Position numbers and translations under genes: made by a program. From Rhodococcus sp. B50 (lineage in GTDB: Bacteria; Actinomycetota; Actinomycetes; Mycobacteriales; Mycobacteriaceae), in NCBI RefSeq assembly GCF_013602415.1, contig NZ_WPAG02000002.1, positions 4,157,480 through 4,221,479 of the forward strand: DNA of 64,000 nucleotides. Reading direction: 5' to 3'. The stretch's first letter is position 1; the number at the start of each line of letters is the position of its first letter. The notes under the pieces are model-generated. The model was given only the letters and a program-made list of their open reading frames with translations, was not told the DNA's origin and searched no databases. This document shows positions 1 through 64,000 of this stretch, one piece after another.

Positions 1-23
1 ATCCGAGAAGAAGGGGGACTCGC

Positions 24-647
24 ATGGGAGCTGTGCGACGGACGATGGTGGCGACGGCAGTCGCGGCCACAGCTGCAGTAGGCGTATCGACAGGGCAGGC
101 AGCGGCGACTCCAGCAGTCGACACTGTGGTGAACGGCGTACTGTCCATCACCCCGCTGTGCCAGGGAACCATCGACGCACTCATTGTCGTGTGCACCGAG
201 CTCGAGAAGCTGACGCCGCACTTTCCGCTGATGCTCGACGTGAATCCGAGGGGTACGCATCTCGTCGTGCTCGGGGCCGGGCTCACCGAGGACGGCAAGA
301 TCAGACCGGTGCTCGAAGAACGTCTCGAAGCGGCTCTCCGTGCGGCGCATCGCTATCCGGAATCGCCGATCGTCGTCACCGGTGGCGTACCGCGCAATGG
401 CGTCACCGAAGCGCGGGCGATGAAGGACTGGCTTGTGGCACGAGGGATTCCGCCGGAACGCATCACCGAGGAATCGGAATCCAGTTCCACCGTCGAGAAT
501 GCACGCTTCACCAACGATGTCCTGCTCGAACGGCGAGCAACAGGAGCTGTGCTCGTGACGAACCGCGATCACCTCGAGCGCGCGATGATCAACTTCCGGC
601 AGGCGGTCGACGCACGCATTCCCGTCGCGGGCATTGTTGCAGCATGA
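24..647 (+). CDS. Secreted YdcF/ElyC (DUF218)-family protein
   Basis: The 207-residue product starts with a basic N-terminus and an Ala/Val-rich hydrophobic stretch to about residue 27, ending in AAA before TPA, which looks like a Sec signal peptide. The mature part has the DUF218 pattern: LVVLGAGL near residue 80, an IVVTGG strand near 117, a stretch rich in Ser and Thr before ENARF near 155, and VLVTNRDH near 177. Family members are linked to envelope and cofactor metabolism, but the reaction is unknown for most. A GA-rich Shine-Dalgarno (AAGGGGGAC) sits just upstream. The next gene is convergent, so this is probably a single-gene unit. The family call is firm; no function is assigned. Confidence 0.8.
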   Translation: MGAVRRTMVATAVAATAAVGVSTGQAAATPAVDTVVNGVLSITPLCQGTIDALIVVCTELEKLTPHFPLMLDVNPRGTHLVVLGAGLTEDGKIRPVLEERLEAALRAAHRYPESPIVVTGGVPRNGVTEARAMKDWLVARGIPPERITEESESSSTVENARFTNDVLLERRATGAVLVTNRDHLERAMINFRQAVDARIPVAGIVAA

Positions 648-659
648 GCGCCGTAAGTG

Positions 660-1172
660 TCAGCTCGATGTGTTCGCCTTCCGCGTGAGCGTCTGACTGA
701 TCTCCGAAACGTTCTTCGCCAGTTCGAAGTTGACCCACCCGGCCACTTCCCACAGGGGCGTGGGTTCGGGCATGAGGCCGATAATCGTCTTCTCGATGTC
801 GGCCGTTTCGAGAAGGGCGACCCATTCGGTGTGAACAGTCCGGATGCGGTCGGTCGAGCCGGACCAGTCGTACGCGTCCGGCCCGACCGCAGTTCCTCCA
901 GTGCAGACCGCGACGGTGTTCGTCCACCACCACTCGATATGCCAGAGCAGCCACGCGATCGTCGGCTCAGGAAGGACGTCGGCCGTCTCGTCCGGCCAGT
1001 CGGCGACGAGACGGCCGTCGGCACGTCGAACGCCTACGCAGTTCGGCGAGGGCTCCCAGTGCACAGCTGCCTCGTCGATCCGCGGCAGCACGTGTTGTTC
1101 TGTAAAGAGCCAGACCAGGTCGAGTTGTCTCAGCAGTGCGCGCGTAGCGAGGGCGGGGTCGTCCGAAGTCAT
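660..1172 (-). CDS. DinB-family protein
   Basis: The 170-residue protein has the four-helix DinB layout: an N-terminal helix with a His (TEQHVLPRI, near residue 27), a central LLWHIEWWW helix near 76-84 whose His is a usual metal ligand, and a C-terminal helix near 150. DinB-fold proteins include thiol-dependent transferases and isomerases, among them mycothiol-dependent maleylpyruvate isomerase in actinobacteria. The sequence alone does not say which reaction this one performs. It converges with the YdcF-type gene with a 12-base gap. No operon partner is visible. Confidence 0.75.
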   Translation of the reverse strand: MTSDDPALATRALLRQLDLVWLFTEQHVLPRIDEAAVHWEPSPNCVGVRRADGRLVADWPDETADVLPEPTIAWLLWHIEWWWTNTVAVCTGGTAVGPDAYDWSGSTDRIRTVHTEWVALLETADIEKTIIGLMPEPTPLWEVAGWVNFELAKNVSEISQTLTRKANTSS

Positions 1173-1310
1173 GTGTGAATGATCGGAGGATACCGACGCC
1201 AGAGCAAACAGGTTCGCGAAAGAGCCGATCAGTTCTGGAGCGACGGGATGGGCACAGGGGTGATTCCTGCGGATCGCATCGAAGTCCGCGGTGGAGAAGT
1301 TACGGGTGGA

Positions 1311-1745
1311 TCAGTCGGTGGTCCTCTTGCGTGGCCGGCCACGCCGCGCCGCCTTCTTGATCGGGGCTTTCGGTCGCGGAGCGGTTTGCGGCGGTTCGTC
1401 CTCCTCTTCTTCGTCTTCGTCTTCGTCTCGAACCGCCTCCTCGCCCTGGCCCTCGTCCCTCTCCTCGTCCTCCTCTTCGTCCGCCTCCTCATCCGAGTCC
1501 TCTTTCGAACTCTCGGAAGGGGAGTCGCTCCAACTGAATTCGATCTCGATCTCGACTTCGTCTCCGTCTACCTCGATCTCGAGTTCCCATCGGAGCCGGT
1601 CGGGGACGTCGACCGAAATCGAGCCTCCGTCCGAGTCCAGGTCCACTTCGGATCCCGTCGCCAAGGCGCGTCCGAGCGCAATCAGTCGCTCGGATACCTG
1701 TTTGCGGGAGAGTTGAGATTTCTGCTTGATTTCCAGCTTCGGCAC
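1311..1745 (-). CDS. amphi-Trp domain protein with acidic tail and basic GRPRKR end
   Basis: I chose the GTG at 1745 because AGGAG lies five bases upstream and the protein then begins PKLEIKQ, the usual start of this small domain; an ATG at 1775 would add ten residues without a good ribosome site. Residues 1 to about 75 form the amphi-Trp domain, ending in alternating charged and hydrophobic strands (WELEIEVDGDEVEIEIEF). About 45 residues of almost pure Glu/Asp follow, then Pro/Ala and a basic tail with GRPRKR, which resembles an AT-hook. The domain's biochemical role is not established. The acidic and basic tails make it look like a nucleic-acid-associated or chaperone-like protein, which is inference. 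Confidence 0.75.
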   Translation of the reverse strand: MPKLEIKQKSQLSRKQVSERLIALGRALATGSEVDLDSDGGSISVDVPDRLRWELEIEVDGDEVEIEIEFSWSDSPSESSKEDSDEEADEEEDEERDEGQGEEAVRDEDEDEEEEDEPPQTAPRPKAPIKKAARRGRPRKRTTD

Positions 1746-1894
1746 GTCGACTCCTGACCTCGGTGCAGTATCCATCTACGGTATCTGCCGCGATGTGGGT
1801 AGGTGTCGTGAACGAGGGTGTCTCGTGCGCCATGTGCCGAGCAAAACAATCACCATTGCTTGCTCCGAGAGCGGTGACATGTGACGCTGATCAT

Positions 1895-3673
1895 ATGGTG
1901 GAGTCGTCCGAGCTTCCCGACGATCTGTGCGCCGGAGGCGATGCCCTCGACGATCGCGTGAACAATCCCGTGCGTATCGGCAACTGCTCCGGCTTCTACG
2001 GCGATCGTCTGTCGGCGATGCGCGAGATGCTCGACGGCGGTGAGCTGGACTATGTGACCGGCGACTACCTCGCCGAGCTGACGATGCTCATCCTCGGTCG
2101 TGACCGTCTGAAGGATCCGGGTCTCGGCTACGCCAAGACGTTCCTGCGGCAGGCCGAGGATTGCATGGGGCTCGCCCTCGACAAAGGGGTGCGGATCGTC
2201 GCGAACGCCGGTGGTCTCAATCCCGCCGGTCTGGCCGCGGCACTGCGTGCGGTTGCGGATCGGCTCGGTCTGTCACCGCGCATCGCCCACGTCGAAGGCG
2301 ACGATCTCCTCGCTCGCATCGACGAGTTCGGTTTCGCCGCCGACCCGCGCCCGCTCACCGCCAACGCATATCTCGGTGCGTGGGGCATCGCTCGGTGTCT
2401 CGAGGCCGGAGCCGACATCGTCGTGACCGGGCGCGTCACCGACGCTTCCGTGATCGTCGGTCCCGCCGCCGCCCACTTCGGCTGGGCGCACGACAACTTC
2501 GATGCACTCGCCGGTGCGGTCGTCGCCGGGCACGTCATCGAATGCGGCACCCAGGCGACCGGCGGAAATTACGCGTTCTTCACCGAACTCGACGATCTCG
2601 TCCGCCCCGGATTCCCCATCGCCGAGATCGAGGCCGATGGAGCGGCCACGATCACCAAGCACCCGGGCACCGAAGGAGCCGTGACCGTCGGCACTGTGAC
2701 CGCGCAACTGCTGTACGAGGTAGCGGGCGGACGGTACGCGAACCCCGATGTCACCGCGCGCATCGACACCGCCCGGCTGAGCCTGCACACACCCGATCGT
2801 GTCCGTATCACCGGGGTGAAAGGCGAACCGCCCCCACCGACGCTGAAGGTGTGCCTCAACGCGCTCGCCGGGTTCTACAACGAGGTCGTCTTCGTTCTGA
2901 CCGGATTGGACATCGACGCGAAGGCGCACTTGGTGCGATCGCAGATGGAATCGAACCTGTCGAGACGACCTGCCGAACTCGAGTGGACCCTCGCTCGCAC
3001 CGACCATGCGGATGCCGACTCAGAGGAAACTGCGAGTGCGCTGCTGCGATGCACTGCACGCGATCCCGATCCCCACGTCGTCGGACGCGCATTCACCTCC
3101 ACGGCGATCGAATTCGCCCTCGCCGGATATCCCGGTTTCTTCGTGACCGCCCCGCCCGGCCCGGGCGCAGCCTACGGTGTCTACACGGCCGAGTATGTCG
3201 AGGCGGCACGAGTGCCGCACGTGGCGGTGTTGCCCGACGGCACCCGTCTCGACATCCCTGCCGCGGACCACATCCGTGTCCTCGAGCCGCTGCCCGACCC
3301 GAGTGTGCCCGCGCCGCTGCCACCCGGACCGACTCGCCGAGTTCCACTCGGCACGCTCGCAGGTGCCCGCAGCGGCGACAAGGGCGGTGATGCCAACATC
3401 GGCGTGTGGGTTCGATCCGATGACGAATGGCGTTGGCTCGCACATTGTCTCACTGTCGAAGCTGTGAAGGATTTACTCCCCGAGATCGAGTCCCTGTCCG
3501 TGACGCGGCATCTGCTCCCGAACCTGAGGGCCGTGAACTTCGTGATCGAGGGCATCCTCGGCCGTGGCGTCGCTTCCCGCGCTCGCTTCGACCCGCAGGC
3601 CAAGGGTCTCGGCGAATGGTTGCGAGCCCGATACATCGACATTCCCACCGTCCTGCTGGAGAAGCACACGTGA
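1895..3673 (+). CDS. atuA: AtuA-family protein (acyclic terpene utilisation)
   Basis: The 592-residue product matches the AtuA layout: an N-terminal domain from about residue 23 (RIGNCSGFYGDR) with glycine-rich segments such as NAGGLNPAGL, and a small C-terminal domain starting near GARSGDKGGDANIGVW, about residue 492. AtuA is required for citronellol and geraniol use in Pseudomonas, but its exact reaction is unsettled. An ATG at 1763 is open but would overlap the divergent amphi-Trp gene, so I chose the ATG at 1895; a GTG at 1898 is also possible. The stop overlaps the carboxylase beta start by GTGA, so the gene heads a coupled operon. The substrate could be a terpenoid or another branched acyl-CoA. 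Confidence 0.85.
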   Translation: MVESSELPDDLCAGGDALDDRVNNPVRIGNCSGFYGDRLSAMREMLDGGELDYVTGDYLAELTMLILGRDRLKDPGLGYAKTFLRQAEDCMGLALDKGVRIVANAGGLNPAGLAAALRAVADRLGLSPRIAHVEGDDLLARIDEFGFAADPRPLTANAYLGAWGIARCLEAGADIVVTGRVTDASVIVGPAAAHFGWAHDNFDALAGAVVAGHVIECGTQATGGNYAFFTELDDLVRPGFPIAEIEADGAATITKHPGTEGAVTVGTVTAQLLYEVAGGRYANPDVTARIDTARLSLHTPDRVRITGVKGEPPPPTLKVCLNALAGFYNEVVFVLTGLDIDAKAHLVRSQMESNLSRRPAELEWTLARTDHADADSEETASALLRCTARDPDPHVVGRAFTSTAIEFALAGYPGFFVTAPPGPGAAYGVYTAEYVEAARVPHVAVLPDGTRLDIPAADHIRVLEPLPDPSVPAPLPPGPTRRVPLGTLAGARSGDKGGDANIGVWVRSDDEWRWLAHCLTVEAVKDLLPEIESLSVTRHLLPNLRAVNFVIEGILGRGVASRARFDPQAKGLGEWLRARYIDIPTVLLEKHT

Positions 3674-5268
3674 GCACATTGATCTCGACCCTCGATCCCG
3701 GCTCCACCGAATACGGCGCGGCTGCCGAGACGATGCGTGCTCGCCTGGCCGAACTCGACATCGAACACAGCAAGGCCCTCGCCGGCGGGGGAGAGAAGTA
3801 CGTCCGGCGACACCACGACCGAGGCAAGTTGCTTGCGCGGGAGCGGATCGAACTGCTCCTCGACCCCGACTCGCCGTTCCTCGAGCTGTCACCGCTCGCG
3901 GCCTGGGGCACCGACTTTCCCGTCGGTGGCAGCGTCGTCACGGGTATCGGCGTGGTCGAGGGCGTCGAATGTGTCGTCGTGGCCACCGACCCCACCGTGC
4001 GCGGCGGGACCAGTAATCCGTGGACGCTCCGCAAGACATTGCGTGCCGACGACATCGCCCTGCAGAACCGGATGCCACTGATCTCCCTCGTTGAATCCGG
4101 CGGCGCGGATCTGCCCACCCAGAAGGAGGTGTTCATCCCCGGCGGTCGGCTCTTCCGTGATCTGACCCGGTTGTCGGCGGGAGGTATCCCCACCATCGCG
4201 CTGGTGTTCGGCAATTCGACCGCCGGGGGCGCGTACATCCCCGGTATGTCCGATCACGTGGTGATGATCGAGAAACGGTCGAAAGTGTTCCTCGCCGGTC
4301 CGCCACTGGTGAAGATGGCCACCGGTGAGGAATCCGATGACGAGTCACTCGGCGGTGCCGAGATGCACGCGCGTATCTCGGGTCTGGCCGATCATTTCGC
4401 CGTCGACGAACAGGACGCGGTGCGCATCGGGCGCAGTATCGTGCGGCGTCTCAACCACCGCAAGGCCGGTCCGGCGCCCCGGACCGAGGTACGCGAACCC
4501 CGGTACGACTCCGAAGAGCTGCTCGGGATCGTCCCCGAGGACCTTCGGCAGCCCTTCGATCCACGAGAAGTCATCGCCCGCATCGTCGACGATTCCGACT
4601 TCGACGAGTTCAAACCGCTCTATGGGTCGTCGCTCGCGACCGGTTGGGCACAGGTGCACGGCTATCCGATCGGGATTCTCGCCAACGCGCGTGGCGTGCT
4701 GTTCAACGAGGAATCGCAGAAAGCAGCGCAGTTCATCCAACTCGCCAACCGTGCAGACACCCCACTGCTGTTCCTGCACAACACCACCGGGTACATGGTG
4801 GGTCGGGAGTACGAGGAACGCGGCATGATCAAACATGGGGCGATGATGATCAACGCGGTTGCCAACTCGACGGTGCCGCACATCTCCGTTCTCCTCGGTG
4901 CGTCCTACGGTGCCGGTCACTACGGCATGTGCGGACGTGCCTTCGAGCCGCGTTTCCTGTTCGCGTGGCCCAGCGCCAAATCCGCAGTCATGGGCGGTGC
5001 CCAACTGGCCGGGGTCATTTCCCTCGTCGGGCGCGCGGCCGCGCAGGCGCGTGGCCAGGCCTTCGACGAAGCCGCCGACGAAGCGATGCGCGCGGCCGTG
5101 GAGAACCAGATCGAAGCCGAATCACTTCCGATGTTCCTGTCCGGTCGTCTCTACGACGACGGCATCATCGACCCCCGCGATACCCGCACCGTGCTGGGAC
5201 TGTGTCTGTCGGCTGTTGCCACCGCCCCGATCAGCGGCGCCGAATCCTTCGGCGTCTTCCGGATGTGA
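3670..5268 (+). CDS. Acyl-CoA carboxylase beta subunit (geranyl/methylcrotonyl-CoA type)
   Basis: The 532-residue carboxyltransferase subunit starts at a GTG that overlaps the AtuA stop. It has the N-terminal biotin-binding lobe (HHDRGKLLARERIE, PLISLVESGGADLP) and the C-terminal acyl-CoA lobe (FLHNTTGYMVG, LGASYGAGHYGMCGRAFEPRF). Length and motifs fit the methylcrotonyl/geranyl-CoA carboxylase branch rather than propionyl-CoA carboxylase. It should transfer the carboxyl group from biotin on the alpha subunit, encoded 7 bases downstream, to a beta-methyl enoyl-CoA. AtuA favours geranyl-CoA, and 3-methylcrotonyl-CoA from leucine is the main alternative. No HMG-CoA lyase gene is in the cluster. 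Confidence 0.9.
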   Translation: MSTLISTLDPGSTEYGAAAETMRARLAELDIEHSKALAGGGEKYVRRHHDRGKLLARERIELLLDPDSPFLELSPLAAWGTDFPVGGSVVTGIGVVEGVECVVVATDPTVRGGTSNPWTLRKTLRADDIALQNRMPLISLVESGGADLPTQKEVFIPGGRLFRDLTRLSAGGIPTIALVFGNSTAGGAYIPGMSDHVVMIEKRSKVFLAGPPLVKMATGEESDDESLGGAEMHARISGLADHFAVDEQDAVRIGRSIVRRLNHRKAGPAPRTEVREPRYDSEELLGIVPEDLRQPFDPREVIARIVDDSDFDEFKPLYGSSLATGWAQVHGYPIGILANARGVLFNEESQKAAQFIQLANRADTPLLFLHNTTGYMVGREYEERGMIKHGAMMINAVANSTVPHISVLLGASYGAGHYGMCGRAFEPRFLFAWPSAKSAVMGGAQLAGVISLVGRAAAQARGQAFDEAADEAMRAAVENQIEAESLPMFLSGRLYDDGIIDPRDTRTVLGLCLSAVATAPISGAESFGVFRM

Positions 5269-5275
5269 GGTTCCC

Positions 5276-7288
5276 GTGACCGAATCGATCATCACCACGG
5301 TGCTCGTGGCGAATCGCGGGGAGATCGCCCGTCGCGTGTTCGCCTCGTGCCGTCGGGCCGGACTCGGCGCGATTGCCGTGTTCTCCGACGCCGACGCGAA
5401 CAGTCCACACGTCAGCGACGCCGATGCCGCCGTGCGACTGCCGGGCGTCACTCCCGCCGAGACCTACCTCGACGGGAAGAAGATCGTCGCTGCTGCGCTG
5501 GCGGCGGGTGCCGACGCGGTTCATCCGGGTTACGGATTCTTGTCCGAGAACGCCGGATTCGCACGTGCGGTGCTCGAGGCGGGGTTGATCTGGATCGGAC
5601 CGCGCCCGGAGTCGATCGAACGGATGGGCTCGAAGGTCGAAGCCAAGAAGATCATGGCCGACGCCGGTGTCCCCGTTCTCGCCGAACTCGACCCCGCCGA
5701 CATCACCGACGCCGATCTGCCGGTGCTCGTCAAGGCCTCCGCAGGTGGCGGAGGGCGTGGAATGCGGGTGGTGCGCACGCTCGCCGACCTGCCGGGGCAA
5801 CTCGACGCGGCCCGCCGGGAGGCGGCGTCGGCGTTCGGGGACCCGGCGGTCTTCTGCGAGCGTTACCTCGAGAACGGACGACATGTCGAGGTCCAGGTCC
5901 TCGCGGACCGGCACGGCACGGTGTGGGCGGTGGGCGAACGTGAATGCTCGATCCAACGACGCCACCAGAAGGTGATCGAGGAAGCGCCCTCGCCGCTCGT
6001 CGATGCGATCGAGGGGATGCGCGGGCGCCTGTTCGATGCCGCTCACCGCGCCGCGCAGGCCATCGGTTACGAGGGCGCCGGCACCGTCGAGTTCCTCGCG
6101 GAGGGCTCCGGGCAGTTCCACTTCCTGGAGATGAACACGCGCCTGCAGGTCGAACATCCCGTCACCGAATGCACGACCGGGCTCGATCTCGTCGACCACC
6201 AGTTCCGCATCGCCGATGGTGACCGTCTCGATCCCGCACCACCACCGGTGCACGGTCATTCCGTGGAGGTGAGGCTCTACGCCGAGGACCCGGCCCGGGA
6301 CTGGCGACCGCAGTCCGGCACCCTGCACCGTTTCGCGCTGCCGCAGGAGGCACGTGAGTTCGACGTGCTCCGGCAGACCGGTGTGCGCGTCGATTCCGGT
6401 GTCGTCGCGGGAACGGAGGTGGGGGTCCACTACGACGCGATGCTCGCCAAGGTCATCTCCTACGCGCCGACCCGCGACCGTGCGGTGCGTCTGCTGGCGT
6501 CGACATTGGCACGCACCGAGATCCACGGCATCGTCACGAACCGCGATCTCCTCGTCGCGGTGCTGAGACATCCCGCCTTCCGTGCGGGAGAGACCGACAC
6601 CGCCTTCTTCGACACCCACGGACTCGCGGAACTGTCGGCCCCGCTCGCCTCCGCGCACGCGGAAGCGGTGTCCGCGATCGCAGCCGCTCTGGCGGAGTCG
6701 GCCGACAACCGCGCTGCTGCCACGGTGAATACCGGCCTGCCCTCGGGGTGGCGGAATCTGTCCTCACAGCTGCAGCTCAAACGATTCACAGGCGTTCACG
6801 GCGACCACGAGGTGCGCTACCGGATCACGCGCGACGGTGCACACGTCGACGGCCGTGACGACCTCCGTGTCGTCGGGTTCGCACCGGATCGGGTGGCCCT
6901 CGACATCGAGGGCGTCCGCCGGCATTTCGGGGTGGCGCGGTACGGCGACGCGGTGCACGTCGACTCGTCGCTCGGACCGGTGCGTCTGATCGCTGTACCG
7001 CGCTTCGTCGACCCCACCGCGCGGATCGCCGCCGGATCTCTGCTCGCGCCCATGCCGGGATCGGTGATCCGGCTCGGCGCTGCCGTCGGCGATGCGGTGG
7101 AAGCCGGCCATCCGCTCGTGTGGCTCGACGCGATGAAGATGGAGCACACCGTCACCGCACCCACCGCCGGCACCCTCACGACGCTCGCGGTCGACGTCGG
7201 AGATCAGGTCGCCATCGGCGCCGTCCTCGCCGTCGTCACGCCGCACCACGATGCCGCACCACTGGAGAGCATGGAAGGCAGAGCATGA
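5276..7288 (+). CDS. Acyl-CoA carboxylase alpha subunit (biotin carboxylase plus biotin carrier)
   Basis: The 670-residue protein starts at GTG 5276, right after the beta gene. It contains a biotin carboxylase N-domain (VLVANRGEIARRV), an ATP-grasp domain with glycine-rich loop KASAGGGGRGM and the catalytic-site run EMNTRLQVEHPVTE, the C-domain, a linker, and a C-terminal biotinyl domain. The AMKM motif carries the biotin lysine near residue 621. It carboxylates its own biotin using ATP and bicarbonate and passes the group to the beta subunit. Its stop overlaps the dehydrogenase start by ATGA. This is a complete subunit with no missing key motif. Confidence 0.92.
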   Translation: MTESIITTVLVANRGEIARRVFASCRRAGLGAIAVFSDADANSPHVSDADAAVRLPGVTPAETYLDGKKIVAAALAAGADAVHPGYGFLSENAGFARAVLEAGLIWIGPRPESIERMGSKVEAKKIMADAGVPVLAELDPADITDADLPVLVKASAGGGGRGMRVVRTLADLPGQLDAARREAASAFGDPAVFCERYLENGRHVEVQVLADRHGTVWAVGERECSIQRRHQKVIEEAPSPLVDAIEGMRGRLFDAAHRAAQAIGYEGAGTVEFLAEGSGQFHFLEMNTRLQVEHPVTECTTGLDLVDHQFRIADGDRLDPAPPPVHGHSVEVRLYAEDPARDWRPQSGTLHRFALPQEAREFDVLRQTGVRVDSGVVAGTEVGVHYDAMLAKVISYAPTRDRAVRLLASTLARTEIHGIVTNRDLLVAVLRHPAFRAGETDTAFFDTHGLAELSAPLASAHAEAVSAIAAALAESADNRAAATVNTGLPSGWRNLSSQLQLKRFTGVHGDHEVRYRITRDGAHVDGRDDLRVVGFAPDRVALDIEGVRRHFGVARYGDAVHVDSSLGPVRLIAVPRFVDPTARIAAGSLLAPMPGSVIRLGAAVGDAVEAGHPLVWLDAMKMEHTVTAPTAGTLTTLAVDVGDQVAIGAVLAVVTPHHDAAPLESMEGRA

Positions 7289-8445
7289 GCATCATCGAAT
7301 CGGACGAACGCACCCTATTGAGGGACTCGGTGTCCGCCCTGGCGACGCGCTACGGCTATGTCGACTACGTTCTGCCGAAGGCTCGCCGGAACGAGCCGCT
7401 CACCGAACTGTGGAGCGCGGCCGCGGACGCCGGATTCCTCGGTGTGAACATCCCCGAGGAGTACGGCGGTGGGGGCGCGGGCATCTACGAACTGGCCCTC
7501 GTCCAGGAGGAACTCGCCGCACAGGGATGCGGATTGCTGCTCGTCGTCGTATCCCCGGCGATCTGCGGCACGATCATCGCCAAGTACGGCACGGATGCGC
7601 AGAAGCAGCAGTGGCTGCCCGGGCTCGCCGCGGGCACGAAGATCATGGCCTTCGCCATCACCGAACCCGGCGCGGGATCGAACTCGCACAACATCACCAC
7701 CCTCGCGCGGCGTGACGGCGACGACTGGATTCTGACCGGCAGCAAGGTGTACATCTCCGGAGTCGACCAGGCCGACGCAGTTCTCGTCGTCGCCCGCACC
7801 GAGGACGCCCGTAGCGGGAAACTGCGACCCGCGCTGTTCATCGTCCCCGTGGACGCGCGCGGCTTCGCCAAGACCCCGATGGACATGGACATCATCGAGC
7901 CCGATCGCCAGTTCACGCTGTTCCTCGACGAGGTGCGTGTGCCCTCCGATGCGCTCGTCGGGGACCCCGATGCCGCGCTGATGCAACTGTTCGCCGGGCT
8001 GAATCCCGAACGCATCCTCGGTGCTGCGATGGCCGTGGGCATGGGACGGTACGCACTGTCCGCCGCCACCCGGTACGCCCGTGAGCGCACCGTGTGGAAG
8101 GAACCGATCGGAACCCACCAAGGCATCGCGCATCCACTCGCGCAACGCAAGATCGAGCTCGAGCTCGCCAAACTGATGATGCAGAAGGCCGCGGTGCTCT
8201 ACGACAGCGGCGACGACCTCGGTGCCGCCGAAGCTGCGAACATGGCCAAGTACGCCGCGGCGGAAGCCGCCATCGCCAGTCTCGATCAGGCGATCCAGAC
8301 CCACGGCGGAGCCGGGCTCACCAACGAGTACGGCCTGGCCGCGATGCTGGGTGCCGCACGCATCGCCCGGGTGGCCCCCGTCAGTCGCGAGATGATCCTC
8401 AACTTCGTCGCACAACACTCGCTCGGTCTGCCCCGGTCGTACTGA
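7285..8445 (+). CDS. Acyl-CoA dehydrogenase, isovaleryl/citronellyl-CoA type
   Basis: This 386-residue FAD enzyme has the acyl-CoA dehydrogenase order: N-terminal helices, a middle domain with AITEPGAGSNS near 124-134, and a C-terminal helical domain with THGGAGLTNEYGLA. The usual YEGT glutamate near the C-terminus is absent (the place reads RVAPVSREM). Instead a Glu lies in GLNPERIL at residue 242, where isovaleryl-CoA dehydrogenase carries its catalytic base. That suggests a beta-branched substrate such as citronellyl-CoA or isovaleryl-CoA, which the carboxylase would then act on. Its ATG overlaps the stop of the alpha subunit gene. Confidence 0.9.
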   Translation: MSIIESDERTLLRDSVSALATRYGYVDYVLPKARRNEPLTELWSAAADAGFLGVNIPEEYGGGGAGIYELALVQEELAAQGCGLLLVVVSPAICGTIIAKYGTDAQKQQWLPGLAAGTKIMAFAITEPGAGSNSHNITTLARRDGDDWILTGSKVYISGVDQADAVLVVARTEDARSGKLRPALFIVPVDARGFAKTPMDMDIIEPDRQFTLFLDEVRVPSDALVGDPDAALMQLFAGLNPERILGAAMAVGMGRYALSAATRYARERTVWKEPIGTHQGIAHPLAQRKIELELAKLMMQKAAVLYDSGDDLGAAEAANMAKYAAAEAAIASLDQAIQTHGGAGLTNEYGLAAMLGAARIARVAPVSREMILNFVAQHSLGLPRSY

Positions 8446-8473
8446 CGACCGCCACAACATCGGAGGAGTGGTC

Positions 8474-9253
8474 ATGACCGAACCGAATCCTGTGGTGGTG
8501 CGCTACGCCGTCGACCACGGTGCCGTGACACTGACCCTCGACTCACCACACAACCGCAACGCCTTGTCCGTCCCGTTGCTGACACAACTGAGCCGCGGAC
8601 TCGACAATGCAGCCGCCGACCCCGATGTCCGCGCGGTCGTCCTCACCCACACCGGTGGAACCTTCTGTGCTGGAGCAGATCTGAGTGGGTCCTCCGGATC
8701 TGCGCAGGAGACGGCTGCCGCCCGCACCCGCGACATGACCGCGTTGCTCCGGCAGATTCTGGAACTACCCAAACCGGTCCTCGCTCGCATCGACGGGCAC
8801 GTCCGCGCCGGCGGTATGGGTCTGATCGGGGCCTGCGATATCGTCGTCGCCGGCCCCGGATCGACGTTCGCGCTCACCGAGGCACGGCTCGGTCTGGCCG
8901 CCTCGATCATCTCCTTGACCGTGCTTCCGCGATTGTCCTCGCGCGCGGCCGCACGGTACTTCTTGACCGGCGAGCGGTTCGGTCCGGAGGTGGCGTGCTC
9001 CGAGGGGCTCGTCACCGTTTCGACGGGGGATACCGGAGCTGCCATCGCGGATCTGCTCGCGGAGATCCGTGCATGCTCACCGCAGGGCCTGGCCGAATCG
9101 AAACGTCTCGTCACAGAGCGGATCCTCACGGATTTCGATCGTTACGGAGACGACCTGGCAGCGCGTTCGGCCCGGATGTTCGGTTCCGAGGAGGCGATGG
9201 AAGGGATGACGGCGTTCCTGCAGAAGCGGTCCCCGTGGTGGGCCGACCGGTGA
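8474..9253 (+). CDS. Enoyl-CoA hydratase/isomerase family protein
   Basis: The 259-residue crotonase-fold protein has HNRNALSVPLL near residue 29, the oxyanion-hole pattern FCAGADLSG near 66-74 and RAGGMGLIGACD near 115. I chose the ATG at 8474 because GGAGGA precedes it at 8462; an in-frame GTG at 8468 is also open. As the last gene of the AtuA/carboxylase operon it probably hydrates the carboxylated enoyl-CoA (isohexenylglutaconyl-CoA or 3-methylglutaconyl-CoA). It lies 28 bases after the dehydrogenase gene and no further catabolic gene follows on this strand. Confidence 0.88.
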   Translation: MTEPNPVVVRYAVDHGAVTLTLDSPHNRNALSVPLLTQLSRGLDNAAADPDVRAVVLTHTGGTFCAGADLSGSSGSAQETAAARTRDMTALLRQILELPKPVLARIDGHVRAGGMGLIGACDIVVAGPGSTFALTEARLGLAASIISLTVLPRLSSRAAARYFLTGERFGPEVACSEGLVTVSTGDTGAAIADLLAEIRACSPQGLAESKRLVTERILTDFDRYGDDLAARSARMFGSEEAMEGMTAFLQKRSPWWADR

Positions 9254-9391
9254 CAGCGCATCACGCAAGAAGCCTAGGAACGTTGACAACCGCGGTGGTG
9301 TCGACGTCCGTTTCGGCTCATAGCGCCGTGGGAACCCAGCGGATCAGCACGCTGTCGTTCCTGTGGAGCGGCAGCCCTGTGAAGGAGGACG

Positions 9392-10567
9392 ATGAAAGCT
9401 CTGACATGGCAGGGGAAACGCTCGGTGAGCGTGGAGAATGTGCCGGACCCGCAGATTCAGGAACCCACCGACGCGATCGTGCGGATCACCTCGAGCGCCA
9501 TCTGCGGCTCGGATCTGCACCTGTACGAAGTGCTCACTCCGTTCATGGACAGGGGCGACATCATCGGCCACGAGCCGATGGGCATCGTGGAAGAGGTCGG
9601 ATCGTCCGTCACCCATATCAAGGCAGGGGACCGGGTGGTGATCCCCTTCAACGTCTCCTGCGGCCACTGCTTGATGTGCACCCAGGGCCTGCAGTCCCAA
9701 TGCGAGATCACCCAGGTGCGCGAGTACAACAACAATGCCCAGTTCCTCGGGTACTCCCGCCTGTACGGCTCGGTGCCCGGCGGGCAGGCCGAGTACCTGC
9801 GCGTGCCGCACGCGGACTACGGGCCGATCAAGGTCCCGCACGCCGGGGAGGACGAACGCTATCTCTACCTGTCGGACGTGCTGCCGACCGCCTGGCAGGC
9901 GGTGCAGTACGCCGCGCCACCGGAAGGTGGATCCTTGGCGGTACTGGGCCTTGGCCCGGTCGGGCAGATGTCCGCCCGCATCGGCCGCCACCTCGGCTAC
10001 GAGGTGTTCGCGGTGGACCCGGTCCCCGAACGCCGGGCCATGGCCGAACGCCACGGCATCCACGCCTTGGACTCCACCGGTGAGGTCGCGGAGCAACTGA
10101 AGGACCTCACCGGCGGTCGCGGCCCGAATTCCGTGGTCGACGCGGTCGGGATGGAAGCCCACGGTTCCCCGGTGGCCTGGGCCACCCACCAGGTGGTCGG
10201 AGCGCTACCGTCCCGTCTGGGACGCATGGCGATGGAAGCGGCCGGGGTGGATCGGCTCGATGCGCTCTACACCGCCATCGATGCGGTGCGGCGGGGCGGG
10301 ACGATCTCGATCAGCGGCGTCTACGGCGGCATGAAGGACCCCTTGCCGATGATGACGATGTTCGACAAGCAACTTCAGTTGCGTATGGGGCAGTGCAATG
10401 TGCGCCGATGGACCGAGGACTTGCTGCCACTGGTCGACGACCCCTCGGATCCGCTGGGCGTGCTCGACCTGAAGACGCATACGGCTCCCCTCGAGGAGGC
10501 GCCGGCGATGTACGAGAAGTTCCAGAAGAAGGAAGACGGCTGCATCAAGGTGGTCCTCAAGCCGTAG
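9392..10567 (+). CDS. Zinc-dependent alcohol dehydrogenase, formaldehyde-dehydrogenase-like
   Basis: The 391-residue medium-chain dehydrogenase has the catalytic zinc set (CGSDLH near residue 38, GHEPMG near 59), a structural-zinc loop (CGHCLMCTQGLQSQC, residues 90-104) and a nucleotide loop (LGLGPVGQ). A long insert around VDAVGMEAHG is typical of the subgroup that includes glutathione-independent formaldehyde dehydrogenase. The real substrate in actinobacteria is often unknown. AAGGAGG sits just before the ATG. The gene appears to be single, with about 140 bases separating it from the hydratase gene. Confidence 0.88.
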   Translation: MKALTWQGKRSVSVENVPDPQIQEPTDAIVRITSSAICGSDLHLYEVLTPFMDRGDIIGHEPMGIVEEVGSSVTHIKAGDRVVIPFNVSCGHCLMCTQGLQSQCEITQVREYNNNAQFLGYSRLYGSVPGGQAEYLRVPHADYGPIKVPHAGEDERYLYLSDVLPTAWQAVQYAAPPEGGSLAVLGLGPVGQMSARIGRHLGYEVFAVDPVPERRAMAERHGIHALDSTGEVAEQLKDLTGGRGPNSVVDAVGMEAHGSPVAWATHQVVGALPSRLGRMAMEAAGVDRLDALYTAIDAVRRGGTISISGVYGGMKDPLPMMTMFDKQLQLRMGQCNVRRWTEDLLPLVDDPSDPLGVLDLKTHTAPLEEAPAMYEKFQKKEDGCIKVVLKP

Positions 10568-10785
10568 TCCGCTTTGCGGGGCGACTCGGCCCTCTACGGC
10601 AACGGCCTGCAACCTGTAGGCGCTGCATTCTTCACCGCGAGTCCTGTTGCCGGCCGTGGCTGTTCGATGGGGTCTACCAGGTCTTCGTCCTCGCTGAGAA
10701 GGTGTCATAGCCTCTACCTCGGTGGCCCGGTCCCAGTCGGCTGACGACCGGACGAAGAGTCGAAGGTGGCTAAGAGCGCCGGAGT

Positions 10786-10802
10786 GGTTTGCTGAACAAA
10801 CC
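10786..10802 (-). terminator. Short hairpin after the methyltransferase gene
   Basis: GGTTTG and CAAACC form a perfect 6-bp stem with a 5-base loop, starting 4 bases past the methyltransferase stop codon. No U-run follows on the minus strand, so its strength as a terminator is uncertain. The rest of the 238-base gap (10568-10805) shows no gene or clear repeat. Confidence 0.4.
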
Positions 10803-10805
10803 CGG

Positions 10806-11426
10806 CTACCGGGTGGCCTCAGCGACTCCCAGCGACAGCGCGCCGAAGAATTTCGGTGTCTTCTCCTCGTAGAAGGTGTCGAGTTCGCGGATGTCGAAAC
10901 CCGCGCCGCGGATGAGGTCGGGAATGCGTCGTGTCAGATGGCAACCACCCGCGACCCGCTTCTGGATCGGTTCGAGTCGGTGCTGCCACCGTCGGACGCT
11001 CTCGTCCGGGGCGAGCCCGTGCTCGACGAAGTTCAGTGTGCCGCCCGGTTTGAGGACGCGCCGAACCTCGCGCAGGGCCGCGTCGGCATCCGGGATGGTG
11101 CACAGGGTCCAGGTCGTCAGTGCGCTGTCGAAGATGTTGTCCTCGAACGGAAGTGATTGTCCGTCGAGACCGGATCGCTCAATGTGGACGGGCGAATCCT
11201 CGATGCGTGAACGGGCGAGTTTCCATCCGAGATCGGCGGGTTCGACGGCGCTGACCGACTCGACGGTAGTGGGGTAGTAGGGAACGTTGAGACCCGATCC
11301 GAACCCGATCTCGACGACGCGGCCGCTCAGGCCGGCGCACACTCGTTTCCGGTTCGCTTCGGTGAACGACGGCGCACAGGCGATGTTCACCAGTCGCGGT
11401 ACGACGTGATCGTTGTAGAGGCCCAT
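10806..11426 (-). CDS. Class I SAM-dependent methyltransferase
   Basis: The 206-residue protein has the Rossmann methyltransferase motifs: VVEIGFGSGLNVPYY (motif I, from about residue 36), an acidic AVEPADLG after strand 2, FDSALTTWTLCTI (motif post-II) and LKPGGTLNFVEHG. I chose the ATG at 11426 because AAAGGA precedes it; an upstream start at 11468 lacks such a site. The pattern is that of the UbiE-like type 11 group, so a small molecule is the likely substrate. Nothing nearby identifies it. It is transcribed alone from the minus strand. Confidence 0.85.
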   Translation of the reverse strand: MGLYNDHVVPRLVNIACAPSFTEANRKRVCAGLSGRVVEIGFGSGLNVPYYPTTVESVSAVEPADLGWKLARSRIEDSPVHIERSGLDGQSLPFEDNIFDSALTTWTLCTIPDADAALREVRRVLKPGGTLNFVEHGLAPDESVRRWQHRLEPIQKRVAGGCHLTRRIPDLIRGAGFDIRELDTFYEEKTPKFFGALSLGVAEATR

Positions 11427-11553
11427 GGCAGTCCTTTCGCCTCGTGGCGTACTGATCTGCTCGATCAATCATGCCACTTGCCCCGCCGAACGGAACCCCC
11501 CGATTCGTACAGGTGCGGTGCTCGCCGGCCGTCGCTTCGACCGAGGAGGAACA

Positions 11554-11598
11554 GGGTGTGCCGAGTGGGTTTACAGGAGGAACTCGCTCGGCACACCC
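11554..11598 (-). terminator. Hairpin after the SDR gene
   Basis: Perfect 12-bp arms GGGTGTGCCGAG (11554-11565) and CTCGGCACACCC (11587-11598) flank a 21-base loop. It begins 9 bases after the stop of the mycofactocin-type SDR, so it probably ends the ferredoxin/P450/SDR transcript. No long U-run follows. Confidence 0.6.
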
Positions 11599-11607
11599 GT
11601 CACGCCC

Positions 11608-12447
11608 CTATTTCAGCGTGCTGCCGGCATCGACGGTGAGCGTGAGTCCGGTGACGTAGCGGGCTTCGTCCGACGCCAGGAACAGGACGGCATTGCTGAT
11701 GTCCTCCGGCTCCACCCAACCGACGGGCAGGACGTGCATGAACTGCGTGGCCACCTTCATGTCCTCCGGCCCGGGATTCTCGAGGTCGGGCCGGAACATC
11801 TTCATGGCACCCTCGTTCATGAACATCGGTGTGTTCACGTTGGTGGGATGTACGGTGTTGACCCGGATGGAATGCTGTCCCAGTTCGACGGCGAAGGTGC
11901 GCATCATGCCGACCACCCCGTGTTTCGCGGAGATGTACGGGCCCATGGTGGGATAGGCCTTCAGGCCGCCGACCGAACTGGTCAGGACGATCGACCCACC
12001 GTTCCCACCCGCGATCATGTGCGGCACTCCGGCTTTGATCGACTTCCACACACCCGACAGGTTGATGTCGAGCATCTCCTGCCAATCGAATTCGTCCGTC
12101 TCGTGCAGCATCGCCCCACCGGTGCCGATACCGGCATTGGCGACGATGATGTCGAGACGTCCCAGTTGCTCGACACCGTTGTCGACTGCGGCCTTCACCG
12201 CGTCGAAGTCGCGCACGTCGACCTGGGCCGTGACGATCCGCCGATTCAGACTCTTGACGGCTTCGACGGTTTCGGCCATATCCTCCGGGGTGGACGGTTC
12301 GATCTGCGCGTTCTCCCGGATCGGCCCGCAGATGTCGAGCGCGATGATGTCGGCACCCTCCTGCGCCAGCCGGATCGCATGGCTGCGTCCCTGCCCGCGT
12401 GCGGCTCCCGTGATGAAAGCGACCTTACCTTCGACTCTTCCTGCCAT
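11608..12447 (-). CDS. Mycofactocin-coupled SDR oxidoreductase (carveol dehydrogenase-like)
   Basis: The 279-residue short-chain dehydrogenase has the cofactor motif GAARGQGRSHA near residues 14-24, IVANAGIG, a catalytic Ser followed by YISAKHG (Tyr and Lys), and the C-terminal YVTGLTLTVDAGSTLK. The GRVEGKVAFITGAARGQGRSHA start and the insert around residues 40-60 mark the mycofactocin-associated SDR family, which holds its nicotinamide cofactor and passes electrons to mycofactocin. Carveol dehydrogenase of limonene degradation belongs to it. It is third in the ferredoxin/P450/SDR operon, so it probably oxidises the alcohol made by the P450. No mycofactocin biosynthesis gene is in the window. 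Confidence 0.9.
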   Translation of the reverse strand: MAGRVEGKVAFITGAARGQGRSHAIRLAQEGADIIALDICGPIRENAQIEPSTPEDMAETVEAVKSLNRRIVTAQVDVRDFDAVKAAVDNGVEQLGRLDIIVANAGIGTGGAMLHETDEFDWQEMLDINLSGVWKSIKAGVPHMIAGGNGGSIVLTSSVGGLKAYPTMGPYISAKHGVVGMMRTFAVELGQHSIRVNTVHPTNVNTPMFMNEGAMKMFRPDLENPGPEDMKVATQFMHVLPVGWVEPEDISNAVLFLASDEARYVTGLTLTVDAGSTLK

Positions 12448-12507
12448 TGAACACCTCTCACTTCGTGCATCGTCCCGTCGGGCGATGCAGAGCCATGGGA
12501 TTGCCGG

Positions 12508-13791
12508 TTACGTCGTGCTGCGGGTGAACTCGATGTGGAGGTCGACGAGCCCGCGCAGAAGGAAGGTGGGCTCGTAGGCGAACACGCGGTCGTCCTCCGG
12601 GCCGTGCGCGCGTTCGCTGAGACGAATGTCCTCCATCCGATCGAGCAGGCGGTTGAGCGTGACGTGTCCTTCGATGCGTGCGAGCGGTGCACCGGCACAG
12701 GTGTGCAGCCCGCGTCCGAACGCGATGTGATCGTGCGAGTTCCTGCGATCGAGCCGGAACTCGTTCGGCTCATCGAATTTACGCGGATCCCGGTTGGCGG
12801 CAGCGAGGCTCAGCATCACGACGGTCCCGGCCGGCACCTCGACGTCGCCGATCGTCGTGGTCTTGCGGGCGAGGCGGAAGTCCACCTTCGTGGGGCTGTC
12901 GAAGCGCAGCGATTCCTCCATGAACGGTTTGATGAGGTTGCGATCCTCGCGCAGGATCTTCTGGTACTCGGGACGTTCGCAGAGCACCCGCAACGACGAG
13001 CTGAGGAGTTTCGTCACCGTTTCCTGGCCGGCGGCGAACAGGAACGTCGCGGGGCGGACGACCTCGAGGAGCTCGGGTGTCGAGCCGTCCGGATAGGTCG
13101 CGGCGGCCAGCCCACTGAGGATGTCGTTGCGGGGTTCGCGACGACGGTCGGCGAGATACTTCTCGAAACGGCCGTCGAGGAATTCGAGGGGATTGATCCC
13201 GACGGGTTCGTGGTCGAGCGCGCCGACCCGGGTGCCGGGCCGTTCACCTGCGCCGAGCACCCACCGGAACTCCTCACGGTCCTCCTCCGGAACACCGAGC
13301 AGGTCGGTGATCGCCATGGTGGCGAACGGTTTTGCGTAATCACCCAGGAACTCGCAGCGACCCTCGTCGATGAACTCGTCGAGGACGTCGTCGGCCAAGC
13401 CCCAGAGATACTCCTCGTTCTCTTTCAGTCGTTTCGGGGTGAGGAGACGTCCGAGCAGCGACCGGGCACGCGTGTGGTCGGGCGGGTCCATCGTCACCAT
13501 GTGCTCGAAGATCGGGAACTGGTGACGATGGGCCTCGATCTGTTCGGTGATGTCGTCGCCTTCGGGCTCGAAGGGCAACGGCGGGAACGGACCTCCGATC
13601 GAATTGACCGCGGACAGTGCCTCGCTGTTCTTGAACCCTTCGACCACCTCGTGATAGCCGGTGACGACCACGACCCCGTAGTGGGGTTCCCGATGCACCG
13701 GGTTGTGACTGCGCATGTGGTCGAAGTATTCGAACGGACTCTGGGCGATCTCTCCGTCGGTGAAATAGTCGGCTGATGCGAGATCGGTCAT
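12508..13791 (-). CDS. Cytochrome P450 monooxygenase
   Basis: This 427-residue soluble bacterial P450 has the I-helix oxygen-activation motif AAGQET (253-258), ExxR as ESLR (293-296) and the heme loop FGRGLHTCAG with the thiolate Cys at 365. No membrane anchor is seen, as expected for the class I bacterial type. It lies 4 bases after a ferredoxin gene and 60 bases before the SDR gene. The likely sequence is hydroxylation, then oxidation of the alcohol. The substrate is unknown; the nearby AtuA operon makes a terpenoid attractive but unproven. No ferredoxin reductase is encoded nearby. Confidence 0.93.
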   Translation of the reverse strand: MTDLASADYFTDGEIAQSPFEYFDHMRSHNPVHREPHYGVVVVTGYHEVVEGFKNSEALSAVNSIGGPFPPLPFEPEGDDITEQIEAHRHQFPIFEHMVTMDPPDHTRARSLLGRLLTPKRLKENEEYLWGLADDVLDEFIDEGRCEFLGDYAKPFATMAITDLLGVPEEDREEFRWVLGAGERPGTRVGALDHEPVGINPLEFLDGRFEKYLADRRREPRNDILSGLAAATYPDGSTPELLEVVRPATFLFAAGQETVTKLLSSSLRVLCERPEYQKILREDRNLIKPFMEESLRFDSPTKVDFRLARKTTTIGDVEVPAGTVVMLSLAAANRDPRKFDEPNEFRLDRRNSHDHIAFGRGLHTCAGAPLARIEGHVTLNRLLDRMEDIRLSERAHGPEDDRVFAYEPTFLLRGLVDLHIEFTRSTT

Positions 13792-13795
13792 CGGA

Positions 13796-14035
13796 TCACT
13801 GACCTTTCGGGGAAGGTTGGGCGGAGGGGGAGGTCTCGACGATGCCGATGGCCTGCCGGGGGCAGGCGCCGGCGGCGGAATGGGCCTTGGGCCAGAGGCT
13901 TTCCGGTGGGTTCTCGTCGCAGGTCGCGATGTCGTCGTCGGGGAGGTCGAAGATCTCGGGTGCGATCTCGATGCACAACGCGTGTGCTTCGCACAGATCC
14001 CGATCGATGTACAGGCGCTTCGGTGATCCCGTCAT
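13796..14035 (-). CDS. [3Fe-4S]-type ferredoxin, CxxHxxC variant
   Basis: The 79-residue acidic protein has the single-cluster pattern CEAHALC (residues 15-21) followed near residue 58 by ACPRQAI. This is the CX5C...CP set of P450-partner ferredoxins, with a His in the middle position where four-iron proteins have Cys. The C-terminus is a loose Ser/Pro tail. It is the first gene of the minus-strand operon and sits directly before the P450, so it should be that enzyme's electron donor. The His variant is known among actinobacterial P450 ferredoxins and may shift the redox potential. Confidence 0.9.
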   Translation of the reverse strand: MTGSPKRLYIDRDLCEAHALCIEIAPEIFDLPDDDIATCDENPPESLWPKAHSAAGACPRQAIGIVETSPSAQPSPKGQ

Positions 14036-14110
14036 CGGCGCTCCAAGAGGGGGATGTGGGCTCGAACGGTGGCGGCGTGGCCGGGCCGGGTGGCCGCCAC
14101 CGGGTAGGGT

Positions 14111-14146
14111 GTAACCGTGTTACTTAGGTCACGATAACGCGGTTAC
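14111..14146. promoter_or_regulatory. 36-bp palindromic operator between ferredoxin and TetR genes
   Basis: Arms GTAACCGTGTTA (14111-14122) and TAACGCGGTTAC (14135-14146) are inverted repeats with one mismatch in 12, around a 12-base spacer. The site lies between the divergent ferredoxin operon (start 14035) and the TetR gene (start 14173). This is the expected place for an operator that controls both. The symmetry is seen directly; binding by this TetR is inferred. Confidence 0.75.
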
Positions 14147-14172
14147 CGGTTGACGGCAAGGATGTTTTCGGA

Positions 14173-14781
14173 ATGAGTGGTATCGCTATCCCGAACGAAG
14201 CGGACGAGGCGCGGGCACGCCTGCTCGAGACCGTCGTCGAACTCCTGGAGGAGGGTGGCTACGACGCCGTCCAGCTGCGCGAGGTCGCACGTCGCACCCG
14301 CATGTCACTGTCCACCGTCTACAAACGGTTTGCGACACGCGAGGAACTGATCCTTGCTGCCATCGAGCACTGGATGAAGGAGAACCACGCCGGCCTCGTC
14401 GAGCAGCCGCGCGCACCGGGTGAGCGCCTGCACCCGGCGATGATGCGAGTCATCCGCGCCATCTTCGAACCGTGGGAGAAGAACCCCGCGATGCTCCTCG
14501 CCTACTTCCGGGTGAGGACGGCCCCGGGATGGGAAGGTCTGCATACGCAGGGCTTCGACGCGGTGGTGCCCGTCGGCATGGCAGTCCTGGAGGATGTCGA
14601 CCCCGGCTTCGTCGACGAGATGATGTCGATCTTGTCGAGCGTCGTCTTCGGGCTCGTCGGCCGGTGCCTCGAAGGGCAGATCGAGCTCGCCGACATCCTG
14701 CCGACGATCGATCGCGCGGTGTACTGGCTGACCACCGGATACGAGGCCACGCACGGCGAGGGACGCGGCCAGGATTCCTAG
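14173..14781 (+). CDS. TetR-family regulator of the P450 operon
   Basis: The 202-residue protein has an N-terminal TetR DNA-binding domain: helix 1 ARARLLETVVELLEEGGYDAV, then LREVARRTRMSLSTVYKRFATREEL as the helix-turn-helix near residues 36-62. The C-terminal helical domain should bind an effector, probably an acyl-CoA or terpenoid given the neighbours. It is divergent from the ferredoxin/P450/SDR operon across a 36-bp palindrome, so it probably represses both itself and that operon. Its stop codon lies inside the loop of a terminator hairpin. Confidence 0.9.
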   Translation: MSGIAIPNEADEARARLLETVVELLEEGGYDAVQLREVARRTRMSLSTVYKRFATREELILAAIEHWMKENHAGLVEQPRAPGERLHPAMMRVIRAIFEPWEKNPAMLLAYFRVRTAPGWEGLHTQGFDAVVPVGMAVLEDVDPGFVDEMMSILSSVVFGLVGRCLEGQIELADILPTIDRAVYWLTTGYEATHGEGRGQDS

Positions 14782-14790
14782 CCGCGTCCC
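14760..14790. terminator. Bidirectional hairpin at the TetR 3' end
   Basis: Perfect 10-bp arms GGGACGCGGC (14760-14769) and GCCGCGTCCC (14781-14790) enclose an 11-base loop. The TetR stop codon lies at the loop edge, and the convergent dihydrofolate-reductase-like gene ends 12 bases beyond. It could stop transcripts from both sides. Confidence 0.6.
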
Positions 14791-14802
14791 GTGGTCGTCG
14801 GG

Positions 14803-15417
14803 TCACTCCACTTCGGCGAGTCCGTACTCGGGTCGGCCGGTCGGCCGGTACACCGTGATGACGACACCGGACGAGGTGGCACGCGATTCGACGAGATCCA
14901 ATTTCGTGTCGCGACCCCCGATCGGGAACAGTCGCCGACCCTGCCCGAGGACGACGGGGAATGTGATGAGTCGGTACTCGTCGACCAGGTCGTGCTCGAA
15001 AAGGGTGTGGACGAGGCGGATGCTGCCGTGCACCTGCAATTCCCGTCCGGGCCGCTTCTTCAGTTCCGCGATCGCGGACGGGACGTCGCCCTCGAGGACG
15101 GTCGTATTCTGCCACTTCGGGTCGGTGAGCGTCGTGGACGCGACGTATTTCGGCAGGGTGTTGAGCGCACGGGCGACCGGGTCGTCGGGATCGGTCGAGT
15201 TCGGCCACGACGCAGCAAAGACGTCGTAGGTGTTCCGGCCCAGAAGGAACGCATCGACCTGCGAGAACACCTCGTCGATGAATTTGCCGGTGTCCTCGTC
15301 GAACAATGGCACCACCCAGCCGCCGCGATCGAAGCCGTCGCTGCGATCCTCGTCGGGGCCACCCGGCCCCTGGGCAACACCGTCGGCCGATACGAAGGTC
15401 GTCACCGTGAGTTTCAT
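14803..15417 (-). CDS. Dihydrofolate reductase-like (RibD C-terminal domain) protein
   Basis: The 204-residue protein begins MKLTVTTFVSADGVAQGPGG, the usual start of the RibD C-terminal/DHFR-like superfamily. It also has FLLGRNTYDVFAASW near residue 58, ELQVHGSIRLVHTL near 126 and an FPVVLGQGRRLF strand near 154. These proteins bind NADPH and reduce pterin- or pyrimidine-like substrates, but most stand-alone copies are uncharacterised. It is convergent with the TetR gene and is not part of an operon. It is unlikely to be the housekeeping folate enzyme, which has a different motif set. Confidence 0.85.
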   Translation of the reverse strand: MKLTVTTFVSADGVAQGPGGPDEDRSDGFDRGGWVVPLFDEDTGKFIDEVFSQVDAFLLGRNTYDVFAASWPNSTDPDDPVARALNTLPKYVASTTLTDPKWQNTTVLEGDVPSAIAELKKRPGRELQVHGSIRLVHTLFEHDLVDEYRLITFPVVLGQGRRLFPIGGRDTKLDLVESRATSSGVVITVYRPTGRPEYGLAEVE

Positions 15418-15578
15418 CGTCGTCCCCTTTCGAAGGTCGTCGACGAATACCGACCCGGGGATCTCGGAGAACTCATCGCTTGCATCCCTCGGACACGGAA
15501 GGTATCTCTGAACGCAGCGTCGCGTGTCGATGACGGACTGCGTCAGGCATGGAGGCGCAGGACCTCGAGGAGTTCTCC

Positions 15579-15965
15579 TTGACCATCTCGTTCAACCACA
15601 CCATCGTCGCGGCAGACGACAAGCAGCATTCGGCCTATTTCCTCACGACCCTGTTCGGTCTGCCCGACCCTGTCCCCGCCGGGCACTTCCTCGCCGTCGA
15701 ACTCGCCAACGGCGTCACCCTCGACTTCGCCGAGCCGCCGCCGGACGTGGAGTACCCGCCGCAGCACTACGCGTTCCTGGTGTCGGAGGAGGAGTTCGAC
15801 GAGATCTACGCTCGGATTCTCGAACAGAAGATCGAACACTGGGCCGATCCTCGGCAGTCGGCGCACGGCATCAACAGGAACGACGGGGGTCGAGGAACCT
15901 ACTTCCTCGACCCCGCCGGTCACTTCATGGAGATCATCACGCGCCCCTACGGTTGGCGCCCCTGA
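15579..15965 (+). CDS. VOC-family (glyoxalase/bleomycin resistance fold) protein
   Basis: I prefer the TTG at 15579 because GAGGAG precedes it and the protein then begins MTISFNHTIVAADDK, the usual start of this family; an ATG at 15549 would add ten residues. The 128-residue product has one vicinal-oxygen-chelate unit: an early His (FNHTIV), a central HYAFLVSEEEF strand and a late FLDPAGHFMEIITRPYG strand. The His and Glu positions can bind a metal. The function is unknown. Its 3' end overlaps the convergent permease gene by 19 bases, within a tandem duplication. Confidence 0.8.
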   Translation: MTISFNHTIVAADDKQHSAYFLTTLFGLPDPVPAGHFLAVELANGVTLDFAEPPPDVEYPPQHYAFLVSEEEFDEIYARILEQKIEHWADPRQSAHGINRNDGGRGTYFLDPAGHFMEIITRPYGWRP

Positions 15966-17383
15966 ATCGTCTCGGCCTGAATCGTCTCGGCCGCAGCGCG
16001 TCGCCGTGCCAGTACCGTGCAGGTACCCGCGATCGCTGCGGTCAGCGCGCCGGTCGCGAGCAGCTGAGTGCGCGCGGCAGGGTCGAACAGTGCGAGCACC
16101 GCGATACCGGCGAGCAGGCCGAGCGTCGCGTACGACAGGTACGGGAAGCCCCACATCTTCAGCGGCAGTGCGTCCTCGGTGCCGTTGCGTCGTGCGCGAC
16201 GGCGGAGTACGAGGTGCGAGACCGCGACGAACGTCCACAGCACCAGGATGGTGGAGCCGACGGCGTTGAGGAGCAGAGGCAGCACCTTGTCGGGGTAGAG
16301 ATAGTTCAGGCCGACCGTGACGAAACCGAAGGCCACCGAGGCGAGCACCGCGTTGCGCGGAACTCCGTTGGAGGACAGTCGCCCGAAGGCGGGATGTGCG
16401 GACCCGCGATGTGACAGCGAGAAGATCATCCGCGAGGCGCTGAACAGCATCGCGTTGAGCGACGAAAGCAGTGCGACCACGACGATCACCGTCATCACGG
16501 CGGCGGCACCCGGAACGGCGCCGGCCTGCAGCACGGCGACGAACGGACCCGTCGCAAGATCCTCGGAGGTCCACGGCAGGATCGTCACCATCACGAGCAC
16601 CGACCCGATGTAGAACACGAGGATGCGCCACACCAGGGTGCGCACCGCGCGGCCCACGTTGCGGCGGGGATCGGCGGTCTCTGCGGCGGCGATCGCGATG
16701 ATCTCGGTGCCACCGAACGCGAACACCACGATGAGCAGGCCGGCTGCGATACCGGCGATACCGGTGGGAGCGAACCCGCCGTGTGCCGTGAGGTTCGCGA
16801 AACCGGTCGTCTCGAAGGTGGGCATCCATCCGGCGATCATCGCGACACCGATCACCAGGAAGGCGAGGATCGCGACGATCTTGATTGCGGCGAACCAGAA
16901 TTCGACCTCGCCGAAGCGGCGCACGCCGACGAGGTTCACGCCCGTCAGCACGACCATGTAGAACAGCGCGGACGCCCACTGGGGAATCCCGGGCAGTGCC
17001 ACCGCGGTGATCGCGGCAGCACCGGTGGCCTCCGCAGCGATCACGATGATGACCTGGACCCAGTACAACCACCCGATGGTCCGGCCCGCCACAGGACCCA
17101 GGGCGTTCTCGGTGTGCTCGGAGAACGCACCGCTGGCGGGGTTGGCCGCGGCCATCTCACCCATCATGTGCATCACGAACACGACGAGAACGGCCGCCAC
17201 CAGGAACGAGATCAGGATCGCCGGGCCGGCGACGGCGATGCCCGCCCCCGACCCGACGAACAGGCCGGCCCCGATGGCACCGCCGAGGCTCATCATGACG
17301 AGCTGGCGGGGCCGCATGGCGCGATGCAGACCGGCGGTGCTCTGGGCACCGGTGGTGGTCGCGGGAGCCAGGGTTTCAGTCAT
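15947..17383 (-). CDS. Amino acid permease (APC superfamily)
   Basis: The 478-residue membrane protein has about 12 hydrophobic segments. Its N-terminal motif MSLGGAIGAGLFVGSGAGI is that of amino acid transporters in the GABA permease/AAT group, which import substrate with protons. I chose the ATG at 17383; it overlaps the end of the amino-acid dehydrogenase gene by 8 bases, so the two are translationally coupled. That pairing suggests it imports the amino acid the dehydrogenase deaminates. The C-terminus carries the duplicated AETIQ, encoded by a 15-bp tandem repeat. Confidence 0.9.
   Translation of the reverse strand: MTETLAPATTTGAQSTAGLHRAMRPRQLVMMSLGGAIGAGLFVGSGAGIAVAGPAILISFLVAAVLVVFVMHMMGEMAAANPASGAFSEHTENALGPVAGRTIGWLYWVQVIIVIAAEATGAAAITAVALPGIPQWASALFYMVVLTGVNLVGVRRFGEVEFWFAAIKIVAILAFLVIGVAMIAGWMPTFETTGFANLTAHGGFAPTGIAGIAAGLLIVVFAFGGTEIIAIAAAETADPRRNVGRAVRTLVWRILVFYIGSVLVMVTILPWTSEDLATGPFVAVLQAGAVPGAAAVMTVIVVVALLSSLNAMLFSASRMIFSLSHRGSAHPAFGRLSSNGVPRNAVLASVAFGFVTVGLNYLYPDKVLPLLLNAVGSTILVLWTFVAVSHLVLRRRARRNGTEDALPLKMWGFPYLSYATLGLLAGIAVLALFDPAARTQLLATGALTAAIAGTCTVLARRRAAAETIQAETIQGRQP
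15963..15992. repeat. 15-bp tandem duplication at a convergent gene junction
   Basis: Two exact copies of TGAATCGTCTCGGCC lie head to tail. The TGA starting copy 1 is the stop codon of the VOC gene. On the other strand the copies are read as AETIQ twice near the end of the permease. Confidence 0.9.
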
Positions 17384-18629
17384 CGATGCGCTCCCCGGCC
17401 GGGACCAGCTGGTCGAGTGCGATCTCGAAGGCCGTCGCGGCGAGTCCGGTGAGCTCGGCCGACCGGTCGTGGCACCGGCGCAGAGCCGTCTCGATGGTGG
17501 TGGACACATCGCCGAAGATCGCGGCGTCGGAGACCTCCACGTCGCCTTCCATGAGCTGGGCGAAGGCGCGGGCCATACCGCAGTTGGCGATGAAGTCGGG
17601 GATCACGGCGACGGACTTGTCGGCGTGCTCGTAGGTGGGGCCGTAGAAGATCTCGTCGTCGGCGAACGGGACGTTGGCGCCGGAGGCGATCGTCTCGAGT
17701 CCCGCAGCGACCATGCGGTCGACTTGTTCGCGGGTGACGAGTCGGCTTGCGGCGCAGGGCAGGAAGATCTCGGCTCCGAGATCCCAGATGCGGGCGTTCA
17801 CCTCGTCGAAGGGAAGCATGCGGTCGCTGCGCAGGGCGTTGCCGTCGCGCTCGAGCAGCAGGGTGCGGATCTCGTCGAAGGAGAGTCCCTCGGGTTCGAG
17901 GATGCCGCCGTCGCGGTCGATGATGCCCACGATCGACGCGCCGGCCTGGGCGAGATAGTAGGCAGCGGCGGCGCCGACATTGCCCCAGCCCTGCACGACC
18001 ACACGCTTGCCCGCGAGGTCGCTGCCCCGGTAGACGAGCTGGTGGTGACGGACCGACTCGGCAACACCGTAACCGGTGATCAGATCGGCGACAGTGTATT
18101 TCGTGCTGGTGGCCGGAGTGAACCGCGCGTCCTCGACAACCTTCGCGACGCCGAGCCGCAGCTGGCCCACCCGCTGGATCCGTTGGCGCTCGTCCTTGCC
18201 GAAGTGTCCGTTGACGACACCTTCCTGCGGGTGCCACAGGCCGTTGGCCTCGGTGAGCGGAACGACCTCGTTCATCTCGTCGACGTTGAGGTCGCCGCCG
18301 GTGCCGTAGTACGCCCGCAGCAGGGGAGTGACGGCCGCGAACCAGCGGCGCAGCACACCCTCCTTACGGGGGTCGGACGGATCGAAATCGATGCCGGACT
18401 TGGCGCCGCCGATCGCAGGTCCGGAGACGGTGAACTTGATCTCCATGGTCTTCGCCAGCGACTCCACCTCGCGCCGGTCGAGACCGCGGCGCATGCGGGT
18501 GCCGCCACCGGCTGCACCGCCCCGCAGGGAGTTGATGACGACCCAGCCCCGGGCGGTGGTCTCGGTGTCGTGCCACTCGAAGACGATCTCGGGGGCTTTT
18601 TCTTCGAATCGCGTCAGCAGGTTCTTCAT
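17376..18629 (-). CDS. Glu/Leu/Phe/Val dehydrogenase family protein
   Basis: The 417-residue amino-acid dehydrogenase has the substrate-binding GGAAGGGTRMR stretch near 37-47, the catalytic-lysine region GGAKSGIDFDP (Lys77) and the NAD-binding loop QGWGNVGAAAA. It reversibly deaminates an amino acid to its 2-oxo acid with NAD(P)+. I chose the ATG at 18629; a TTG at 18656 is open but not needed. It is coupled to a permease and lies next to an Lrp regulator and hppD. Deamination of tyrosine or phenylalanine, or of glutamate to regenerate the amino acceptor, is plausible. The sequence alone does not decide the substrate. Confidence 0.88.
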   Translation of the reverse strand: MKNLLTRFEEKAPEIVFEWHDTETTARGWVVINSLRGGAAGGGTRMRRGLDRREVESLAKTMEIKFTVSGPAIGGAKSGIDFDPSDPRKEGVLRRWFAAVTPLLRAYYGTGGDLNVDEMNEVVPLTEANGLWHPQEGVVNGHFGKDERQRIQRVGQLRLGVAKVVEDARFTPATSTKYTVADLITGYGVAESVRHHQLVYRGSDLAGKRVVVQGWGNVGAAAAYYLAQAGASIVGIIDRDGGILEPEGLSFDEIRTLLLERDGNALRSDRMLPFDEVNARIWDLGAEIFLPCAASRLVTREQVDRMVAAGLETIASGANVPFADDEIFYGPTYEHADKSVAVIPDFIANCGMARAFAQLMEGDVEVSDAAIFGDVSTTIETALRRCHDRSAELTGLAATAFEIALDQLVPAGERIDD

Positions 18630-18730
18630 GGCGAACGACTGTGACGGCAGTAACAAATCCCGCGCAACTGTGGCTCGGTGAACTGTGCAGCGTGCGGAGG
18701 GTCCGAATGCCCGAGGCGCATTTTTCTGTG

Positions 18731-18756
18731 CAATCCGGCTAGTCGGAACCGGATTG
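18731..18756. promoter_or_regulatory. Inverted repeat between the Lrp and dehydrogenase genes
   Basis: Perfect 8-bp arms CAATCCGG and CCGGATTG are separated by 10 bases. It lies 14 bases past the Lrp stop and about 100 bases upstream of the dehydrogenase start. It may be an operator for the dehydrogenase/permease operon or a terminator for the Lrp gene. No U-run follows on the minus strand, which favours an operator. Confidence 0.45.
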
Positions 18757-18770
18757 TGGGCGTGATCGGC

Positions 18771-19280
18771 TCAGCGCCGGTAGGCCGGTGCCTTCGCGGA
18801 TCGTTCGGGCTGGAGGGTGCGGAGCAGCGGCATCGCCCGATAGTGCACGACTTCCGACAACACCATCACGCTCGTCGACCGCGCGACGATCGAGGAGCGG
18901 TTCAGTTCGATGAGGGTTTGCTGGAGACCGAGATGCGATTCGGCCCCGATGCGGCACAGGACGTCGCCTGCGCCGGTGGTGGCGAATGCTTCGAGCACCC
19001 CCGGGATGCGTTCGAGGACCTCGGTGACATCTTCGAGAGCGCCCTGCACGATCTCCATCGTCACGAACGCTTGGACGTCGAAACCTGCTGCGGCAAGGTT
19101 GATTCGGGGTTCGTAGCCGGCAATCACACCGGTGTCCTCGAGGCGTCGCAGGCGTGCCGAGACGGTGGCACGCGCGACCTTCAGGCGACGGGACAGCTCG
19201 AGCGCGCCGACCTTCGGGTCGGCATGCAGAGCCTCGAGGAGAGCGAAATCCAATTCGTCCAGCTGCACGGGCTCGCGCAT
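18771..19280 (-). CDS. Lrp/AsnC-family regulator
   Basis: The 169-residue protein has an N-terminal winged helix (LDELDFALLEALHADPKVGALELSRRLKVARATVSARLRRLE split over residues 7-48) and a C-terminal RAM ligand-binding domain with VTMEIVQGALEDV and an ATTGAGDVLCRIGAESH stretch. Lrp proteins form octamer-like assemblies and sense amino acids. It is divergent from hppD and upstream of the amino-acid dehydrogenase/permease operon on its own strand. An aromatic amino acid response controlling both sides is therefore a natural guess. Confidence 0.92.
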   Translation of the reverse strand: MREPVQLDELDFALLEALHADPKVGALELSRRLKVARATVSARLRRLEDTGVIAGYEPRINLAAAGFDVQAFVTMEIVQGALEDVTEVLERIPGVLEAFATTGAGDVLCRIGAESHLGLQQTLIELNRSSIVARSTSVMVLSEVVHYRAMPLLRTLQPERSAKAPAYRR

Positions 19281-19389
19281 CGCGCTTCCTTCCCATCGAG
19301 CGTCGAAAACTAGCCCGATTGTATAGGTGAGCCCGAGGATTCCGACGAATTCGAGTCAGTCGGACCAGTTGCTGAAGGCGACGTTGCGT

Positions 19390-19410
19390 CCCACCGGCGG
19401 GTGGGTTTCT
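19390..19410 (+). terminator. Possible attenuator hairpin in the hppD leader
   Basis: CCCACC and GGTGGG form a 6-bp GC stem around a GGCG loop, followed directly by TTTCT. It lies 57 bases before the hppD start codon, and nothing upstream on this strand needs terminating. It could act in the 5' leader if the promoter is further upstream. This is a sequence-only suggestion. Confidence 0.35.
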
Positions 19411-19418
19411 CCTGGTGA

Positions 19419-20672
<1,254 letters not shown>

Positions 20673-20680
20673 GTCCGGTC

Positions 20681-21121
20681 CTAGACGAGCTGACCGAGCC
20701 GCGTGCGCAGCGCGTGCTCGGTCTGCCGGATCGCCGTCCCCACAACAGGTTCGATGAGCAGGCCGAGTGTGTGGCCGGCGATCCCGCCGGGCAGTCGGTA
20801 GCCGAAGTCGACGTCGAGTCGCGTCGCGTCGCCGAGGTCGGTGAAGGTCCACGACGACGCGGCGCGGAATCCGGCGATCGAGTCGAGGACGATCGTGCGG
20901 TTGCGTTCCCAATCGACGACTTCCACGCGCGAGTCGAAATCCTTGGGGCCGATCCGCATGGTCGAGTCGTAGACGGCACCGAGGCCGGAGACCTGCCCGC
21001 CCACGGGTTGGAAGCGAGCCACTCCGAACATCCAGTCGGGCACGTTCCGATAGTCGTCGACATAGGAGAACGCGAGGTCGACGGGGATGTCTGCGACGGC
21101 GCTGTGGCGGACGTGAATCAT
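20681..21121 (-). CDS. SRPBCC-family (polyketide cyclase/START-like) protein
   Basis: The 146-residue protein fits the helix-grip fold: N-terminal strand IHVRHSAVADIPVDLAFSYV, a helix with DDYRNVPDWMFGV, several strands (STMRIGPKDFDSRVEVVDW) and a long C-terminal helix (RQTEHALRTRLGQL). Such proteins bind hydrophobic ligands and many have no known reaction. It is convergent with hppD (8-base gap) and divergent from the alcohol dehydrogenase gene across an inverted repeat, so it may share control with that gene. Confidence 0.8.
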   Translation of the reverse strand: MIHVRHSAVADIPVDLAFSYVDDYRNVPDWMFGVARFQPVGGQVSGLGAVYDSTMRIGPKDFDSRVEVVDWERNRTIVLDSIAGFRAASSWTFTDLGDATRLDVDFGYRLPGGIAGHTLGLLIEPVVGTAIRQTEHALRTRLGQLV

Positions 21122-21149
21122 GGCAGGAGCCCTTCACGAGAAGTTGTCT

Positions 21150-21171
21150 GTTACCGACTGTAGCGGGTAAC
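21150..21171. promoter_or_regulatory. GTTACC/GGTAAC inverted repeat in a divergent promoter region
   Basis: Perfect 6-bp arms GTTACC and GGTAAC with a 10-base spacer lie 29 bases upstream of the SRPBCC start and about 100 bases upstream of the alcohol dehydrogenase start. The half-site resembles the arms of the 36-bp palindrome at 14111. No specific regulator can be named. Confidence 0.45.
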
Positions 21172-21231
21172 TCTCCGATTCGGAAGGTGTAGCCGAGCCG
21201 TTGCTCTAACGTCCGATAAGTGTTTGAATGC

Positions 21232-21247
21232 CGTGATGCACGTCACA
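21232..21247. promoter_or_regulatory. CRP-like site before the alcohol dehydrogenase gene
   Basis: GTGA-N6-TCAC symmetry, read as CGTGATGCACGTCACA, matches the CRP/GlxR/Cmr consensus at 9 of 10 conserved positions. It lies 26 bases before the GTG start, a position that would suit repression or a downstream promoter. Chance occurrence is possible. Confidence 0.4.
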
Positions 21248-21273
21248 CTACACGTTCGGCTCAGGAGGCTCGG

Positions 21274-22401
21274 GTGAAGACGAAGGCAGCAGTCGTCAAG
21301 GGAATCAACCAGCCGTGGGAGATCGAGGAGATCGATCTCGGCGATCCCGTCGCAGGTGAGGTGCAGATCCGTCTCGCGGCTTCGGGTCTGTGCCATTCCG
21401 ACGAGCATCTGCGTTCGGGTGCGACGCCGCTGCCGTCCTTTCCGGTCCTCGGTGGTCACGAAGGCGCCGGCGTGGTTACCAAGGTCGGTCCGGGTGTAAG
21501 GGGCCTGAAGGAAGGCGACCATGTCGTCCTCGCGTTCATCCCGGCCTGTGGCCGCTGTCGGTCCTGCGCGAAGGGCCTGCAGAACATCTGCGACGAGGGC
21601 GCCGGCCTGCTCACCGGTCAGGCCATCTCCGACAAGACCTACCGCGCGACCTTGAACGGCGATCCGGTGCTGCAGATGTGCCTGCTCGGCACGTTCGCGC
21701 CGTACGTCACCGTCAATGAAGCATCGGTCATCAAGATCGAGAAGGACATCCCACTCGAGAAGGCCGCCCTGCTCGGGTGCGGCGTCGCGACCGGCTGGGG
21801 TTCGGCCACGGAGATCGGCGGCACCAAGCTCGGAGACACCGTCGTGGTCATCGGTGTCGGCGGTGTCGGCATCAACTCCGTGCAGGGCGCGGCGCACGCC
21901 GGCGCGCGGTTCGTCGTCGCGATCGACCCCGTCGAATTCAAGCGACAGAAGGCCAAGGAGTTCGGCGCCACGCACGTATTCGCGTCGATCGAGGAGGCCG
22001 CGCCGGCGATCGGCGAGATCACCTGGGGGCAGATGGCCAACGTCACCGTCATCACCGTCGGTGAGATCACCGGCGACATCATCGGTCCCGCACTCGGTCT
22101 CACGGCCAAGGGTGGGCAGGTCGTCGTCGTGGGCATGGGCCATGCCACCGACTCGCAGGTGACGATGAGCCTGTTCGAGCTGACGCTGCTGCAGAAGCGC
22201 TTGCAGGGGGCCATCTTCGGTGGCACCGGCCCGCGCTCGCAGATCCCCAAGCTGCTCGAGCTGTACCGGAACGGGCAGCTCGATCTCGACAACCTCGTCA
22301 CCAAGACCTACAAGCTCGAGGACATCAACGAGGGTTACGCCGACATGCACGCCGGCAGGAACCTCCGCGGTCTCGTCCTCTACGGCGAGGACGATTACTG
22401 A
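21274..22401 (+). CDS. NDMA-dependent (mycofactocin-type) alcohol dehydrogenase
   Basis: The 375-residue zinc enzyme starts at GTG 21274 after CAGGAGG. It has CHSDEHLR (catalytic zinc), GGHEGAGVV, a structural-zinc loop CGRCRSCAKGLQNIC, and the nucleotide loop GVGGVGINSVQGA. The DEGAGLLTGQAISDKTYR insert and FGGTGPRSQIPKLLELY are typical of the NDMA-dependent methanol/alcohol dehydrogenase family. That family keeps its NAD tightly bound and regenerates it with mycofactocin. The substrate is a primary or terpenoid alcohol by family analogy. It may feed the acyl-CoA dehydrogenase operon downstream. Confidence 0.92.
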   Translation: MKTKAAVVKGINQPWEIEEIDLGDPVAGEVQIRLAASGLCHSDEHLRSGATPLPSFPVLGGHEGAGVVTKVGPGVRGLKEGDHVVLAFIPACGRCRSCAKGLQNICDEGAGLLTGQAISDKTYRATLNGDPVLQMCLLGTFAPYVTVNEASVIKIEKDIPLEKAALLGCGVATGWGSATEIGGTKLGDTVVVIGVGGVGINSVQGAAHAGARFVVAIDPVEFKRQKAKEFGATHVFASIEEAAPAIGEITWGQMANVTVITVGEITGDIIGPALGLTAKGGQVVVVGMGHATDSQVTMSLFELTLLQKRLQGAIFGGTGPRSQIPKLLELYRNGQLDLDNLVTKTYKLEDINEGYADMHAGRNLRGLVLYGEDDY

Positions 22402-22448
22402 TCCTTCGGTGACCGACGTCGCCGGAACCGTCCCTTACGGTGTTGACC

Positions 22449-23075
22449 ATGGACACGCGTGAGGATTCGGTTTCCGGCGACGTCGGCGCTTGGCGGCACT
22501 ATGGGCCGACCAGCCTTCCCAAGCCGCTCACCGCTGCGCTCGAGGCGTTCGCCGAGCGTGGCTACGACGGCACGTCGATCCGGGAGATCGCATCACGCTC
22601 CGGTCTGTCGGTGCCCGGGCTGTACCACCACTACCCGTCGAAGCAGGCGCTGCTGGTCTCGCTCACCACCACCGTGCTGCGCGACCTGCTCGCCCGCAGC
22701 AGGCAGGCCCTCGCCGAGGCCGGACCCACCCCGTCCGAACGGTTCGACGCGGTCGTCGAGTCGCTGCTGCGTTTCCACATGTTCCGCCGCGACCAGGCGT
22801 TCGTGGCATCGACCGAAATGCGCAGCATGGAACCCGAGGCCCGCCAGGCCTTCGTCGCGCTGCGCGACGAGCAGCAGCGCATGATCGACGAGATCGTCGA
22901 GGCCGGCGTCGGTGACGGCACCTTCTCGACGCCCTTCCCGAAGGACGCCAGCCGCGCGGTGACGACGATGTGCGTCGCGGTGGCGAGCTGGTACCGGCCC
23001 GACGGTTCGTTGTCTCCCGACGAGATCGTGCGCCGATACCTGCAGGTCGCGCGGAATGCGGTCGGCGCGGCGTAG
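22449..23075 (+). CDS. TetR-family regulator of the downstream dehydrogenase operon
   Basis: The 208-residue protein has a TetR domain with LEAFAERGYDGTSIREIASRSGLS and then VPGLYHHYPSKQALL (near residues 33-72), plus a C-terminal ligand domain. I chose the ATG at 22449; upstream GTG and TTG codons at 22440 and 22443 are also in frame. It lies 47 bases after the alcohol dehydrogenase gene and 92 bases before the dehydrogenase/kinase/SDR operon. A palindrome sits just before that operon. A fatty acyl-CoA or similar thioester is a likely inducer. Confidence 0.9.
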   Translation: MDTREDSVSGDVGAWRHYGPTSLPKPLTAALEAFAERGYDGTSIREIASRSGLSVPGLYHHYPSKQALLVSLTTTVLRDLLARSRQALAEAGPTPSERFDAVVESLLRFHMFRRDQAFVASTEMRSMEPEARQAFVALRDEQQRMIDEIVEAGVGDGTFSTPFPKDASRAVTTMCVAVASWYRPDGSLSPDEIVRRYLQVARNAVGAA

Positions 23076-23129
23076 TCGAGCACCCTTCCGGGCTTGACCC
23101 GATCGCGGGAATATGCCACGGTGAAGTCG

Positions 23130-23151
23130 ACCGAGCGATCGATCGGTCGGT
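23130..23151. promoter_or_regulatory. 22-bp palindromic operator before the dehydrogenase/kinase operon
   Basis: Read as ACCGA-G-CGATC / GATCG-G-TCGGT, the 22 bases are fully self-complementary except for one symmetric base pair. The site ends just before the Shine-Dalgarno of the acyl-CoA dehydrogenase gene (start 23168). Such a site is typical for TetR repressors, and the TetR gene immediately upstream is the obvious candidate. Confidence 0.75.
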
Positions 23152-23167
23152 ACGGAAGGAGCTCAGC

Positions 23168-24379
23168 ATGGCGGTCGACCTGTCCTACTCGGATCACGTC
23201 CGGGACCTCATCGCGCGGACCGAGCAGTTCATCCGCGACGAGGTGCTTCCCGTCGAGGACGCCCACGGTGGCGACATCACCGCTGCCGGTGGCGACGCGA
23301 TCCGGGCGGATCTGCAGAAGGCCGCCAAGGCTGCCGGTGTCTTCGCTCCGCACGCACCCGTCGAATACGGCGGTCACGGCCTGAACATGTCCGACCGCGC
23401 TCCGGTCTTCGAGGCGGCCGGCTACTCGCTCTTCGGTCCTACCGCGCTCAACATCGCCGCCCCGGACGAGGGCAACGTGCACATGCTCGCGCACATCGCG
23501 AGCGACGAGCAGAAGCAGCAGTTCCTCGCGCCCCTCGCCGCCGGCGACGTGCGCTCGGCCTTCGCGATGACCGAGCCCGCCCCCGGTGCCGGCGCCGATC
23601 CCAATGCTCTGAACACGCGTGCCGAGAAGGTCTCCGGTGGCTGGAAGATCAACGGCCGCAAGCACTTCATCACCGGTGCTGACGGAGCAGGCTTCTTCAT
23701 CATCATGGCCCGCACGTCCGGCGAGCCCGGGCAGCGCGGCGGCGCCACCATGTTCCTCGCCCCCGCCGACACCGCGGGCCTGAAGGTCGGCCGCCACATC
23801 AACACCCTCGACCGCTCCATGATCGGTGGTCACTGCGAGGTCGACTTCGAGGACCTGTTCGTCCCCGATTCGGCAGTGCTCGGCGAGGTCGACCAGGGCT
23901 TCGCCTACGCGCAGGTGCGCCTCGGACCCGCCCGCATGACGCACGTGATGCGCTGGCTCGGTGCCGCCCGCCGCGGTCACGACACGGCCGTCCGCTACGT
24001 CGCCGAGCGTGAGGGATTCGGTTCCCGCCTGGGCGATCTCGGCATGATCCAGAAGATGGTCGCCGACAACGAGATCGACATCGCGGCGACCCGGGCGCTG
24101 CTCGTGCAGGCGTGCTGGGAACTCGACCAGGGTTCGCACGCCTCGAACGCCACGTCGATCGCCAAGACCTTTGCCGCCGAAGCCATCTTCCGCATCGTCG
24201 ACCGGTCCGCTCAGATGTGCGGCGGTCTCGGTGTCTCCGAAGACCTTCCGATCGCACGCCTCACCCGCGAGGTCCGGCCGTTCCGTGTGTACGACGGCCC
24301 GTCCGAGGTGCACCGCTGGGCCATCGCCAAGCGTGCCGTCGGTGCCGTCCGCAAGGCAGCCCGTGAGGCCGCGAAATGA
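23168..24379 (+). CDS. Acyl-CoA dehydrogenase, ACAD10/11-like
   Basis: The 403-residue flavoprotein has AMTEPAPGAGADPN in the flavin-binding middle domain, GRKHFITGADGA, and a C-terminal MCGGLGVSEDLPIARLTREVRPFRVYDGPSEVHRW region (split over about residues 345-390). The YDGPSEVH ending is typical of the ACAD10/11-like branch, which often travels with a kinase-like phosphotransferase. I chose the ATG at 23168 with GGAAGGAG upstream. The stop overlaps the kinase-like gene by ATGA. The substrate is unknown; a hydroxylated or branched acyl-CoA is suggested by the partner genes. Confidence 0.9.
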   Translation: MAVDLSYSDHVRDLIARTEQFIRDEVLPVEDAHGGDITAAGGDAIRADLQKAAKAAGVFAPHAPVEYGGHGLNMSDRAPVFEAAGYSLFGPTALNIAAPDEGNVHMLAHIASDEQKQQFLAPLAAGDVRSAFAMTEPAPGAGADPNALNTRAEKVSGGWKINGRKHFITGADGAGFFIIMARTSGEPGQRGGATMFLAPADTAGLKVGRHINTLDRSMIGGHCEVDFEDLFVPDSAVLGEVDQGFAYAQVRLGPARMTHVMRWLGAARRGHDTAVRYVAEREGFGSRLGDLGMIQKMVADNEIDIAATRALLVQACWELDQGSHASNATSIAKTFAAEAIFRIVDRSAQMCGGLGVSEDLPIARLTREVRPFRVYDGPSEVHRWAIAKRAVGAVRKAAREAAK

Positions 24380-25404
24380 CCGCGGTACACGAAGGACTCG
24401 ATCTCGCTGCGCTCGAACGGTTCCTGACCGGCTCCGGCGTCGCCGTCGACGGTGAACTGCGCGCCGAGTTGATCGCGGGCGGCAAGTCCAACCTCACCTA
24501 CGGCATCCTCGACGACACCTCCCACTGGGTGTTACGTCGTCCGCCCACCGCAGGTCTGACGCCGTCGGCGCACGACGTCGCCCGCGAGTTCCGTATCACC
24601 TCGGCACTGAAGAACACCGGTGTGCCGGTCGCGCCCACCGTCGTCCAGTGCGAGGACGATTCGGTGATGGGCGCGCCGTTCACGCTCGTCGGATACGTCG
24701 ACGGGCGCGTGGTGCGCAGCAAGGCCGACCTCGATGCGCTCGGCGACGACGAGATCGATCGCTGTGTAGGCGAACTCGTGCGCATCCTCGCCGAACTCCA
24801 CAATGTCGATTTCGAAGCGGTCGGCCTCGGGGGACTGGGTCGGCCCGACGGCTACGTCACCCGTCAGGTGAAGCTGTGGGCGAGCCAGTGGGGTCGCGTC
24901 AAGACCCGCGAGCTGCCCGACCTCGAACGGTTGCACGCCGCACTCGCCGAGTCTATTCCGGAATCACCCGCTCCCTCGATCGTCCACGGCGACTACCGCA
25001 TCGACAACACCATCCTGGATACGAGTGACACGGGACGTGTCGTCGCCGTGGTGGACTGGGAACTGTCCACCCTCGGCGATCCGCTCACCGACCTCGCGAT
25101 GATGTGCGTCTACCGGCATCCCGCCCTCGACGACGTGCTCGGCTTCCCGGCCGCATGGTCGAGCGATCGCCTGCCCGGAACGGACGATCTGGTGCAGCGC
25201 TACGCCACTGCGTCGGGTCGCGACATCGCCAACTGGAACTTCTACATGGGTCTTGCCTACCTCAAGCTCGCCGTCATCGCGGAGGGCATCAACCACCGGT
25301 GGCGTGCCGGAGCGACCATCGGCGACGGCTTCGACCGCGCCGGTGAAGCCGTGCCGGACCTGGTGGCAGCAGGACTCGCAGCACTGAAGGGAGCCCATAC
25401 GTGA
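24376..25404 (+). CDS. APH-fold phosphotransferase (ACAD10/11/LvaA-like kinase)
   Basis: The 342-residue protein has the aminoglycoside-phosphotransferase/choline-kinase fold: an N-lobe with LIAGGKSNLTYGI near 32-44, the catalytic loop HGDYRIDN (204-211, Asp206 as base) and the metal-binding DWE (227-229). Members next to acyl-CoA dehydrogenases include the kinase domains of ACAD10/11 and LvaA of levulinate catabolism. Those phosphorylate hydroxyacyl substrates so the hydroxyl can leave. This role is inferred from context and motifs. It overlaps both neighbours (ATGA and GTGA), so the three products are probably made together. Confidence 0.85.
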   Translation: MTAVHEGLDLAALERFLTGSGVAVDGELRAELIAGGKSNLTYGILDDTSHWVLRRPPTAGLTPSAHDVAREFRITSALKNTGVPVAPTVVQCEDDSVMGAPFTLVGYVDGRVVRSKADLDALGDDEIDRCVGELVRILAELHNVDFEAVGLGGLGRPDGYVTRQVKLWASQWGRVKTRELPDLERLHAALAESIPESPAPSIVHGDYRIDNTILDTSDTGRVVAVVDWELSTLGDPLTDLAMMCVYRHPALDDVLGFPAAWSSDRLPGTDDLVQRYATASGRDIANWNFYMGLAYLKLAVIAEGINHRWRAGATIGDGFDRAGEAVPDLVAAGLAALKGAHT

Positions 25405-26135
25405 CCAGCGCGCTCGTGACCGGAGCATCGCGCGGAATCGGCCTCGGCATCGCGACCCGTCTCGCCGAACGTGGCTACGCACTGACGATCAGCGCCCGCG
25501 GAGCCGAACGCCTCGAGAGCGTCGCGGATCGCCTCCGGGAAGCCGGTGCCAAGGAGGTGCGCGCGGTCGCTGCCGATCTCGCCGATCCGGAAGCCACCGC
25601 TCGCGTCGTGGAGACGCATCGTGAGGCGTTCGGCTCGATGAAGGCGTTGATCCTGAACGCCGGTGTCGGCACAGCAGGCTCGATCGCCGAGTTCCCGGCC
25701 CGACGGTTCGACAAGACCGTCGCCGTGAACCTCAATGCCCCCTTCGCATTGATCCAGGCGTCGCTGCCGTTGCTGCGTGCCGAGGCGGAGAACGATCCGG
25801 CACGCGGATCGAAGATCGTTGCGCTCTCGTCGATCACGGGTGTCTATGCCGAGGCCGGTCTCGCAGCCTACGGTGCGACCAAGGCCGCACTGATCTCCCT
25901 GGTGGAGACGCTCAATGCGGAGGAGTCGGGCAACGGCATCTCGGCGTCGGCGCTGGCACCCGCCTACGTCGACACCGACATGTCCGACTGGATCAAGGAC
26001 AAGATCCCGGCCGAGTCCATGATCGAGGTGAACGACGTCGTGGAGATCGTCGACGCGCTGCTGAAGCTGTCGTCGCGGGCCGTCGTGCCCAAGCTCGTGC
26101 TGAGCCGCGCGGGCGCGGGTCTCTACACCGCCTGA
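25401..26135 (+). CDS. Short-chain dehydrogenase/reductase
   Basis: The 244-residue SDR starts at a GTG overlapping the kinase-like gene. It has the cofactor loop TGASRGIGLGIA near residues 7-18, LILNAGVG, a catalytic Ser in ALSSITG and YGATKAA with the Tyr/Lys pair near 153-157. The C-terminus SRAGAGLYTA is short, so no membrane or extra domain is present. As the third gene of the operon it may interconvert an oxo and a hydroxy group on the same acyl chain handled by the kinase and dehydrogenase. It ends in a 17-bp tandem duplication at the junction with a convergent P450 gene. Confidence 0.88.
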   Translation: MTSALVTGASRGIGLGIATRLAERGYALTISARGAERLESVADRLREAGAKEVRAVAADLADPEATARVVETHREAFGSMKALILNAGVGTAGSIAEFPARRFDKTVAVNLNAPFALIQASLPLLRAEAENDPARGSKIVALSSITGVYAEAGLAAYGATKAALISLVETLNAEESGNGISASALAPAYVDTDMSDWIKDKIPAESMIEVNDVVEIVDALLKLSSRAVVPKLVLSRAGAGLYTA

Positions 26136-26153
26136 CTCTCTACACGGCCTGAC
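26121..26153. repeat. 17-bp tandem duplication spanning two convergent stop codons
   Basis: CTCTACACCGCCTGAC (26121-26136) recurs as CTCTACACGGCCTGAC (26138-26153) with one mismatch and a 17-base period. The SDR stop TGA lies in copy 1. The P450 stop, on the opposite strand, lies at the start of copy 2. Confidence 0.85.
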
Positions 26154-27519
26154 GGTCGGGGTCGGTCGACCGCAGTCGCAGGTCGACCGGCTGCCCGTCT
26201 GACGGGAACGGTAACGACGTGAAGTCGAGCGGGGCGACGTAGCCGGGGTCGACGTGCCACTCGAAGCGCAGCAGCAGTTGGTGGACGATCGCCTTGACCT
26301 CGACCCCGGCGAAGTGCATGCCGAGGCACTTGTGCACGCCCCCACCGAAAGGCTCCCACGCGTACCGGTGGACCTTGTCCTCGCGTCGATGGTCCGCGAA
26401 GCGTTCGGGATCGAAACGTTCTGGCTCCGGCCAGTATTCCGCCATGTGGTGCGTGAAGTGCGGTGCCACGGAGGCATACGTGCCGGCCGGCACGAAGTGG
26501 CCTCGAACCTCGGTGTCGCGCACGGCTCGTCGTGCGAGGACCGGGACAGGGGAAACCAGTCGGAGGCATTCCTTCATCACCAGATCGAGGCTGGCGAGCG
26601 CATCGAGATCGGAATGGCTCGGGATGGCGGTGCCCAGTGCGAGCGACTCGGCCCGGCACCGGTCCTGCCACTGCGGATGCTGCCCGAGATACTGCATCAT
26701 CGTGGAGATCGTGATGGTCGACGTGTCGTGCGCGGCCATCAGCAGGAAGATCATGTGATCGACGATCTCGTCGTCGCTGAATCGTTGTCCCGCTTCGGAT
26801 TCGATATGGCACAGGACCGAGAACAGATCGTCGGTCTCCTGCGCTCGTCGCGCCGGTAGGTAGTGCCGGAAGAAGTCCTCGAGAAGGCGGCGTCCGTCGA
26901 GTCCCCGCTTCCATCTGGTGCCGGGTACGGGATACCGGATGATCGAGGTCGCCGCCTGCACACAGTCGATGAATGCCTTTTTCACCGCTTCGATCTCGGC
27001 CGGCGTGGAGTCCTCGGCGCCGCCCATGAAGATGTCGGTGGCGAGATCGAGGGTGAGTGTCTTCAGTGCCGTGTATGCCCTGAATCCGTCGGCAGGAACC
27101 CACCTGTCGAGCATTTCGGTGATCGCCGGGTTCATGACCTCGACGGTCTTCTCGAGTCGTGATCGGGTGAACGCCTGTTGCATGATCCGGCGGTGGCGCA
27201 GGTGCTCCTCCGAGTCGAGGAGCATGAGGCCATCGTGAAAGAACGGGCCGATCAGCACCGACCAGCCGTCGCCGTTGGCGAATGCTCGGTCCTTGTTCTG
27301 CAGCACCTCCTGGCACGCGTCGGGACCGAGCACCGAGATCCACCGCTGACCGGCCGCCGAGAACCAGGAGATCTCGCCGTAGCGGTCCCAGTGCTTCTGC
27401 ATCATCGCGAGGGGATCGCGGATGTACTCGAGCACGTGCCCGATGCCGGGCAGCCCCGATCGCCCCGGGATCGGGCGCAGCTGTGACTGGGCGGGGGGAG
27501 CGGCCAGGATCTTCGTCAC
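26140..27519 (-). CDS. Cytochrome P450, CYP51/CYP136-like group
   Basis: I chose the GTG at 27519 (protein MTKILAAPPAQ) because GGAGG lies five bases upstream; the ATG at 27543 has no good ribosome site and touches the operator. The 459-residue protein has a proline-rich start (RPIPGRSGLPGIGH), the I-helix AAHDTST, ExxR in KECLRLVSP, and the heme loop FGGGVHKCLGMHFA. HDTS and this heme loop recall the CYP51-type clan and mycobacterial CYP136, but I cannot assign the family firmly. It is divergent from a TetR gene across a perfect palindrome. No redox partner is adjacent. Confidence 0.92.
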   Translation of the reverse strand: MTKILAAPPAQSQLRPIPGRSGLPGIGHVLEYIRDPLAMMQKHWDRYGEISWFSAAGQRWISVLGPDACQEVLQNKDRAFANGDGWSVLIGPFFHDGLMLLDSEEHLRHRRIMQQAFTRSRLEKTVEVMNPAITEMLDRWVPADGFRAYTALKTLTLDLATDIFMGGAEDSTPAEIEAVKKAFIDCVQAATSIIRYPVPGTRWKRGLDGRRLLEDFFRHYLPARRAQETDDLFSVLCHIESEAGQRFSDDEIVDHMIFLLMAAHDTSTITISTMMQYLGQHPQWQDRCRAESLALGTAIPSHSDLDALASLDLVMKECLRLVSPVPVLARRAVRDTEVRGHFVPAGTYASVAPHFTHHMAEYWPEPERFDPERFADHRREDKVHRYAWEPFGGGVHKCLGMHFAGVEVKAIVHQLLLRFEWHVDPGYVAPLDFTSLPFPSDGQPVDLRLRSTDPDRQAV

Positions 27520-27542
27520 GACGACCTCCACTTCTGCGTACA

Positions 27543-27564
27543 TCTGACAGGGCGTCCTGTCAGA
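27543..27564. promoter_or_regulatory. Perfect 22-bp palindromic operator between P450 and TetR genes
   Basis: Arms TCTGACAGG and CCTGTCAGA are exact inverted repeats with a 4-base spacer (GCGT). The site lies 23 bases upstream of the P450 GTG start and 48 bases before the TetR start. A second looser symmetry (TTGTG...CACAA) follows toward the TetR gene. This is the expected operator of the TetR protein encoded at 27613. Confidence 0.8.
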
Positions 27565-27612
27565 TTGTGGTGTAGTCTGCGTCACAACAATGCGGTCTGT
27601 CAAGATCGGTCC

Positions 27613-28233
27613 ATGACTTCCCCCACGCCCCGCCGCTATGCCGGTCTGAGCGGTGAGCAACGTGTCGCGTTGCGGCGTGAAGCACTGCTCGAGGCAGGTC
27701 TGGAACTGTTCGCGGCCTCGGGGAAGAGCGGTGCCACCATGACCGCGATCTGTGCCCACGCCAAGTTGACGGAGCGGTACTTCTACGAGAGCTTCGCCAG
27801 CAGGGACGATCTGTTGCAGAAGGTTCTCGACAAGATCGCAGACGAGGTGCGCGAAGCCGTGCTTGCTTCTCTTCGGACGGGTACGGGGACACTCGAACAA
27901 CTCGTGCGGAACGCCATCGCGTCGTTCGTCGAGATCCTCACCGACGATCCACGCAAAGGTCGTGTCGCGCTGATCGAGTCCGCCGGCTTCGAACCACTGC
28001 GCACCCACAGACGGGCGTCGCTACGAAGTTTCGCCCAGATGGTCGCCGACGAAGCGACCCGCATGTACGGCGACCGGGCGTGGCCGCCGGAGCGGGGAGA
28101 GATCAGCGGATTATTGTTCGTCGGCGGCCTGGCAGAACTGGTCACCGCGTGGTTGAACGACGAGATCGCCATCGCGCCCGAGGACATCGTCGAAGCCGCG
28201 ACCCACCAGTTCCTCTCCACCGCCCACCGGTAG
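27613..28233 (+). CDS. TetR-family regulator of the divergent P450
   Basis: The 206-residue protein has helix 1 REALLEAGLELFAASGKSGATMTAI and the recognition region AHAKLTERYFYESFASRDDLL (to about residue 62), followed by a helical ligand domain with FEPLRTHRR and a final EDIVEAATHQFL helix. The ATG at 27613 is preferred over the upstream in-frame ATG at 27565, which would run into the promoter. It shares a promoter region with the P450 gene, so it probably represses both. The effector is likely to be the P450 substrate or a product. Confidence 0.9.
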   Translation: MTSPTPRRYAGLSGEQRVALRREALLEAGLELFAASGKSGATMTAICAHAKLTERYFYESFASRDDLLQKVLDKIADEVREAVLASLRTGTGTLEQLVRNAIASFVEILTDDPRKGRVALIESAGFEPLRTHRRASLRSFAQMVADEATRMYGDRAWPPERGEISGLLFVGGLAELVTAWLNDEIAIAPEDIVEAATHQFLSTAHR

Positions 28234-28235
28234 AG

Positions 28236-28310
28236 CCGACCGCGGTGCGGTCAGTCGTCCCCGACCGCGGTGCGGTCAGTCGTCCCCGACCGCGGTGCGG
28301 TCAGTCGTCC
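28236..28310. repeat. Three exact 25-bp tandem repeats, each with a hairpin
   Basis: Three identical head-to-tail copies at 28236-28260, 28261-28285 and 28286-28310. Each contains GACCGC-GGT-GCGGTC, a 6-bp stem with a 3-base loop. The TetR gene stops 2 bases before copy 1. The convergent hypothetical gene has its stop codon (28301-28303) in copy 3. The array may act as a tandem two-way terminator; that role is inferred. Confidence 0.95.
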
Positions 28311-29023
28311 CCGTTGGTCTCCTTCTCCTCCCCGCGCCGTCGGAGGAAATTGAAACCGGGGACACCGACGATGGCCTGGCGGACGTCCTTCGCGACGAGA
28401 AGCAGTTCGTGGATCTCGGGTGAGACGGTGTCGAGTGTGGCCATGATCGGCAGAACGGCATCCACCCGCTCGGTGATCTCGGGGAGCCGGTCGATGAGCC
28501 TGATCGCGGCGTGCAGTTCCACCGACGAGAACTCCTCGACGAACTGGGTGGCCAGCGGCGCTGCCCGATCGGCGAGAGGGCGGTAGGTCTCGAGCAGTTC
28601 CGCGGCGGCATCGGAGCTGCGACCTGCGGATTCGACGACGACTCGCGCATCCGATGCCACTGCCGTCGCGTCGCGTACGACCCCGCCCGTGGAGTCGATG
28701 ATCTCCGTTGCGCGCGTGACTGCGTCGGCGGCCTCCTCCACCACGCCGATGGTCGAAGCGATCACCTGCGTCGCCTGTGCGACGGCCACCGACACTCCCT
28801 CGACGATGTCGGTGGCATCGGTGACCACGCTGTCGATGCGGCGGATCAGCGACTCGACGGAGTCGATGAGTGATTCGGCGTCGTCGAGCAGGCTTTCCAC
28901 CCGCGCCGGGATCGAGAGCGCGAATTCGGCGGTCTCGCGTGTGCGTCCGAGCACGGTCCGGGTGACATCGACGATGGAACCGGCAACCGAGAGTCCGAGC
29001 GCGGGCACAGGCAGCGAGATCAT
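28301..29023 (-). CDS. Hypothetical helical protein (phasin/apolipoprotein-like)
   Basis: I do not recognise a characterised family. The 240-residue protein is almost wholly alpha-helical by composition, with heptad-like runs such as VESLLDDAESLIDSVESLI and ITERVDAVLPIMATLD. An N-terminal MISLPVPALGLSVAG segment is mildly hydrophobic, and a charged tail RRRGEEKETNGDD ends the protein. Long amphipathic helices of this kind occur in phasins and lipid-droplet surface proteins of actinobacteria, so binding to storage granules or membranes is possible but unproven. Relatives are sometimes labelled RubisCO large subunit in databases; nothing here supports that. It appears to be a single gene. Confidence 0.7.
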   Translation of the reverse strand: MISLPVPALGLSVAGSIVDVTRTVLGRTRETAEFALSIPARVESLLDDAESLIDSVESLIRRIDSVVTDATDIVEGVSVAVAQATQVIASTIGVVEEAADAVTRATEIIDSTGGVVRDATAVASDARVVVESAGRSSDAAAELLETYRPLADRAAPLATQFVEEFSSVELHAAIRLIDRLPEITERVDAVLPIMATLDTVSPEIHELLLVAKDVRQAIVGVPGFNFLRRRGEEKETNGDD

Positions 29024-29131
29024 GTCGTCATAGTGCAGTACGACCGATCATCGTGATCACGGACCTCACATTTTCGGCATCCCGTCCGTCTACCCGGTAC
29101 AGAGCACACACCGGATGGAAGGATCGAAGCC

Positions 29132-29662
29132 GTGACCGCATTGCGCACCCACACCGTGATCGACTCACCGATCGGCGAGCTGACATTGGTGAACACAGAC
29201 GGCGTCCTGAGCGGCGTGTACATGGCCGAGCATCGCCCCGCGCCCGATCGCACCGGTTTCGGCGAGCAGACGACCGACGGTTTCGACGAGGCGATCACCC
29301 AGTTCGCGGAGTACTTCGCGGGTCGTCGTACTCGGTTCACCGTCCCGACAGCTCCCGTCGGAACCCCTTTCCAGCGCGAGGTGTGGGAGTCGCTGAAGAT
29401 GATCGAGTACGGCACCACACGCACCTACTCGGAGATCGCACTCGCCCTCGGCCGGCCTACCGCGGTACGGGCGGTGGCCGCGGCCAATGCCCGCAACCCC
29501 CTCTGCATCATCGTCCCGTGCCATCGCGTCATCGGCAGCGGCGGCAAGCTCACGGGATATGCCGGCGGCATCGAGCGCAAACGCTTCCTGCTCGACCAGG
29601 AGGCGCAGATGCTGCGCTCCGGCGATGCCGGTGTCCCTGCCGATACCCATGTCCCTGCCTGA
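29132..29662 (+). CDS. ogt: Methylated-DNA--protein-cysteine methyltransferase
   Basis: The 176-residue suicide repair enzyme has the acceptor motif PCHRVIG with Cys130, the preceding RAVAAANARNP helix that includes the arginine finger, and GYAGGIERKRFLL after it. It transfers the alkyl group from O6-alkylguanine to its own cysteine. It starts at a GTG with GGAAGGA upstream. It is the first of four overlapping repair genes; its 3' end overlaps the sigma factor start by 14 bases. There is no AdaA regulatory domain. Confidence 0.93.
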   Translation: MTALRTHTVIDSPIGELTLVNTDGVLSGVYMAEHRPAPDRTGFGEQTTDGFDEAITQFAEYFAGRRTRFTVPTAPVGTPFQREVWESLKMIEYGTTRTYSEIALALGRPTAVRAVAAANARNPLCIIVPCHRVIGSGGKLTGYAGGIERKRFLLDQEAQMLRSGDAGVPADTHVPA

Positions 29663-30164
29663 TCACACACCGCGGACGAGCCTCCCACCCTTCGAGGAGG
29701 TGGTCACCCGCCACGGCGCGACGGTCCTCCGGGTCTGCCGTGCACTGCTCGGAACTGTCGACGCCGACGACGCCTGGTCCGAGACCTTCCTCGCGGCATT
29801 GCGCGCGTATCCCGAACTTCCGCCGGGCAGCAATGTCGAAGCGTGGCTCGTGACCATCGCGCACCGGAAGGCCGTCGACATCCACCGCGTGCGCGGGCGC
29901 ACCCCGGTACCCATCGAGACACTGCCCGAACCCACGTCGACGACGGGGAATCCCGGTGAGGGCGACGACGAGCTGTGGACCGCGGTCGCAGAGCTTCCCT
30001 TCACACAACGGGCGGCGTTGGTCTACCACTACGTCGGGGGCTTGCCCTACGCCGAGATCGGCACGATCCTCGGCAACAGTCCGGCTGCGGCGCGTCGCGC
30101 GGCAGCCGACGGGCGGGCGGCGTTGCGTCGTCGGATCGAATACGGAACAGGATGTCGCTCATGA
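29649..30164 (+). CDS. RNA polymerase sigma-70 family factor in the repair operon
   Basis: The 171-residue protein fits an ECF-type sigma factor. Region 2 runs from FEEVVTRHGATVLRVCRALLG to EAWLVTIAHRKAVDIHR (residues 15-85), and region 4 contains LPFTQRAALVYHYVGGLPYAEIGTILGNSPAAARRAAADGR (split, to about 163). The start at 29649 lies inside the ogt gene and the stop overlaps the next methyltransferase by ATGA. No anti-sigma gene is beside it. Its place inside an alkylation-repair operon suggests it controls or senses the response, which is inference. RNA polymerase core binding is expected from region 2. Confidence 0.82.
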   Translation: MSLPDHTPRTSLPPFEEVVTRHGATVLRVCRALLGTVDADDAWSETFLAALRAYPELPPGSNVEAWLVTIAHRKAVDIHRVRGRTPVPIETLPEPTSTTGNPGEGDDELWTAVAELPFTQRAALVYHYVGGLPYAEIGTILGNSPAAARRAAADGRAALRRRIEYGTGCRS

Positions 30165-30748
30165 ACTTTCCACAGCCCTCGGTCGGATCGGCCGACCTCG
30201 CATGGTTGCGGGAGAAGCTCGTACTCGACGCCGAGGCGGCCGGACTGCTCGATGTCGCGTTCCGCGTCGTCGACACCCCCGTCGGCCCGCTCCTGCTGGC
30301 CACTACCACCGTCGGACTCGTGCGGGTCGCCTATGTCGCCGACGGATCCGACGCCGTGCTCGACGAACTCTCTCGCCGGATCAGTCCGCGCGTCCTCGAC
30401 GCACCGCGGCGACTCGACCTCGTGGTCCGGCAACTCGACGAATACTTCGCCGGTACGAGGACACATTTCGACCTCCCGCTCGACCTGCGCCTCGCCGACG
30501 GATTCCGCCGCGAGGTGATCACGCGACTACCCGACATCGAATACGGGCGCACGGCGAGCTACGCCGAGATCGCGGCCGCCGCCGGCAGCCCTCGGGCAGT
30601 GCGGGCGGTCGGTACGGCGTGCGCGAAGAACCCGCTGCCCGTGGTGGTGCCGTGTCATCGGGTGGTGCGCAGCGACGGCAGCATGGGGCAGTACGTCGGG
30701 GGAGTCGAAGCGAAGAAAACGCTGTTGCAACTCGAATCGGTGGCATGA
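30161..30748 (+). CDS. Second methylated-DNA--protein-cysteine methyltransferase
   Basis: This 195-residue protein has its own acceptor motif PCHRVVR with Cys165, an AVRAVGTACAKNP helix before it and YVGGVEAKKTLL after. It differs clearly from the first copy, with a longer N-terminal domain (LDVAFRVVDTPVGPLLLATT). I chose the ATG at 30161 because it overlaps the sigma factor stop; an ATG at 30152 is also possible. The two copies may prefer different O6- or O4-alkyl lesions. It overlaps the AlkA gene by ATGA, so the operon is coupled throughout. Confidence 0.92.
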   Translation: MNFPQPSVGSADLAWLREKLVLDAEAAGLLDVAFRVVDTPVGPLLLATTTVGLVRVAYVADGSDAVLDELSRRISPRVLDAPRRLDLVVRQLDEYFAGTRTHFDLPLDLRLADGFRREVITRLPDIEYGRTASYAEIAAAAGSPRAVRAVGTACAKNPLPVVVPCHRVVRSDGSMGQYVGGVEAKKTLLQLESVA

Positions 30749-31641
30749 CCACGACCTTTCGCATCCCGGTGGCGGAACCCGTTGCGGTGGGGCCGATGCT
30801 GTCGTCGCTGCGAAGTCACACCGTCCCCGGCTATGAACACCACGACACCGCGACCGGCACCCACCGCCGCGCGATCCGCACGAACGGCGGTGCCGCACAC
30901 GTCACCGTCCGCCTCGGAGATTTGGCGACATCCGCGCTCGAGAAGGGCGGGGGTGTGCGGCATCTCGAGATTTTCGTCGAGACGGCAGGTCGCGCGGACG
31001 CCGCCGACGTCGGAGACATGATACGGACGTGGCTCGATCTAGCGGCCGACCCGTGCGTCGTGGATTCGGCGTTCGCGTCCGATCCCGTGCTCGGGCCTCT
31101 CGTGCGAACCCACCCCGGTCTGCGCGTGGTCGGTACCACCGACTGGTTCGCCACCGCCGTGACGACGGTGCTCGGGCAGCAGGTGAGTGTCGCTGCGGCA
31201 TGCACATTCGCAGGGCGTCTCGTCGCGGCATTCGGCGACGACGCACCGGGCGGGCTGCGGTGCTTTCCTGCGCCGCACCGACTCGCCGAAGTCGAGGAGA
31301 ACGAACTGCGTGCTGTCATCGGCACGACGCGATCTCGTGCCCGCACCGTCTCCGAGCTGGCCCGAGCCGTGGCCGACGGATTGGGTCCGGAACACCCGTC
31401 GTTTGCGGAGGATCTTCTCGCGCTCCCCGGTATCGGTCCGTGGACCGTCGACTATCTGGCTCTGCGACTCGGCGACCGCGATGCCTATCCGTCCGGCGAT
31501 CTCGTTCTCCGACGCGCTCTGCAGGTGACGAGCGCGCGCGACGCCGCTGAGCGGGCCGAGCAGTGGAGGCCGTGGCGAGCCTACGCCGTCACCCATCTGT
31601 GGACACACGCCACCTACTCGCCGCCGGAATCCTCGGCATAA
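30745..31641 (+). CDS. alkA: DNA-3-methyladenine glycosylase II (AlkA-like)
   Basis: The 298-residue glycosylase has an N-terminal strand-rich domain, a helical core with VLGQQVSVAAA, and the helix-hairpin-helix LPGIGPWTVDYLALRLG (228-243) followed by PSGD with the likely catalytic Asp252. It removes 3-methyladenine and other alkylated bases, complementing the direct-reversal enzymes encoded upstream. It is the last gene of the four-gene operon and its end overlaps the convergent polymerase gene by 28 bases. The Ada-type DNA-binding domain found in some fusions is absent. Confidence 0.9.
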   Translation: MTTTFRIPVAEPVAVGPMLSSLRSHTVPGYEHHDTATGTHRRAIRTNGGAAHVTVRLGDLATSALEKGGGVRHLEIFVETAGRADAADVGDMIRTWLDLAADPCVVDSAFASDPVLGPLVRTHPGLRVVGTTDWFATAVTTVLGQQVSVAAACTFAGRLVAAFGDDAPGGLRCFPAPHRLAEVEENELRAVIGTTRSRARTVSELARAVADGLGPEHPSFAEDLLALPGIGPWTVDYLALRLGDRDAYPSGDLVLRRALQVTSARDAAERAEQWRPWRAYAVTHLWTHATYSPPESSA

Positions 31642-33197
31642 GCGGCGCGCACCGCGGTGTCCATCGGGAAACGAACCTGCGTGTCGCCGAACATCAGTCG
31701 CGTGGCCACCTCGACGGAGGCCGTGATGTGCGACGACGCGAGTTCCGGATTGCCGGTGTGCACCACGACTTCGTCGTGCTGGAAGAACACGAGATCGCCG
31801 GCGGTCGGATCGGGATCGGTGGTCAGTCGCCGACGTAGTTCGGCGAGCACGCACAGCGCCCACTCGGCTGCGGTGGCCTGCACGACGAAGTTCCGTGTGA
31901 AGCGCCCGCGCGCGTGCGCATCGCCGTGCGAATGGAATCCCTCCGGGGCGGGTGGGCACGCCCGCCCCAGCCACGAATGCACCACCTCGCCACGCTCGCC
32001 CGCGCGCGCCGCACGCTCGACGAAGTCGACGGCGGTCGGAAAACTGCGACGCAGCACCGCAAGCAGGGCACGCGCGTCGCCGGACGTGGCTCCGTACAAC
32101 ACGCCGAGCACCGCGACCTTCGCCTTCGCGCGGTCGCCACCGAAGGACGCCGCTGCGACGGGGGCGTACAGATCGTCCGACCCGGCGGCCGCCACCATAC
32201 GCCGGTCACCCGACATTGCCGCCAGGATGCGGGGTTCGAGCTGGCCGGCGTCGGCGACGACGAACGACCGGCCGGGATCGGCGACCACGCTCGACCGCAA
32301 CGCCTTGGGGATCTGCAGAGCGCCACCGCCTCGACTCGCCCACCGACCCGAGACGACGGCGCCCGGAACGTACACCGGGCGGAACCGGTCGTCGCGTACC
32401 CAGGTGTCGAGCCAATGCCAGCCGTTCGTGCTGTACAACTTCGACAGCTCGCGGTGCCGCAGCAGCAGCGGCACCACGGGATGGTCGATCCGCTGCAACA
32501 CGTGCTTGCGGGTCGACTCGACCGTGATGCCCTCGCGACGGAACGCCTCGAGCACCTCGCTGTGCGATGCGGGATTCACGGCGCGGCCGAAGACAGCGCT
32601 GATCTCCTCGACGACTTCGGCGATGCGGCTCGGCAGGTCGTAACCGGTCGGGCGGGGCCCGAGTGTGTCCTCGAGCAAACGACGATGCGCCTGCGCCGAG
32701 AACGGCAACCCGTCGAAACCCATTTCGGCCGCTGCGAGCGTGCCGGCCGATTCGGCGGCGGTGAGCAGTTCCAGGCGGGCATCGCCGGTGATGCGCCGAC
32801 GCTGATGTGCGAATTGTTCGACGACCGCGTCGACGTCGATTGCGGGTGCGGCATCGAAGAGACCGGGCCGCTCGTCGACCGACTCCTCCGCGGCAGGCGG
32901 TGGCAGGCCCTCCCGCACGGCGAGGATGGCGCCGGTGGTGGCGAGGTCGTGGCATCGCTGCACTCGAACGCCCGCGCGGAGGAGCTCGGGATAGACGGTT
33001 GCCGTCGAGGTCCATACCCAGCGCGGTCGCGATTCGGCTTCGATCGTTGCGACTGCAGCTGCACATTCGGGATACTCACGTATCGGTCCGAGTGGCGCAC
33101 CCGATGCGTCGACCTCGACGATGCTTGCACCGCGACGGCCCCGGCCGTCCGCAGGATGAGTAACGACGACCGTGCGCACCCATACAGTGTGCTCCAT
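31614..33197 (-). CDS. PolA-like DNA polymerase with degenerate exonuclease domain
   Basis: I chose the ATG at 33197. The 527-residue protein lacks the 5'-nuclease domain of DNA polymerase I. Polymerase motifs are present: VVADAGQLEPRILAAMSGD (motif A, Asp316), DRAKAKVAVLGVLYG (motif B, near 355-369) and FFQHDEVVVH (motif C). The first 100 residues sit where the 3'-5' exonuclease belongs, but its acidic residues are not recognisable, so proofreading may be lost. It is widely named bifunctional 3'-5' exonuclease/DNA polymerase in actinobacteria. It is convergent with alkA, which hints at a repair role. Confidence 0.85.
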   Translation of the reverse strand: MEHTVWVRTVVVTHPADGRGRRGASIVEVDASGAPLGPIREYPECAAAVATIEAESRPRWVWTSTATVYPELLRAGVRVQRCHDLATTGAILAVREGLPPPAAEESVDERPGLFDAAPAIDVDAVVEQFAHQRRRITGDARLELLTAAESAGTLAAAEMGFDGLPFSAQAHRRLLEDTLGPRPTGYDLPSRIAEVVEEISAVFGRAVNPASHSEVLEAFRREGITVESTRKHVLQRIDHPVVPLLLRHRELSKLYSTNGWHWLDTWVRDDRFRPVYVPGAVVSGRWASRGGGALQIPKALRSSVVADPGRSFVVADAGQLEPRILAAMSGDRRMVAAAGSDDLYAPVAAASFGGDRAKAKVAVLGVLYGATSGDARALLAVLRRSFPTAVDFVERAARAGERGEVVHSWLGRACPPAPEGFHSHGDAHARGRFTRNFVVQATAAEWALCVLAELRRRLTTDPDPTAGDLVFFQHDEVVVHTGNPELASSHITASVEVATRLMFGDTQVRFPMDTAVRAAYAEDSGGE

Positions 33198-33311
33198 CAC
33201 GGCGACAGCTTTCGACGCGCTGTAGCCCCACGATTCACCCTTGAATTCACCCGTACCGAGGGCGATCCCCGAGAGAACCGGCACTACCGTGATAGAGGAG
33301 GGGCTCCGCCG

Positions 33312-34832
33312 CTACCCCCGACGCGCGGCGGGGTCCCCCATTTCGTTCGCGGGCCCGTTGTTGTCGCTCGAACGCTCGCCGCCGGAAGATTCGCCCGGGT
33401 CGTCACGATCGTCGTCCTCACGATCATCGACGGTGTGGTCCGAATGAACCGTATCGCCCACGAGCACCGAATCCTGATCGTGCTGTCGGGACGGCCGCCA
33501 GGGCAGTCTCACCGGTGCGTCCGGTGCCCGATGGAATCCGATGCGGTCGTAGATCCACGTCACGACGGCGCCGACGACCAGTCCGAACACGAGTCCGACG
33601 ATCGTCATGGTCACACCGTGGCCGAGCCCGGCGTCGGCGCGTCCGTCGAAGTAGAGGATGGCGCGCACCGCGAGATAGATCTGGTGCATCGGCTCGAAGG
33701 TCGACAGCCACTCGAACAGTCGTGGCGTGGCCTCGATCGGGATCGTTCCACCGGACGAAGGAAGTCCGAGCACGATGAACACGATCAGGTTCACCAACAG
33801 GCCCGCCGCGCCGAAGATCGACATCACCGCGAGTGACGTGATGCCCACCGCCGAGATCGCGAGGGCCCCGTACTCCCACAACAACAGCGCGCGTGGCGCC
33901 GGCATACCGAGGCCGGTGGCGATCCACACGTACAACGCCGAGACGATCAGCGACATGACCACCGTGATGCCCCACTTGAGTGCCAGCACCTGCAGGCGCG
34001 ACATCCGGGTGGTCTCCCTCGCGATGTAGAGGGGGCCGTATTCAGTGGGTACGAAGCCGAGCTTGGTGTCGACGACCGCGTTGATGATCGTGGCACCGGT
34101 GAAGCCGGCCAGGATCAGCAGCAGGGTGTAGAAGAAGGCGGACAGACCCGCGCCCGTCCCACCCGGCAGCGGCTTGTGCTCGACGGTGAGCGCATCGATC
34201 GGTTGAGCCAGCGTCAGGCTGCCGGCTCCGGAGAGCTGCAGGTCGGGAGCAGTGTCGGCGAGTGTGGCGGTGACGGTCTCGGTCAGCTGTTCACCCACCG
34301 AATCGTTCACCTGGGTCAGTGCGCGGTCGCCGATCGTCGTGACGATGCCCGTCGCGAACGCCCCTGTGCGGGGGTTCGTGTACAGGGTGATGATCGGTTT
34401 CTCGATGTCGCCGGGAACCACCGAGGCCTGCGCGAGGATCGAGATGCGTTTGGTGAAGTCGCTCGGGATGACGATCGCCCCGTACAGGCTGCCGTCGTCG
34501 AGCCCGCGGTTGGCGGCCGAGATCCCCATCCGTTGCAGGTCGATCTCCTCGGGATCGATGCCGTCGAGGATGCCCTCGGTGATCTGGTCGCCGAAGTTCT
34601 GTCGCTCGTCCGATCCGGGCAGCACATCGCCGACGTCCTGATTGACGATGGCCATCGGGAACTGTCTCAGGTTCTCGCTCGGATCGAGGAGTGCGCCGAG
34701 GTAGAAATACGCCAAGGCACTCATCACTGCCGCGACGACAGCGAAGGGCGCGAGCCAGAAGCGTGGACTGCGCAGGGTGCTGTGGTGCGGGTCGATGGAC
34801 GACTGGGTTGAACTCACCTGTCGATTGTGCAC
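33312..34832 (-). CDS. DUF3533/YhgE-Pip-like membrane protein
   Basis: The 506-residue protein has one N-terminal membrane segment (WLAPFAVVAAVMSALAYFYL, about 26-45), a large outside domain of about 180 residues with AIVNQDVGDVL and LYGAIVIPSDFTKRI, then five or six C-terminal segments from about residue 230, and an acidic tail. This is the layout of DUF3533/YhgE-Pip proteins, which resemble ABC-2 permeases without an ATPase gene. Roles reported for the wider group include secretion and envelope functions. The GTG start at 34832 is uncertain; a GTG at 34817 is equally possible. Confidence 0.75.
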   Translation of the reverse strand: MHNRQVSSTQSSIDPHHSTLRSPRFWLAPFAVVAAVMSALAYFYLGALLDPSENLRQFPMAIVNQDVGDVLPGSDERQNFGDQITEGILDGIDPEEIDLQRMGISAANRGLDDGSLYGAIVIPSDFTKRISILAQASVVPGDIEKPIITLYTNPRTGAFATGIVTTIGDRALTQVNDSVGEQLTETVTATLADTAPDLQLSGAGSLTLAQPIDALTVEHKPLPGGTGAGLSAFFYTLLLILAGFTGATIINAVVDTKLGFVPTEYGPLYIARETTRMSRLQVLALKWGITVVMSLIVSALYVWIATGLGMPAPRALLLWEYGALAISAVGITSLAVMSIFGAAGLLVNLIVFIVLGLPSSGGTIPIEATPRLFEWLSTFEPMHQIYLAVRAILYFDGRADAGLGHGVTMTIVGLVFGLVVGAVVTWIYDRIGFHRAPDAPVRLPWRPSRQHDQDSVLVGDTVHSDHTVDDREDDDRDDPGESSGGERSSDNNGPANEMGDPAARRG

Positions 34833-34924
34833 ACAGGCGTGTGCTGTCGGAGGTCTCGAGTGCTCGAGTACACGCGGCGCCGGGCTGCGTGATCTGGCAC
34901 TCTGCGGTCCTCACCCGCCATCGA

Positions 34925-35659
34925 TCACCGGAGCAACTCGCCGAGGGTCGACGCTGCAGAGACCACGGCCGCCGCGAGGCGCGCTTCATCCGTGGCATCG
35001 AAGACCGAGACGCCTATCGCCGCCTGGGTGCCCCCGGGACGGCTCGGTACCGCTGCCGAGATTCCGATGGTGGTGGATACGACCTCGCCGGCGGAGACCG
35101 CATAGCCCGTCTGTCGCGCCCGGGTCACTTCCGGGCGCTCGTCGGGACGCGGAGGCATGGATCCGAGGATCGCCAGACCGGCGGAGCCCCGGTCCAGCGG
35201 ATGGACCTGGCCCGGACGGAAGGCGATGTGAACATCGGATCGCCGGGGTTCGATCACCATCATCGCGCGCACCGTGGTGTCGGACTCGCGGACCACGAGG
35301 TGGGCCGTGGCCTCGACGCTGTCGGCGAGTTCCTCGAGGATCGGTCGCGCGAGGGTTCGCAGGTCCTGCTCGACGGATTCGGCGAGTGTCACCAGGCCGG
35401 TGCCCAGTGAGATGCGCTTGTGGTCGTCGCGGCGGCACAGCCGGTGTGCCTCGAGAGTCCGGACGAGTCGGTGGGCGACCGTGCGGTGTACGTCGAGGTT
35501 CTCGGCGATCTCGCTGACCGATAGGCCATGTGGGTTCCGCGCGAGCAGTTCCAGGATTTCGAGACCGTTGTGGAGCGTCTTGGACATGCCCGCGTCCGGC
35601 TCGATCCGCGGCAGATTCAAATCCTCTGTTTGCGCAGGTACATCCCGCATTTGTGTCAT
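34925..35659 (-). CDS. IclR-family regulator of the SnoaL/SDR/flavoprotein operon
   Basis: The 244-residue protein has the IclR winged helix (LEILELLARNPHGLSVSEIAENLDVHRTVAHRLVRTLE split over residues 33-70) and a C-terminal effector domain with ATAHLVVRESDTTVRAMMVIEP and PLDRGSAGLAIL. I chose the ATG at 35659; an ATG at 35650 is also possible, and the longer reading frame to 36205 is antisense to the next gene. It is divergent from a five-gene catabolic operon across a perfect 23-bp palindrome. IclR members in such positions are usually activators or repressors that respond to the pathway substrate. Confidence 0.9.
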   Translation of the reverse strand: MTQMRDVPAQTEDLNLPRIEPDAGMSKTLHNGLEILELLARNPHGLSVSEIAENLDVHRTVAHRLVRTLEAHRLCRRDDHKRISLGTGLVTLAESVEQDLRTLARPILEELADSVEATAHLVVRESDTTVRAMMVIEPRRSDVHIAFRPGQVHPLDRGSAGLAILGSMPPRPDERPEVTRARQTGYAVSAGEVVSTTIGISAAVPSRPGGTQAAIGVSVFDATDEARLAAAVVSAASTLGELLR

Positions 35660-35712
35660 GACCCCCGTTACCTCTCTTGACGTCTGTGAACTGTAACACC
35701 TAGCATTTCCGT

Positions 35713-35735
35713 TAATCGCACATGCTGTGCGATTA
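35713..35735. promoter_or_regulatory. 23-bp palindromic operator in the IclR/SnoaL divergent promoter
   Basis: Exact 10-bp arms TAATCGCACA and TGTGCGATTA flank a 3-base spacer (TGC). It lies 53 bases upstream of the IclR start and 32 bases upstream of the SnoaL-like start. A partial extra half-site (CGCACACAATCAC) follows. The position and symmetry fit an IclR-family operator controlling both directions. Confidence 0.8.
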
Positions 35736-35767
35736 CCGCACACAATCACGGATGGTTTTCGTACGAC

Positions 35768-36196
35768 ATGACACGGACCGAATACGTGGACGCGGCGGTT
35801 CTCGCTCATATCCACCAGCTCTACGGGCGACAGAGCCACCTCATCGACGAGGGCTCTGCGCGCGAGTGGGCCGAAACGTTCACCGCCGACGGCGAGTTCT
35901 GCTCGCCCAGTTACCCCGCCCCCGTGGCAGGTACCGCCGAGCTCGTGGCCTTCGCCGAGCGCTTCCACGTCGGCGCGCAGGCAGCAGGTGAAGTGCACCG
36001 GCACGTCGTCACCAACCTCGCGGCCTACCGCGTCGACGACGACACCCTCCGTGTACGCGCCTACCTGCAGATCACGGCCACCGTTCGTGGGGGCGAATCT
36101 CGGCTCGTCCGGTTCACCACCATCGACGACAGCCTCGTGCGCACCGGCGGTGAATGGCGCATAGCCCGCCGCATCGTCTCCCGCGACGACAGTTGA
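35768..36196 (+). CDS. SnoaL/NTF2-like protein, possible isomerase, hydratase or dehydratase
   Basis: The 142-residue protein has the NTF2-like cone fold pattern: helix IHQLYGRQSHLIDEGSAREWAETFTADGEFCS, central GEVHRHVVTNLAAYRV strand with two His, and a long strand pair VRAYLQITATVRGG with WRIARRIVS at the end. SnoaL_4-type members act as ketosteroid-isomerase-like isomerases, dehydratases or small hydroxylation partners. It is the first gene of an operon of two SDRs, an FAD dehydrogenase and a transporter, so a catalytic role on the pathway intermediate is likely. The exact reaction is unknown. Confidence 0.8.
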   Translation: MTRTEYVDAAVLAHIHQLYGRQSHLIDEGSAREWAETFTADGEFCSPSYPAPVAGTAELVAFAERFHVGAQAAGEVHRHVVTNLAAYRVDDDTLRVRAYLQITATVRGGESRLVRFTTIDDSLVRTGGEWRIARRIVSRDDS

Positions 36197-36244
36197 CCGT
36201 CGCACCTCTTTCCACTTCGTTTCACATTCTCGGAGGAATCACCC

Positions 36245-37075
36245 ATGACCGTTGACGCCCAGAACCCGGGCCGTACCGTCACCACCCAGATCGTCGCCCT
36301 CTACCCGGAGATGGCAGGCAAGGTTGCCGTCGTCACCGGCGCGGCGCGCGGTATGGGTGCCCAGTTCGCGCGCGGTCTGGCCACGCGCGGCGTGCACGTG
36401 GTCGGCGGTGATATCAACGACGTGCAGATGAAGGAGGCCGCGGAGCAGATCAACACCGATCTCACCGTGGAGGCTCTCGTCGAGACGCCCGGCACGGTGA
36501 TCGGAGCACGTGTCGACGTGACCGATCCGGCCGACCACGAGGCGCTCGCGCAGGTCGCACTGCAGGAGTTCGGCCACATCGACTTCTGGATCAACAACGC
36601 CGGCATCTTCCCGTTCGCCCTCGCCGAGGAGATCTCGAAGGAGCAGATCGCGACGACTCTGGACGTCAATGTCGAAGGCGTGCTCTTCGGTTCGCAGGCC
36701 GCGGCACGGCACATGGAGCCCGGTAGCGCGATCGTGAACATGTCGTCGGTCTCGGCGCTGCGCGTGCGCAAGGGCCGCGGTGCCTACTGCGCCTCCAAGG
36801 CTGCCGTCGCCCATCTGACCGAATCGTTGGCAGTCGAATTCGGCGACAAGGGAATCCGCGTCAATTCGATCGCGCCGGGATACATCGACACCGAGATGAC
36901 CCGGTGGGTCCAGGAGGACCCGGCCGCCCTGAAGCACGCGCTCGACGTCGTCCCGCTGCACCGGCTCGGTGCCCCCGAAGAGGTCTTCGGACCGTTGCTG
37001 TTCCTGCTCTCCGACAGCGCCCGCTACGTCACCGGACACTCGATTGCCGTCGACGGTGGATCACGTCATGTCTGA
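36245..37075 (+). CDS. Short-chain dehydrogenase/reductase (operon copy 1)
   Basis: The 276-residue SDR has [13 protein letters not shown] near residues 29-41, [32 protein letters not shown] (split; catalytic Ser, Tyr, Lys near 158-175) and [13 protein letters not shown] at the end. GGAGG precedes the ATG. The cofactor loop with DINDVQ after strand 2 suggests NAD+ rather than NADP+. Its stop overlaps the start of the second SDR, so the two probably act in succession on alcohols of one pathway. No mycofactocin-type insert is present. Confidence 0.9.
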
Positions 37076-37865
37076 CCGCGTCGTCGAATCGGTGTCGTAC
37101 CCCTCGGTCGTACTCGTCACGGGTGCGGCCGGGGGGATGGGCGCCAACCACGCACGGGTGCTCGCTGCACGGGGAACGCATGTGTGCCTTGCGGATATCC
37201 ACGACCCGTCCGAGGTCGTCGAACAGATCGAGACTGCAGGCGGTTCCGCGTCGGCGCACACGCTCGACGTGTCCGACGCCGCGGAATGGGGCAGGGTCGT
37301 CGACGAGATCCGCACCCGGCACGGTGAGCTCGGCGGACTCGTCAACAACGCCGGGATCTCCCGACGCCTCGAATTCATGGACACCCCGGACGACGTCTGG
37401 GAGAAGACCATGCGGATCAACCTCTTCGGCCCCTTCTACGGAATGAAGGCGGTAGCTCCGCTCATGCGCGACAGCGGCGGCGGGTCGATCGTCAACATCT
37501 CGTCGATCTCGGGCCAGATCGGCTACTTCTCCCCGGCCTATTCGTCGAGCAAGTGGGGCCTGCGGGGTCTGTCCAAATCGGCGGCAGGGAATTTCGCGAG
37601 CTGGGGTATCCGCGTCAATTCGGTCCATCCCGGCCTCGTGGGCACGGCCCTGCTCGGCGGCGCCGACGCATTCGTCGGTGCCGCGTTGAACAGCGTGCCG
37701 GCCGGCCGGATGGCCACCGTCGACGAGATCACCGACGCTGTGCTTTTCCTGCTGTCGGACCGTTCGAGCTATATGACCGGCAGCGAAGTGACCGTCGACG
37801 GCGGTATGACGTCCAACGGCCTCTATCACCGCATCATCGCGGAGACAGGAGATCAACTCTCATGA
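37068..37865 (+). CDS. Short-chain dehydrogenase/reductase (operon copy 2)
   Basis: The 265-residue SDR starts inside the previous gene. It has [13 protein letters not shown], an LADIHD acidic end of strand 2 that favours NAD+, [31 protein letters not shown] with the Tyr/Lys pair, and [12 protein letters not shown]. It is only moderately like copy 1, so this is not a recent duplication. Its stop overlaps the flavoprotein start by ATGA. Together the two SDRs could oxidise two hydroxyls or two stereoisomers of one ring compound, which is inference. Confidence 0.9.
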
Positions 37866-39322
37866 ACGACGACATCATCGACGTCGTGGTGATCGGTGGT
37901 GGCGGTGCCGGTCTCGCGGCCGCAGTGTCTGCTGCCGAATCCGGTGCGAGCGTCCTGCTGTTCGAATCCGAGAGCGAACTGGGCGGGTCGACCCAGCTGT
38001 CCGCGGGATTGTTCACCGCGGCAGGGACGAGTGTGCAGCGCGGCCTCGGCGTCGAGGACTCCGCCGAGAAGTTCTTCCAGCATTACATGGATCTGAACCA
38101 TTGGGTCCTCACACCCGGACTGGTCCGTGCGTTCTGCGAGAACGCGGGCCCGACACTCGAATGGCTGATCGGCCTCGGCGTGGAGATCCCCGCCCGGGAA
38201 TCGTCGAACGCGCACATGCCCGGTCTGTGCCAGGCCGGTGTCGAAGACGTCTGGCGCGGGCACGTGCCGAAGGATCAGGGCTACGGACTCGTGCAGACAC
38301 TCGACCGTGCGCGTCGCGCACAGGGTGTGGAAGCCGTGCTCGGCACCCGGGTCCAGAGGCTGCTCGTCGAGGGCGGACGTGTGGTCGGTGTCGTCGCCGA
38401 CGACATCGAGGTCCGTGCCCATGCCGTCGTGGTTGCGTCCGGTGGCTTCGCGCAGAACCGCGACCTGCTCGAGCAGTACTATCCGTATCCGCTCGGAGCA
38501 GGCGAGTCGCTGTTCGTCGTTGCCGCGCCGGGTAGTCGCGGCGACCACTTCCGCTTCGGCGAGCAGGTCGATTCGGCGATCGCCGGCACGGACTGGGGGC
38601 TGACCATGCCCACCGCCTACTTCCAGCGCTACCACCACTGGCAGGCCGGTTTCCCGCCCAAGTCGAGGGTGTATGTGAACAAGTCCGGCCGACGGTTCAT
38701 GGACGAGGACGCGTCGTATGCGGTCTCCGGCGGTCTCATGGATCGTCAGGACGGGCCTGTATGGGCGATTTTCGACGAGAAGGCACGCACAGGGCTGCCG
38801 TCCGGCTACACCGACTGGGATGCCGACCGCATCACCGAGGAAGCCGATGCCGGTCGTACCCTGCGCGCCGACAGCCTCGCCGAACTCGCCGATCTCATCG
38901 GCGTACCGGTCGATGCTCTGATCGCCACGATCGATCGCTGGAACACCCAGCTGCCCCACGGGACCGATCCTGACTTCCTGCGCCATCGCACCCTCGTCAA
39001 CAAGGGATCCGCCTCGAACCCCGACCCCATCGCGCAAGGACCGTTCTACGCGGCACGTATGCTGCCCGCCGAACTGGTCTGCACCCACGCCGGACTCGAG
39101 ATCAACCCGAACGCGGAAGTCCTCGACACCCTCGGGAACGTCGTACCCGGGCTGTATGCGGCCGGAGAAGCGGGCGCCGGCATCCTCGGTCTCCGCTATG
39201 TGGGCGGCGGCAATGCCGTCGCCAACGCGTTGACCATGGGCCGCATCGCCGGCCTCAATGCGGCACGGTCGGCTGAATCCGGCGTCGCTCCACGCACCGC
39301 ACTCGGTGCTGCCGGCGTGTGA
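37862..39322 (+). CDS. FAD-dependent dehydrogenase, 3-ketosteroid dehydrogenase/fumarate reductase-like
   Basis: The 486-residue flavoprotein starts with the FAD loop [21 protein letters not shown] and an [11 protein letters not shown] stretch. It has a middle capping domain with [16 protein letters not shown], and ends with [29 protein letters not shown], the typical C-terminal FAD segment of the fumarate reductase/KstD superfamily. Members dehydrogenate a carbon-carbon bond next to a ketone or acid. Length fits this group, but it is shorter than most 3-ketosteroid 1-dehydrogenases, so the substrate may be a smaller ring or acid. It overlaps the upstream SDR by ATGA. Confidence 0.88.
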
Positions 39323-39357
39323 CGCCACCTCCCCTTACATTCGAAAAGGACACGAAC

Positions 39358-40689
39358 ATGCTCGGATCGGACGCGGTATCCCCCGCAGTGAGTCCACCCC
39401 AGGCCGAGGCTTCACAGCCGAAGCAGTCGACGCTCAAGGTCATTCGTGCTGCTGTCGTGGGCACCATCGTCGAGTACTACGACTTCGGTATCTACGGCTA
39501 CATGGCGACGATGGTCGCCACCCTGTTCTTCGTCTCCGAAGATGAGACAGCTGCCCTGTTAGGTACATTCGCGGCGTTCGCAGTAGCGTTCTTCCTTCGA
39601 GTGCCCGGTGGCATCTTCTTCGGGCACATCGGCGACAAGTACGGCCGGAAGAACGCGCTCTCGTGGACGATTCTGCTCATGGTCGTCGCGACTGCGGCCA
39701 TGGGCCTGATGCCCACCTATGCGACCTTGGGGGTGTGGGCGACGGTCATGCTCGTGCTCGCACGCTGCCTCCAGGGCTTCGCGGCAGGCGGGGAACTCAG
39801 CGGAGCGAACGCGTTCGTCTCGGAATCCGCACCCGCCCGCTGGCGTGCCACGCAGACGTCGATGGTCAACTCGGGCACCTACCTCGGCTCACTCGTCGCG
39901 TCTCTCGTCGCACTCGGCATCACCACGGTCTTCACCGAGGAACAGATCCTCGAATGGGCTTGGCGTATCCCGTTCCTGCTCAGCGTCGTCATCGGTGTCG
40001 TCGGCATCTGGATCCGTAACCACCTCGAGGACACCCCGCAGTTCGAGGAACTCGAGGAAAAGGGTGAGACGAAGAAACTGCCCATCGTCGAGTTGCTGAG
40101 GACGTCAGGTGGAAGCGTCGTCAAGATCATCCTGCTCGGTGCGCTCATCATCGGTGGCTACTACATCGCATCGGTGTATGCCGCGACCTACCTGCAGACC
40201 ACAGGCGGTCTGTCGTCGTCCGTCGCGTTCCTGTCGACATGCCTTGCGCTCATCCTGGGTGTGATCACGTTGCCGATCGCGGGTTATCTCGCCGACAAGT
40301 ACGGACGCAAGCCGGTGTTGTTCGCCGGTAGTGCGGCGTCGGCGATCGTCGGTGTCCCGATGTTCATGTTGATGTCCGGTGGCACCGTGTGGCAGGCCAT
40401 CGTCGGCCAGTCCGTGCTGTTCATCTGCGTGTCGGTGGTCAACGGCGCCTCCTTCGTGACGTACGTCGAGATGCTCAAGGCCTCGGTGCGGTACAGCGGT
40501 ATCGCCCTCGGAAACAACGTGACGAACATGTGCCTCGGCGGAACCGCACCGTTCATCGCGACGTGGCTGATCGACGTGACCGGGAACTCGTTGGCACCGG
40601 CAGGGTACTTCGTGTTCTGCGCGCTGCTCACCCTGGGTGCGGTCTTCTTCATCGAAGAGACGAAGGGCATCGAACTCCGCACCGACTAG
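39358..40689 (+). CDS. MFS transporter, metabolite:H+ symporter type
   Basis: The 443-residue protein has 12 predicted membrane segments and the MHS-family signatures VVGTIVEYYDFGIYGYMA at the first helix, GHIGDKYGRKNAL in the first cytoplasmic loop, and GYLADKYGRKPVL in the loop of the second half. I chose the ATG at 39358 with AAAAGGA upstream; a GTG at 39319 overlaps the flavoprotein stop. MHS transporters carry organic acids such as shikimate, dicarboxylates or aromatic acids. As the last gene of the operon it probably imports the pathway substrate, suggesting that this is an acid. A strong terminator follows. Confidence 0.9.
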   Translation: MLGSDAVSPAVSPPQAEASQPKQSTLKVIRAAVVGTIVEYYDFGIYGYMATMVATLFFVSEDETAALLGTFAAFAVAFFLRVPGGIFFGHIGDKYGRKNALSWTILLMVVATAAMGLMPTYATLGVWATVMLVLARCLQGFAAGGELSGANAFVSESAPARWRATQTSMVNSGTYLGSLVASLVALGITTVFTEEQILEWAWRIPFLLSVVIGVVGIWIRNHLEDTPQFEELEEKGETKKLPIVELLRTSGGSVVKIILLGALIIGGYYIASVYAATYLQTTGGLSSSVAFLSTCLALILGVITLPIAGYLADKYGRKPVLFAGSAASAIVGVPMFMLMSGGTVWQAIVGQSVLFICVSVVNGASFVTYVEMLKASVRYSGIALGNNVTNMCLGGTAPFIATWLIDVTGNSLAPAGYFVFCALLTLGAVFFIEETKGIELRTD

Positions 40690-40701
40690 TCCTGCGGTGC
40701 A

Positions 40702-40743
40702 GCCGGAATTGTCGGTACCCGTCGGGGGACCGACAATTCCGGC
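40702..40743. terminator. Strong hairpin after the MFS gene
   Basis: Perfect 15-bp arms GCCGGAATTGTCGGT (40702-40716) and ACCGACAATTCCGGC (40729-40743) flank a 12-base loop that can pair further (CCC with GGG). It begins 12 bases after the MFS stop codon and closes the IclR-controlled operon. No U-run follows, as is common in actinobacteria. Confidence 0.85.
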
Positions 40744-40809
40744 ATTCGTGTATCCGGCCACTGTCGTCCGTGATTCGATGTCCGGAAGACACGGGGTGGA
40801 GGGGGAACG

Positions 40810-41214
40810 ATGGCGAACGGATTTCGGCGGGTGCTGCGAGCGGGAGCGGTTGTCGCGGTGACGGGAGGAATCGTCCTCGGGGGCGCCGGTGCGGCGTCGG
40901 CGCAGGACGAATGGCCGGTCCAGCAGCCGAACAGCCCGATCACCGTGTCGGATGCCGATCCTCGCTCCTGGCTCACCCCGGACAACCTTGCGTACTGGAA
41001 CCCGCTGGTGAACGAGCCGCGGCTGACCTCGCCGTTCGGCGCGAACACCCGCATCGTGTGCCAGGGCTTCCACGGTGTGACGACCGACTGCTGGCAGGCC
41101 GACCTCGAAGGCCGACCCCACAAGCTCACTCGTCTGCCCGCGAACCTGCCCAACGTGACGGGATCGAGCGCGCCCGGTGGGGGCGTCGGCCACTTCGTGT
41201 ATCCACTCTTCTGA
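40810..41214 (+). CDS. Secreted hypothetical protein
   Basis: I do not recognise a characterised family. The 134-residue product has a clear Sec signal peptide (basic start RRVLRAG, hydrophobic core VVAVTGGIVLGGAGA, cleavage after ASA near residue 31). The mature part is about 100 residues, rich in Pro, Asn and Trp. It has two cysteines (IVCQGFHGVTTDCW) 11 residues apart that could form a disulfide. GGAGGGGGAACG precedes the ATG. Small exported proteins of this type are common in Rhodococcus and mycobacteria. It stands alone between a terminator and the MarR gene. Confidence 0.75.
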   Translation: MANGFRRVLRAGAVVAVTGGIVLGGAGAASAQDEWPVQQPNSPITVSDADPRSWLTPDNLAYWNPLVNEPRLTSPFGANTRIVCQGFHGVTTDCWQADLEGRPHKLTRLPANLPNVTGSSAPGGGVGHFVYPLF

Positions 41215-41223
41215 TCACGAGAT

Positions 41224-41241
41224 AGTAAATGGATGAATTAC
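41224..41241. promoter_or_regulatory. AT-rich imperfect repeat before the MarR gene
   Basis: AGTAAAT and ATTAC halves around GGATGA form an imperfect inverted repeat in otherwise GC-rich DNA, 25 bases before the MarR start. The reverse strand reads ATTTACTAT, sharing ATTTACTA with the site before hmgA. The shared motif suggests autoregulation by the MarR protein. Confidence 0.45.
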
Positions 41242-41266
41242 CCCGACTCTGCGGTACTGTGACCGC

Positions 41267-41794
41267 ATGTCCGGACCCCGCGACCTCGACTACTGGTCCT
41301 TCGTCGAACTCGCGCAGGAGCGTCTGAACAGCAAGTTCGGTGAACATCACCGCAGCGCGACGGAAGTTCTGCTCACACTCAACCGGGCTTCGGACATCGT
41401 CACCTACGATCTCGAGTCCGCAGTCCACCGCCCGCGGGGCAGGTCGTGGTCGGCCTACCGGCTCATGTTCGTCATCTGGCTCGCGGGTCCGATCGAACCG
41501 AATGTCGCCGCGCGGCTCACCGGGATGAGTCGCGCCGCTGTGTCGAACCTTGCGAAACCCCTGGTCGAGGCGGGGATTCTCGAAAAGACTCCGGTCAGCC
41601 ACGACGCGCGTTCGGTGCAGCTGTCGCTCACCGAAGCGGGGGAGAAGGAGATTCGGGACAGCTTCCGCGCCCAGAACGAGCGCGAGGAGGCCTGGGTGGA
41701 GGTGCTGACCCCCACCGAGCAGCAGATTCTCGTGATGCTCCTGAACAAACTGATCACCAACCGCAGTCAGTTCGACGTGCGCGGACGCAACTGA
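41267..41794 (+). CDS. MarR-family regulator of the homogentisate operon
   Basis: The 175-residue protein has the MarR winged helix: LMFVIWLAGPIEPNVAARLTGMSRAAVSNLAKPLVEAGIL (split over residues 65-105) with the wing VSHDARSVQLSLTEAG at 109-124. Helices for dimerisation lie at both ends. It is 115 bases upstream of hmgA on the same strand. An AT-rich motif is shared between its own promoter and that of hmgA. It probably senses homogentisate or a related aromatic acid. Assignment to an HmgR-like role is inference from position. Confidence 0.88.
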   Translation: MSGPRDLDYWSFVELAQERLNSKFGEHHRSATEVLLTLNRASDIVTYDLESAVHRPRGRSWSAYRLMFVIWLAGPIEPNVAARLTGMSRAAVSNLAKPLVEAGILEKTPVSHDARSVQLSLTEAGEKEIRDSFRAQNEREEAWVEVLTPTEQQILVMLLNKLITNRSQFDVRGRN

Positions 41795-41837
41795 CACAGG
41801 GTCGTGACCTCTCTGTGGTTGCGCTCACGCGCTCGGT

Positions 41838-41857
41838 TTAGTTAACGTATTTACTAA
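41838..41857. promoter_or_regulatory. AT-rich inverted repeat before hmgA
   Basis: TTAGT and ACTAA arms enclose TAACGTATTT, 52 bases upstream of the hmgA start. A TTGCGC element lies 18 bases before TAACGT, so the site could overlap a -10 region. It shares ATTTACTA with the motif before the MarR gene, pointing to MarR control of hmgA. Confidence 0.55.
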
Positions 41858-41909
41858 TTCCAGGCGAGCGACCTTCCCCCGCACGCCCGAGATCCGCGAG
41901 GAGTCAGAC

Positions 41910-43112
41910 ATGGCGTTCTACCGACAGCTTGGCGTCATCCCGCCGAAGCGTCACACCCAGCACCGTGACGAGAACGGCAACCTGTACTACGAAGAGCTCA
42001 TGGGCGAGGAGGGCTTCTCGTCCGACTCGGCGCTGCTCTACCACCGGTACATCCCGTCGGCGATCGTCGACGCCACCGAGTGGAAGCTGTCCGATCAGAC
42101 CACCACGCCGAACCATCCGCTCAAGCCGCGGCACCTGAAGCTGCACGATCTGTTCCCCGAGACGATCTGGGCCGAGACGGATGTCGTGACCGGGCGTCGC
42201 CTGGTCCTGGGCAACGCCGACGTCCGCATCTCGTACGTCGTGTCGTCCAAGCCCTCGCCGCTGTACCGCAACGTCGTCGGCGACGAGATGGTCTACGTCG
42301 AGTCCGGTGAGGCCACCGTCGAAACGGTCTTCGGTCCGCTCGAGGCGAAGGCCGGCGACTACGTCCTGCTGCCGATGGCCACCACTCACCGCTGGGTGCC
42401 CAAGGGCGACGCACCGCTGCGCGCCTACACCATCGAGGCCAACAGCCACATCGTCCCGCCGAAGCGCTACCTGTCGAAGTTCGGGCAGTTCCTCGAGCAC
42501 GCGCCGTTCTGCGAGCGCGACCTGCACGGTCCGACCGAGCTGATGCAGGTCGAAGAGGAGAACGTCGAGGTGTTGGTCAAGCACCGCACCTCGCACGGCA
42601 TCGTCGGCACCCGATACCTGATGCCGCACCACCCCTTCGACGTGGTGGGCTGGGACGGTTGCCTGTACCCGTACACCTTCTCGATCCACGACTACGAGCC
42701 CATCACCGGCCGCGTCCACCAGCCGCCGCCGGCGCACCAGGCGTTCGAGGGCACCAACTTCGTCATCTGCAACTTCGTGCCTCGCAAGGTGGATTACCAC
42801 CCGCTGGCCGTGCCGGTGCCGTACTACCACTCGAATGTCGACTCCGACGAGGTCATGTTCTACTGCGGTGGCGACTACGAGGCCCGCAAGGGTTCCGGCA
42901 TCGCTCAGGGTTCGATCTCGGTGCATCCCGGTGGCCACGCGCACGGCCCGCAGCCGGGTGCCTACGAGCGCAGCATCGGTGTGGAGTTCTTCGACGAGCT
43001 TGCCGTCATGGTCGACACCTTCCGTCCGCTCGAACTGGGTGAGGGCGCGCTCGCGTGCGAGGACGCCGCCTATGCCGGCAGCTGGAACCGCAACGCAGGA
43101 GCGAACAAATGA
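41910..43112 (+). CDS. hmgA: Homogentisate 1,2-dioxygenase
   Basis: The 400-residue cupin-type Fe(II) enzyme opens the ring of homogentisate to 4-maleylacetoacetate. Iron-site residues by comparison with the human enzyme fit His307 (PYYHSNVDSDE), Glu314 or Asp313, and His345 (GGHAHGPQPG). The N-terminal MAFYRQLGVIPPKRHTQHR and the VGDEMVYVESGEA strand are typical. GCGAGGAG precedes the ATG. Its stop overlaps the next gene by ATGA. It is the entry enzyme of a three-gene operon ending in fumarylacetoacetase. The identification is secure. Confidence 0.95.
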   Translation: MAFYRQLGVIPPKRHTQHRDENGNLYYEELMGEEGFSSDSALLYHRYIPSAIVDATEWKLSDQTTTPNHPLKPRHLKLHDLFPETIWAETDVVTGRRLVLGNADVRISYVVSSKPSPLYRNVVGDEMVYVESGEATVETVFGPLEAKAGDYVLLPMATTHRWVPKGDAPLRAYTIEANSHIVPPKRYLSKFGQFLEHAPFCERDLHGPTELMQVEEENVEVLVKHRTSHGIVGTRYLMPHHPFDVVGWDGCLYPYTFSIHDYEPITGRVHQPPPAHQAFEGTNFVICNFVPRKVDYHPLAVPVPYYHSNVDSDEVMFYCGGDYEARKGSGIAQGSISVHPGGHAHGPQPGAYERSIGVEFFDELAVMVDTFRPLELGEGALACEDAAYAGSWNRNAGANK

Positions 43113-43990
43113 GCTTCGGCCCTCTGTTGACCGGTTTGTGCGACGACGCAGCACTGTTCCCTCCCGGCAACGCCCCGCTGCCCGCTGCCGTCCCCGCCCA
43201 CGCCGGCCACCGCACGGCGACGCACGCGCCGCTCGTCGGAGCATTCGTCTTCCCGGCGGGGCGTCTCGGTGAACTCCGGGAATACCTCGCTCAACACCCG
43301 TATCCCGGTGAACTGGCGCTGAGCCTGACTGCACCGACCGGCACCGACGCCGTCGGCCCCGCGCTCGAGCAGGTCGCTGCGATGGACTCGGTGTCCGTGG
43401 TGGCACTTGAGATCGCGGTTCCCGCAGAGCAATCCGTCGACGAGTTGTTCGCGGCGCTCGACGAGATCAGTACGAGCCGATCGAATATCGATGTGTTCGT
43501 GGAGGTCCCACGCGACGAGCGTCGCGCCGAGATCCTCGCCCGCCTCATCGGAACACCGTACGCCGCCAAGTTCCGCACCGGCGGGATCGTGGCGGAGGCC
43601 TATCCGGACGAAGCCGAACTCGCTGCGGCGGTGTCGACGGTCGTCACCACGGGGGTTCCGTTCAAGGCGACCGCCGGTCTGCACCACGCGGTGCGTAACA
43701 CCGATCCGAAGACGGGCTTCGAACAGCACGGGTTCGTGAACCTGCTGGCCGCGGTGGACGCGGTGCTCTCCGGAGCGGACATCGACGAGGTCGCTTCCGT
43801 GCTGGCCGAACGTGACGGGGCAGTGCTCTCCGCACGCCTCGGCGCACTCTCCGACGACCGGGCCGCAGAGGTCCGGCGCCGATTCCTGTCGTACGGCACC
43901 TGCAGCATCGCCGAACCGCTCGAGGATCTGCTCGACCTCGGCCTGGTGCCCTCGACCGTTTCCCCGATCACCGAAGGAACGAACGCATGA
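43109..43990 (+). CDS. Unknown protein encoded between hmgA and fahA
   Basis: I do not recognise a characterised family. The 293-residue soluble protein has repeated strand-helix units that look barrel-like. Conserved-looking segments are LCDDAALFPPGNAPL (10-24), VFVEVPRDE (129-137), AAKFRTGGI (152-160), PFKATAGLHHAVR (184-196) and FLSYGTCSIAEPL (259-271). Lys186 with His192/His193 would suit an active site. Overlap by ATGA at both ends shows it is made with HmgA and FahA. The step between those enzymes is maleylacetoacetate isomerisation, and no glutathione-transferase-type isomerase is present. That role is a hypothesis only. Confidence 0.8.
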   Translation: MSFGPLLTGLCDDAALFPPGNAPLPAAVPAHAGHRTATHAPLVGAFVFPAGRLGELREYLAQHPYPGELALSLTAPTGTDAVGPALEQVAAMDSVSVVALEIAVPAEQSVDELFAALDEISTSRSNIDVFVEVPRDERRAEILARLIGTPYAAKFRTGGIVAEAYPDEAELAAAVSTVVTTGVPFKATAGLHHAVRNTDPKTGFEQHGFVNLLAAVDAVLSGADIDEVASVLAERDGAVLSARLGALSDDRAAEVRRRFLSYGTCSIAEPLEDLLDLGLVPSTVSPITEGTNA

Positions 43991-45171
43991 CCACCATCGC
44001 CATTCCGGAGGGTTCGCTCTTCGGCATCGACAACCTGCCGTACGGCATCTTCTCCACACCCGACAGCGAACCCCGTGTCGGTGTCCGCGTCGGCGATTCG
44101 GTTCTCGACCTGAGCCGTGTCTTCGAGGACGATGTCGTCTTCGCCGAGCCCTCGCTCAACGCGTTCATGGCTCAGGGCCGTGAACGGTGGGACGAGGTCC
44201 GCGCTGCGATCAAGGAACTCGTGGCCGGCGATATCGCCGAGGAGGCCGTCTTCGCCGTGGCCGACGTGACGATGCACCTGCCGATCGAGGTGGCCGACTA
44301 CGTCGACTTCTACGCGTCGGAGAACCATGCGTCGAACCTCGGCCGCCTGTTCCGTCCGCAGAACCCCGACCCACTGATGCCGAACTGGAAGCACCTGCCC
44401 GTCGGTTACCACGGCCGGTCGAGCACCGTCGTGACCTCGGGGGTCGACATCGTGCGGCCGAGCGGACAGCGCAAGGGCCCCAACGATCCTGCGCCGGTAT
44501 TCGGTCCGTCGATCCGCCTCGACATCGAGGCCGAGATGGGTTTCATCGTCGGTGTCGGCTCCCCGATGGGATCGCAGATCCGACCCGACGACTTCGCCGA
44601 CCACTGCTTCGGCGCCGTCATCCTCAACGACTGGTCGGCCCGCGACATCCAGGCGTGGGAGTACGTGCCGCTGGGCCCGAACCTCGGCAAGTCCTTCGCG
44701 ACGTCGATCTCGCCGTGGGTCGTCCCGCTCGCCGCACTCGAGGCAGCCCGCATCGACACCCCGGTGCAGGACCCGGAACCGCTGCCGTACCTGAAGGGCG
44801 CCGAGAAGTGGGGCCTGGACATCGATCTCGAGATCGAGTGGAACGGACACGTCGTCTCGCGCCCGCCGTACGCGCAGATGTACTGGTCTCCGGCGCAGAT
44901 GCTCGCCCACACCTCGGTCAACGGTGCCGCGACCCGCACCGGTGATCTGTTCGGCTCCGGCACCATCTCCGGTCCGGAGAAGGACCAGCGCGGCGCCTTC
45001 ATCGAACTCACCTGGGGCGGAGCAGAACCCGTGCAGGTCGGCGACGAGACCCGCACTTTCCTCGAGGACGGCGACGAGATCGCCATCTCGGCCACCGCGC
45101 CCGGCCCGAACGGGACCCGCATCGGCTTCGGTGAGGTCCGCACCCGCATTCTTCCCGCGATCGGGGAATAA
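43987..45171 (+). CDS. fahA: Fumarylacetoacetase
   Basis: The 394-residue hydrolase splits fumarylacetoacetate to fumarate and acetoacetate, the last step of tyrosine breakdown. Residues matching the mammalian active site are visible: Asp107 and His114 (VDFYASENHASN), Glu181 and Glu183 (DIEAEMGF), and Asp215 (ILNDWSARD). The N-terminal SH3-like domain (residues 1 to about 95) and the GTISGPEKDQRGAF region near the C-terminus are present, so it is the eukaryote-like long form. It overlaps the unknown gene by ATGA and a strong terminator follows. Confidence 0.95.
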   Translation: MTTIAIPEGSLFGIDNLPYGIFSTPDSEPRVGVRVGDSVLDLSRVFEDDVVFAEPSLNAFMAQGRERWDEVRAAIKELVAGDIAEEAVFAVADVTMHLPIEVADYVDFYASENHASNLGRLFRPQNPDPLMPNWKHLPVGYHGRSSTVVTSGVDIVRPSGQRKGPNDPAPVFGPSIRLDIEAEMGFIVGVGSPMGSQIRPDDFADHCFGAVILNDWSARDIQAWEYVPLGPNLGKSFATSISPWVVPLAALEAARIDTPVQDPEPLPYLKGAEKWGLDIDLEIEWNGHVVSRPPYAQMYWSPAQMLAHTSVNGAATRTGDLFGSGTISGPEKDQRGAFIELTWGGAEPVQVGDETRTFLEDGDEIAISATAPGPNGTRIGFGEVRTRILPAIGE

Positions 45172-45217
45172 AAGAAACAGGTCCGTGCGTCAGCCGGAGC
45201 GCCACCGGCCGGACCAT

Positions 45218-45256
45218 CGGCGATGCCCGGAACCCACGAGGTTCCGGGCATCACCG
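45218..45256. terminator. Bidirectional terminator after fahA
   Basis: Arms 45218-45234 and 45240-45256 pair over 17 positions with one mismatch; the inner 13 bp (GATGCCCGGAACC with its complement) are perfect around a 5-base loop. It lies 46 bases after fahA and 13 bases past the convergent XRE gene, so it can serve both. Confidence 0.85.
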
Positions 45257-45269
45257 TGCTCGGGGCCGG

Positions 45270-45488
45270 TCAGTCGACCGAAAGGATATCCCCCACAGAG
45301 CAATCCAGCACGCGACACAGAGCGGTGAGGGTCGAGAAGCGGATCGCGCGGGCGCGTCCGTTCTTGAGCACGGACAGGTTCACCACGCTGACACCCACCT
45401 TGTCGGCCAACTCGGTGAGGGTCATGCCCCGGTCGGCCAGCAACTCGTCGAGATGACACCGGACGGCATGCTCGGTTTCCGGAGGCAT
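45270..45488 (-). CDS. XRE-family (Cro/CI-like) small regulator
   Basis: The 72-residue protein is a single helix-turn-helix domain: LDELLADRGMTLTELADKVGVSVVNLSVLKNGRARAIRFSTL split over residues 13-54. It is of the YozG type that usually accompanies DUF2975 membrane proteins. I chose the ATG at 45488, which overlaps the DUF2975 stop as TGATG, so the two are translated together. It probably controls this pair through the large palindrome upstream of DUF2975. The longer reading frame upstream is antisense to nothing and lacks domain sequence. Confidence 0.88.
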   Translation of the reverse strand: MPPETEHAVRCHLDELLADRGMTLTELADKVGVSVVNLSVLKNGRARAIRFSTLTALCRVLDCSVGDILSVD

Positions 45489-46162
45489 CAGACGAGTCCT
45501 TCGTTGTCGCGCGCCATGCGACTGCCGATCCGCAGCACCACACCTACGGCCGAGATCACCATGCAGAAGACGTACGCGTACCAGAATTCGGGTCCGAGGG
45601 GCGCGTTCGAGAGGACGTAGTTCATGTCCACGTCCCGAATCAGCATGTTGGTGCCCAGGGTGCGGGGGATCATGGGGACGATGATCGTCGCGATCGCGAC
45701 GATCGACGTGATCCACACCAGCCGGATGACACCCCGGTCGAACAACCGGCCCCGGACGAATCGCACCATGATCCAACTCAACAGGGCCAGGGCCGTCAGG
45801 TAGCCGAGGGTCTGCACCGCCTCACCGGCGCGGATGAGACCGACGCTGACGGGCGAGAGGGAATCGGTCGGAACATCGACGACCGTCGTCGAGGTGGTCT
45901 CCAGGCCGACGCCGTTCGGGGTGGACAGCACCGGCGCCACTGCGGCGTCGTCGAATCGGACCCGGGCGGTCACGATGCCGCCGTCGAGAGAGCGAACGAG
46001 GTCGCGGACGTACGTGAAGAGCACGATCAACGAGGTCAGCGCGAAGACCGTGAGGGACGCCCACAGATCGGTGCGGTCCTTCTTCGACGTCTCGGTAGGG
46101 GAGAGCGTGTCGGGTTCGGCCCCCGGTCCCTGGGGGCGGTCGGTGTCGTGGGTGGAATTCAT
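45488..46162 (-). CDS. DUF2975-type membrane protein
   Basis: The 224-residue protein has a polar N-terminus and four hydrophobic segments: SLTVFALTSLIVLFTYV near 34, LGYLTALALLSWIMV near 118, VWITSIVAIATIIVPMI near 147 and FWYAYVFCMVISAVGVV near 191. A roughly 60-residue outside loop lies between the first two. This matches DUF2975. Paired with an XRE repressor gene, such proteins are thought to modulate the regulator or respond to envelope signals, but this is unproven. I chose the ATG at 46162; the longer frame would pass through the palindrome. Confidence 0.82.
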   Translation of the reverse strand: MNSTHDTDRPQGPGAEPDTLSPTETSKKDRTDLWASLTVFALTSLIVLFTYVRDLVRSLDGGIVTARVRFDDAAVAPVLSTPNGVGLETTSTTVVDVPTDSLSPVSVGLIRAGEAVQTLGYLTALALLSWIMVRFVRGRLFDRGVIRLVWITSIVAIATIIVPMIPRTLGTNMLIRDVDMNYVLSNAPLGPEFWYAYVFCMVISAVGVVLRIGSRMARDNEGLV

Positions 46163-46188
46163 GGTCGTCTCCGAACTCGCGGGACAGC

Positions 46189-46229
46189 GGGTATATCGAT
46201 TGTCGATACCATCGATAATCGTTATACCC
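46189..46229. promoter_or_regulatory. 41-bp AT-rich palindrome upstream of DUF2975/XRE
   Basis: Arms of 19 bases (46189-46207 and 46211-46229) match as inverted repeats at 17 of 19 positions around ACC. Each arm contains ATCGAT-type elements, and another ATCG-AAAAA-CGAT lies at 46230-46242. It sits 27 bases upstream of the DUF2975 start. It is probably the operator/promoter for the XRE pair. Confidence 0.75.
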
Positions 46230-46285
46230 ATCGAAAAACGATATGTCCAGAGGCGGTGGAGTCCGTCGCTTGCTCTCGGGGCGGA

Positions 46286-47023
46286 TCAGGGCAGGCGGCG
46301 CTCGATCGCGTCCCTCACTGCCAGCGCCTTCGCGCCGTAGTCGGGGAAGAGGTCGGGAGTCAGTCGCGAGGCCGGGCCCGAGATGCTGAAGCAGCCGCGC
46401 ACGGTGCCACTGCGCCCGCGCAGGGCAACGGCGACGGCAGCGATGCCGTCGTGCAGCCCCTGCTCGGTCACGGCGTACCCGCGGGCGCGGATCTCGGCGA
46501 TCTCCTCCCGCAGTGCGGCGGGGTCGGTGACCGTGTGCTCGGTCAGCGAGGGGAGTTCGGTCGCGAGGAAATCCTCGATCCGATCCTCGGGCAGCGACGC
46601 GAGATATGCCTTACCGGTGGACGCGGCGTGCAGGGGAAGGCGCGTGCCGAGGGCGAGGAAGGCACGCAGTTGATGGGCGCTGTCGAGTCGCTCGATCAGG
46701 ACCAGCTCGTTCCCGTCCGGCACGGCGAGATGGACGGTCTCGCCCGTCTCGGCCTGCAGGCGGTTCAACTCGGGGAGTGCGACCTCCCGCAGGTCGTCGC
46801 CGGACGACATCGCGCTGCCCAGGCTGAACGCGCGGCCGGTGATGACCCACTGCCCTGTGTTGGCCGTCGAGGGGCGCAGCCAGCCGGCTTCGGCGAGGGT
46901 CTTGAGACACCGCTGGACGGTGCTCTTGGGGACGTCGAGTCGCTTGCTCAATTCCGAGAGCCCGACCGGTTGCGTGGTCGCAACCTCCTCGAACACGCGG
47001 AGTGCGGTGAGAACGCTGTTCAT
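46286..47023 (-). CDS. IclR-family regulator beside the acyl-CoA synthetase
   Basis: The 245-residue protein starts at the ATG at 47023 with GAAAGG upstream. The winged helix is LSELSKRLDVPKSTVQRCLKTLAEAGWL near residues 22-49. The effector domain has VHLAVPDGNELVLIERLDS and PLHAASTGKAYLASL, the usual IclR signature. It is divergent from an AMP-forming acyl-CoA synthetase gene across a GGTCC/GGACC repeat, so it probably controls that gene. The effector is likely the organic acid the synthetase activates. Confidence 0.9.
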   Translation of the reverse strand: MNSVLTALRVFEEVATTQPVGLSELSKRLDVPKSTVQRCLKTLAEAGWLRPSTANTGQWVITGRAFSLGSAMSSGDDLREVALPELNRLQAETGETVHLAVPDGNELVLIERLDSAHQLRAFLALGTRLPLHAASTGKAYLASLPEDRIEDFLATELPSLTEHTVTDPAALREEIAEIRARGYAVTEQGLHDGIAAVAVALRGRSGTVRGCFSISGPASRLTPDLFPDYGAKALAVRDAIERRLP

Positions 47024-47096
47024 CGGAACCTTTCGCGCGTCGTTGACGGCAGGCGTCACGGGTTATAGGTTGATCCGGACCGCATCGTAGCACGGC

Positions 47097-47113
47097 GGTC
47101 CACAATACGGACC
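47097..47113. promoter_or_regulatory. GGTCC/GGACC inverted repeat in the IclR/synthetase promoter
   Basis: GGTCC-ACAATAC-GGACC forms a 17-bp inverted repeat. An additional CCGGACCG lies 20 bases upstream on the plus strand, giving further GGACC/GGTCC half-sites. It lies 50 bases before the synthetase start and 73 bases upstream of the IclR start. Assignment to the IclR protein is inferred. Confidence 0.5.
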
Positions 47114-47163
47114 ATGCGCTGCGCGACACCGTCCGGCAGGACGTCGAGAAGGGACCACCACCG

Positions 47164-48597
47164 ATGACCACCACCACGCCCGTGCCGTTGCTGACCTCGC
47201 TCACCGAGTCCGGGGCAGGCGGCGACGACCGCAGCGCCGTCCGCGTCGGAGACGTCTCGCTCACCCGATCCGAACTGATCGCGGCTGCCGCCTCTGTGGC
47301 CGACGAGGTCGCCGGCTCTTCGCGGGTCGCCATCGACGCCACCGCGAGCATCGAGACGGTGATCGCCACGACCGGGTGCCTCATGGCCGGCGTGGCGGCG
47401 GTGCCCGTGCCACCGGATTCGGGTCCGGCCGAGCGCGCTCACATCCTGAAGGACTCGGGCGCGCAGATGTGGCTCGGCACTGCCCCCGAGGACGTCACCC
47501 TGCCCGCGATCCCGGTCGACGCGAGTGCGCGTTCGTCGTCCTCACACGCCGAGGCCGACCCGGGCAGTGCCGCAATGATCATGTACACCTCGGGAACCAC
47601 CGGCGCCCCCAAGGGAGTCGTTCTCTCACGGTCCGCGGTGGCAGCCGGTCTCGACGGTCTCGCCGAGGCATGGAACTGGACGTCCGAGGACACACTCGTC
47701 CACGGCCTTCCGCTCTTCCACGTCCACGGACTCATCCTCGGTGTCGTCGGTGCGCTGCGGCAGGGCTCGCCACTCGTGCACACGGTGCGCCCGAAGCCCG
47801 AAGCCTATGCAGCTGCGGGTGGTTCGCTGTATTTCGGGGTTCCCACCGTGTGGTCGCGGGTCGTCGCCGACGAATCGTCCGCTCGCGCATTGTCGTCGGC
47901 GCGACTTCTGGTGTCGGGCAGTGCGCCCCTGCCCGTTCCGGTCTTCGAGCGCATGCTCGCCCTCACCGGTTCCGCACCGATCGAGCGGTACGGGATGAGT
48001 GAAACGATCATCACGATCAGCACCCGCCACGACGGTGAGCGCCGGCCCGGCTGGGTGGGACTGCCGATCCGCGGCGTCTCCACCCGCCTGCGCGACCAGG
48101 CCGGAACACTCGTGCCGCACGACGGTGAAACCCTCGGTCAGCTGGAGGTTTCCGGTGCGACCCTGTTCGACGGCTACCTGAACAACCCCGAGAAGACCGC
48201 CGAGTCGATGACCGAGGACGGCTGGTTCAGGACCGGCGACATCGCCGTGATCGACGACCAGGGCTTCCACCGCATCGTCGGCCGCGAATCGGTCGACATG
48301 ATCAAGTCCGGTGGTTACCGGATCGGCGCCGGTGAGGTGGAGCATGCCCTGCTGAACCATCCCGGCGTGCAGGAGGCCGCGGTGGTGGGTGTGCCGGACG
48401 ACGATCTCGGACAGCGGATCGTCGCCTACGTCGTCGGGGATCTCCGTGATCCGAGCGAACTCTCGGACTTCGTCGCGCAGACGCTCTCGATCCACAAGCG
48501 CCCCCGCGAGATCCGTACCGTCGACACTCTTCCGCGCAACGCCATGGGCAAGGTGCAGAAGAAGATCCTCGTCGAGGACCACCTCGCCGGGAAGTGA
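47164..48597 (+). CDS. AMP-forming acyl-CoA synthetase, malonyl-CoA synthetase-like
   Basis: The 477-residue ligase has the AMP-binding P-loop MYTSGTTGAPKG near 140-151, PLFHVHGL near 181, ERYGMSET near 277, GWFRTGDIAVID near 355 and the C-terminal KSGGYRIGAGEVE and PRNAMGKVQKK with the catalytic lysine. PLFHVHGL and the short length point to the MatB/FadD36 branch, which activates malonate or methylmalonate, so a short dicarboxylic acid is the best guess. Other short-chain acids are possible. It is divergent from its probable IclR regulator. Confidence 0.88.
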   Translation: MTTTTPVPLLTSLTESGAGGDDRSAVRVGDVSLTRSELIAAAASVADEVAGSSRVAIDATASIETVIATTGCLMAGVAAVPVPPDSGPAERAHILKDSGAQMWLGTAPEDVTLPAIPVDASARSSSSHAEADPGSAAMIMYTSGTTGAPKGVVLSRSAVAAGLDGLAEAWNWTSEDTLVHGLPLFHVHGLILGVVGALRQGSPLVHTVRPKPEAYAAAGGSLYFGVPTVWSRVVADESSARALSSARLLVSGSAPLPVPVFERMLALTGSAPIERYGMSETIITISTRHDGERRPGWVGLPIRGVSTRLRDQAGTLVPHDGETLGQLEVSGATLFDGYLNNPEKTAESMTEDGWFRTGDIAVIDDQGFHRIVGRESVDMIKSGGYRIGAGEVEHALLNHPGVQEAAVVGVPDDDLGQRIVAYVVGDLRDPSELSDFVAQTLSIHKRPREIRTVDTLPRNAMGKVQKKILVEDHLAGK

Positions 48598-48603
48598 TCC
48601 GGA

Positions 48604-49332
48604 TTATCCGATCCCGATCTCGTCACCGACGGTGATGTCACCGGGAGCCAGGACGGTCGCGTAGACACCGATGCACGGCATCGGCTTGCCGTCCGGCACA
48701 TTGGGCACCTGATGCGCGGTCGTCACCTCACGCAGCATGTCGCGCCGCGCGGGAACCTCCTGATGGGAGAGCGTCACCATGACGCACCGCGCGGTGCGCT
48801 TGTGCGGTTCGAGGACCGCGGAACCCACCGACACCCGTCGGCCGATCCACTCGTCCTCCACGAAACCGGACGAGTCGGGAGTGTCGACGACCAGTTGCGG
48901 CCGGAACCGCCGCAACGCCACGTCGGTAGGGTCGCCGGTACCGAGCGCCTCCACCGCGGAGCGGGAGACGAGATGTAGCGGTGCCTCGTCGTATGTGCGG
49001 TTGCGCGGTTCGAGACGCACGTCGTGACCGACCAGCTTCGACAGCAGGTCGTCGACCTCGGGATCATCGCCGCGGACCACCGTGCCGTCGGCCAGCGTCA
49101 GTTCGAGTGCCGCCGGATCGAGGGGATCCTCGTCGCTCAGAAGCCGAGCCGAGCAGGTCAGCAGCAGACCGTAGCGTCGGAAACGCTTCGCGCTCGCGAT
49201 ATTTCCGGATTCCGCGTCGACGAGGGCCCACACGTGATCACCGCGCAGACCGTCCGCTTCGATCGCTGCGGCGTCGATCCGTTCACCCCCGAACGACTTC
49301 ACCGGATAACGCCACAACTGATCGATACGCAC
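48604..49332 (-). CDS. MOSC-domain protein
   Basis: The 242-residue protein has the N-terminal beta-barrel domain (IDQLWRYPVKSFGGERID) and a MOSC core with RFRPQLVVDTP, the cysteine in RTARCVMVTLSH near 183, and IGVYATVLAPGDITVGDEI at the end. MOSC proteins bind sulfur or molybdenum cofactor, and many reduce N-hydroxylated compounds. The start is a GTG at 49332. It is convergent with the acyl-CoA synthetase gene, 6 bases away. A role for this protein in molybdenum cofactor supply to the hydroxylase at 58.8-62.9 kb is possible but unsupported. Confidence 0.88.
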   Translation of the reverse strand: MRIDQLWRYPVKSFGGERIDAAAIEADGLRGDHVWALVDAESGNIASAKRFRRYGLLLTCSARLLSDEDPLDPAALELTLADGTVVRGDDPEVDDLLSKLVGHDVRLEPRNRTYDEAPLHLVSRSAVEALGTGDPTDVALRRFRPQLVVDTPDSSGFVEDEWIGRRVSVGSAVLEPHKRTARCVMVTLSHQEVPARRDMLREVTTAHQVPNVPDGKPMPCIGVYATVLAPGDITVGDEIGIG

Positions 49333-49439
49333 GACTCGCGAGCATACGGGGACCGGGGCGGCTGCGGGGCGGGGCCGAGCGGTCGGGCCGAAACACGCCC
49401 GGGTATGACGTGAGCCACAGTGTGGCTAGGGTGGCGGTC

Positions 49440-50411
49440 ATGACGGAGAACACGACACGACGATGGGGCCTGACCGTCCCGCTCGACGGCATCCCTCTGC
49501 CCGACCAGCGACGCATCATCGAGGAGCTCCCCGACCTCGGGTACACGGACGTGTGGTCGTCCGAGGCGGGCGTCGCCGATGCGTTCACCCCGCTCACCCT
49601 CGCGAGCGTGTGGGCTCCCAGCCTGCGGCTGGGCACCGCGATCGTCCCCGTCTACACCCGAGGCCCCGCCACGCTGGCCATGTCGGCCGCGAGCCTCGCC
49701 GCCGCCGCGCCCGGCCGTTTCGTGCTCGGAGTGGGCACGTCGTCCGACGTCATCGTGGAGAAGTGGAACGGCATCCCCTTCGAGGAACCGTTCAAGCGCG
49801 CCCGCGACACCCTCCGATTCCTGCGTTCGGCGCTGGCGGGGGAGAAGGTCTCCGAGAAGTACGACACCTTCGCCGTCGACGGCTTCCGGGCCGGCATCGT
49901 GCCCGACCCGGCGCCGCCGGTGCTGCTGGCCGCCCTGCGCCCCGGCATGCTGCGTCTCGCCGGACGTGAGGCCGACGGCGCCATCATCAACTGGCTGTCC
50001 GCCGACGACGTGCGCACCGTGACGCCCTACGTCCACGAGGGAGGCGAGAGCAAGGAGATCGTCGCGAGGATCTTCGTGCTCCCCGGCTTCGACACCGAGA
50101 CCGCCCGCGCCATCGGACGACGCATGATCGCCGCCTACATGAACGTTCCCGTCTACCGCGCCTTCCACGAATTCCTCGGCCGTTCGGACGATTTCGCCGG
50201 CATGTGGAAGGCGTGGGCGGAAGGTGATCGCAAGGCCGCCCTCGAGGCGATCCCGGATCACGTGGTGGATGCTCTCGTGATCCACGGCGAGCCCGAGGCG
50301 TGCCGCGAGCACGTGGAGCGCTACGTCGAGGCGGGGGTGACGACCCCGGCTATCGCCCTGGTGCCCTCGGGCGACCCCGCGCCGATGATCCGGGCCCTCG
50401 CCCCGCGCTGA
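49440..50411 (+). CDS. LLM-class F420-dependent oxidoreductase
   Basis: The 323-residue protein has the bacterial luciferase-like TIM barrel: WGLTVPLDGIPLPDQRRIIEELPDLGYTDVWSSE split over the first 40 residues, LRLGTAIVPVYTRGPATLAM near 62-81, GRFVLGVGTSS near 91 and PVLLAALRPGMLRLAG near 160. Members of this actinobacterial branch use F420 or FMN. The substrate is unknown. I chose the ATG at 49440; the much longer upstream frame is antisense to the MOSC gene. It is divergent from that gene with a gap of about 107 bases. Confidence 0.88.
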   Translation: MTENTTRRWGLTVPLDGIPLPDQRRIIEELPDLGYTDVWSSEAGVADAFTPLTLASVWAPSLRLGTAIVPVYTRGPATLAMSAASLAAAAPGRFVLGVGTSSDVIVEKWNGIPFEEPFKRARDTLRFLRSALAGEKVSEKYDTFAVDGFRAGIVPDPAPPVLLAALRPGMLRLAGREADGAIINWLSADDVRTVTPYVHEGGESKEIVARIFVLPGFDTETARAIGRRMIAAYMNVPVYRAFHEFLGRSDDFAGMWKAWAEGDRKAALEAIPDHVVDALVIHGEPEACREHVERYVEAGVTTPAIALVPSGDPAPMIRALAPR

Positions 50412-50499
50412 CGACCGGACGTCACGATTCGATGTCGGAGGTTAACGCCGCCCGGCGGTGACGCGACAACTCCTGCAGATCCGCTGTGCAGGAGGCGAC

Positions 50500-51495
50500 A
50501 TGGCCGACCCGATATCGAGTACGGACCGGAACATGTCCTGTCGCGTCACCGTGGTCGCCGACGACGGAGTGCCGTTGGCCGCCACGGTGACCGGCCCGCG
50601 GGATGCGGATCTGACACTCGTGTGCCTGCACGGGCACTGCCAGGACGCCGCGAGCTGGGATGCCGTCTGCGATGGCGTGGACGTGCGGGACGTCCGCATC
50701 GTCCGCTACGACCAGCGAGGACACGGTCGTTCCGGGACGGGTGACGCAACCGGCTGCACGGTCTCGGGACTGTCGGACGATCTCGACGTGGTGCTCCGGA
50801 CCCTCGTTCCGGACGGGCCGGTGGTGCTGGCCGGATATTCGATGGGCGGCATGGTCGCACTGTCCTACGCCCGTCATCACCCCGACACCATCGGTGACCG
50901 CATCGTGGGCGTCGGCCTGATCGCCACCGCCGCATCGGGACTCGCGGACGGGGGTGTCGGGCGCTATCTACGCCATCCCGCCGCATCCATCGTGCACCGG
51001 GCGGTCTCGCGCGTACCTCGCGTGATGGAACTGTCGAAGCGCGCCGGAGGTCGCGTGTGCACGGTCGCCGCCCGCAGGCGCACGGCGGAGTCCTGGCTAC
51101 GGGTGGTCGGGTCGGCGCTGTCGAACGAGACGTCGGTCGTCACCTGGTCGCGGCTGCTGGCCGACTTCGCGGTCCTCGACGAGTCCGCCGCTCTCGCCGT
51201 GCTCGCGAGAGTGCCGGTGGTGGTTGCGGCGGGCACGGAGGACGTCTTCGTGCCCTTGTCGCTGTCGGAGGCAATGGCGGCCCGGCTGCCGCACTCCGAC
51301 CTCGTGCGGTTCGTCGGTGCCGGTCATCGCGTGCTCGCCGAGCGGCCCGAGGACGTCGCCCGCGCACTGTCGGACCTGCTCGGGCAAGTGCTCCTGGGGA
51401 GCCCTGCCGCTACCGCTCAGCGCCCATCGATCGCTACCGCTCAGCCCACATCGATCGCTACCGCTCAGCGCGAACCGACAAGGGCCGCGTCCTGA
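50500..51495 (+). CDS. Alpha/beta hydrolase
   Basis: The 331-residue hydrolase has the oxyanion region LVCLHGHCQDAASWD, RYDQRGHGRSG, the nucleophile elbow AGYSMGGMVAL with the Ser near residue 119, an Asp in AGTEDVFVPL near 248 and the catalytic His in VGAGHRVLAE near 277. I chose the ATG at 50500 with CAGGAGG upstream; an upstream GTG at 50458 is open. The C-terminal tail repeats SIATAQ, encoded by a 24-bp tandem repeat. It overlaps the convergent MFS gene by 31 bases. Substrate unknown; an ester or lactone is typical. Confidence 0.88.
   Translation: MADPISSTDRNMSCRVTVVADDGVPLAATVTGPRDADLTLVCLHGHCQDAASWDAVCDGVDVRDVRIVRYDQRGHGRSGTGDATGCTVSGLSDDLDVVLRTLVPDGPVVLAGYSMGGMVALSYARHHPDTIGDRIVGVGLIATAASGLADGGVGRYLRHPAASIVHRAVSRVPRVMELSKRAGGRVCTVAARRRTAESWLRVVGSALSNETSVVTWSRLLADFAVLDESAALAVLARVPVVVAAGTEDVFVPLSLSEAMAARLPHSDLVRFVGAGHRVLAERPEDVARALSDLLGQVLLGSPAATAQRPSIATAQPTSIATAQREPTRAAS
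51408..51469. repeat. 24-bp tandem repeat at a convergent gene junction
   Basis: CGCTACCGCTCAGC recurs at 51408, 51432 and 51456 with a 24-base period; the intervening 10 bases are similar but not identical. It encodes the repeated ATAQ at the hydrolase C-terminus. The opposite-strand MFS stop codon (51465-51467) lies in copy 3. Confidence 0.9.
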
Positions 51496-52640
51496 TCGGC
51501 GATCAGCTTCTTTGGGACGAGCGCGAGCACGAGCAGGACCACCGCGATCGCGAAGCACGCCACGAATCCCACCTGTGGCGCGGCGAGCGAGATGACGAAG
51601 GGCACCGCGAAGCCCAGATAGATCAGGCAGTAGAAGACGGCGACGGTCTGCGCCAGTTCGTCGGAGGGCGCGATGTTCTCGACGGTGACGAGGCCGGAGA
51701 CGAGCAGCATGCCGTAACCCCCGCCCAGGAAGACGGCGGTGACGAGGACGGCGAGTACCGCTCCCGGACCGTCCACGAGCACCGCGACAGCGGCCGAGAC
51801 GAAGCCCAGGACACCGAGGCCCACCCCGGTCCACACCCCGCGATCCTCCCCGTGCCGGGTGATGCGCCGGGCCACGGGCTGGATCAATGCACCGGTGAGC
51901 AGGGTCAGTGCGGCGACCACACCGGTGAACGCGACGGCCACACTGTCCACCCGATCCGACACGATCGGCGGCATCGTGGCGAACGAGACGGTTGCGCATC
52001 CGAAGACCCACGGAGCCCAGGGGACGACACCCCATCGGAAGCGTGGGGACGACAGGCTCGACAGGCGCCACGAACCCTGCACGGTGCGGGGTCGGTGAGC
52101 ATCGGGGACGGCCCATACCAGCGCCAGCGCGACCACCATCAGGGCGATGTGCACCAGATAGGGCAGACGGTCGGGGGCGGGCAGCCACTGCGCGATCAGA
52201 CCGGCGAACAGGGCACCGCTGCCGAATCCCGCCGACAGCGAGACGGCGGCCCGGCGTGCTCCCACGCCCGGTCCCTCGCTGAGTTCCTTCATCCAGGCCG
52301 TGCCCGCTCCGAACGCCATCCCGGACGCCAATCCGGCGAGGACCCGGCCGAGATAGAGCAGGGCGGGGATGTCGGCGCCGATGAGCAGAACGATCGACGA
52401 CACGACGCTCACCGGGATCATCGCCCGGATCACCGGGCGGCGGCCGATCCTGTCGGCCACCCGCCCGAAGTAGAGCAGGGCGGGGATCAACCCCACGATG
52501 TAGGACCCGAGCATGGCGGTGAACGACCCGCTGCCGAGTCCGAGGTGATCGCGGTAGACCAGTTGCATCGGAGCGAACTGATTGGCACCCCAGCTCACCG
52601 CGAACACGGCGAACGCGAGACGAGCCCAGGACGGAATCAT
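51465..52640 (-). CDS. MFS transporter
   Basis: The 391-residue protein has about 12 hydrophobic segments with the MFS loop GRVADRIGRRPVIRAM between helices 2 and 3 (57-72), and a second-half loop with ARRITRHGEDRG. It is of the short, single-gene type related to sugar or drug exporters; substrate and direction are not clear. The N-terminus MIPSWARLAFAVFAVSWGANQ places helix 1 at the start. It is convergent with the hydrolase gene, overlapping it by 31 bases, and divergent from the amidase gene. No regulator is adjacent. Confidence 0.85.
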   Translation of the reverse strand: MIPSWARLAFAVFAVSWGANQFAPMQLVYRDHLGLGSGSFTAMLGSYIVGLIPALLYFGRVADRIGRRPVIRAMIPVSVVSSIVLLIGADIPALLYLGRVLAGLASGMAFGAGTAWMKELSEGPGVGARRAAVSLSAGFGSGALFAGLIAQWLPAPDRLPYLVHIALMVVALALVWAVPDAHRPRTVQGSWRLSSLSSPRFRWGVVPWAPWVFGCATVSFATMPPIVSDRVDSVAVAFTGVVAALTLLTGALIQPVARRITRHGEDRGVWTGVGLGVLGFVSAAVAVLVDGPGAVLAVLVTAVFLGGGYGMLLVSGLVTVENIAPSDELAQTVAVFYCLIYLGFAVPFVISLAAPQVGFVACFAIAVVLLVLALVPKKLIADQDAALVGSR

Positions 52641-52781
52641 TCCCCGATCCTCTCAGGCCGGGTTCGGCGGAAAAGTATCAACTCTTCACACCGCGGCGAC
52701 CGCCTTCCTGTGGAGTGTGGACGTAGGAGGGGCCCGGAGTCGACCATAGCGTTCTCGTCGAACGCAGACGAAGGAGGGCCA

Positions 52782-54179
52782 GTGGCGGTAGACGGTCGAT
52801 CCCCGACGCTCGACACCGAGCGCACCGGCACGTGGACCGGCGCCGACGCGCGGTCGATTGCCGCCAAGGTCCGCAGCCGCGAGGTCACCGCCCGTCGGGT
52901 CGTCGAAGACCACCTCGCACTGATCGCCGCGCAGAACCCGCTTCTCAACGCGATCGTCACCGTCGCAGCGGACCATTCCCTCGCCGAGGCCGACGCCCTC
53001 GACCAGCGCCTCGATCGCGGCGACGCGGCCGGTCCCCTCGCGGGGGTGCCGTTCACCGTCAAGGACCTCATCGCCACGACAGGCGTGCGCACGACGGCCG
53101 CCTCACGGGCGCTGGCCGGCAACGTCCCCAGCGTCGACGCACCTGCCGTCGCCGCGATGAAGGCGGCCGGTGCGATCCTCGTCGGCAAGACCAACACGCC
53201 CGAATTCGGGACCTCCGGACTCACCGACAACGAGATGTTCGGACCGACGGTCAGCCCGCTCGGCAGTCCCGACTCGCCGCGCTCACCCGGCGGATCCAGC
53301 GGGGGCGAAGCGGCGTCGATCGCGTCGGGCATGAGTGTCCTCGGACTGGGCACCGACTTCGGCGGGTCGGTGCGCTGGCCCGCGCACTGCGCCGGCCTGT
53401 GCTCGATCCGCCCCACCGTGGGGCGGGTCTCCGCGGACGGCCAGTACCCGGGGGTGCTCGTCGGCGACCACGTGCGGGCCAATCCCGCGACGGTGCACGG
53501 CACGCTGCAGACCCTCGGCCCCATGGCACGGAACCTCGACGACCTCGTCCTTGCGCTGCGCGTGATCTCCGAGCCGCACATCGCGTGGACGGACCCGTCG
53601 ACGGTCGACGTCGACGCGCTGACGATCACCTGGGCCGCCGGGGAGGGCACCGTCCCCGTCGCCGACGAGATCGTGGGCGCCGTCCGGGAGAGCGCGCGTC
53701 GACTCGGTGCGCGTCCGTACCGAGGGTCGGCGCTGACCGAGGGAAACGACTTGTTCGGGCGGTTGCGAGCCACTCAGACCCACACCGACATCGACGCGTT
53801 GGGGAGCGCAGACCGATTCGGTGCCGTCATCCGCGACCTGCTGTCCACGGCGGGCCGCGCGGAGCAACGGGAGGTGGAGGACCTCTGGGCGCAGCGCACC
53901 GCGCTCGTCCATCGGCTGCTCGACGAGATGGGCGATGTGCTGGTGCTGCCGGTCGCATCCATCAGCGCGCCCCCGCTCGGTCTCGAGCGTTTCAGCGTCG
54001 ACGATCGGCTGCTCACCTGGCAGGAGGCGTTGGCGAGCTGCCGCACGATCAGTGTCACCGGGTTCCCGTCCGTCGTCGTCCCCGTCGGGCGGACGAGCGA
54101 CGGCATGCCCATCGGTGTACAGATCGTCGCGCGCCCCTTCCACGACCATGTCGCGCTGGCCGTCGCCGCGCGTCTGTGA
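52782..54179 (+). CDS. Amidase (amidase-signature family)
   Basis: The 465-residue hydrolase starts at a GTG with AAGGAGG upstream. The catalytic Ser-cisSer-Lys triad is visible: Lys94 (FTVKDLI), Ser172 (GGSSGGEAAS) and Ser196 (GTDFGGSVRWPA). It cleaves a small amide or carbamoyl compound. It lies 57 bases before an XdhC gene and appears to be the first gene of the N-heterocycle cluster, so it may act after ring opening. Long reading frames on the opposite strand here are shadows. GatA of the tRNA-dependent pathway is unlikely because GatB and GatC genes are absent. Confidence 0.9.
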   Translation: MAVDGRSPTLDTERTGTWTGADARSIAAKVRSREVTARRVVEDHLALIAAQNPLLNAIVTVAADHSLAEADALDQRLDRGDAAGPLAGVPFTVKDLIATTGVRTTAASRALAGNVPSVDAPAVAAMKAAGAILVGKTNTPEFGTSGLTDNEMFGPTVSPLGSPDSPRSPGGSSGGEAASIASGMSVLGLGTDFGGSVRWPAHCAGLCSIRPTVGRVSADGQYPGVLVGDHVRANPATVHGTLQTLGPMARNLDDLVLALRVISEPHIAWTDPSTVDVDALTITWAAGEGTVPVADEIVGAVRESARRLGARPYRGSALTEGNDLFGRLRATQTHTDIDALGSADRFGAVIRDLLSTAGRAEQREVEDLWAQRTALVHRLLDEMGDVLVLPVASISAPPLGLERFSVDDRLLTWQEALASCRTISVTGFPSVVVPVGRTSDGMPIGVQIVARPFHDHVALAVAARL

Positions 54180-54236
54180 CACGCCTGCTGTGGCATGACT
54201 GCTGTGACATGACCGAAAGGACCGAAGGAGGTCGCT

Positions 54237-55331
54237 GTGCGGGACATTCTCGACGAGCTGTCGCGGTGGTTCGACGACGGTGAGGCGTTCGCGCTGGCGA
54301 CCGTCGTGCGCACCTGGAAGTCGTCGCCGCGCGAACCCGGCGCCGCGATGGCCGTCTCGCAGTCCGGCGAGGTGGTGGGCAGCGTCTCGGGAGGGTGCAT
54401 CGAAGGTGCCCTGTACGACATCGCGGGCGAGGCGCTCGCCGACGGACACGCGCGGACCGAAGTCTTCCGCGTCACCGATGACGACGCCTTCGGCGTGGGT
54501 CTGACCTGCGGCGGCACCATCGAGGTATTCGTGCAGCGCGTCGATGCCGCCACCTACCCGGAGTTTGCGGAGGTGGCGCGACGGATCGGTGTGGGGGAAC
54601 CGGTCGCGGTGGTGACCGACCGTGAGCCCGTCGCACATCGGGTGATCACGCTCGACGGGGACGGACCCGAGACCGAGGTTCGTCTGCGTCTCGCGCAGGG
54701 CGAGTCGGAGGTGTACGTCGACGAGGAGCGTTCGCAGATCGTGGAGATCTTCGCGCCGCGGCCGCGGATGTACATTTTCGGCGCCATCGACTTCGCGTCC
54801 GCTCTGTGCACGCTGGGGAAGTTCGCCGGCTACCGGGTGACGGTGATCGACGCCCGCCCGGTCTTCGCCACTCCCGCACGTTTCCCCGACGCCGACGAGA
54901 TCGTGGTGACGTGGCCGCACGTCTTCCTCGAGTCGGCACCGATCGACCCGACCACCGTTGTCGCGGTCCTCACCCACGACGAGAAGTTCGACATTCCGCT
55001 GCTCGAACGTGCGCTCCGGTGCGATGCCGGATACATCGGGGCGATGGGCAGCCGATCCACGCACGAGCGCAGGGTCGCGCTGTTGCGCGAGGCCGGTCTG
55101 TCGGCGGACGAGTTGGCGCGACTGCACTCGCCCATCGGCCTCGATCTCGGCGCGCGCACACCGGAGGAGACGGCGGTGTCGATCCTCGCCGAGATCCTCG
55201 TGAGCACTCGCGGGGCCACCGGGCGCAGCCTCGCGGCACTGCGCGGACCCATCCACCGGGTGCCGACGGGACGCGCTGCCCGACCTGCGGCTTGTCCGCC
55301 CGCGATTGACGGTGTTGCCGCAGCCCTCTAA
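54237..55331 (+). CDS. XdhC-family molybdenum hydroxylase maturation factor
   Basis: The 364-residue protein has the XdhC N-domain (FALATVVRTWKSSPREPGAAMAV, SGGCIEGALY, LTCGGTIEVFV) and the C-terminal Rossmann domain (RMYIFGAIDFASALCTLGKFAGYRVTVIDAR split near 175-205; YIGAMGSR near 262). XdhC binds molybdenum cofactor, supports sulfuration, and loads it into hydroxylases. It starts at a GTG with GAAGGAGG upstream. Its natural client is the molybdenum hydroxylase encoded 4 kb downstream. The cysteines in SGGC and LTCGG are typical metal or cofactor contacts. Confidence 0.9.
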   Translation: MRDILDELSRWFDDGEAFALATVVRTWKSSPREPGAAMAVSQSGEVVGSVSGGCIEGALYDIAGEALADGHARTEVFRVTDDDAFGVGLTCGGTIEVFVQRVDAATYPEFAEVARRIGVGEPVAVVTDREPVAHRVITLDGDGPETEVRLRLAQGESEVYVDEERSQIVEIFAPRPRMYIFGAIDFASALCTLGKFAGYRVTVIDARPVFATPARFPDADEIVVTWPHVFLESAPIDPTTVVAVLTHDEKFDIPLLERALRCDAGYIGAMGSRSTHERRVALLREAGLSADELARLHSPIGLDLGARTPEETAVSILAEILVSTRGATGRSLAALRGPIHRVPTGRAARPAACPPAIDGVAAAL

Positions 55332-55385
55332 TGTCACGTGTCTCCCGATCGGGGGTGAACGACTGGCAGGTGGACGGGTATTGCT

Positions 55386-57068
55386 GTGACGGTGCGCAAG
55401 GCTGGGAAACCGGAACACAGCGCAGCCGAACCGGCGCGCAGCGCAGCGGTCCCATTCGGACCCTGCCCGGTCGCCGACGTCGTCTCCTCGGGTTTCCTCG
55501 TCGCACCGAAGGTGGTCGCCGGCGACGTTTCCACGGCGCGCGCCGTCACCGATGTCGCGGTGATGATGCTCCCGGAGATCGGGCCGTGGCTGCGTCCGGG
55601 ACTGTTGCTCGTCACCTCCACCACGGTGCTCACACGACTCGCGGTGCCGATCGCGAGCTTCCTGGCACGACTGGACCGGAACGAAGTCTCGGCGCTCGTG
55701 GTCCGGCTCGACGCCGGACATCCGCTGCCGCAGGGCCTCACGGACGACGTTCTCTTCCCGGTGCTGACGACGCCGGAGGACGTCGTCGCAGACCATCGGC
55801 TCGCGCACGGACTTCGCGAGATGGCGGTCGCTCAGGTGGAGGCGGTGTTCGAGGCGGATCACCTCCGTCGTGGGCTGCTCGAGATCGTCATGGCGGGTGG
55901 TGGGCACAGGGCGCTCGCCGAGGGCATTGCGCGCCGGCTCGGCGGGGCGGTCCTGATCACCACCCCCGACGGCCGGCAGACCTACAGGGCCGGAAAGGAA
56001 TCCGACTTCGCCTGGTTGTCGTCGACGGCGGCCGTCGACCCGACGGGCCGGGTGCGGACCGATTCGATCGAGGGCGGGCTGGGGTTGCACCGCTTCGGCG
56101 ACGAGTACGTGGCGATCGCGGCGATCTCCGCCAACGGCGTCGACCACGGGCGGCTCGTATTCTTCTGTCCCTCACGTGGTCTCTCCGCGCCGGATCTGTA
56201 TCTCGTGGAGCAGGCGGCGACGGTGTGCGCGCTCGTCGTCAGTCGTGAGCTCGCGGTCTCGGCGGTCGAGGAGAAACACCGGGCCAACTTCGTCCGGGAC
56301 CTGTTGCGCGGCCGTGCCGGTGAGCCCGAGCAGGTGATCGTGCACGCCCAGATGTTCGGCTGGAATCTCGACCGCCCGGTCGTGGTGGTCGCCGTCGAAC
56401 CCGATCGCGTGGACGACGATTCGCCGGCGACACCGGCCCGCTTGCCGGTGGTGGAACGGCAGGCCCGAGCGTTCGCGGGTGCGCTGGCCGGTCGCGACTC
56501 CGGAGCGTCCGTCACGGCGCTGGCGACCGAGACCGTCGTGCTCATGGGGGAGGGCAGCGACACCATGACCCTGGTGCACGAACTCGTCGCCCAGGTGCGC
56601 GGAGCCGGTGGGGGAGGCCGACGACCGTTCGGGGTCGGGGTCTCGCGTGCGTCGTCATCCACCGACGACCTGCCGACGCTCTACGCCCAGGCGCGCACGG
56701 CACTCGAGGTGGGACGCAAGATATCCGGGCCGTGGGCGGTGACCCATTTCGACGATCTGGGTGTGTACCGGTTGCTGAGCCTCGTCGAGGACACCGAAGA
56801 ACTCGAGTCGTTCGCGCGCGAGACGCTCAAGGAACTGACCGACGGCACGGCGGAGGCACAGGACATGTGCCGCACCCTCGAGGTGCTCCTCGCCACCAAC
56901 ATCAACATCGCAGAAGCCGCCCGCCAGTTACATTTTCATTACAACACCCTGCGGTATCGCGTAGCGAAACTCGAAAAGATCCTCGGTCCCTTCACTGAAC
57001 AGCCCGAACTCCGATTGGACCTTTCGCTCGCGCTCAAGATCATCGCGATGCGTGGAATCGATTCCTGA
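55386..57068 (+). CDS. PucR-family transcriptional regulator
   Basis: The 560-residue protein has an N-terminal PucR domain (VVAGDVSTARAVTDV; LRPGLLLVTSTTV), a central GGDEF-like/CdaR-type region with VVVAVEPDRVDDD, and a C-terminal helix-turn-helix TNINIAEAARQLHFHYNTLRYRVAKLEKILG split over residues 508-540. PucR regulators commonly control purine, hydantoin and other nitrogen-compound catabolism. It starts at a GTG and sits between XdhC and a purine/pyrimidine-type permease, so it probably activates the flanking transporter and hydroxylase genes. The effector is unknown. Confidence 0.9.
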   Translation: MTVRKAGKPEHSAAEPARSAAVPFGPCPVADVVSSGFLVAPKVVAGDVSTARAVTDVAVMMLPEIGPWLRPGLLLVTSTTVLTRLAVPIASFLARLDRNEVSALVVRLDAGHPLPQGLTDDVLFPVLTTPEDVVADHRLAHGLREMAVAQVEAVFEADHLRRGLLEIVMAGGGHRALAEGIARRLGGAVLITTPDGRQTYRAGKESDFAWLSSTAAVDPTGRVRTDSIEGGLGLHRFGDEYVAIAAISANGVDHGRLVFFCPSRGLSAPDLYLVEQAATVCALVVSRELAVSAVEEKHRANFVRDLLRGRAGEPEQVIVHAQMFGWNLDRPVVVVAVEPDRVDDDSPATPARLPVVERQARAFAGALAGRDSGASVTALATETVVLMGEGSDTMTLVHELVAQVRGAGGGGRRPFGVGVSRASSSTDDLPTLYAQARTALEVGRKISGPWAVTHFDDLGVYRLLSLVEDTEELESFARETLKELTDGTAEAQDMCRTLEVLLATNINIAEAARQLHFHYNTLRYRVAKLEKILGPFTEQPELRLDLSLALKIIAMRGIDS

Positions 57069-57245
57069 CGATCAACCACCGATCTTGCCAATTTCGGAAG
57101 GTTGCTCCTGGCAGAATCCTCCCACGCCGGGCCGGAGCTGCTCCGTTAGCGTTTGCGGCTACCGAAGTACACGTGTGATCGGCAACACAGGCGTAACAAT
57201 CCACGTGAACTCTATCGGCACCCACACCCTGCTGAAAGGTCCGAT

Positions 57246-58694
57246 ATGCCCATCTGGACAGTGCACGGAGACGGCAAGAACATAGAACCGGGACAGGTCG
57301 TGGCGCCGATGGAGCGCCTGAGTTGGGGTCGCACCATCGGTCTGGGCGGCCAACACGTGGTGTCGATGTTCGGCGCCACCTTCGTCTTCCCCATCATCAT
57401 GGGTCTCAACCCGCAGCTCGCGGTCATGCTTTCAGGCTTCTGCACCCTGTTCTTCCTCGCTGTCGTCAAGGGCCGGATTCCCAGCTATCTCGGCACCTCC
57501 GCCGCCTTCGTCGGTGGCATCGCCGCGATCTATGCCCAGGGTGGGTCCCCCTCGGAGGTCACCGGCGCGATCATGGTCTCGGGGCTCGTGCTTGCCGCGG
57601 TCGGTGTGGTGATCCATTTCCTCGGCGGCTCGCTGGTGTTCAAGATCCTGCCGCCGGTGGTCACCGGTGCGGTGGTCATGCTCATCGGTTTCAACCTGGC
57701 GCCGGTGGTGGCCGGCACCTACTGGCCGCAGGACCAGTGGGTGGCATTGACCGTGATGGTCGCGCTGATCGTGGGCAGTGTCGTGTTGCGCGGATTCCTC
57801 GGCCGCATCGCCATTTTCCTGGCACTGCTGTTCGGTTACGCACTGTCCTGGATCCTCGACCGGATCAGCGGACCGATCACCTCCTACGATGCCGGTGCCG
57901 ACGCCGTCACCGAACACTTCCGCGTGAACTGGGAAGGTGTTGCGTCCGCGCCGTGGTTCGGCCTGCCCCCGTTCACGGACGAGGCCGCCGGCGTCGTCGG
58001 CATCCATGCCCCGTCGTTCAGCCTCACCTTCATCGTGCTCGTCCTGCCCGGCGTCATCGCCCTGATCGCGGAGAACGCCGGACACGTCAAGGCGGTCGCC
58101 GAGATCACCAAGACCGACCTCGACCCCATGATGGGGCGCGCACTGGCCGGTGACGGTCTCGCCACCGCCCTCGCCACCGGTGTCGGCGGCTCGCCGACGA
58201 CGACCTACGCGGAGAACATCGGCGTCATGGCCGCGACCCGCGTGTACTCGACGGCTGCCTACGCGGCAGCCGGCGTCATCGCCATGCTCCTCGGCTTCTC
58301 CCCGAAGTTCGGCGCGGTCATCTCCGCGACTCCGGGTGGCGTCCTCGGCGGCATCACCGTGGTCCTCTACGGCATCATCGGCCTGCTCGGCGCCAAGATC
58401 TGGAAGGAGAACGGCGTCGACTTCGGTGACCCGCGCAACCTCATGCCCGTCGCGGCCGGCCTGATCATCGCGATCGGCGACACCAGCCTCCAGTTCACCG
58501 ACACGTTCTCGCTGAGCGGTATCGCGCTGGGCACCATCGTCGTGATCGGTCTCTACCACCTGTGCCGGGTCATCGCCCCCAAGGACATCGCACCCGAAGA
58601 CCCCGGAACTCCCCCCGAACAGGGAGAACCGGTCCGAACGGAGCCCGACCCCGACGGGGAGAGCGGCGCGGGAAGGGTGAAGGAGTTCGCGTGA
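57246..58694 (+). CDS. Uracil/xanthine permease (NCS2-type)
   Basis: The 482-residue protein has about 14 hydrophobic segments with the NCS2 motifs GLGGQHVVSMFGATFVFP near the first helix, ALIAENAGHVKAVAEIT near 278 (charged half-helix), and GGSPTTTYAENIGVMAATRV near 315, which forms the substrate site. It imports a nucleobase or similar N-heterocycle with protons. GAAAGG precedes the ATG at 57246. It is followed by the molybdenum hydroxylase operon. Which base it takes is not decided. The cytoplasmic tail is acidic and Pro-rich. Confidence 0.9.
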   Translation: MPIWTVHGDGKNIEPGQVVAPMERLSWGRTIGLGGQHVVSMFGATFVFPIIMGLNPQLAVMLSGFCTLFFLAVVKGRIPSYLGTSAAFVGGIAAIYAQGGSPSEVTGAIMVSGLVLAAVGVVIHFLGGSLVFKILPPVVTGAVVMLIGFNLAPVVAGTYWPQDQWVALTVMVALIVGSVVLRGFLGRIAIFLALLFGYALSWILDRISGPITSYDAGADAVTEHFRVNWEGVASAPWFGLPPFTDEAAGVVGIHAPSFSLTFIVLVLPGVIALIAENAGHVKAVAEITKTDLDPMMGRALAGDGLATALATGVGGSPTTTYAENIGVMAATRVYSTAAYAAAGVIAMLLGFSPKFGAVISATPGGVLGGITVVLYGIIGLLGAKIWKENGVDFGDPRNLMPVAAGLIIAIGDTSLQFTDTFSLSGIALGTIVVIGLYHLCRVIAPKDIAPEDPGTPPEQGEPVRTEPDPDGESGAGRVKEFA

Positions 58695-58721
58695 CCTCTA
58701 TTACATCTGACATTGTCGAGC

Positions 58722-58737
58722 GGTGAGCTTTGTCACT
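58722..58737. promoter_or_regulatory. CRP-like site before the molybdenum hydroxylase operon
   Basis: GTGA-N6-TCAC symmetry (GGTGAGCTTTGTCACT) lies 44 bases before the FAD-subunit start and fits the CRP/GlxR core. A weaker match (TGTGA-N6-ACACA) lies at 57174-57189 before the permease. Together they hint at cAMP or CRP-family control of the uptake and hydroxylase genes. Chance occurrence is possible. Confidence 0.4.
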
Positions 58738-58781
58738 TCTCCACGAAACGTCGATCGCACTATGCGGGCAGGATCTGTCGA

Positions 58782-59696
58782 ATGAAACCGTCGCCACTCA
58801 CCTATCACCGACCGCGGTCGATCGACGAAGCCTGCGAGATCCTCGCAGGGGTCGCGCACGAGGGCAAAGTGCTCGCCGGTGGCCAGTCACTGATTCCGCT
58901 GCTGTCGATGCGCCTGGCGGCACCGGCTCACCTCGTGGACATCGGCTCGATCCCCTGCCTCGACGCGATCTCCGCCTCGCCGGAACTCGGCGTCACCTTC
59001 GACGCGCTCACCACCCACGCAGCGCTTGAATCCGCTCCGACGGTCGCGCAGGTCCAGCCCCTGCTGGGCCGCGCGCTCCGGCTGGTGGCACACCCGACCA
59101 TCCGCAATCGCGGAACGACCGTCGGTTCGATCGTCCACGCCGATCCGTCCGCGGAGATGCCGGCCGTGCTGTCGCTGCTCGGCGGCACGCTCACCGTCCG
59201 CTCCGTGCGCGGAGTCCGGCAGATCCCCGCCGGCGAACTCTTCGCCGGACCGCTCGAATCGACCCTCGAGGCCGACGAGATCGCGACCAGCGTGACGGTG
59301 CCGGCGGCGCGTCCGGGCACCGGCACCGCCATCGACGAGATCGCGCGACGCCACGGCGACTACGCCCTCGTCGGCGTGGTCGCGCAGGTGGAGGTCGAGG
59401 ACGGAGCGGTGACGTCCGCCCGGATGACCTACGTCTCCGCCGGAGAGCTCGGGCAGGTCGTCGACTACACCGACATCCTGCGCGGGGCCTCGGCGCACGA
59501 CGAGCGCGACCCGCTCTGGCAGCAGGTCGGGGAGAAGGCACGCGAGACCGTCGAGACGGAAGCGGACATCCACGCCACCGACCGCTACCGGTCGCAGCTG
59601 GTGGCAGCACTGACCGGCCGTGTCGGGTTCGCGGCCGCACAGGACGCCGTCCGCGACGACACACGGGTACCGACGCACACGGGAGGAAGTCGATGA
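58782..59696 (+). CDS. Molybdenum hydroxylase FAD-binding (medium) subunit
   Basis: The 304-residue protein has the vanillyl-alcohol-oxidase-type FAD loops of the CoxM/XdhB group: GKVLAGGQSLIPLLSMRL near 30-47 and AHPTIRNRGTTVGSIVHADPSAEM near 105-128, followed by the C-terminal CO-dehydrogenase flavoprotein domain. It takes electrons from the iron-sulfur subunit and passes them to an acceptor. The missing YxxP-type NAD contacts suggest a dehydrogenase or oxidase rather than classical xanthine dehydrogenase, though this is not conclusive. Its end overlaps the [2Fe-2S] subunit by four bases. Confidence 0.92.
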   Translation: MKPSPLTYHRPRSIDEACEILAGVAHEGKVLAGGQSLIPLLSMRLAAPAHLVDIGSIPCLDAISASPELGVTFDALTTHAALESAPTVAQVQPLLGRALRLVAHPTIRNRGTTVGSIVHADPSAEMPAVLSLLGGTLTVRSVRGVRQIPAGELFAGPLESTLEADEIATSVTVPAARPGTGTAIDEIARRHGDYALVGVVAQVEVEDGAVTSARMTYVSAGELGQVVDYTDILRGASAHDERDPLWQQVGEKARETVETEADIHATDRYRSQLVAALTGRVGFAAAQDAVRDDTRVPTHTGGSR

Positions 59697-60364
59697 CGAG
59701 CTCGATCCACAAGGGTGGTCGCGACGCCTCGCGGCGGACCGTCGCCGAACAGGTCGACGAGCTACAGGCGGAGACCGGTGAACACCACGTCGCCGTGACC
59801 TTCACCCTCAACGGCGTGACGCAGACGGTGGTGCTGCCCTCACGCACACTGGCATCGGACGCGATCCGTCATCACCTCCGCCAGACCGGCACCCACGTGG
59901 GATGCGAGCACGGCGTGTGCGGCGCGTGCACGGTACAGCTGGACGGTAAGCCGGTGCGGTCGTGCCTCGTGCTCGCAGCGAGCCTAGAGGGCCGCTCGGT
60001 GACGACGGTCGAAGGACTCGTCGAGCCGGATGGCACGCTGCATCCCGTGCAGCAGGCGTTCGTCGACTGCCACGGTCTGCAATGCGGCTTCTGCACACCG
60101 GGTTTCGTCACCACGATCGCCGCATTCCTCGAGGAGAACCCGTCGCCGACCCACGAGGAGGCGACCGAGGCGATCGCCGGAAACCTGTGCCGGTGCACGG
60201 GTTACCAGAACATCCGCGCGGCCGTACTCCGTGCCGCCGAGATCACGCGTGAACGGTCCGGGGGCTCGCCGCTCGGACCCGACAGCGAGGCGGCGCGCGC
60301 CTCGCTCGACGCCAAGGTCCGCGGCACCACCGCTCCGGTCGGAGGAAAGGCAGGACGAGCATGA
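59693..60364 (+). CDS. Molybdenum hydroxylase [2Fe-2S] (small) subunit
   Basis: The 223-residue protein has a plant-type [2Fe-2S] domain with Cys71, Cys76, Cys79 and Cys91 (CEHGVCGACT and VRSC) and a second domain with Cys131, Cys134, Cys166 and Cys168 (CGFCTPG and CRCTGY). Two clusters carry electrons from molybdenum to FAD. A roughly 35-residue N-terminal extension and a 40-residue C-terminal extension are longer than usual. It overlaps the neighbouring subunit genes on both sides by ATGA-type joints, so the subunits are made together. Confidence 0.94.
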   Translation: MTSSIHKGGRDASRRTVAEQVDELQAETGEHHVAVTFTLNGVTQTVVLPSRTLASDAIRHHLRQTGTHVGCEHGVCGACTVQLDGKPVRSCLVLAASLEGRSVTTVEGLVEPDGTLHPVQQAFVDCHGLQCGFCTPGFVTTIAAFLEENPSPTHEEATEAIAGNLCRCTGYQNIRAAVLRAAEITRERSGGSPLGPDSEAARASLDAKVRGTTAPVGGKAGRA

Positions 60365-62889
60365 CCAGCGTCTCCGATTCGCCCGTCTCCAACTCGGTCT
60401 CGACGAGCACGGCAACCGGCCTTGCCCCTGCCGACATCGGCGGTGCCGTCGAGTCGGGCAGGTCGTTCGGCAGGCCCATCCCGCGCGTCGAGGACAATCG
60501 ACTGGTCAGCGGCAACGGCCGCTATCTCGACGATCTCGGCCACGGCGCCCTCGCCGCGGCGTTCGTCCGGTCGCCGCACGCCCACGCCCGCATTCTCGAC
60601 ATCGCCGTCGATGCGGCTCTCGAACTGCCGGGCGTGCACGCCATCTACACCTACGAGGACCTCGAGGCCGACTCGCCCGAAATGGCCGAGAACCTCCCGC
60701 TGCTGATCCCGCATCCCGCGATCACCGCTCCACGCAACGGATATCCGCTCGCCAAGGACGAGGTGAACCATGTCGGCGAAGCGATCGTGATGGTCGTGGC
60801 CGACAACCGGTACGTCGCCGAGGACGCCTGCGCGCTGATCGACATCACCTACGAGACACTTCCCGCGGTGGTCGGCGTCGACACCGCCCGCAACGCCGAG
60901 CGCACCGTCCATCCCGATGTACCCGACAACGTCGCGGCGCACCTCCAGCACGGCTTCGGCGACATCGAGGCGGAACTCGCCGCGGCACCGCACACACTGA
61001 CCCTCGACCTCGAGATCGAACGTTCGGCGTCGATGCCGATGGAGGGCAAGGGTGTCTACGCCCGCTGGGACGACGACGAGAAGGCGCTCACCTTCTGGAC
61101 GTCCACCCAGACCTCGACCTCCGCCCGCGCCGCGATCGCAGCGCGACTGGGCATGGCGCACAACAAGGTCCACTGCATCGCCCCCGACGTCGGCGGCGGT
61201 TTCGGTGTGAAGATCGTCCACCCGTGGCCCGAGGAGGTCATGGTCACCTGGGCAGCCCGCAAGCTGGGGCAGGCCGGGATCTCCAACGAGGTCAAGTGGG
61301 TCGAGGACCGGCGCGAACATTTCATCTCCAGCGCGCACGAGCGCGGGCAGATCCACGAGGTCACCGTCGGGTTCGACGACGACGGCCGGCTGCTGGCCTT
61401 CGACTTCTCGATCTGGCACGACAACGGCGCGTACCTCCCGTACGGAATCATCGTGCTGCTCAACACCTCCACCCAGGTGCTCGGCCCCTACAAGCCGCGC
61501 GCATTCCGGGTGGACGCCTACTCGCTGTACACCAATACGGTCATCGTCACGCCCTATCGCGGGGCGGGACGACCCCAGGGCGTGTTCGCGATGGAACGGG
61601 CGATGGATGCCATCGCAAAGTATCTCGGCAAGGACGTCCTCGAGGTCCGTGAGACCAACTTCATCCGTCCCGAGGAGATGCCTTACGACTTCCACCTGAT
61701 CTTCCAGGACGGGCGGCCTCTCATCTACGACACCGGCGACTACCAGGCCGGCGCCGACAAACTCAAGACGCTCATCGGCTGGGACGAGTTCGCGGGGTAC
61801 AAGGAACGCGCCCGTGCCGAGGGACGACGTGTCGGGATCGGTGTGGGAGCGTACGTCGAGGGCACCGGTCCGGGCCCGTACGAGGGCGCCCACGTGCTCA
61901 TCGAGACCTCGGGCAAGGTCAAGGCCGCCACGGGCCTGACCACCCAGGGCCAGGGACACCAGACCTCCTTCGCTCAGATCGTCGCGGACGACCTCGGTGT
62001 GCCGGTCTCCGACGTCGAGATCGTGACCGGCGACACCCGTCGATTCGGGTACGCGGTCGGCACTTTCGCCTCACGCGGCGCCGTGATGTCCGGATCCGCC
62101 TTCCACGTCGCCGCACAGATGGTGGCGGAGAAGGCGAAGAAGATCGCCGCGGAACACCTCCGCGCCGACGTCGCCGACCTCGAACTACGCGATGGGCACG
62201 TGTGCGTGGTGGGCACCGAAGCCGGTGCGGAGGGGACGTCGATTCCCCTCGGCGTGGTGGCCGTGCTGTCGAACCCGCTCCGTTACGCCTTCGACGACGC
62301 CTCCCGCCGCGCAACGGGATTCGCGAACGCCGAGACCGATATGTCGGTGCCGCCCGTCCTCGAGGGCGAACAGCCCGGTCTCGAAGCGACCGGTTACTAC
62401 TCGCCGCCCACGTCGACGTTCGCGTCGGGAATCCATGCGGCGATCGTCGAGACCGATCCCGTCACCGCCGAGATCCGGGTGCTCCGGTACGCGGTGGTGC
62501 ACGACTGCGGCAACGTCATCAACCCGCGCATCGTCGAGGGCCAGGTGCAGGGCGCGGTGGCGCAGGGCATCGGCGGGGCGCTCTACGAGAAGATCGTCTA
62601 CGACGAGCACGGGCAGATGCTCAACGCGTCGTACATGGACTTCCTCATGCCCTTCGTGACGGAGATGCCCGATTCCCTCGAGATGGACCACACCGTCACC
62701 CCGTCCGCGCTCAATCCCTTGGGGATGAAGGGCGCCGGCGAGGCGGGTGTCATCCCGACGTCCGCGGTGATCGCCGCGGCCGTCGAGGACGCGGAGGGCA
62801 TCCCGATCACCAGCATGCCGATTTCCCCCTCGGAGTTGTTCGAGCTGCGTCTGACCCACGCGGCATCCCGAAGCAAGGAGAACGAATGA
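60361..62889 (+). CDS. Molybdenum hydroxylase large (molybdopterin-binding) subunit
   Basis: The 842-residue subunit has the molybdopterin-binding motifs DVGGGFGVKI near 277, TPYRGAGRPQG near 397, TTQGQGHQTSFAQI near 526 and the active-site glutamate in GMKGAGEAGVIP near 785. PYRGAGR resembles the form II CoxL-like group and lacks the AYRCSFR motif of true CO dehydrogenase. So it hydroxylates an unknown substrate, probably an N-heterocycle given the neighbours. The first 35 residues are a Ser/Thr-rich extension. It overlaps the small subunit and the CoxG gene. Confidence 0.94.
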   Translation: MTSVSDSPVSNSVSTSTATGLAPADIGGAVESGRSFGRPIPRVEDNRLVSGNGRYLDDLGHGALAAAFVRSPHAHARILDIAVDAALELPGVHAIYTYEDLEADSPEMAENLPLLIPHPAITAPRNGYPLAKDEVNHVGEAIVMVVADNRYVAEDACALIDITYETLPAVVGVDTARNAERTVHPDVPDNVAAHLQHGFGDIEAELAAAPHTLTLDLEIERSASMPMEGKGVYARWDDDEKALTFWTSTQTSTSARAAIAARLGMAHNKVHCIAPDVGGGFGVKIVHPWPEEVMVTWAARKLGQAGISNEVKWVEDRREHFISSAHERGQIHEVTVGFDDDGRLLAFDFSIWHDNGAYLPYGIIVLLNTSTQVLGPYKPRAFRVDAYSLYTNTVIVTPYRGAGRPQGVFAMERAMDAIAKYLGKDVLEVRETNFIRPEEMPYDFHLIFQDGRPLIYDTGDYQAGADKLKTLIGWDEFAGYKERARAEGRRVGIGVGAYVEGTGPGPYEGAHVLIETSGKVKAATGLTTQGQGHQTSFAQIVADDLGVPVSDVEIVTGDTRRFGYAVGTFASRGAVMSGSAFHVAAQMVAEKAKKIAAEHLRADVADLELRDGHVCVVGTEAGAEGTSIPLGVVAVLSNPLRYAFDDASRRATGFANAETDMSVPPVLEGEQPGLEATGYYSPPTSTFASGIHAAIVETDPVTAEIRVLRYAVVHDCGNVINPRIVEGQVQGAVAQGIGGALYEKIVYDEHGQMLNASYMDFLMPFVTEMPDSLEMDHTVTPSALNPLGMKGAGEAGVIPTSAVIAAAVEDAEGIPITSMPISPSELFELRLTHAASRSKENE

Positions 62890-63560
62890 GAATCGCCGGT
62901 ACCGCGCAACTGCAGGCACCCCCCGACGTGGTGTACGACAGCCTGCAGGACGGCCGTGTTCTCGCGGCGACGATCCCGGGCGTGCAGGCGCTCGAGCAGA
63001 TCAGCGACAACCACTACAAGCTGTCCATCACCGCCGGGGTGGCCTCCATCAAGGGCACCTACGACGGGGAAGTGGTTCTGTCGCAGCAGAATCGTCCTCA
63101 ATCGTTCGTGATGACGGCATCGGGTTCCGGCGCGCCCGGCACGGTCAAGGCCGACGTGGCGGTGCGTCTCGAAGAGCGTGACGGCGGCACCGTCCTCAGC
63201 TACGACGCGGACGCGGTCGTGGGCGGCATGGTCGGTGGCGTCGGGCAGCGGATGATCACCGGTGTCGCCAAGAAGATGGCGGGCGTGTTCTTCAACGGCA
63301 TCGACGGCGTGATCGCCAACGGGCTGCCGGCAGCGCCGAGCGCGGCAGAGGCCGCGGCGGTCGCGACCGTGAACGGGGCGGAGGTGGCCGAGGTCGCCGA
63401 GGGTGCGGGTGTGAAGACGACCGCACTGCCCGTCGCCGCGGGAGTTGCACCGGCACCGGCCGGAACGCCCTCGGCAGCTATCGTTCTGCTGTCCGCAGGA
63501 GTGGGCGCCGGTATCGCGCTGGCGGGCGTCGCCCTGGGAGCAATCCTCGCCCGACGCTGA
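62886..63560 (+). CDS. CoxG-like SRPBCC protein with C-terminal membrane anchor
   Basis: The 224-residue protein has the CoxG/SRPBCC fold over about 150 residues (MRIAGTAQLQAPPDVVYDSL at the start; QRMITGVAKKMAGVFF near 125), then an Ala/Val-rich linker and a hydrophobic C-terminal helix (IVLLSAGVGAGIALAGVALG) ending in ARR. CoxG anchors CO dehydrogenase to the membrane in carboxydotrophs, and recent structural work on mycobacterial relatives links it to quinone delivery. By analogy it may connect this hydroxylase to the respiratory chain. It overlaps the large subunit by ATGA. Confidence 0.88.
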   Translation: MRIAGTAQLQAPPDVVYDSLQDGRVLAATIPGVQALEQISDNHYKLSITAGVASIKGTYDGEVVLSQQNRPQSFVMTASGSGAPGTVKADVAVRLEERDGGTVLSYDADAVVGGMVGGVGQRMITGVAKKMAGVFFNGIDGVIANGLPAAPSAAEAAAVATVNGAEVAEVAEGAGVKTTALPVAAGVAPAPAGTPSAAIVLLSAGVGAGIALAGVALGAILARR

Positions 63561-63578
63561 TCTTTTCGTCGAACCCAC

Positions 63579-63615
63579 ACGGCACCCCCGGGCCATCACG
63601 GCCCGGGGGTGCCGT
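63579..63615 (+). terminator. Strong terminator after the hydroxylase operon
   Basis: A perfect 16-bp stem (63579-63594 with 63600-63615; core GGCACCCCCGGGCC) encloses a 5-base loop. It lies 18 bases after the CoxG stop. It separates this operon from the hydantoinase gene, which has its own Shine-Dalgarno and probably its own promoter. Confidence 0.85.
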
Positions 63616-63756
63616 CGTCTGCAGGTGGCAGGTGCACGAACCCCGAACTCGGCACGACGAGTTCGGCGAGATGTGACAAAGAAACACCGCCGCTGAGCGG
63701 GTGGAATGTCATCAGACGTCAGGTGGGACACCGGCGAGACGAACCCAGGAGGAAAC

Positions 63757-64000
63757 ATGGGATCCAGGAAGATTCGGGTCGGCATCGATACCGGCGGAAC
63801 ATTCACGGACGTGGTCGCGGTGGACGACGAGTCCGGCACGATCGTCACCACGAAGACCCCGTCGACACCGCAGGATCCGGCCGTCGGCTTCCTCGCCGGC
63901 ATCGAGAAGGTCCTCGCGCAGCTCGGCGAGTCCGGCGACGCGATCGACGCTGTCAGCCACGGCACCACCGTCGCGACCAACAAGCTCCTCGAGGGCAAGG
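63757..64000 (+). CDS. Hydantoinase A/5-oxoprolinase family protein, N-terminal part
   Basis: The reading frame runs off the window end after 81 codons. AGGAGG precedes the ATG. RVGIDTGGTFTDVVAVDD (7-24) and SHGTTVATNKLLEGK (67-81) are the signature start of HyuA-type ATP-dependent hydantoinases and 5-oxoprolinases, which use an acetate-kinase-like fold to phosphorylate and open lactams. After a molybdenum hydroxylase, purine-type permease and PucR gene, an N-methylhydantoinase- or oxoprolinase-type ring opening is plausible. A HyuB partner would be expected just beyond the window. Confidence 0.88.
   Translation, partial: MGSRKIRVGIDTGGTFTDVVAVDDESGTIVTTKTPSTPQDPAVGFLAGIEKVLAQLGESGDAIDAVSHGTTVATNKLLEGK

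Follow-up and report, generated by a model that had tools for sequence, protein, structure and literature searches.

The breakdown of homogentisate is a textbook pathway. In the window, by which we mean the whole stretch of 64,000 nucleotides of Rhodococcus sp. B50 DNA that was analysed, the genes for homogentisate 1,2-dioxygenase and fumarylacetoacetase enclose a third gene, called X here. The locus comprises the following features:

39319..40689, + strand: MFS metabolite/H+ symporter, of a kind that adjoins hmgA in X-carrying Nocardia loci
41267..41794, + strand: MarR-type regulator upstream of hmgA, accompanying the cluster in most Rhodococcus-type loci
41910..43112, + strand: hmgA, homogentisate 1,2-dioxygenase (Pfam HgmA_N and HgmA_C)
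43109..43990, + strand: gene X, which encodes 293 aa and is a candidate maleylacetoacetate isomerase of non-GST type; predicted TIM barrel with invariant E101, E132, K154, K186, H192 and C265
43987..45171, + strand: fahA, fumarylacetoacetase (Pfam FAA_hydrolase; TIGR01266 at 452 bits, cut-off 375)

X is joined to both neighbours by four-nucleotide ATGA overlaps. At the hmgA/X junction (...aacaaATGAgc) the hmgA TGA occupies 43110-43112 and the X ATG begins at 43109; at the X/fahA junction (...acgcATGAcc) the X TGA occupies 43988-43990 and the fahA ATG begins at 43987. An earlier note, made from these letters alone, had described an hmgA-X-fahA operon overlapping on both sides of X, and the two starts confirm it at the sequence level. 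An ATG equivalent to 43109 is used by the nearest relatives (L001 and L009), and the longer alternative in the list of reading frames, a GTG at 43055, falls within hmgA. The operon yielded no promoter or terminator motifs, and the cluster contains neither a GST nor a DinB gene, just as the note had said of glutathione-transferase and DinB-type isomerases. Two further reading frames of the window, both on the minus strand, drew attention in passing: 33312-34832 encodes a YhgE/Pip-like protein (DUF3533, ABC2 membrane) and neighbours a PRK14975-type exonuclease/polymerase gene (31614-33284), while the 426-residue frame at 34925-36205 has an IclR-type HTH domain in its second half (from about residue 201) and no family match in its first 200 residues.

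X had been presented as an unknown protein, and family searches agree: X and its relatives alike match nothing in NCBIfam and nothing above cut-off in Pfam, and the relatives are labelled 'hypothetical protein' wherever an annotated gene underlies the match. The NCBIfam model of GST zeta MaiA (TIGR01262) matches neither X nor 49 relatives, and neither Pfam nor NCBIfam detects a DinB or MDMPI domain (TIGR03083 type) in X or its relatives. X itself gives no sequence match to DERA/DeoC (TIGR00126; Pfam and NCBIfam) or to the enoyl-CoA hydratase (crotonase) family (Pfam). A sequence search of the PDB returned no relative, the best profile matches, 8cyk (E 0.39) and 3tqv (E 0.41), being noise. Searches of an open-access library turned up no paper on the family.

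The genomic context of X is strongly conserved. In a scan of bacterial genomes, X adjoins fahA and hmgA in 74 of 79 homologous loci. A sample of 201 genomes from the window's family contains 69 X genes, 66 of them less than 300 bp away from hmgA. The remaining three X genes belong to genomes without hmgA (E <= 1e-100) and without fahA (E <= 1e-10). The same family-level sample contains hmgA in 84 genomes, X in 68 and both in 65 (Fisher p = 2e-31, with each genome taken as an independent case); taken with the distances, this places the linkage of X to hmgA far beyond chance. X is present in 11 genomes of an even, phylum-wide sample of 226 Actinomycetota, each time beside fahA. The X-fahA pair also travels on plasmids of Streptomyces, Pseudonocardia, Rhodococcus and Tsukamurella, and it is found outside Actinomycetota in Priestia (Bacillota) and Kovacikia (Cyanobacteriota). 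Gene orders vary: hppD-X-fahA-aminotransferase-hmgA-permease on the Priestia plasmids, hppD-hmgA-X-fahA in Tsukamurella, and in Kovacikia, whose unannotated record we translated, hppD, hmgA and an X-fahA pair with a four-nucleotide overlap. All three clusters contain the enzymes of the ring-cleavage pathway apart from an isomerase. The earlier note had framed the missing isomerase as an actinobacterial matter, with mycothiol used for glutathione; this framing proves too narrow, because X occurs in Bacillota and in one cyanobacterium as well. Cyanobacteria normally contain glutathione.

Clusters without X are also found. X is missing in 19 of the 84 hmgA genomes of the family-level sample, and fahA is still in the cluster in 16 of these 19, mostly directly beside hmgA. 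An hmgA gene followed by fahA without X was seen in Nocardia and others (L131, L172, L173, L175-L182, L184-L186, L188-L190). No common substitute gene was found near the X-less clusters, the shared genes being ordinary neighbours of Nocardia loci. The X-less genome G271 is a sister of the X-bearing R. coprophilus, and on a FahA tree (fasttree, with long branches) the X-presence label changes 13 times, a pattern that suggests repeated losses of X. A comparison of FahA proteins from X-bearing and X-less clusters revealed no position separating the two groups that might mark cis-hydrolysis. Since these 19 hmgA genomes do without X, the isomerisation step can apparently proceed in its absence, whether chemically, through an enzyme encoded elsewhere or through the action of FahA.

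An AlphaFold model of X, computed from a 50-sequence alignment, reached a mean pLDDT of 94.9 and has eight strands in barrel order. The predicted TIM barrel is thus a confident one; barrel-like strands had been noticed at first sight. VIA-align ranks homocitrate synthase first (Z 14.2), with a long run of deoxyribose-phosphate aldolases (DERA) at Z 13-14 and HMG-CoA lyase below both; a family missing from the VIA list was not taken to have a different fold. Foldseek returned no match under E 0.001. In a TIM barrel the active site is formed at the C-terminal strand ends, and 20 of the 27 near-invariant residues of X lie at these ends (p=2e-7), with none at the N-terminal ends.

In the model, K154 lies on strand 6 (E152-156) and K186 on strand 7 (E185-188), the lysine arrangement of a class I aldolase-like (beta/alpha)8 barrel; DERA has its Schiff-base lysine and its helper lysine on these strands. 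Together with H192, C265, E101 and E132, the two lysines form an invariant cluster on the catalytic face. Conservation was scored on 113 sequences, a few of which duplicate another entry: K186, E101, E132, D12 and R156 never vary, variation at K154, H192 and C265 is confined to genome G055, whose copy lacks all three, and position 193 is H in 101 sequences, R in 8 and another residue in 4. The earlier note had singled out a PFKATAGLHH motif with Lys186, His192 and His193. The first two residues are conserved and H193 is not, while K154 and C265 had been overlooked; the invariant or nearly invariant set is wider, taking in K154, C265, E101, E132, D12 and R156 besides K186 and H192. A check for the metal site of DRE-TIM enzymes (HxH after strand 7, Asp on strand 1) found H192 and D12 conserved, in a sequence that reads GLHH with the non-conserved H193. 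We make no claim of homology to DERA, because HHalign did no better for X against DeoC than for shuffled decoys (X scored 17.7, the decoys averaged 13.5, and 6 of 60 decoys scored higher than X). The best X-DeoC profile alignment, which is not significant, pairs K154 and K186 with the two lysines of DERA.

Some copies of X have decayed. Three relics in one genus (L191, L192 and L193, from genomes G332, G387 and G416) stand in genomes with neither hmgA nor fahA. Their identity to functional copies remains 65-81%, and they have lost C265 (C265G) and F17/P18 in all three cases, K154 in two (K154T/Q) and H192 in two (H192D). Such decay, as read from the sequences, is the outcome expected if the lost residues serve the pathway. 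In G055 (L142 / L090) a copy with K154A, H192D and C265R lies between hmgA and fahA, apparently an inactive enzyme that the operon has retained. Three Streptomycetaceae loci (L059, L070 and L071) have a solitary X with intact K154, H192 and C265, an unlinked fahA and no hmgA match, and the Streptomyces plasmids NBC_01420 and NBC_00525 carry X-fahA with no hmgA within 4-5 kb on each side; the role of X alongside FahA may be a broader one. A Na+/H+ antiporter-like gene precedes X in L059 and L071.

Searches for other isomerases gave a mixed answer to the possibility, raised in the earlier note, that the activity is encoded elsewhere in the genome. GST-type MaiA (TIGR01262) is absent at E<=0.01 from the window's genome, and above cut-off it is found in 0 of the 226 Actinomycetota genomes and in 0 of 38 hmgA relatives, X-bearing and X-less. 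Ten TIGR03083 (DinB/mycothiol) proteins are present in the window's genome, none of them in the hmgA-X-fahA cluster, so an unlinked mycothiol-type isomerase could act from elsewhere. The gap has been noticed in other species: papers on B. anthracis (PMC4457819) and B. thuringiensis (PMC6193087) report that no gene for a maleylacetoacetate isomerase can be recognized there. The operons in both papers are three-gene hppD-fahA-hmgA clusters, and X would therefore not close these cases. The R. ruber (PMC6498646) and R. opacus (PMC4591350) papers name hmgA and fahA in their cluster descriptions, where X goes unmentioned.

In our judgement X is probably a maleylacetoacetate cis-trans isomerase that acts between HmgA and FahA and belongs to an unnamed family with no relationship to the GST zeta/MaiA enzymes, which depend on glutathione. 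The non-GST isomerase first suggested for this locus is the best-supported reading because the context is conserved in three phyla, MaiA is lacking and the active site decays where the pathway is gone; on the other side weigh the 19 hmgA genomes without X, the 13 label changes on the FahA tree, the Streptomycetaceae that retain X and fahA but not hmgA, the altered G055 copy, the purely structural link to DERA and the ten TIGR03083 proteins. We infer the reaction and its chemistry from the operon position, the fahA linkage, the TIM-barrel model, the invariant face and the residue decay. K154 of strand 6, flanked by the strand-7 lysine K186 as in class I aldolases, would react with the ketone that adjoins the cis double bond to give an iminium, or would activate this ketone in another way. 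C265, at the end of strand 8 and aided by H192, would then add to the double bond; the C2-C3 bond would rotate, the thiol would leave, and trans-fumarylacetoacetate would pass on to FahA, with the cysteine of C265 taking the place of glutathione or mycothiol. A metal-assisted variant through H192, H207 and D12 is also possible. More speculatively, X might be the founder of a new class of thiol-cofactor-free cis-trans isomerases, built on an aldolase-type TIM barrel with a lysine iminium and a built-in cysteine for glutathione, that fills the tyrosine gap in Actinomycetota, some Bacillota and some Cyanobacteriota; we hold this broader proposal only tentatively.

An alternative that we regard as rather unlikely makes X a helper enzyme that assists FahA by processing a side product or tautomer (for example a wrong enol, a reduced succinyl analogue or a thiol adduct), isomerisation being spontaneous or due to mycothiol or an unlinked DinB-type enzyme. 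It would suit the tracking of fahA by X even without hmgA, in the Streptomycetaceae and on the two Streptomyces plasmids, the loss of X from about a fifth of hmgA genomes, and the ten TIGR03083 proteins. A non-enzymatic bypass is also plausible because human MaiA (GSTZ1) deficiency is reported to bring no more than a mild rise in succinylacetone (PMC12470001 and PMC10970868). However, the Priestia, Kovacikia and Tsukamurella clusters keep X without any other isomerase, and the linked decay of invariant residues suits an enzyme of the main path at least equally well.

The two readings that follow both appear improbable to us. According to one, FahA hydrolyses maleylacetoacetate directly and X is a non-catalytic modulator or scaffold of HmgA or FahA, which would agree with the hmgA-fahA clusters that do without X and with the maleylacetoacetate hydrolase reported for some Bacillus, as cited in PMC4457819. 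The predicted barrel of X nevertheless has an enzyme-like invariant active site, and no FahA position divides X-bearing from X-less proteins. According to the other, X is an aldolase, lyase or hydrolase, DERA-like or HMG-lyase-like, that cleaves maleylacetoacetate or a related ketone in parallel to FahA. Such a role would fit the structural neighbours of X, with DERA and homocitrate synthase closest and HMG-CoA lyase lower in the ranking, and the placing of K154 and K186 on strands 6 and 7, which class I aldolases share, but X nearly always lies beside fahA, whose product already cleaves, and it matches no aldolase family of Pfam or NCBIfam. It is highly improbable that the isomerase is the downstream enoyl-CoA hydratase-like gene of R. 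opacus R7, named 'mai' in the cluster description of PMC4591350, and that X is unrelated to the step: an ech gene is also listed for the R. ruber cluster in PMC6498646, but a match to the R7 protein occurs in just 13 of 108 loci and nowhere in window positions 30001-60000.

As a probable isomerase, X offers Gram-positive bacteria a concrete and testable candidate for a step without an identified gene, and gives a likely function to a 'hypothetical protein' family absent from Pfam and NCBIfam. If the assignment is true, a cofactor-dependent enzyme has been replaced by an unrelated barrel. The existence of X-bearing and X-less sister species in one genus makes the question directly testable.

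Comparison with known systems sets X apart from each of them. The R. opacus R7 'mai' enoyl-CoA hydratase, annotated in the same gene cluster (PMC4591350), belongs to the crotonase family and occurs in a minority of clusters, the window's not among them. In actinobacteria a mycothiol-dependent maleylpyruvate isomerase of the DinB type converts a comparable product of ring cleavage from cis to trans without glutathione. The DinB-type enzyme (TIGR03083/MDMPI) is a helical bundle with a metal site, whereas X has no DinB domain; gentisate operons are treated in PMC6498646. The DRE-TIM metallolyases homocitrate synthase and HMG-CoA lyase share the TIM barrel with X (Z 11.7-14.2), and X also carries D12 close to strand 1, with H192 following strand 7 and C265 following strand 8; it differs in lacking a family match and in its conserved lysines, which are not expected there. 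DERA/DeoC has the same barrel class (VIA-align Z 13-14) and lysines on strands 6 and 7, a link of structure alone, while identity is about 8-17%, no family match exists, the context is different and the window's genome has a separate deoC. GST zeta/MaiA (TIGR01262) would share with X both the proposed reaction and the pathway position between HmgA and FahA. However, its fold combines a thioredoxin domain with a helical GST domain, whereas X, with no sequence match to it and no glutathione site, is a predicted TIM barrel in which a cysteine of the protein itself would serve in place of the thiol cofactor.
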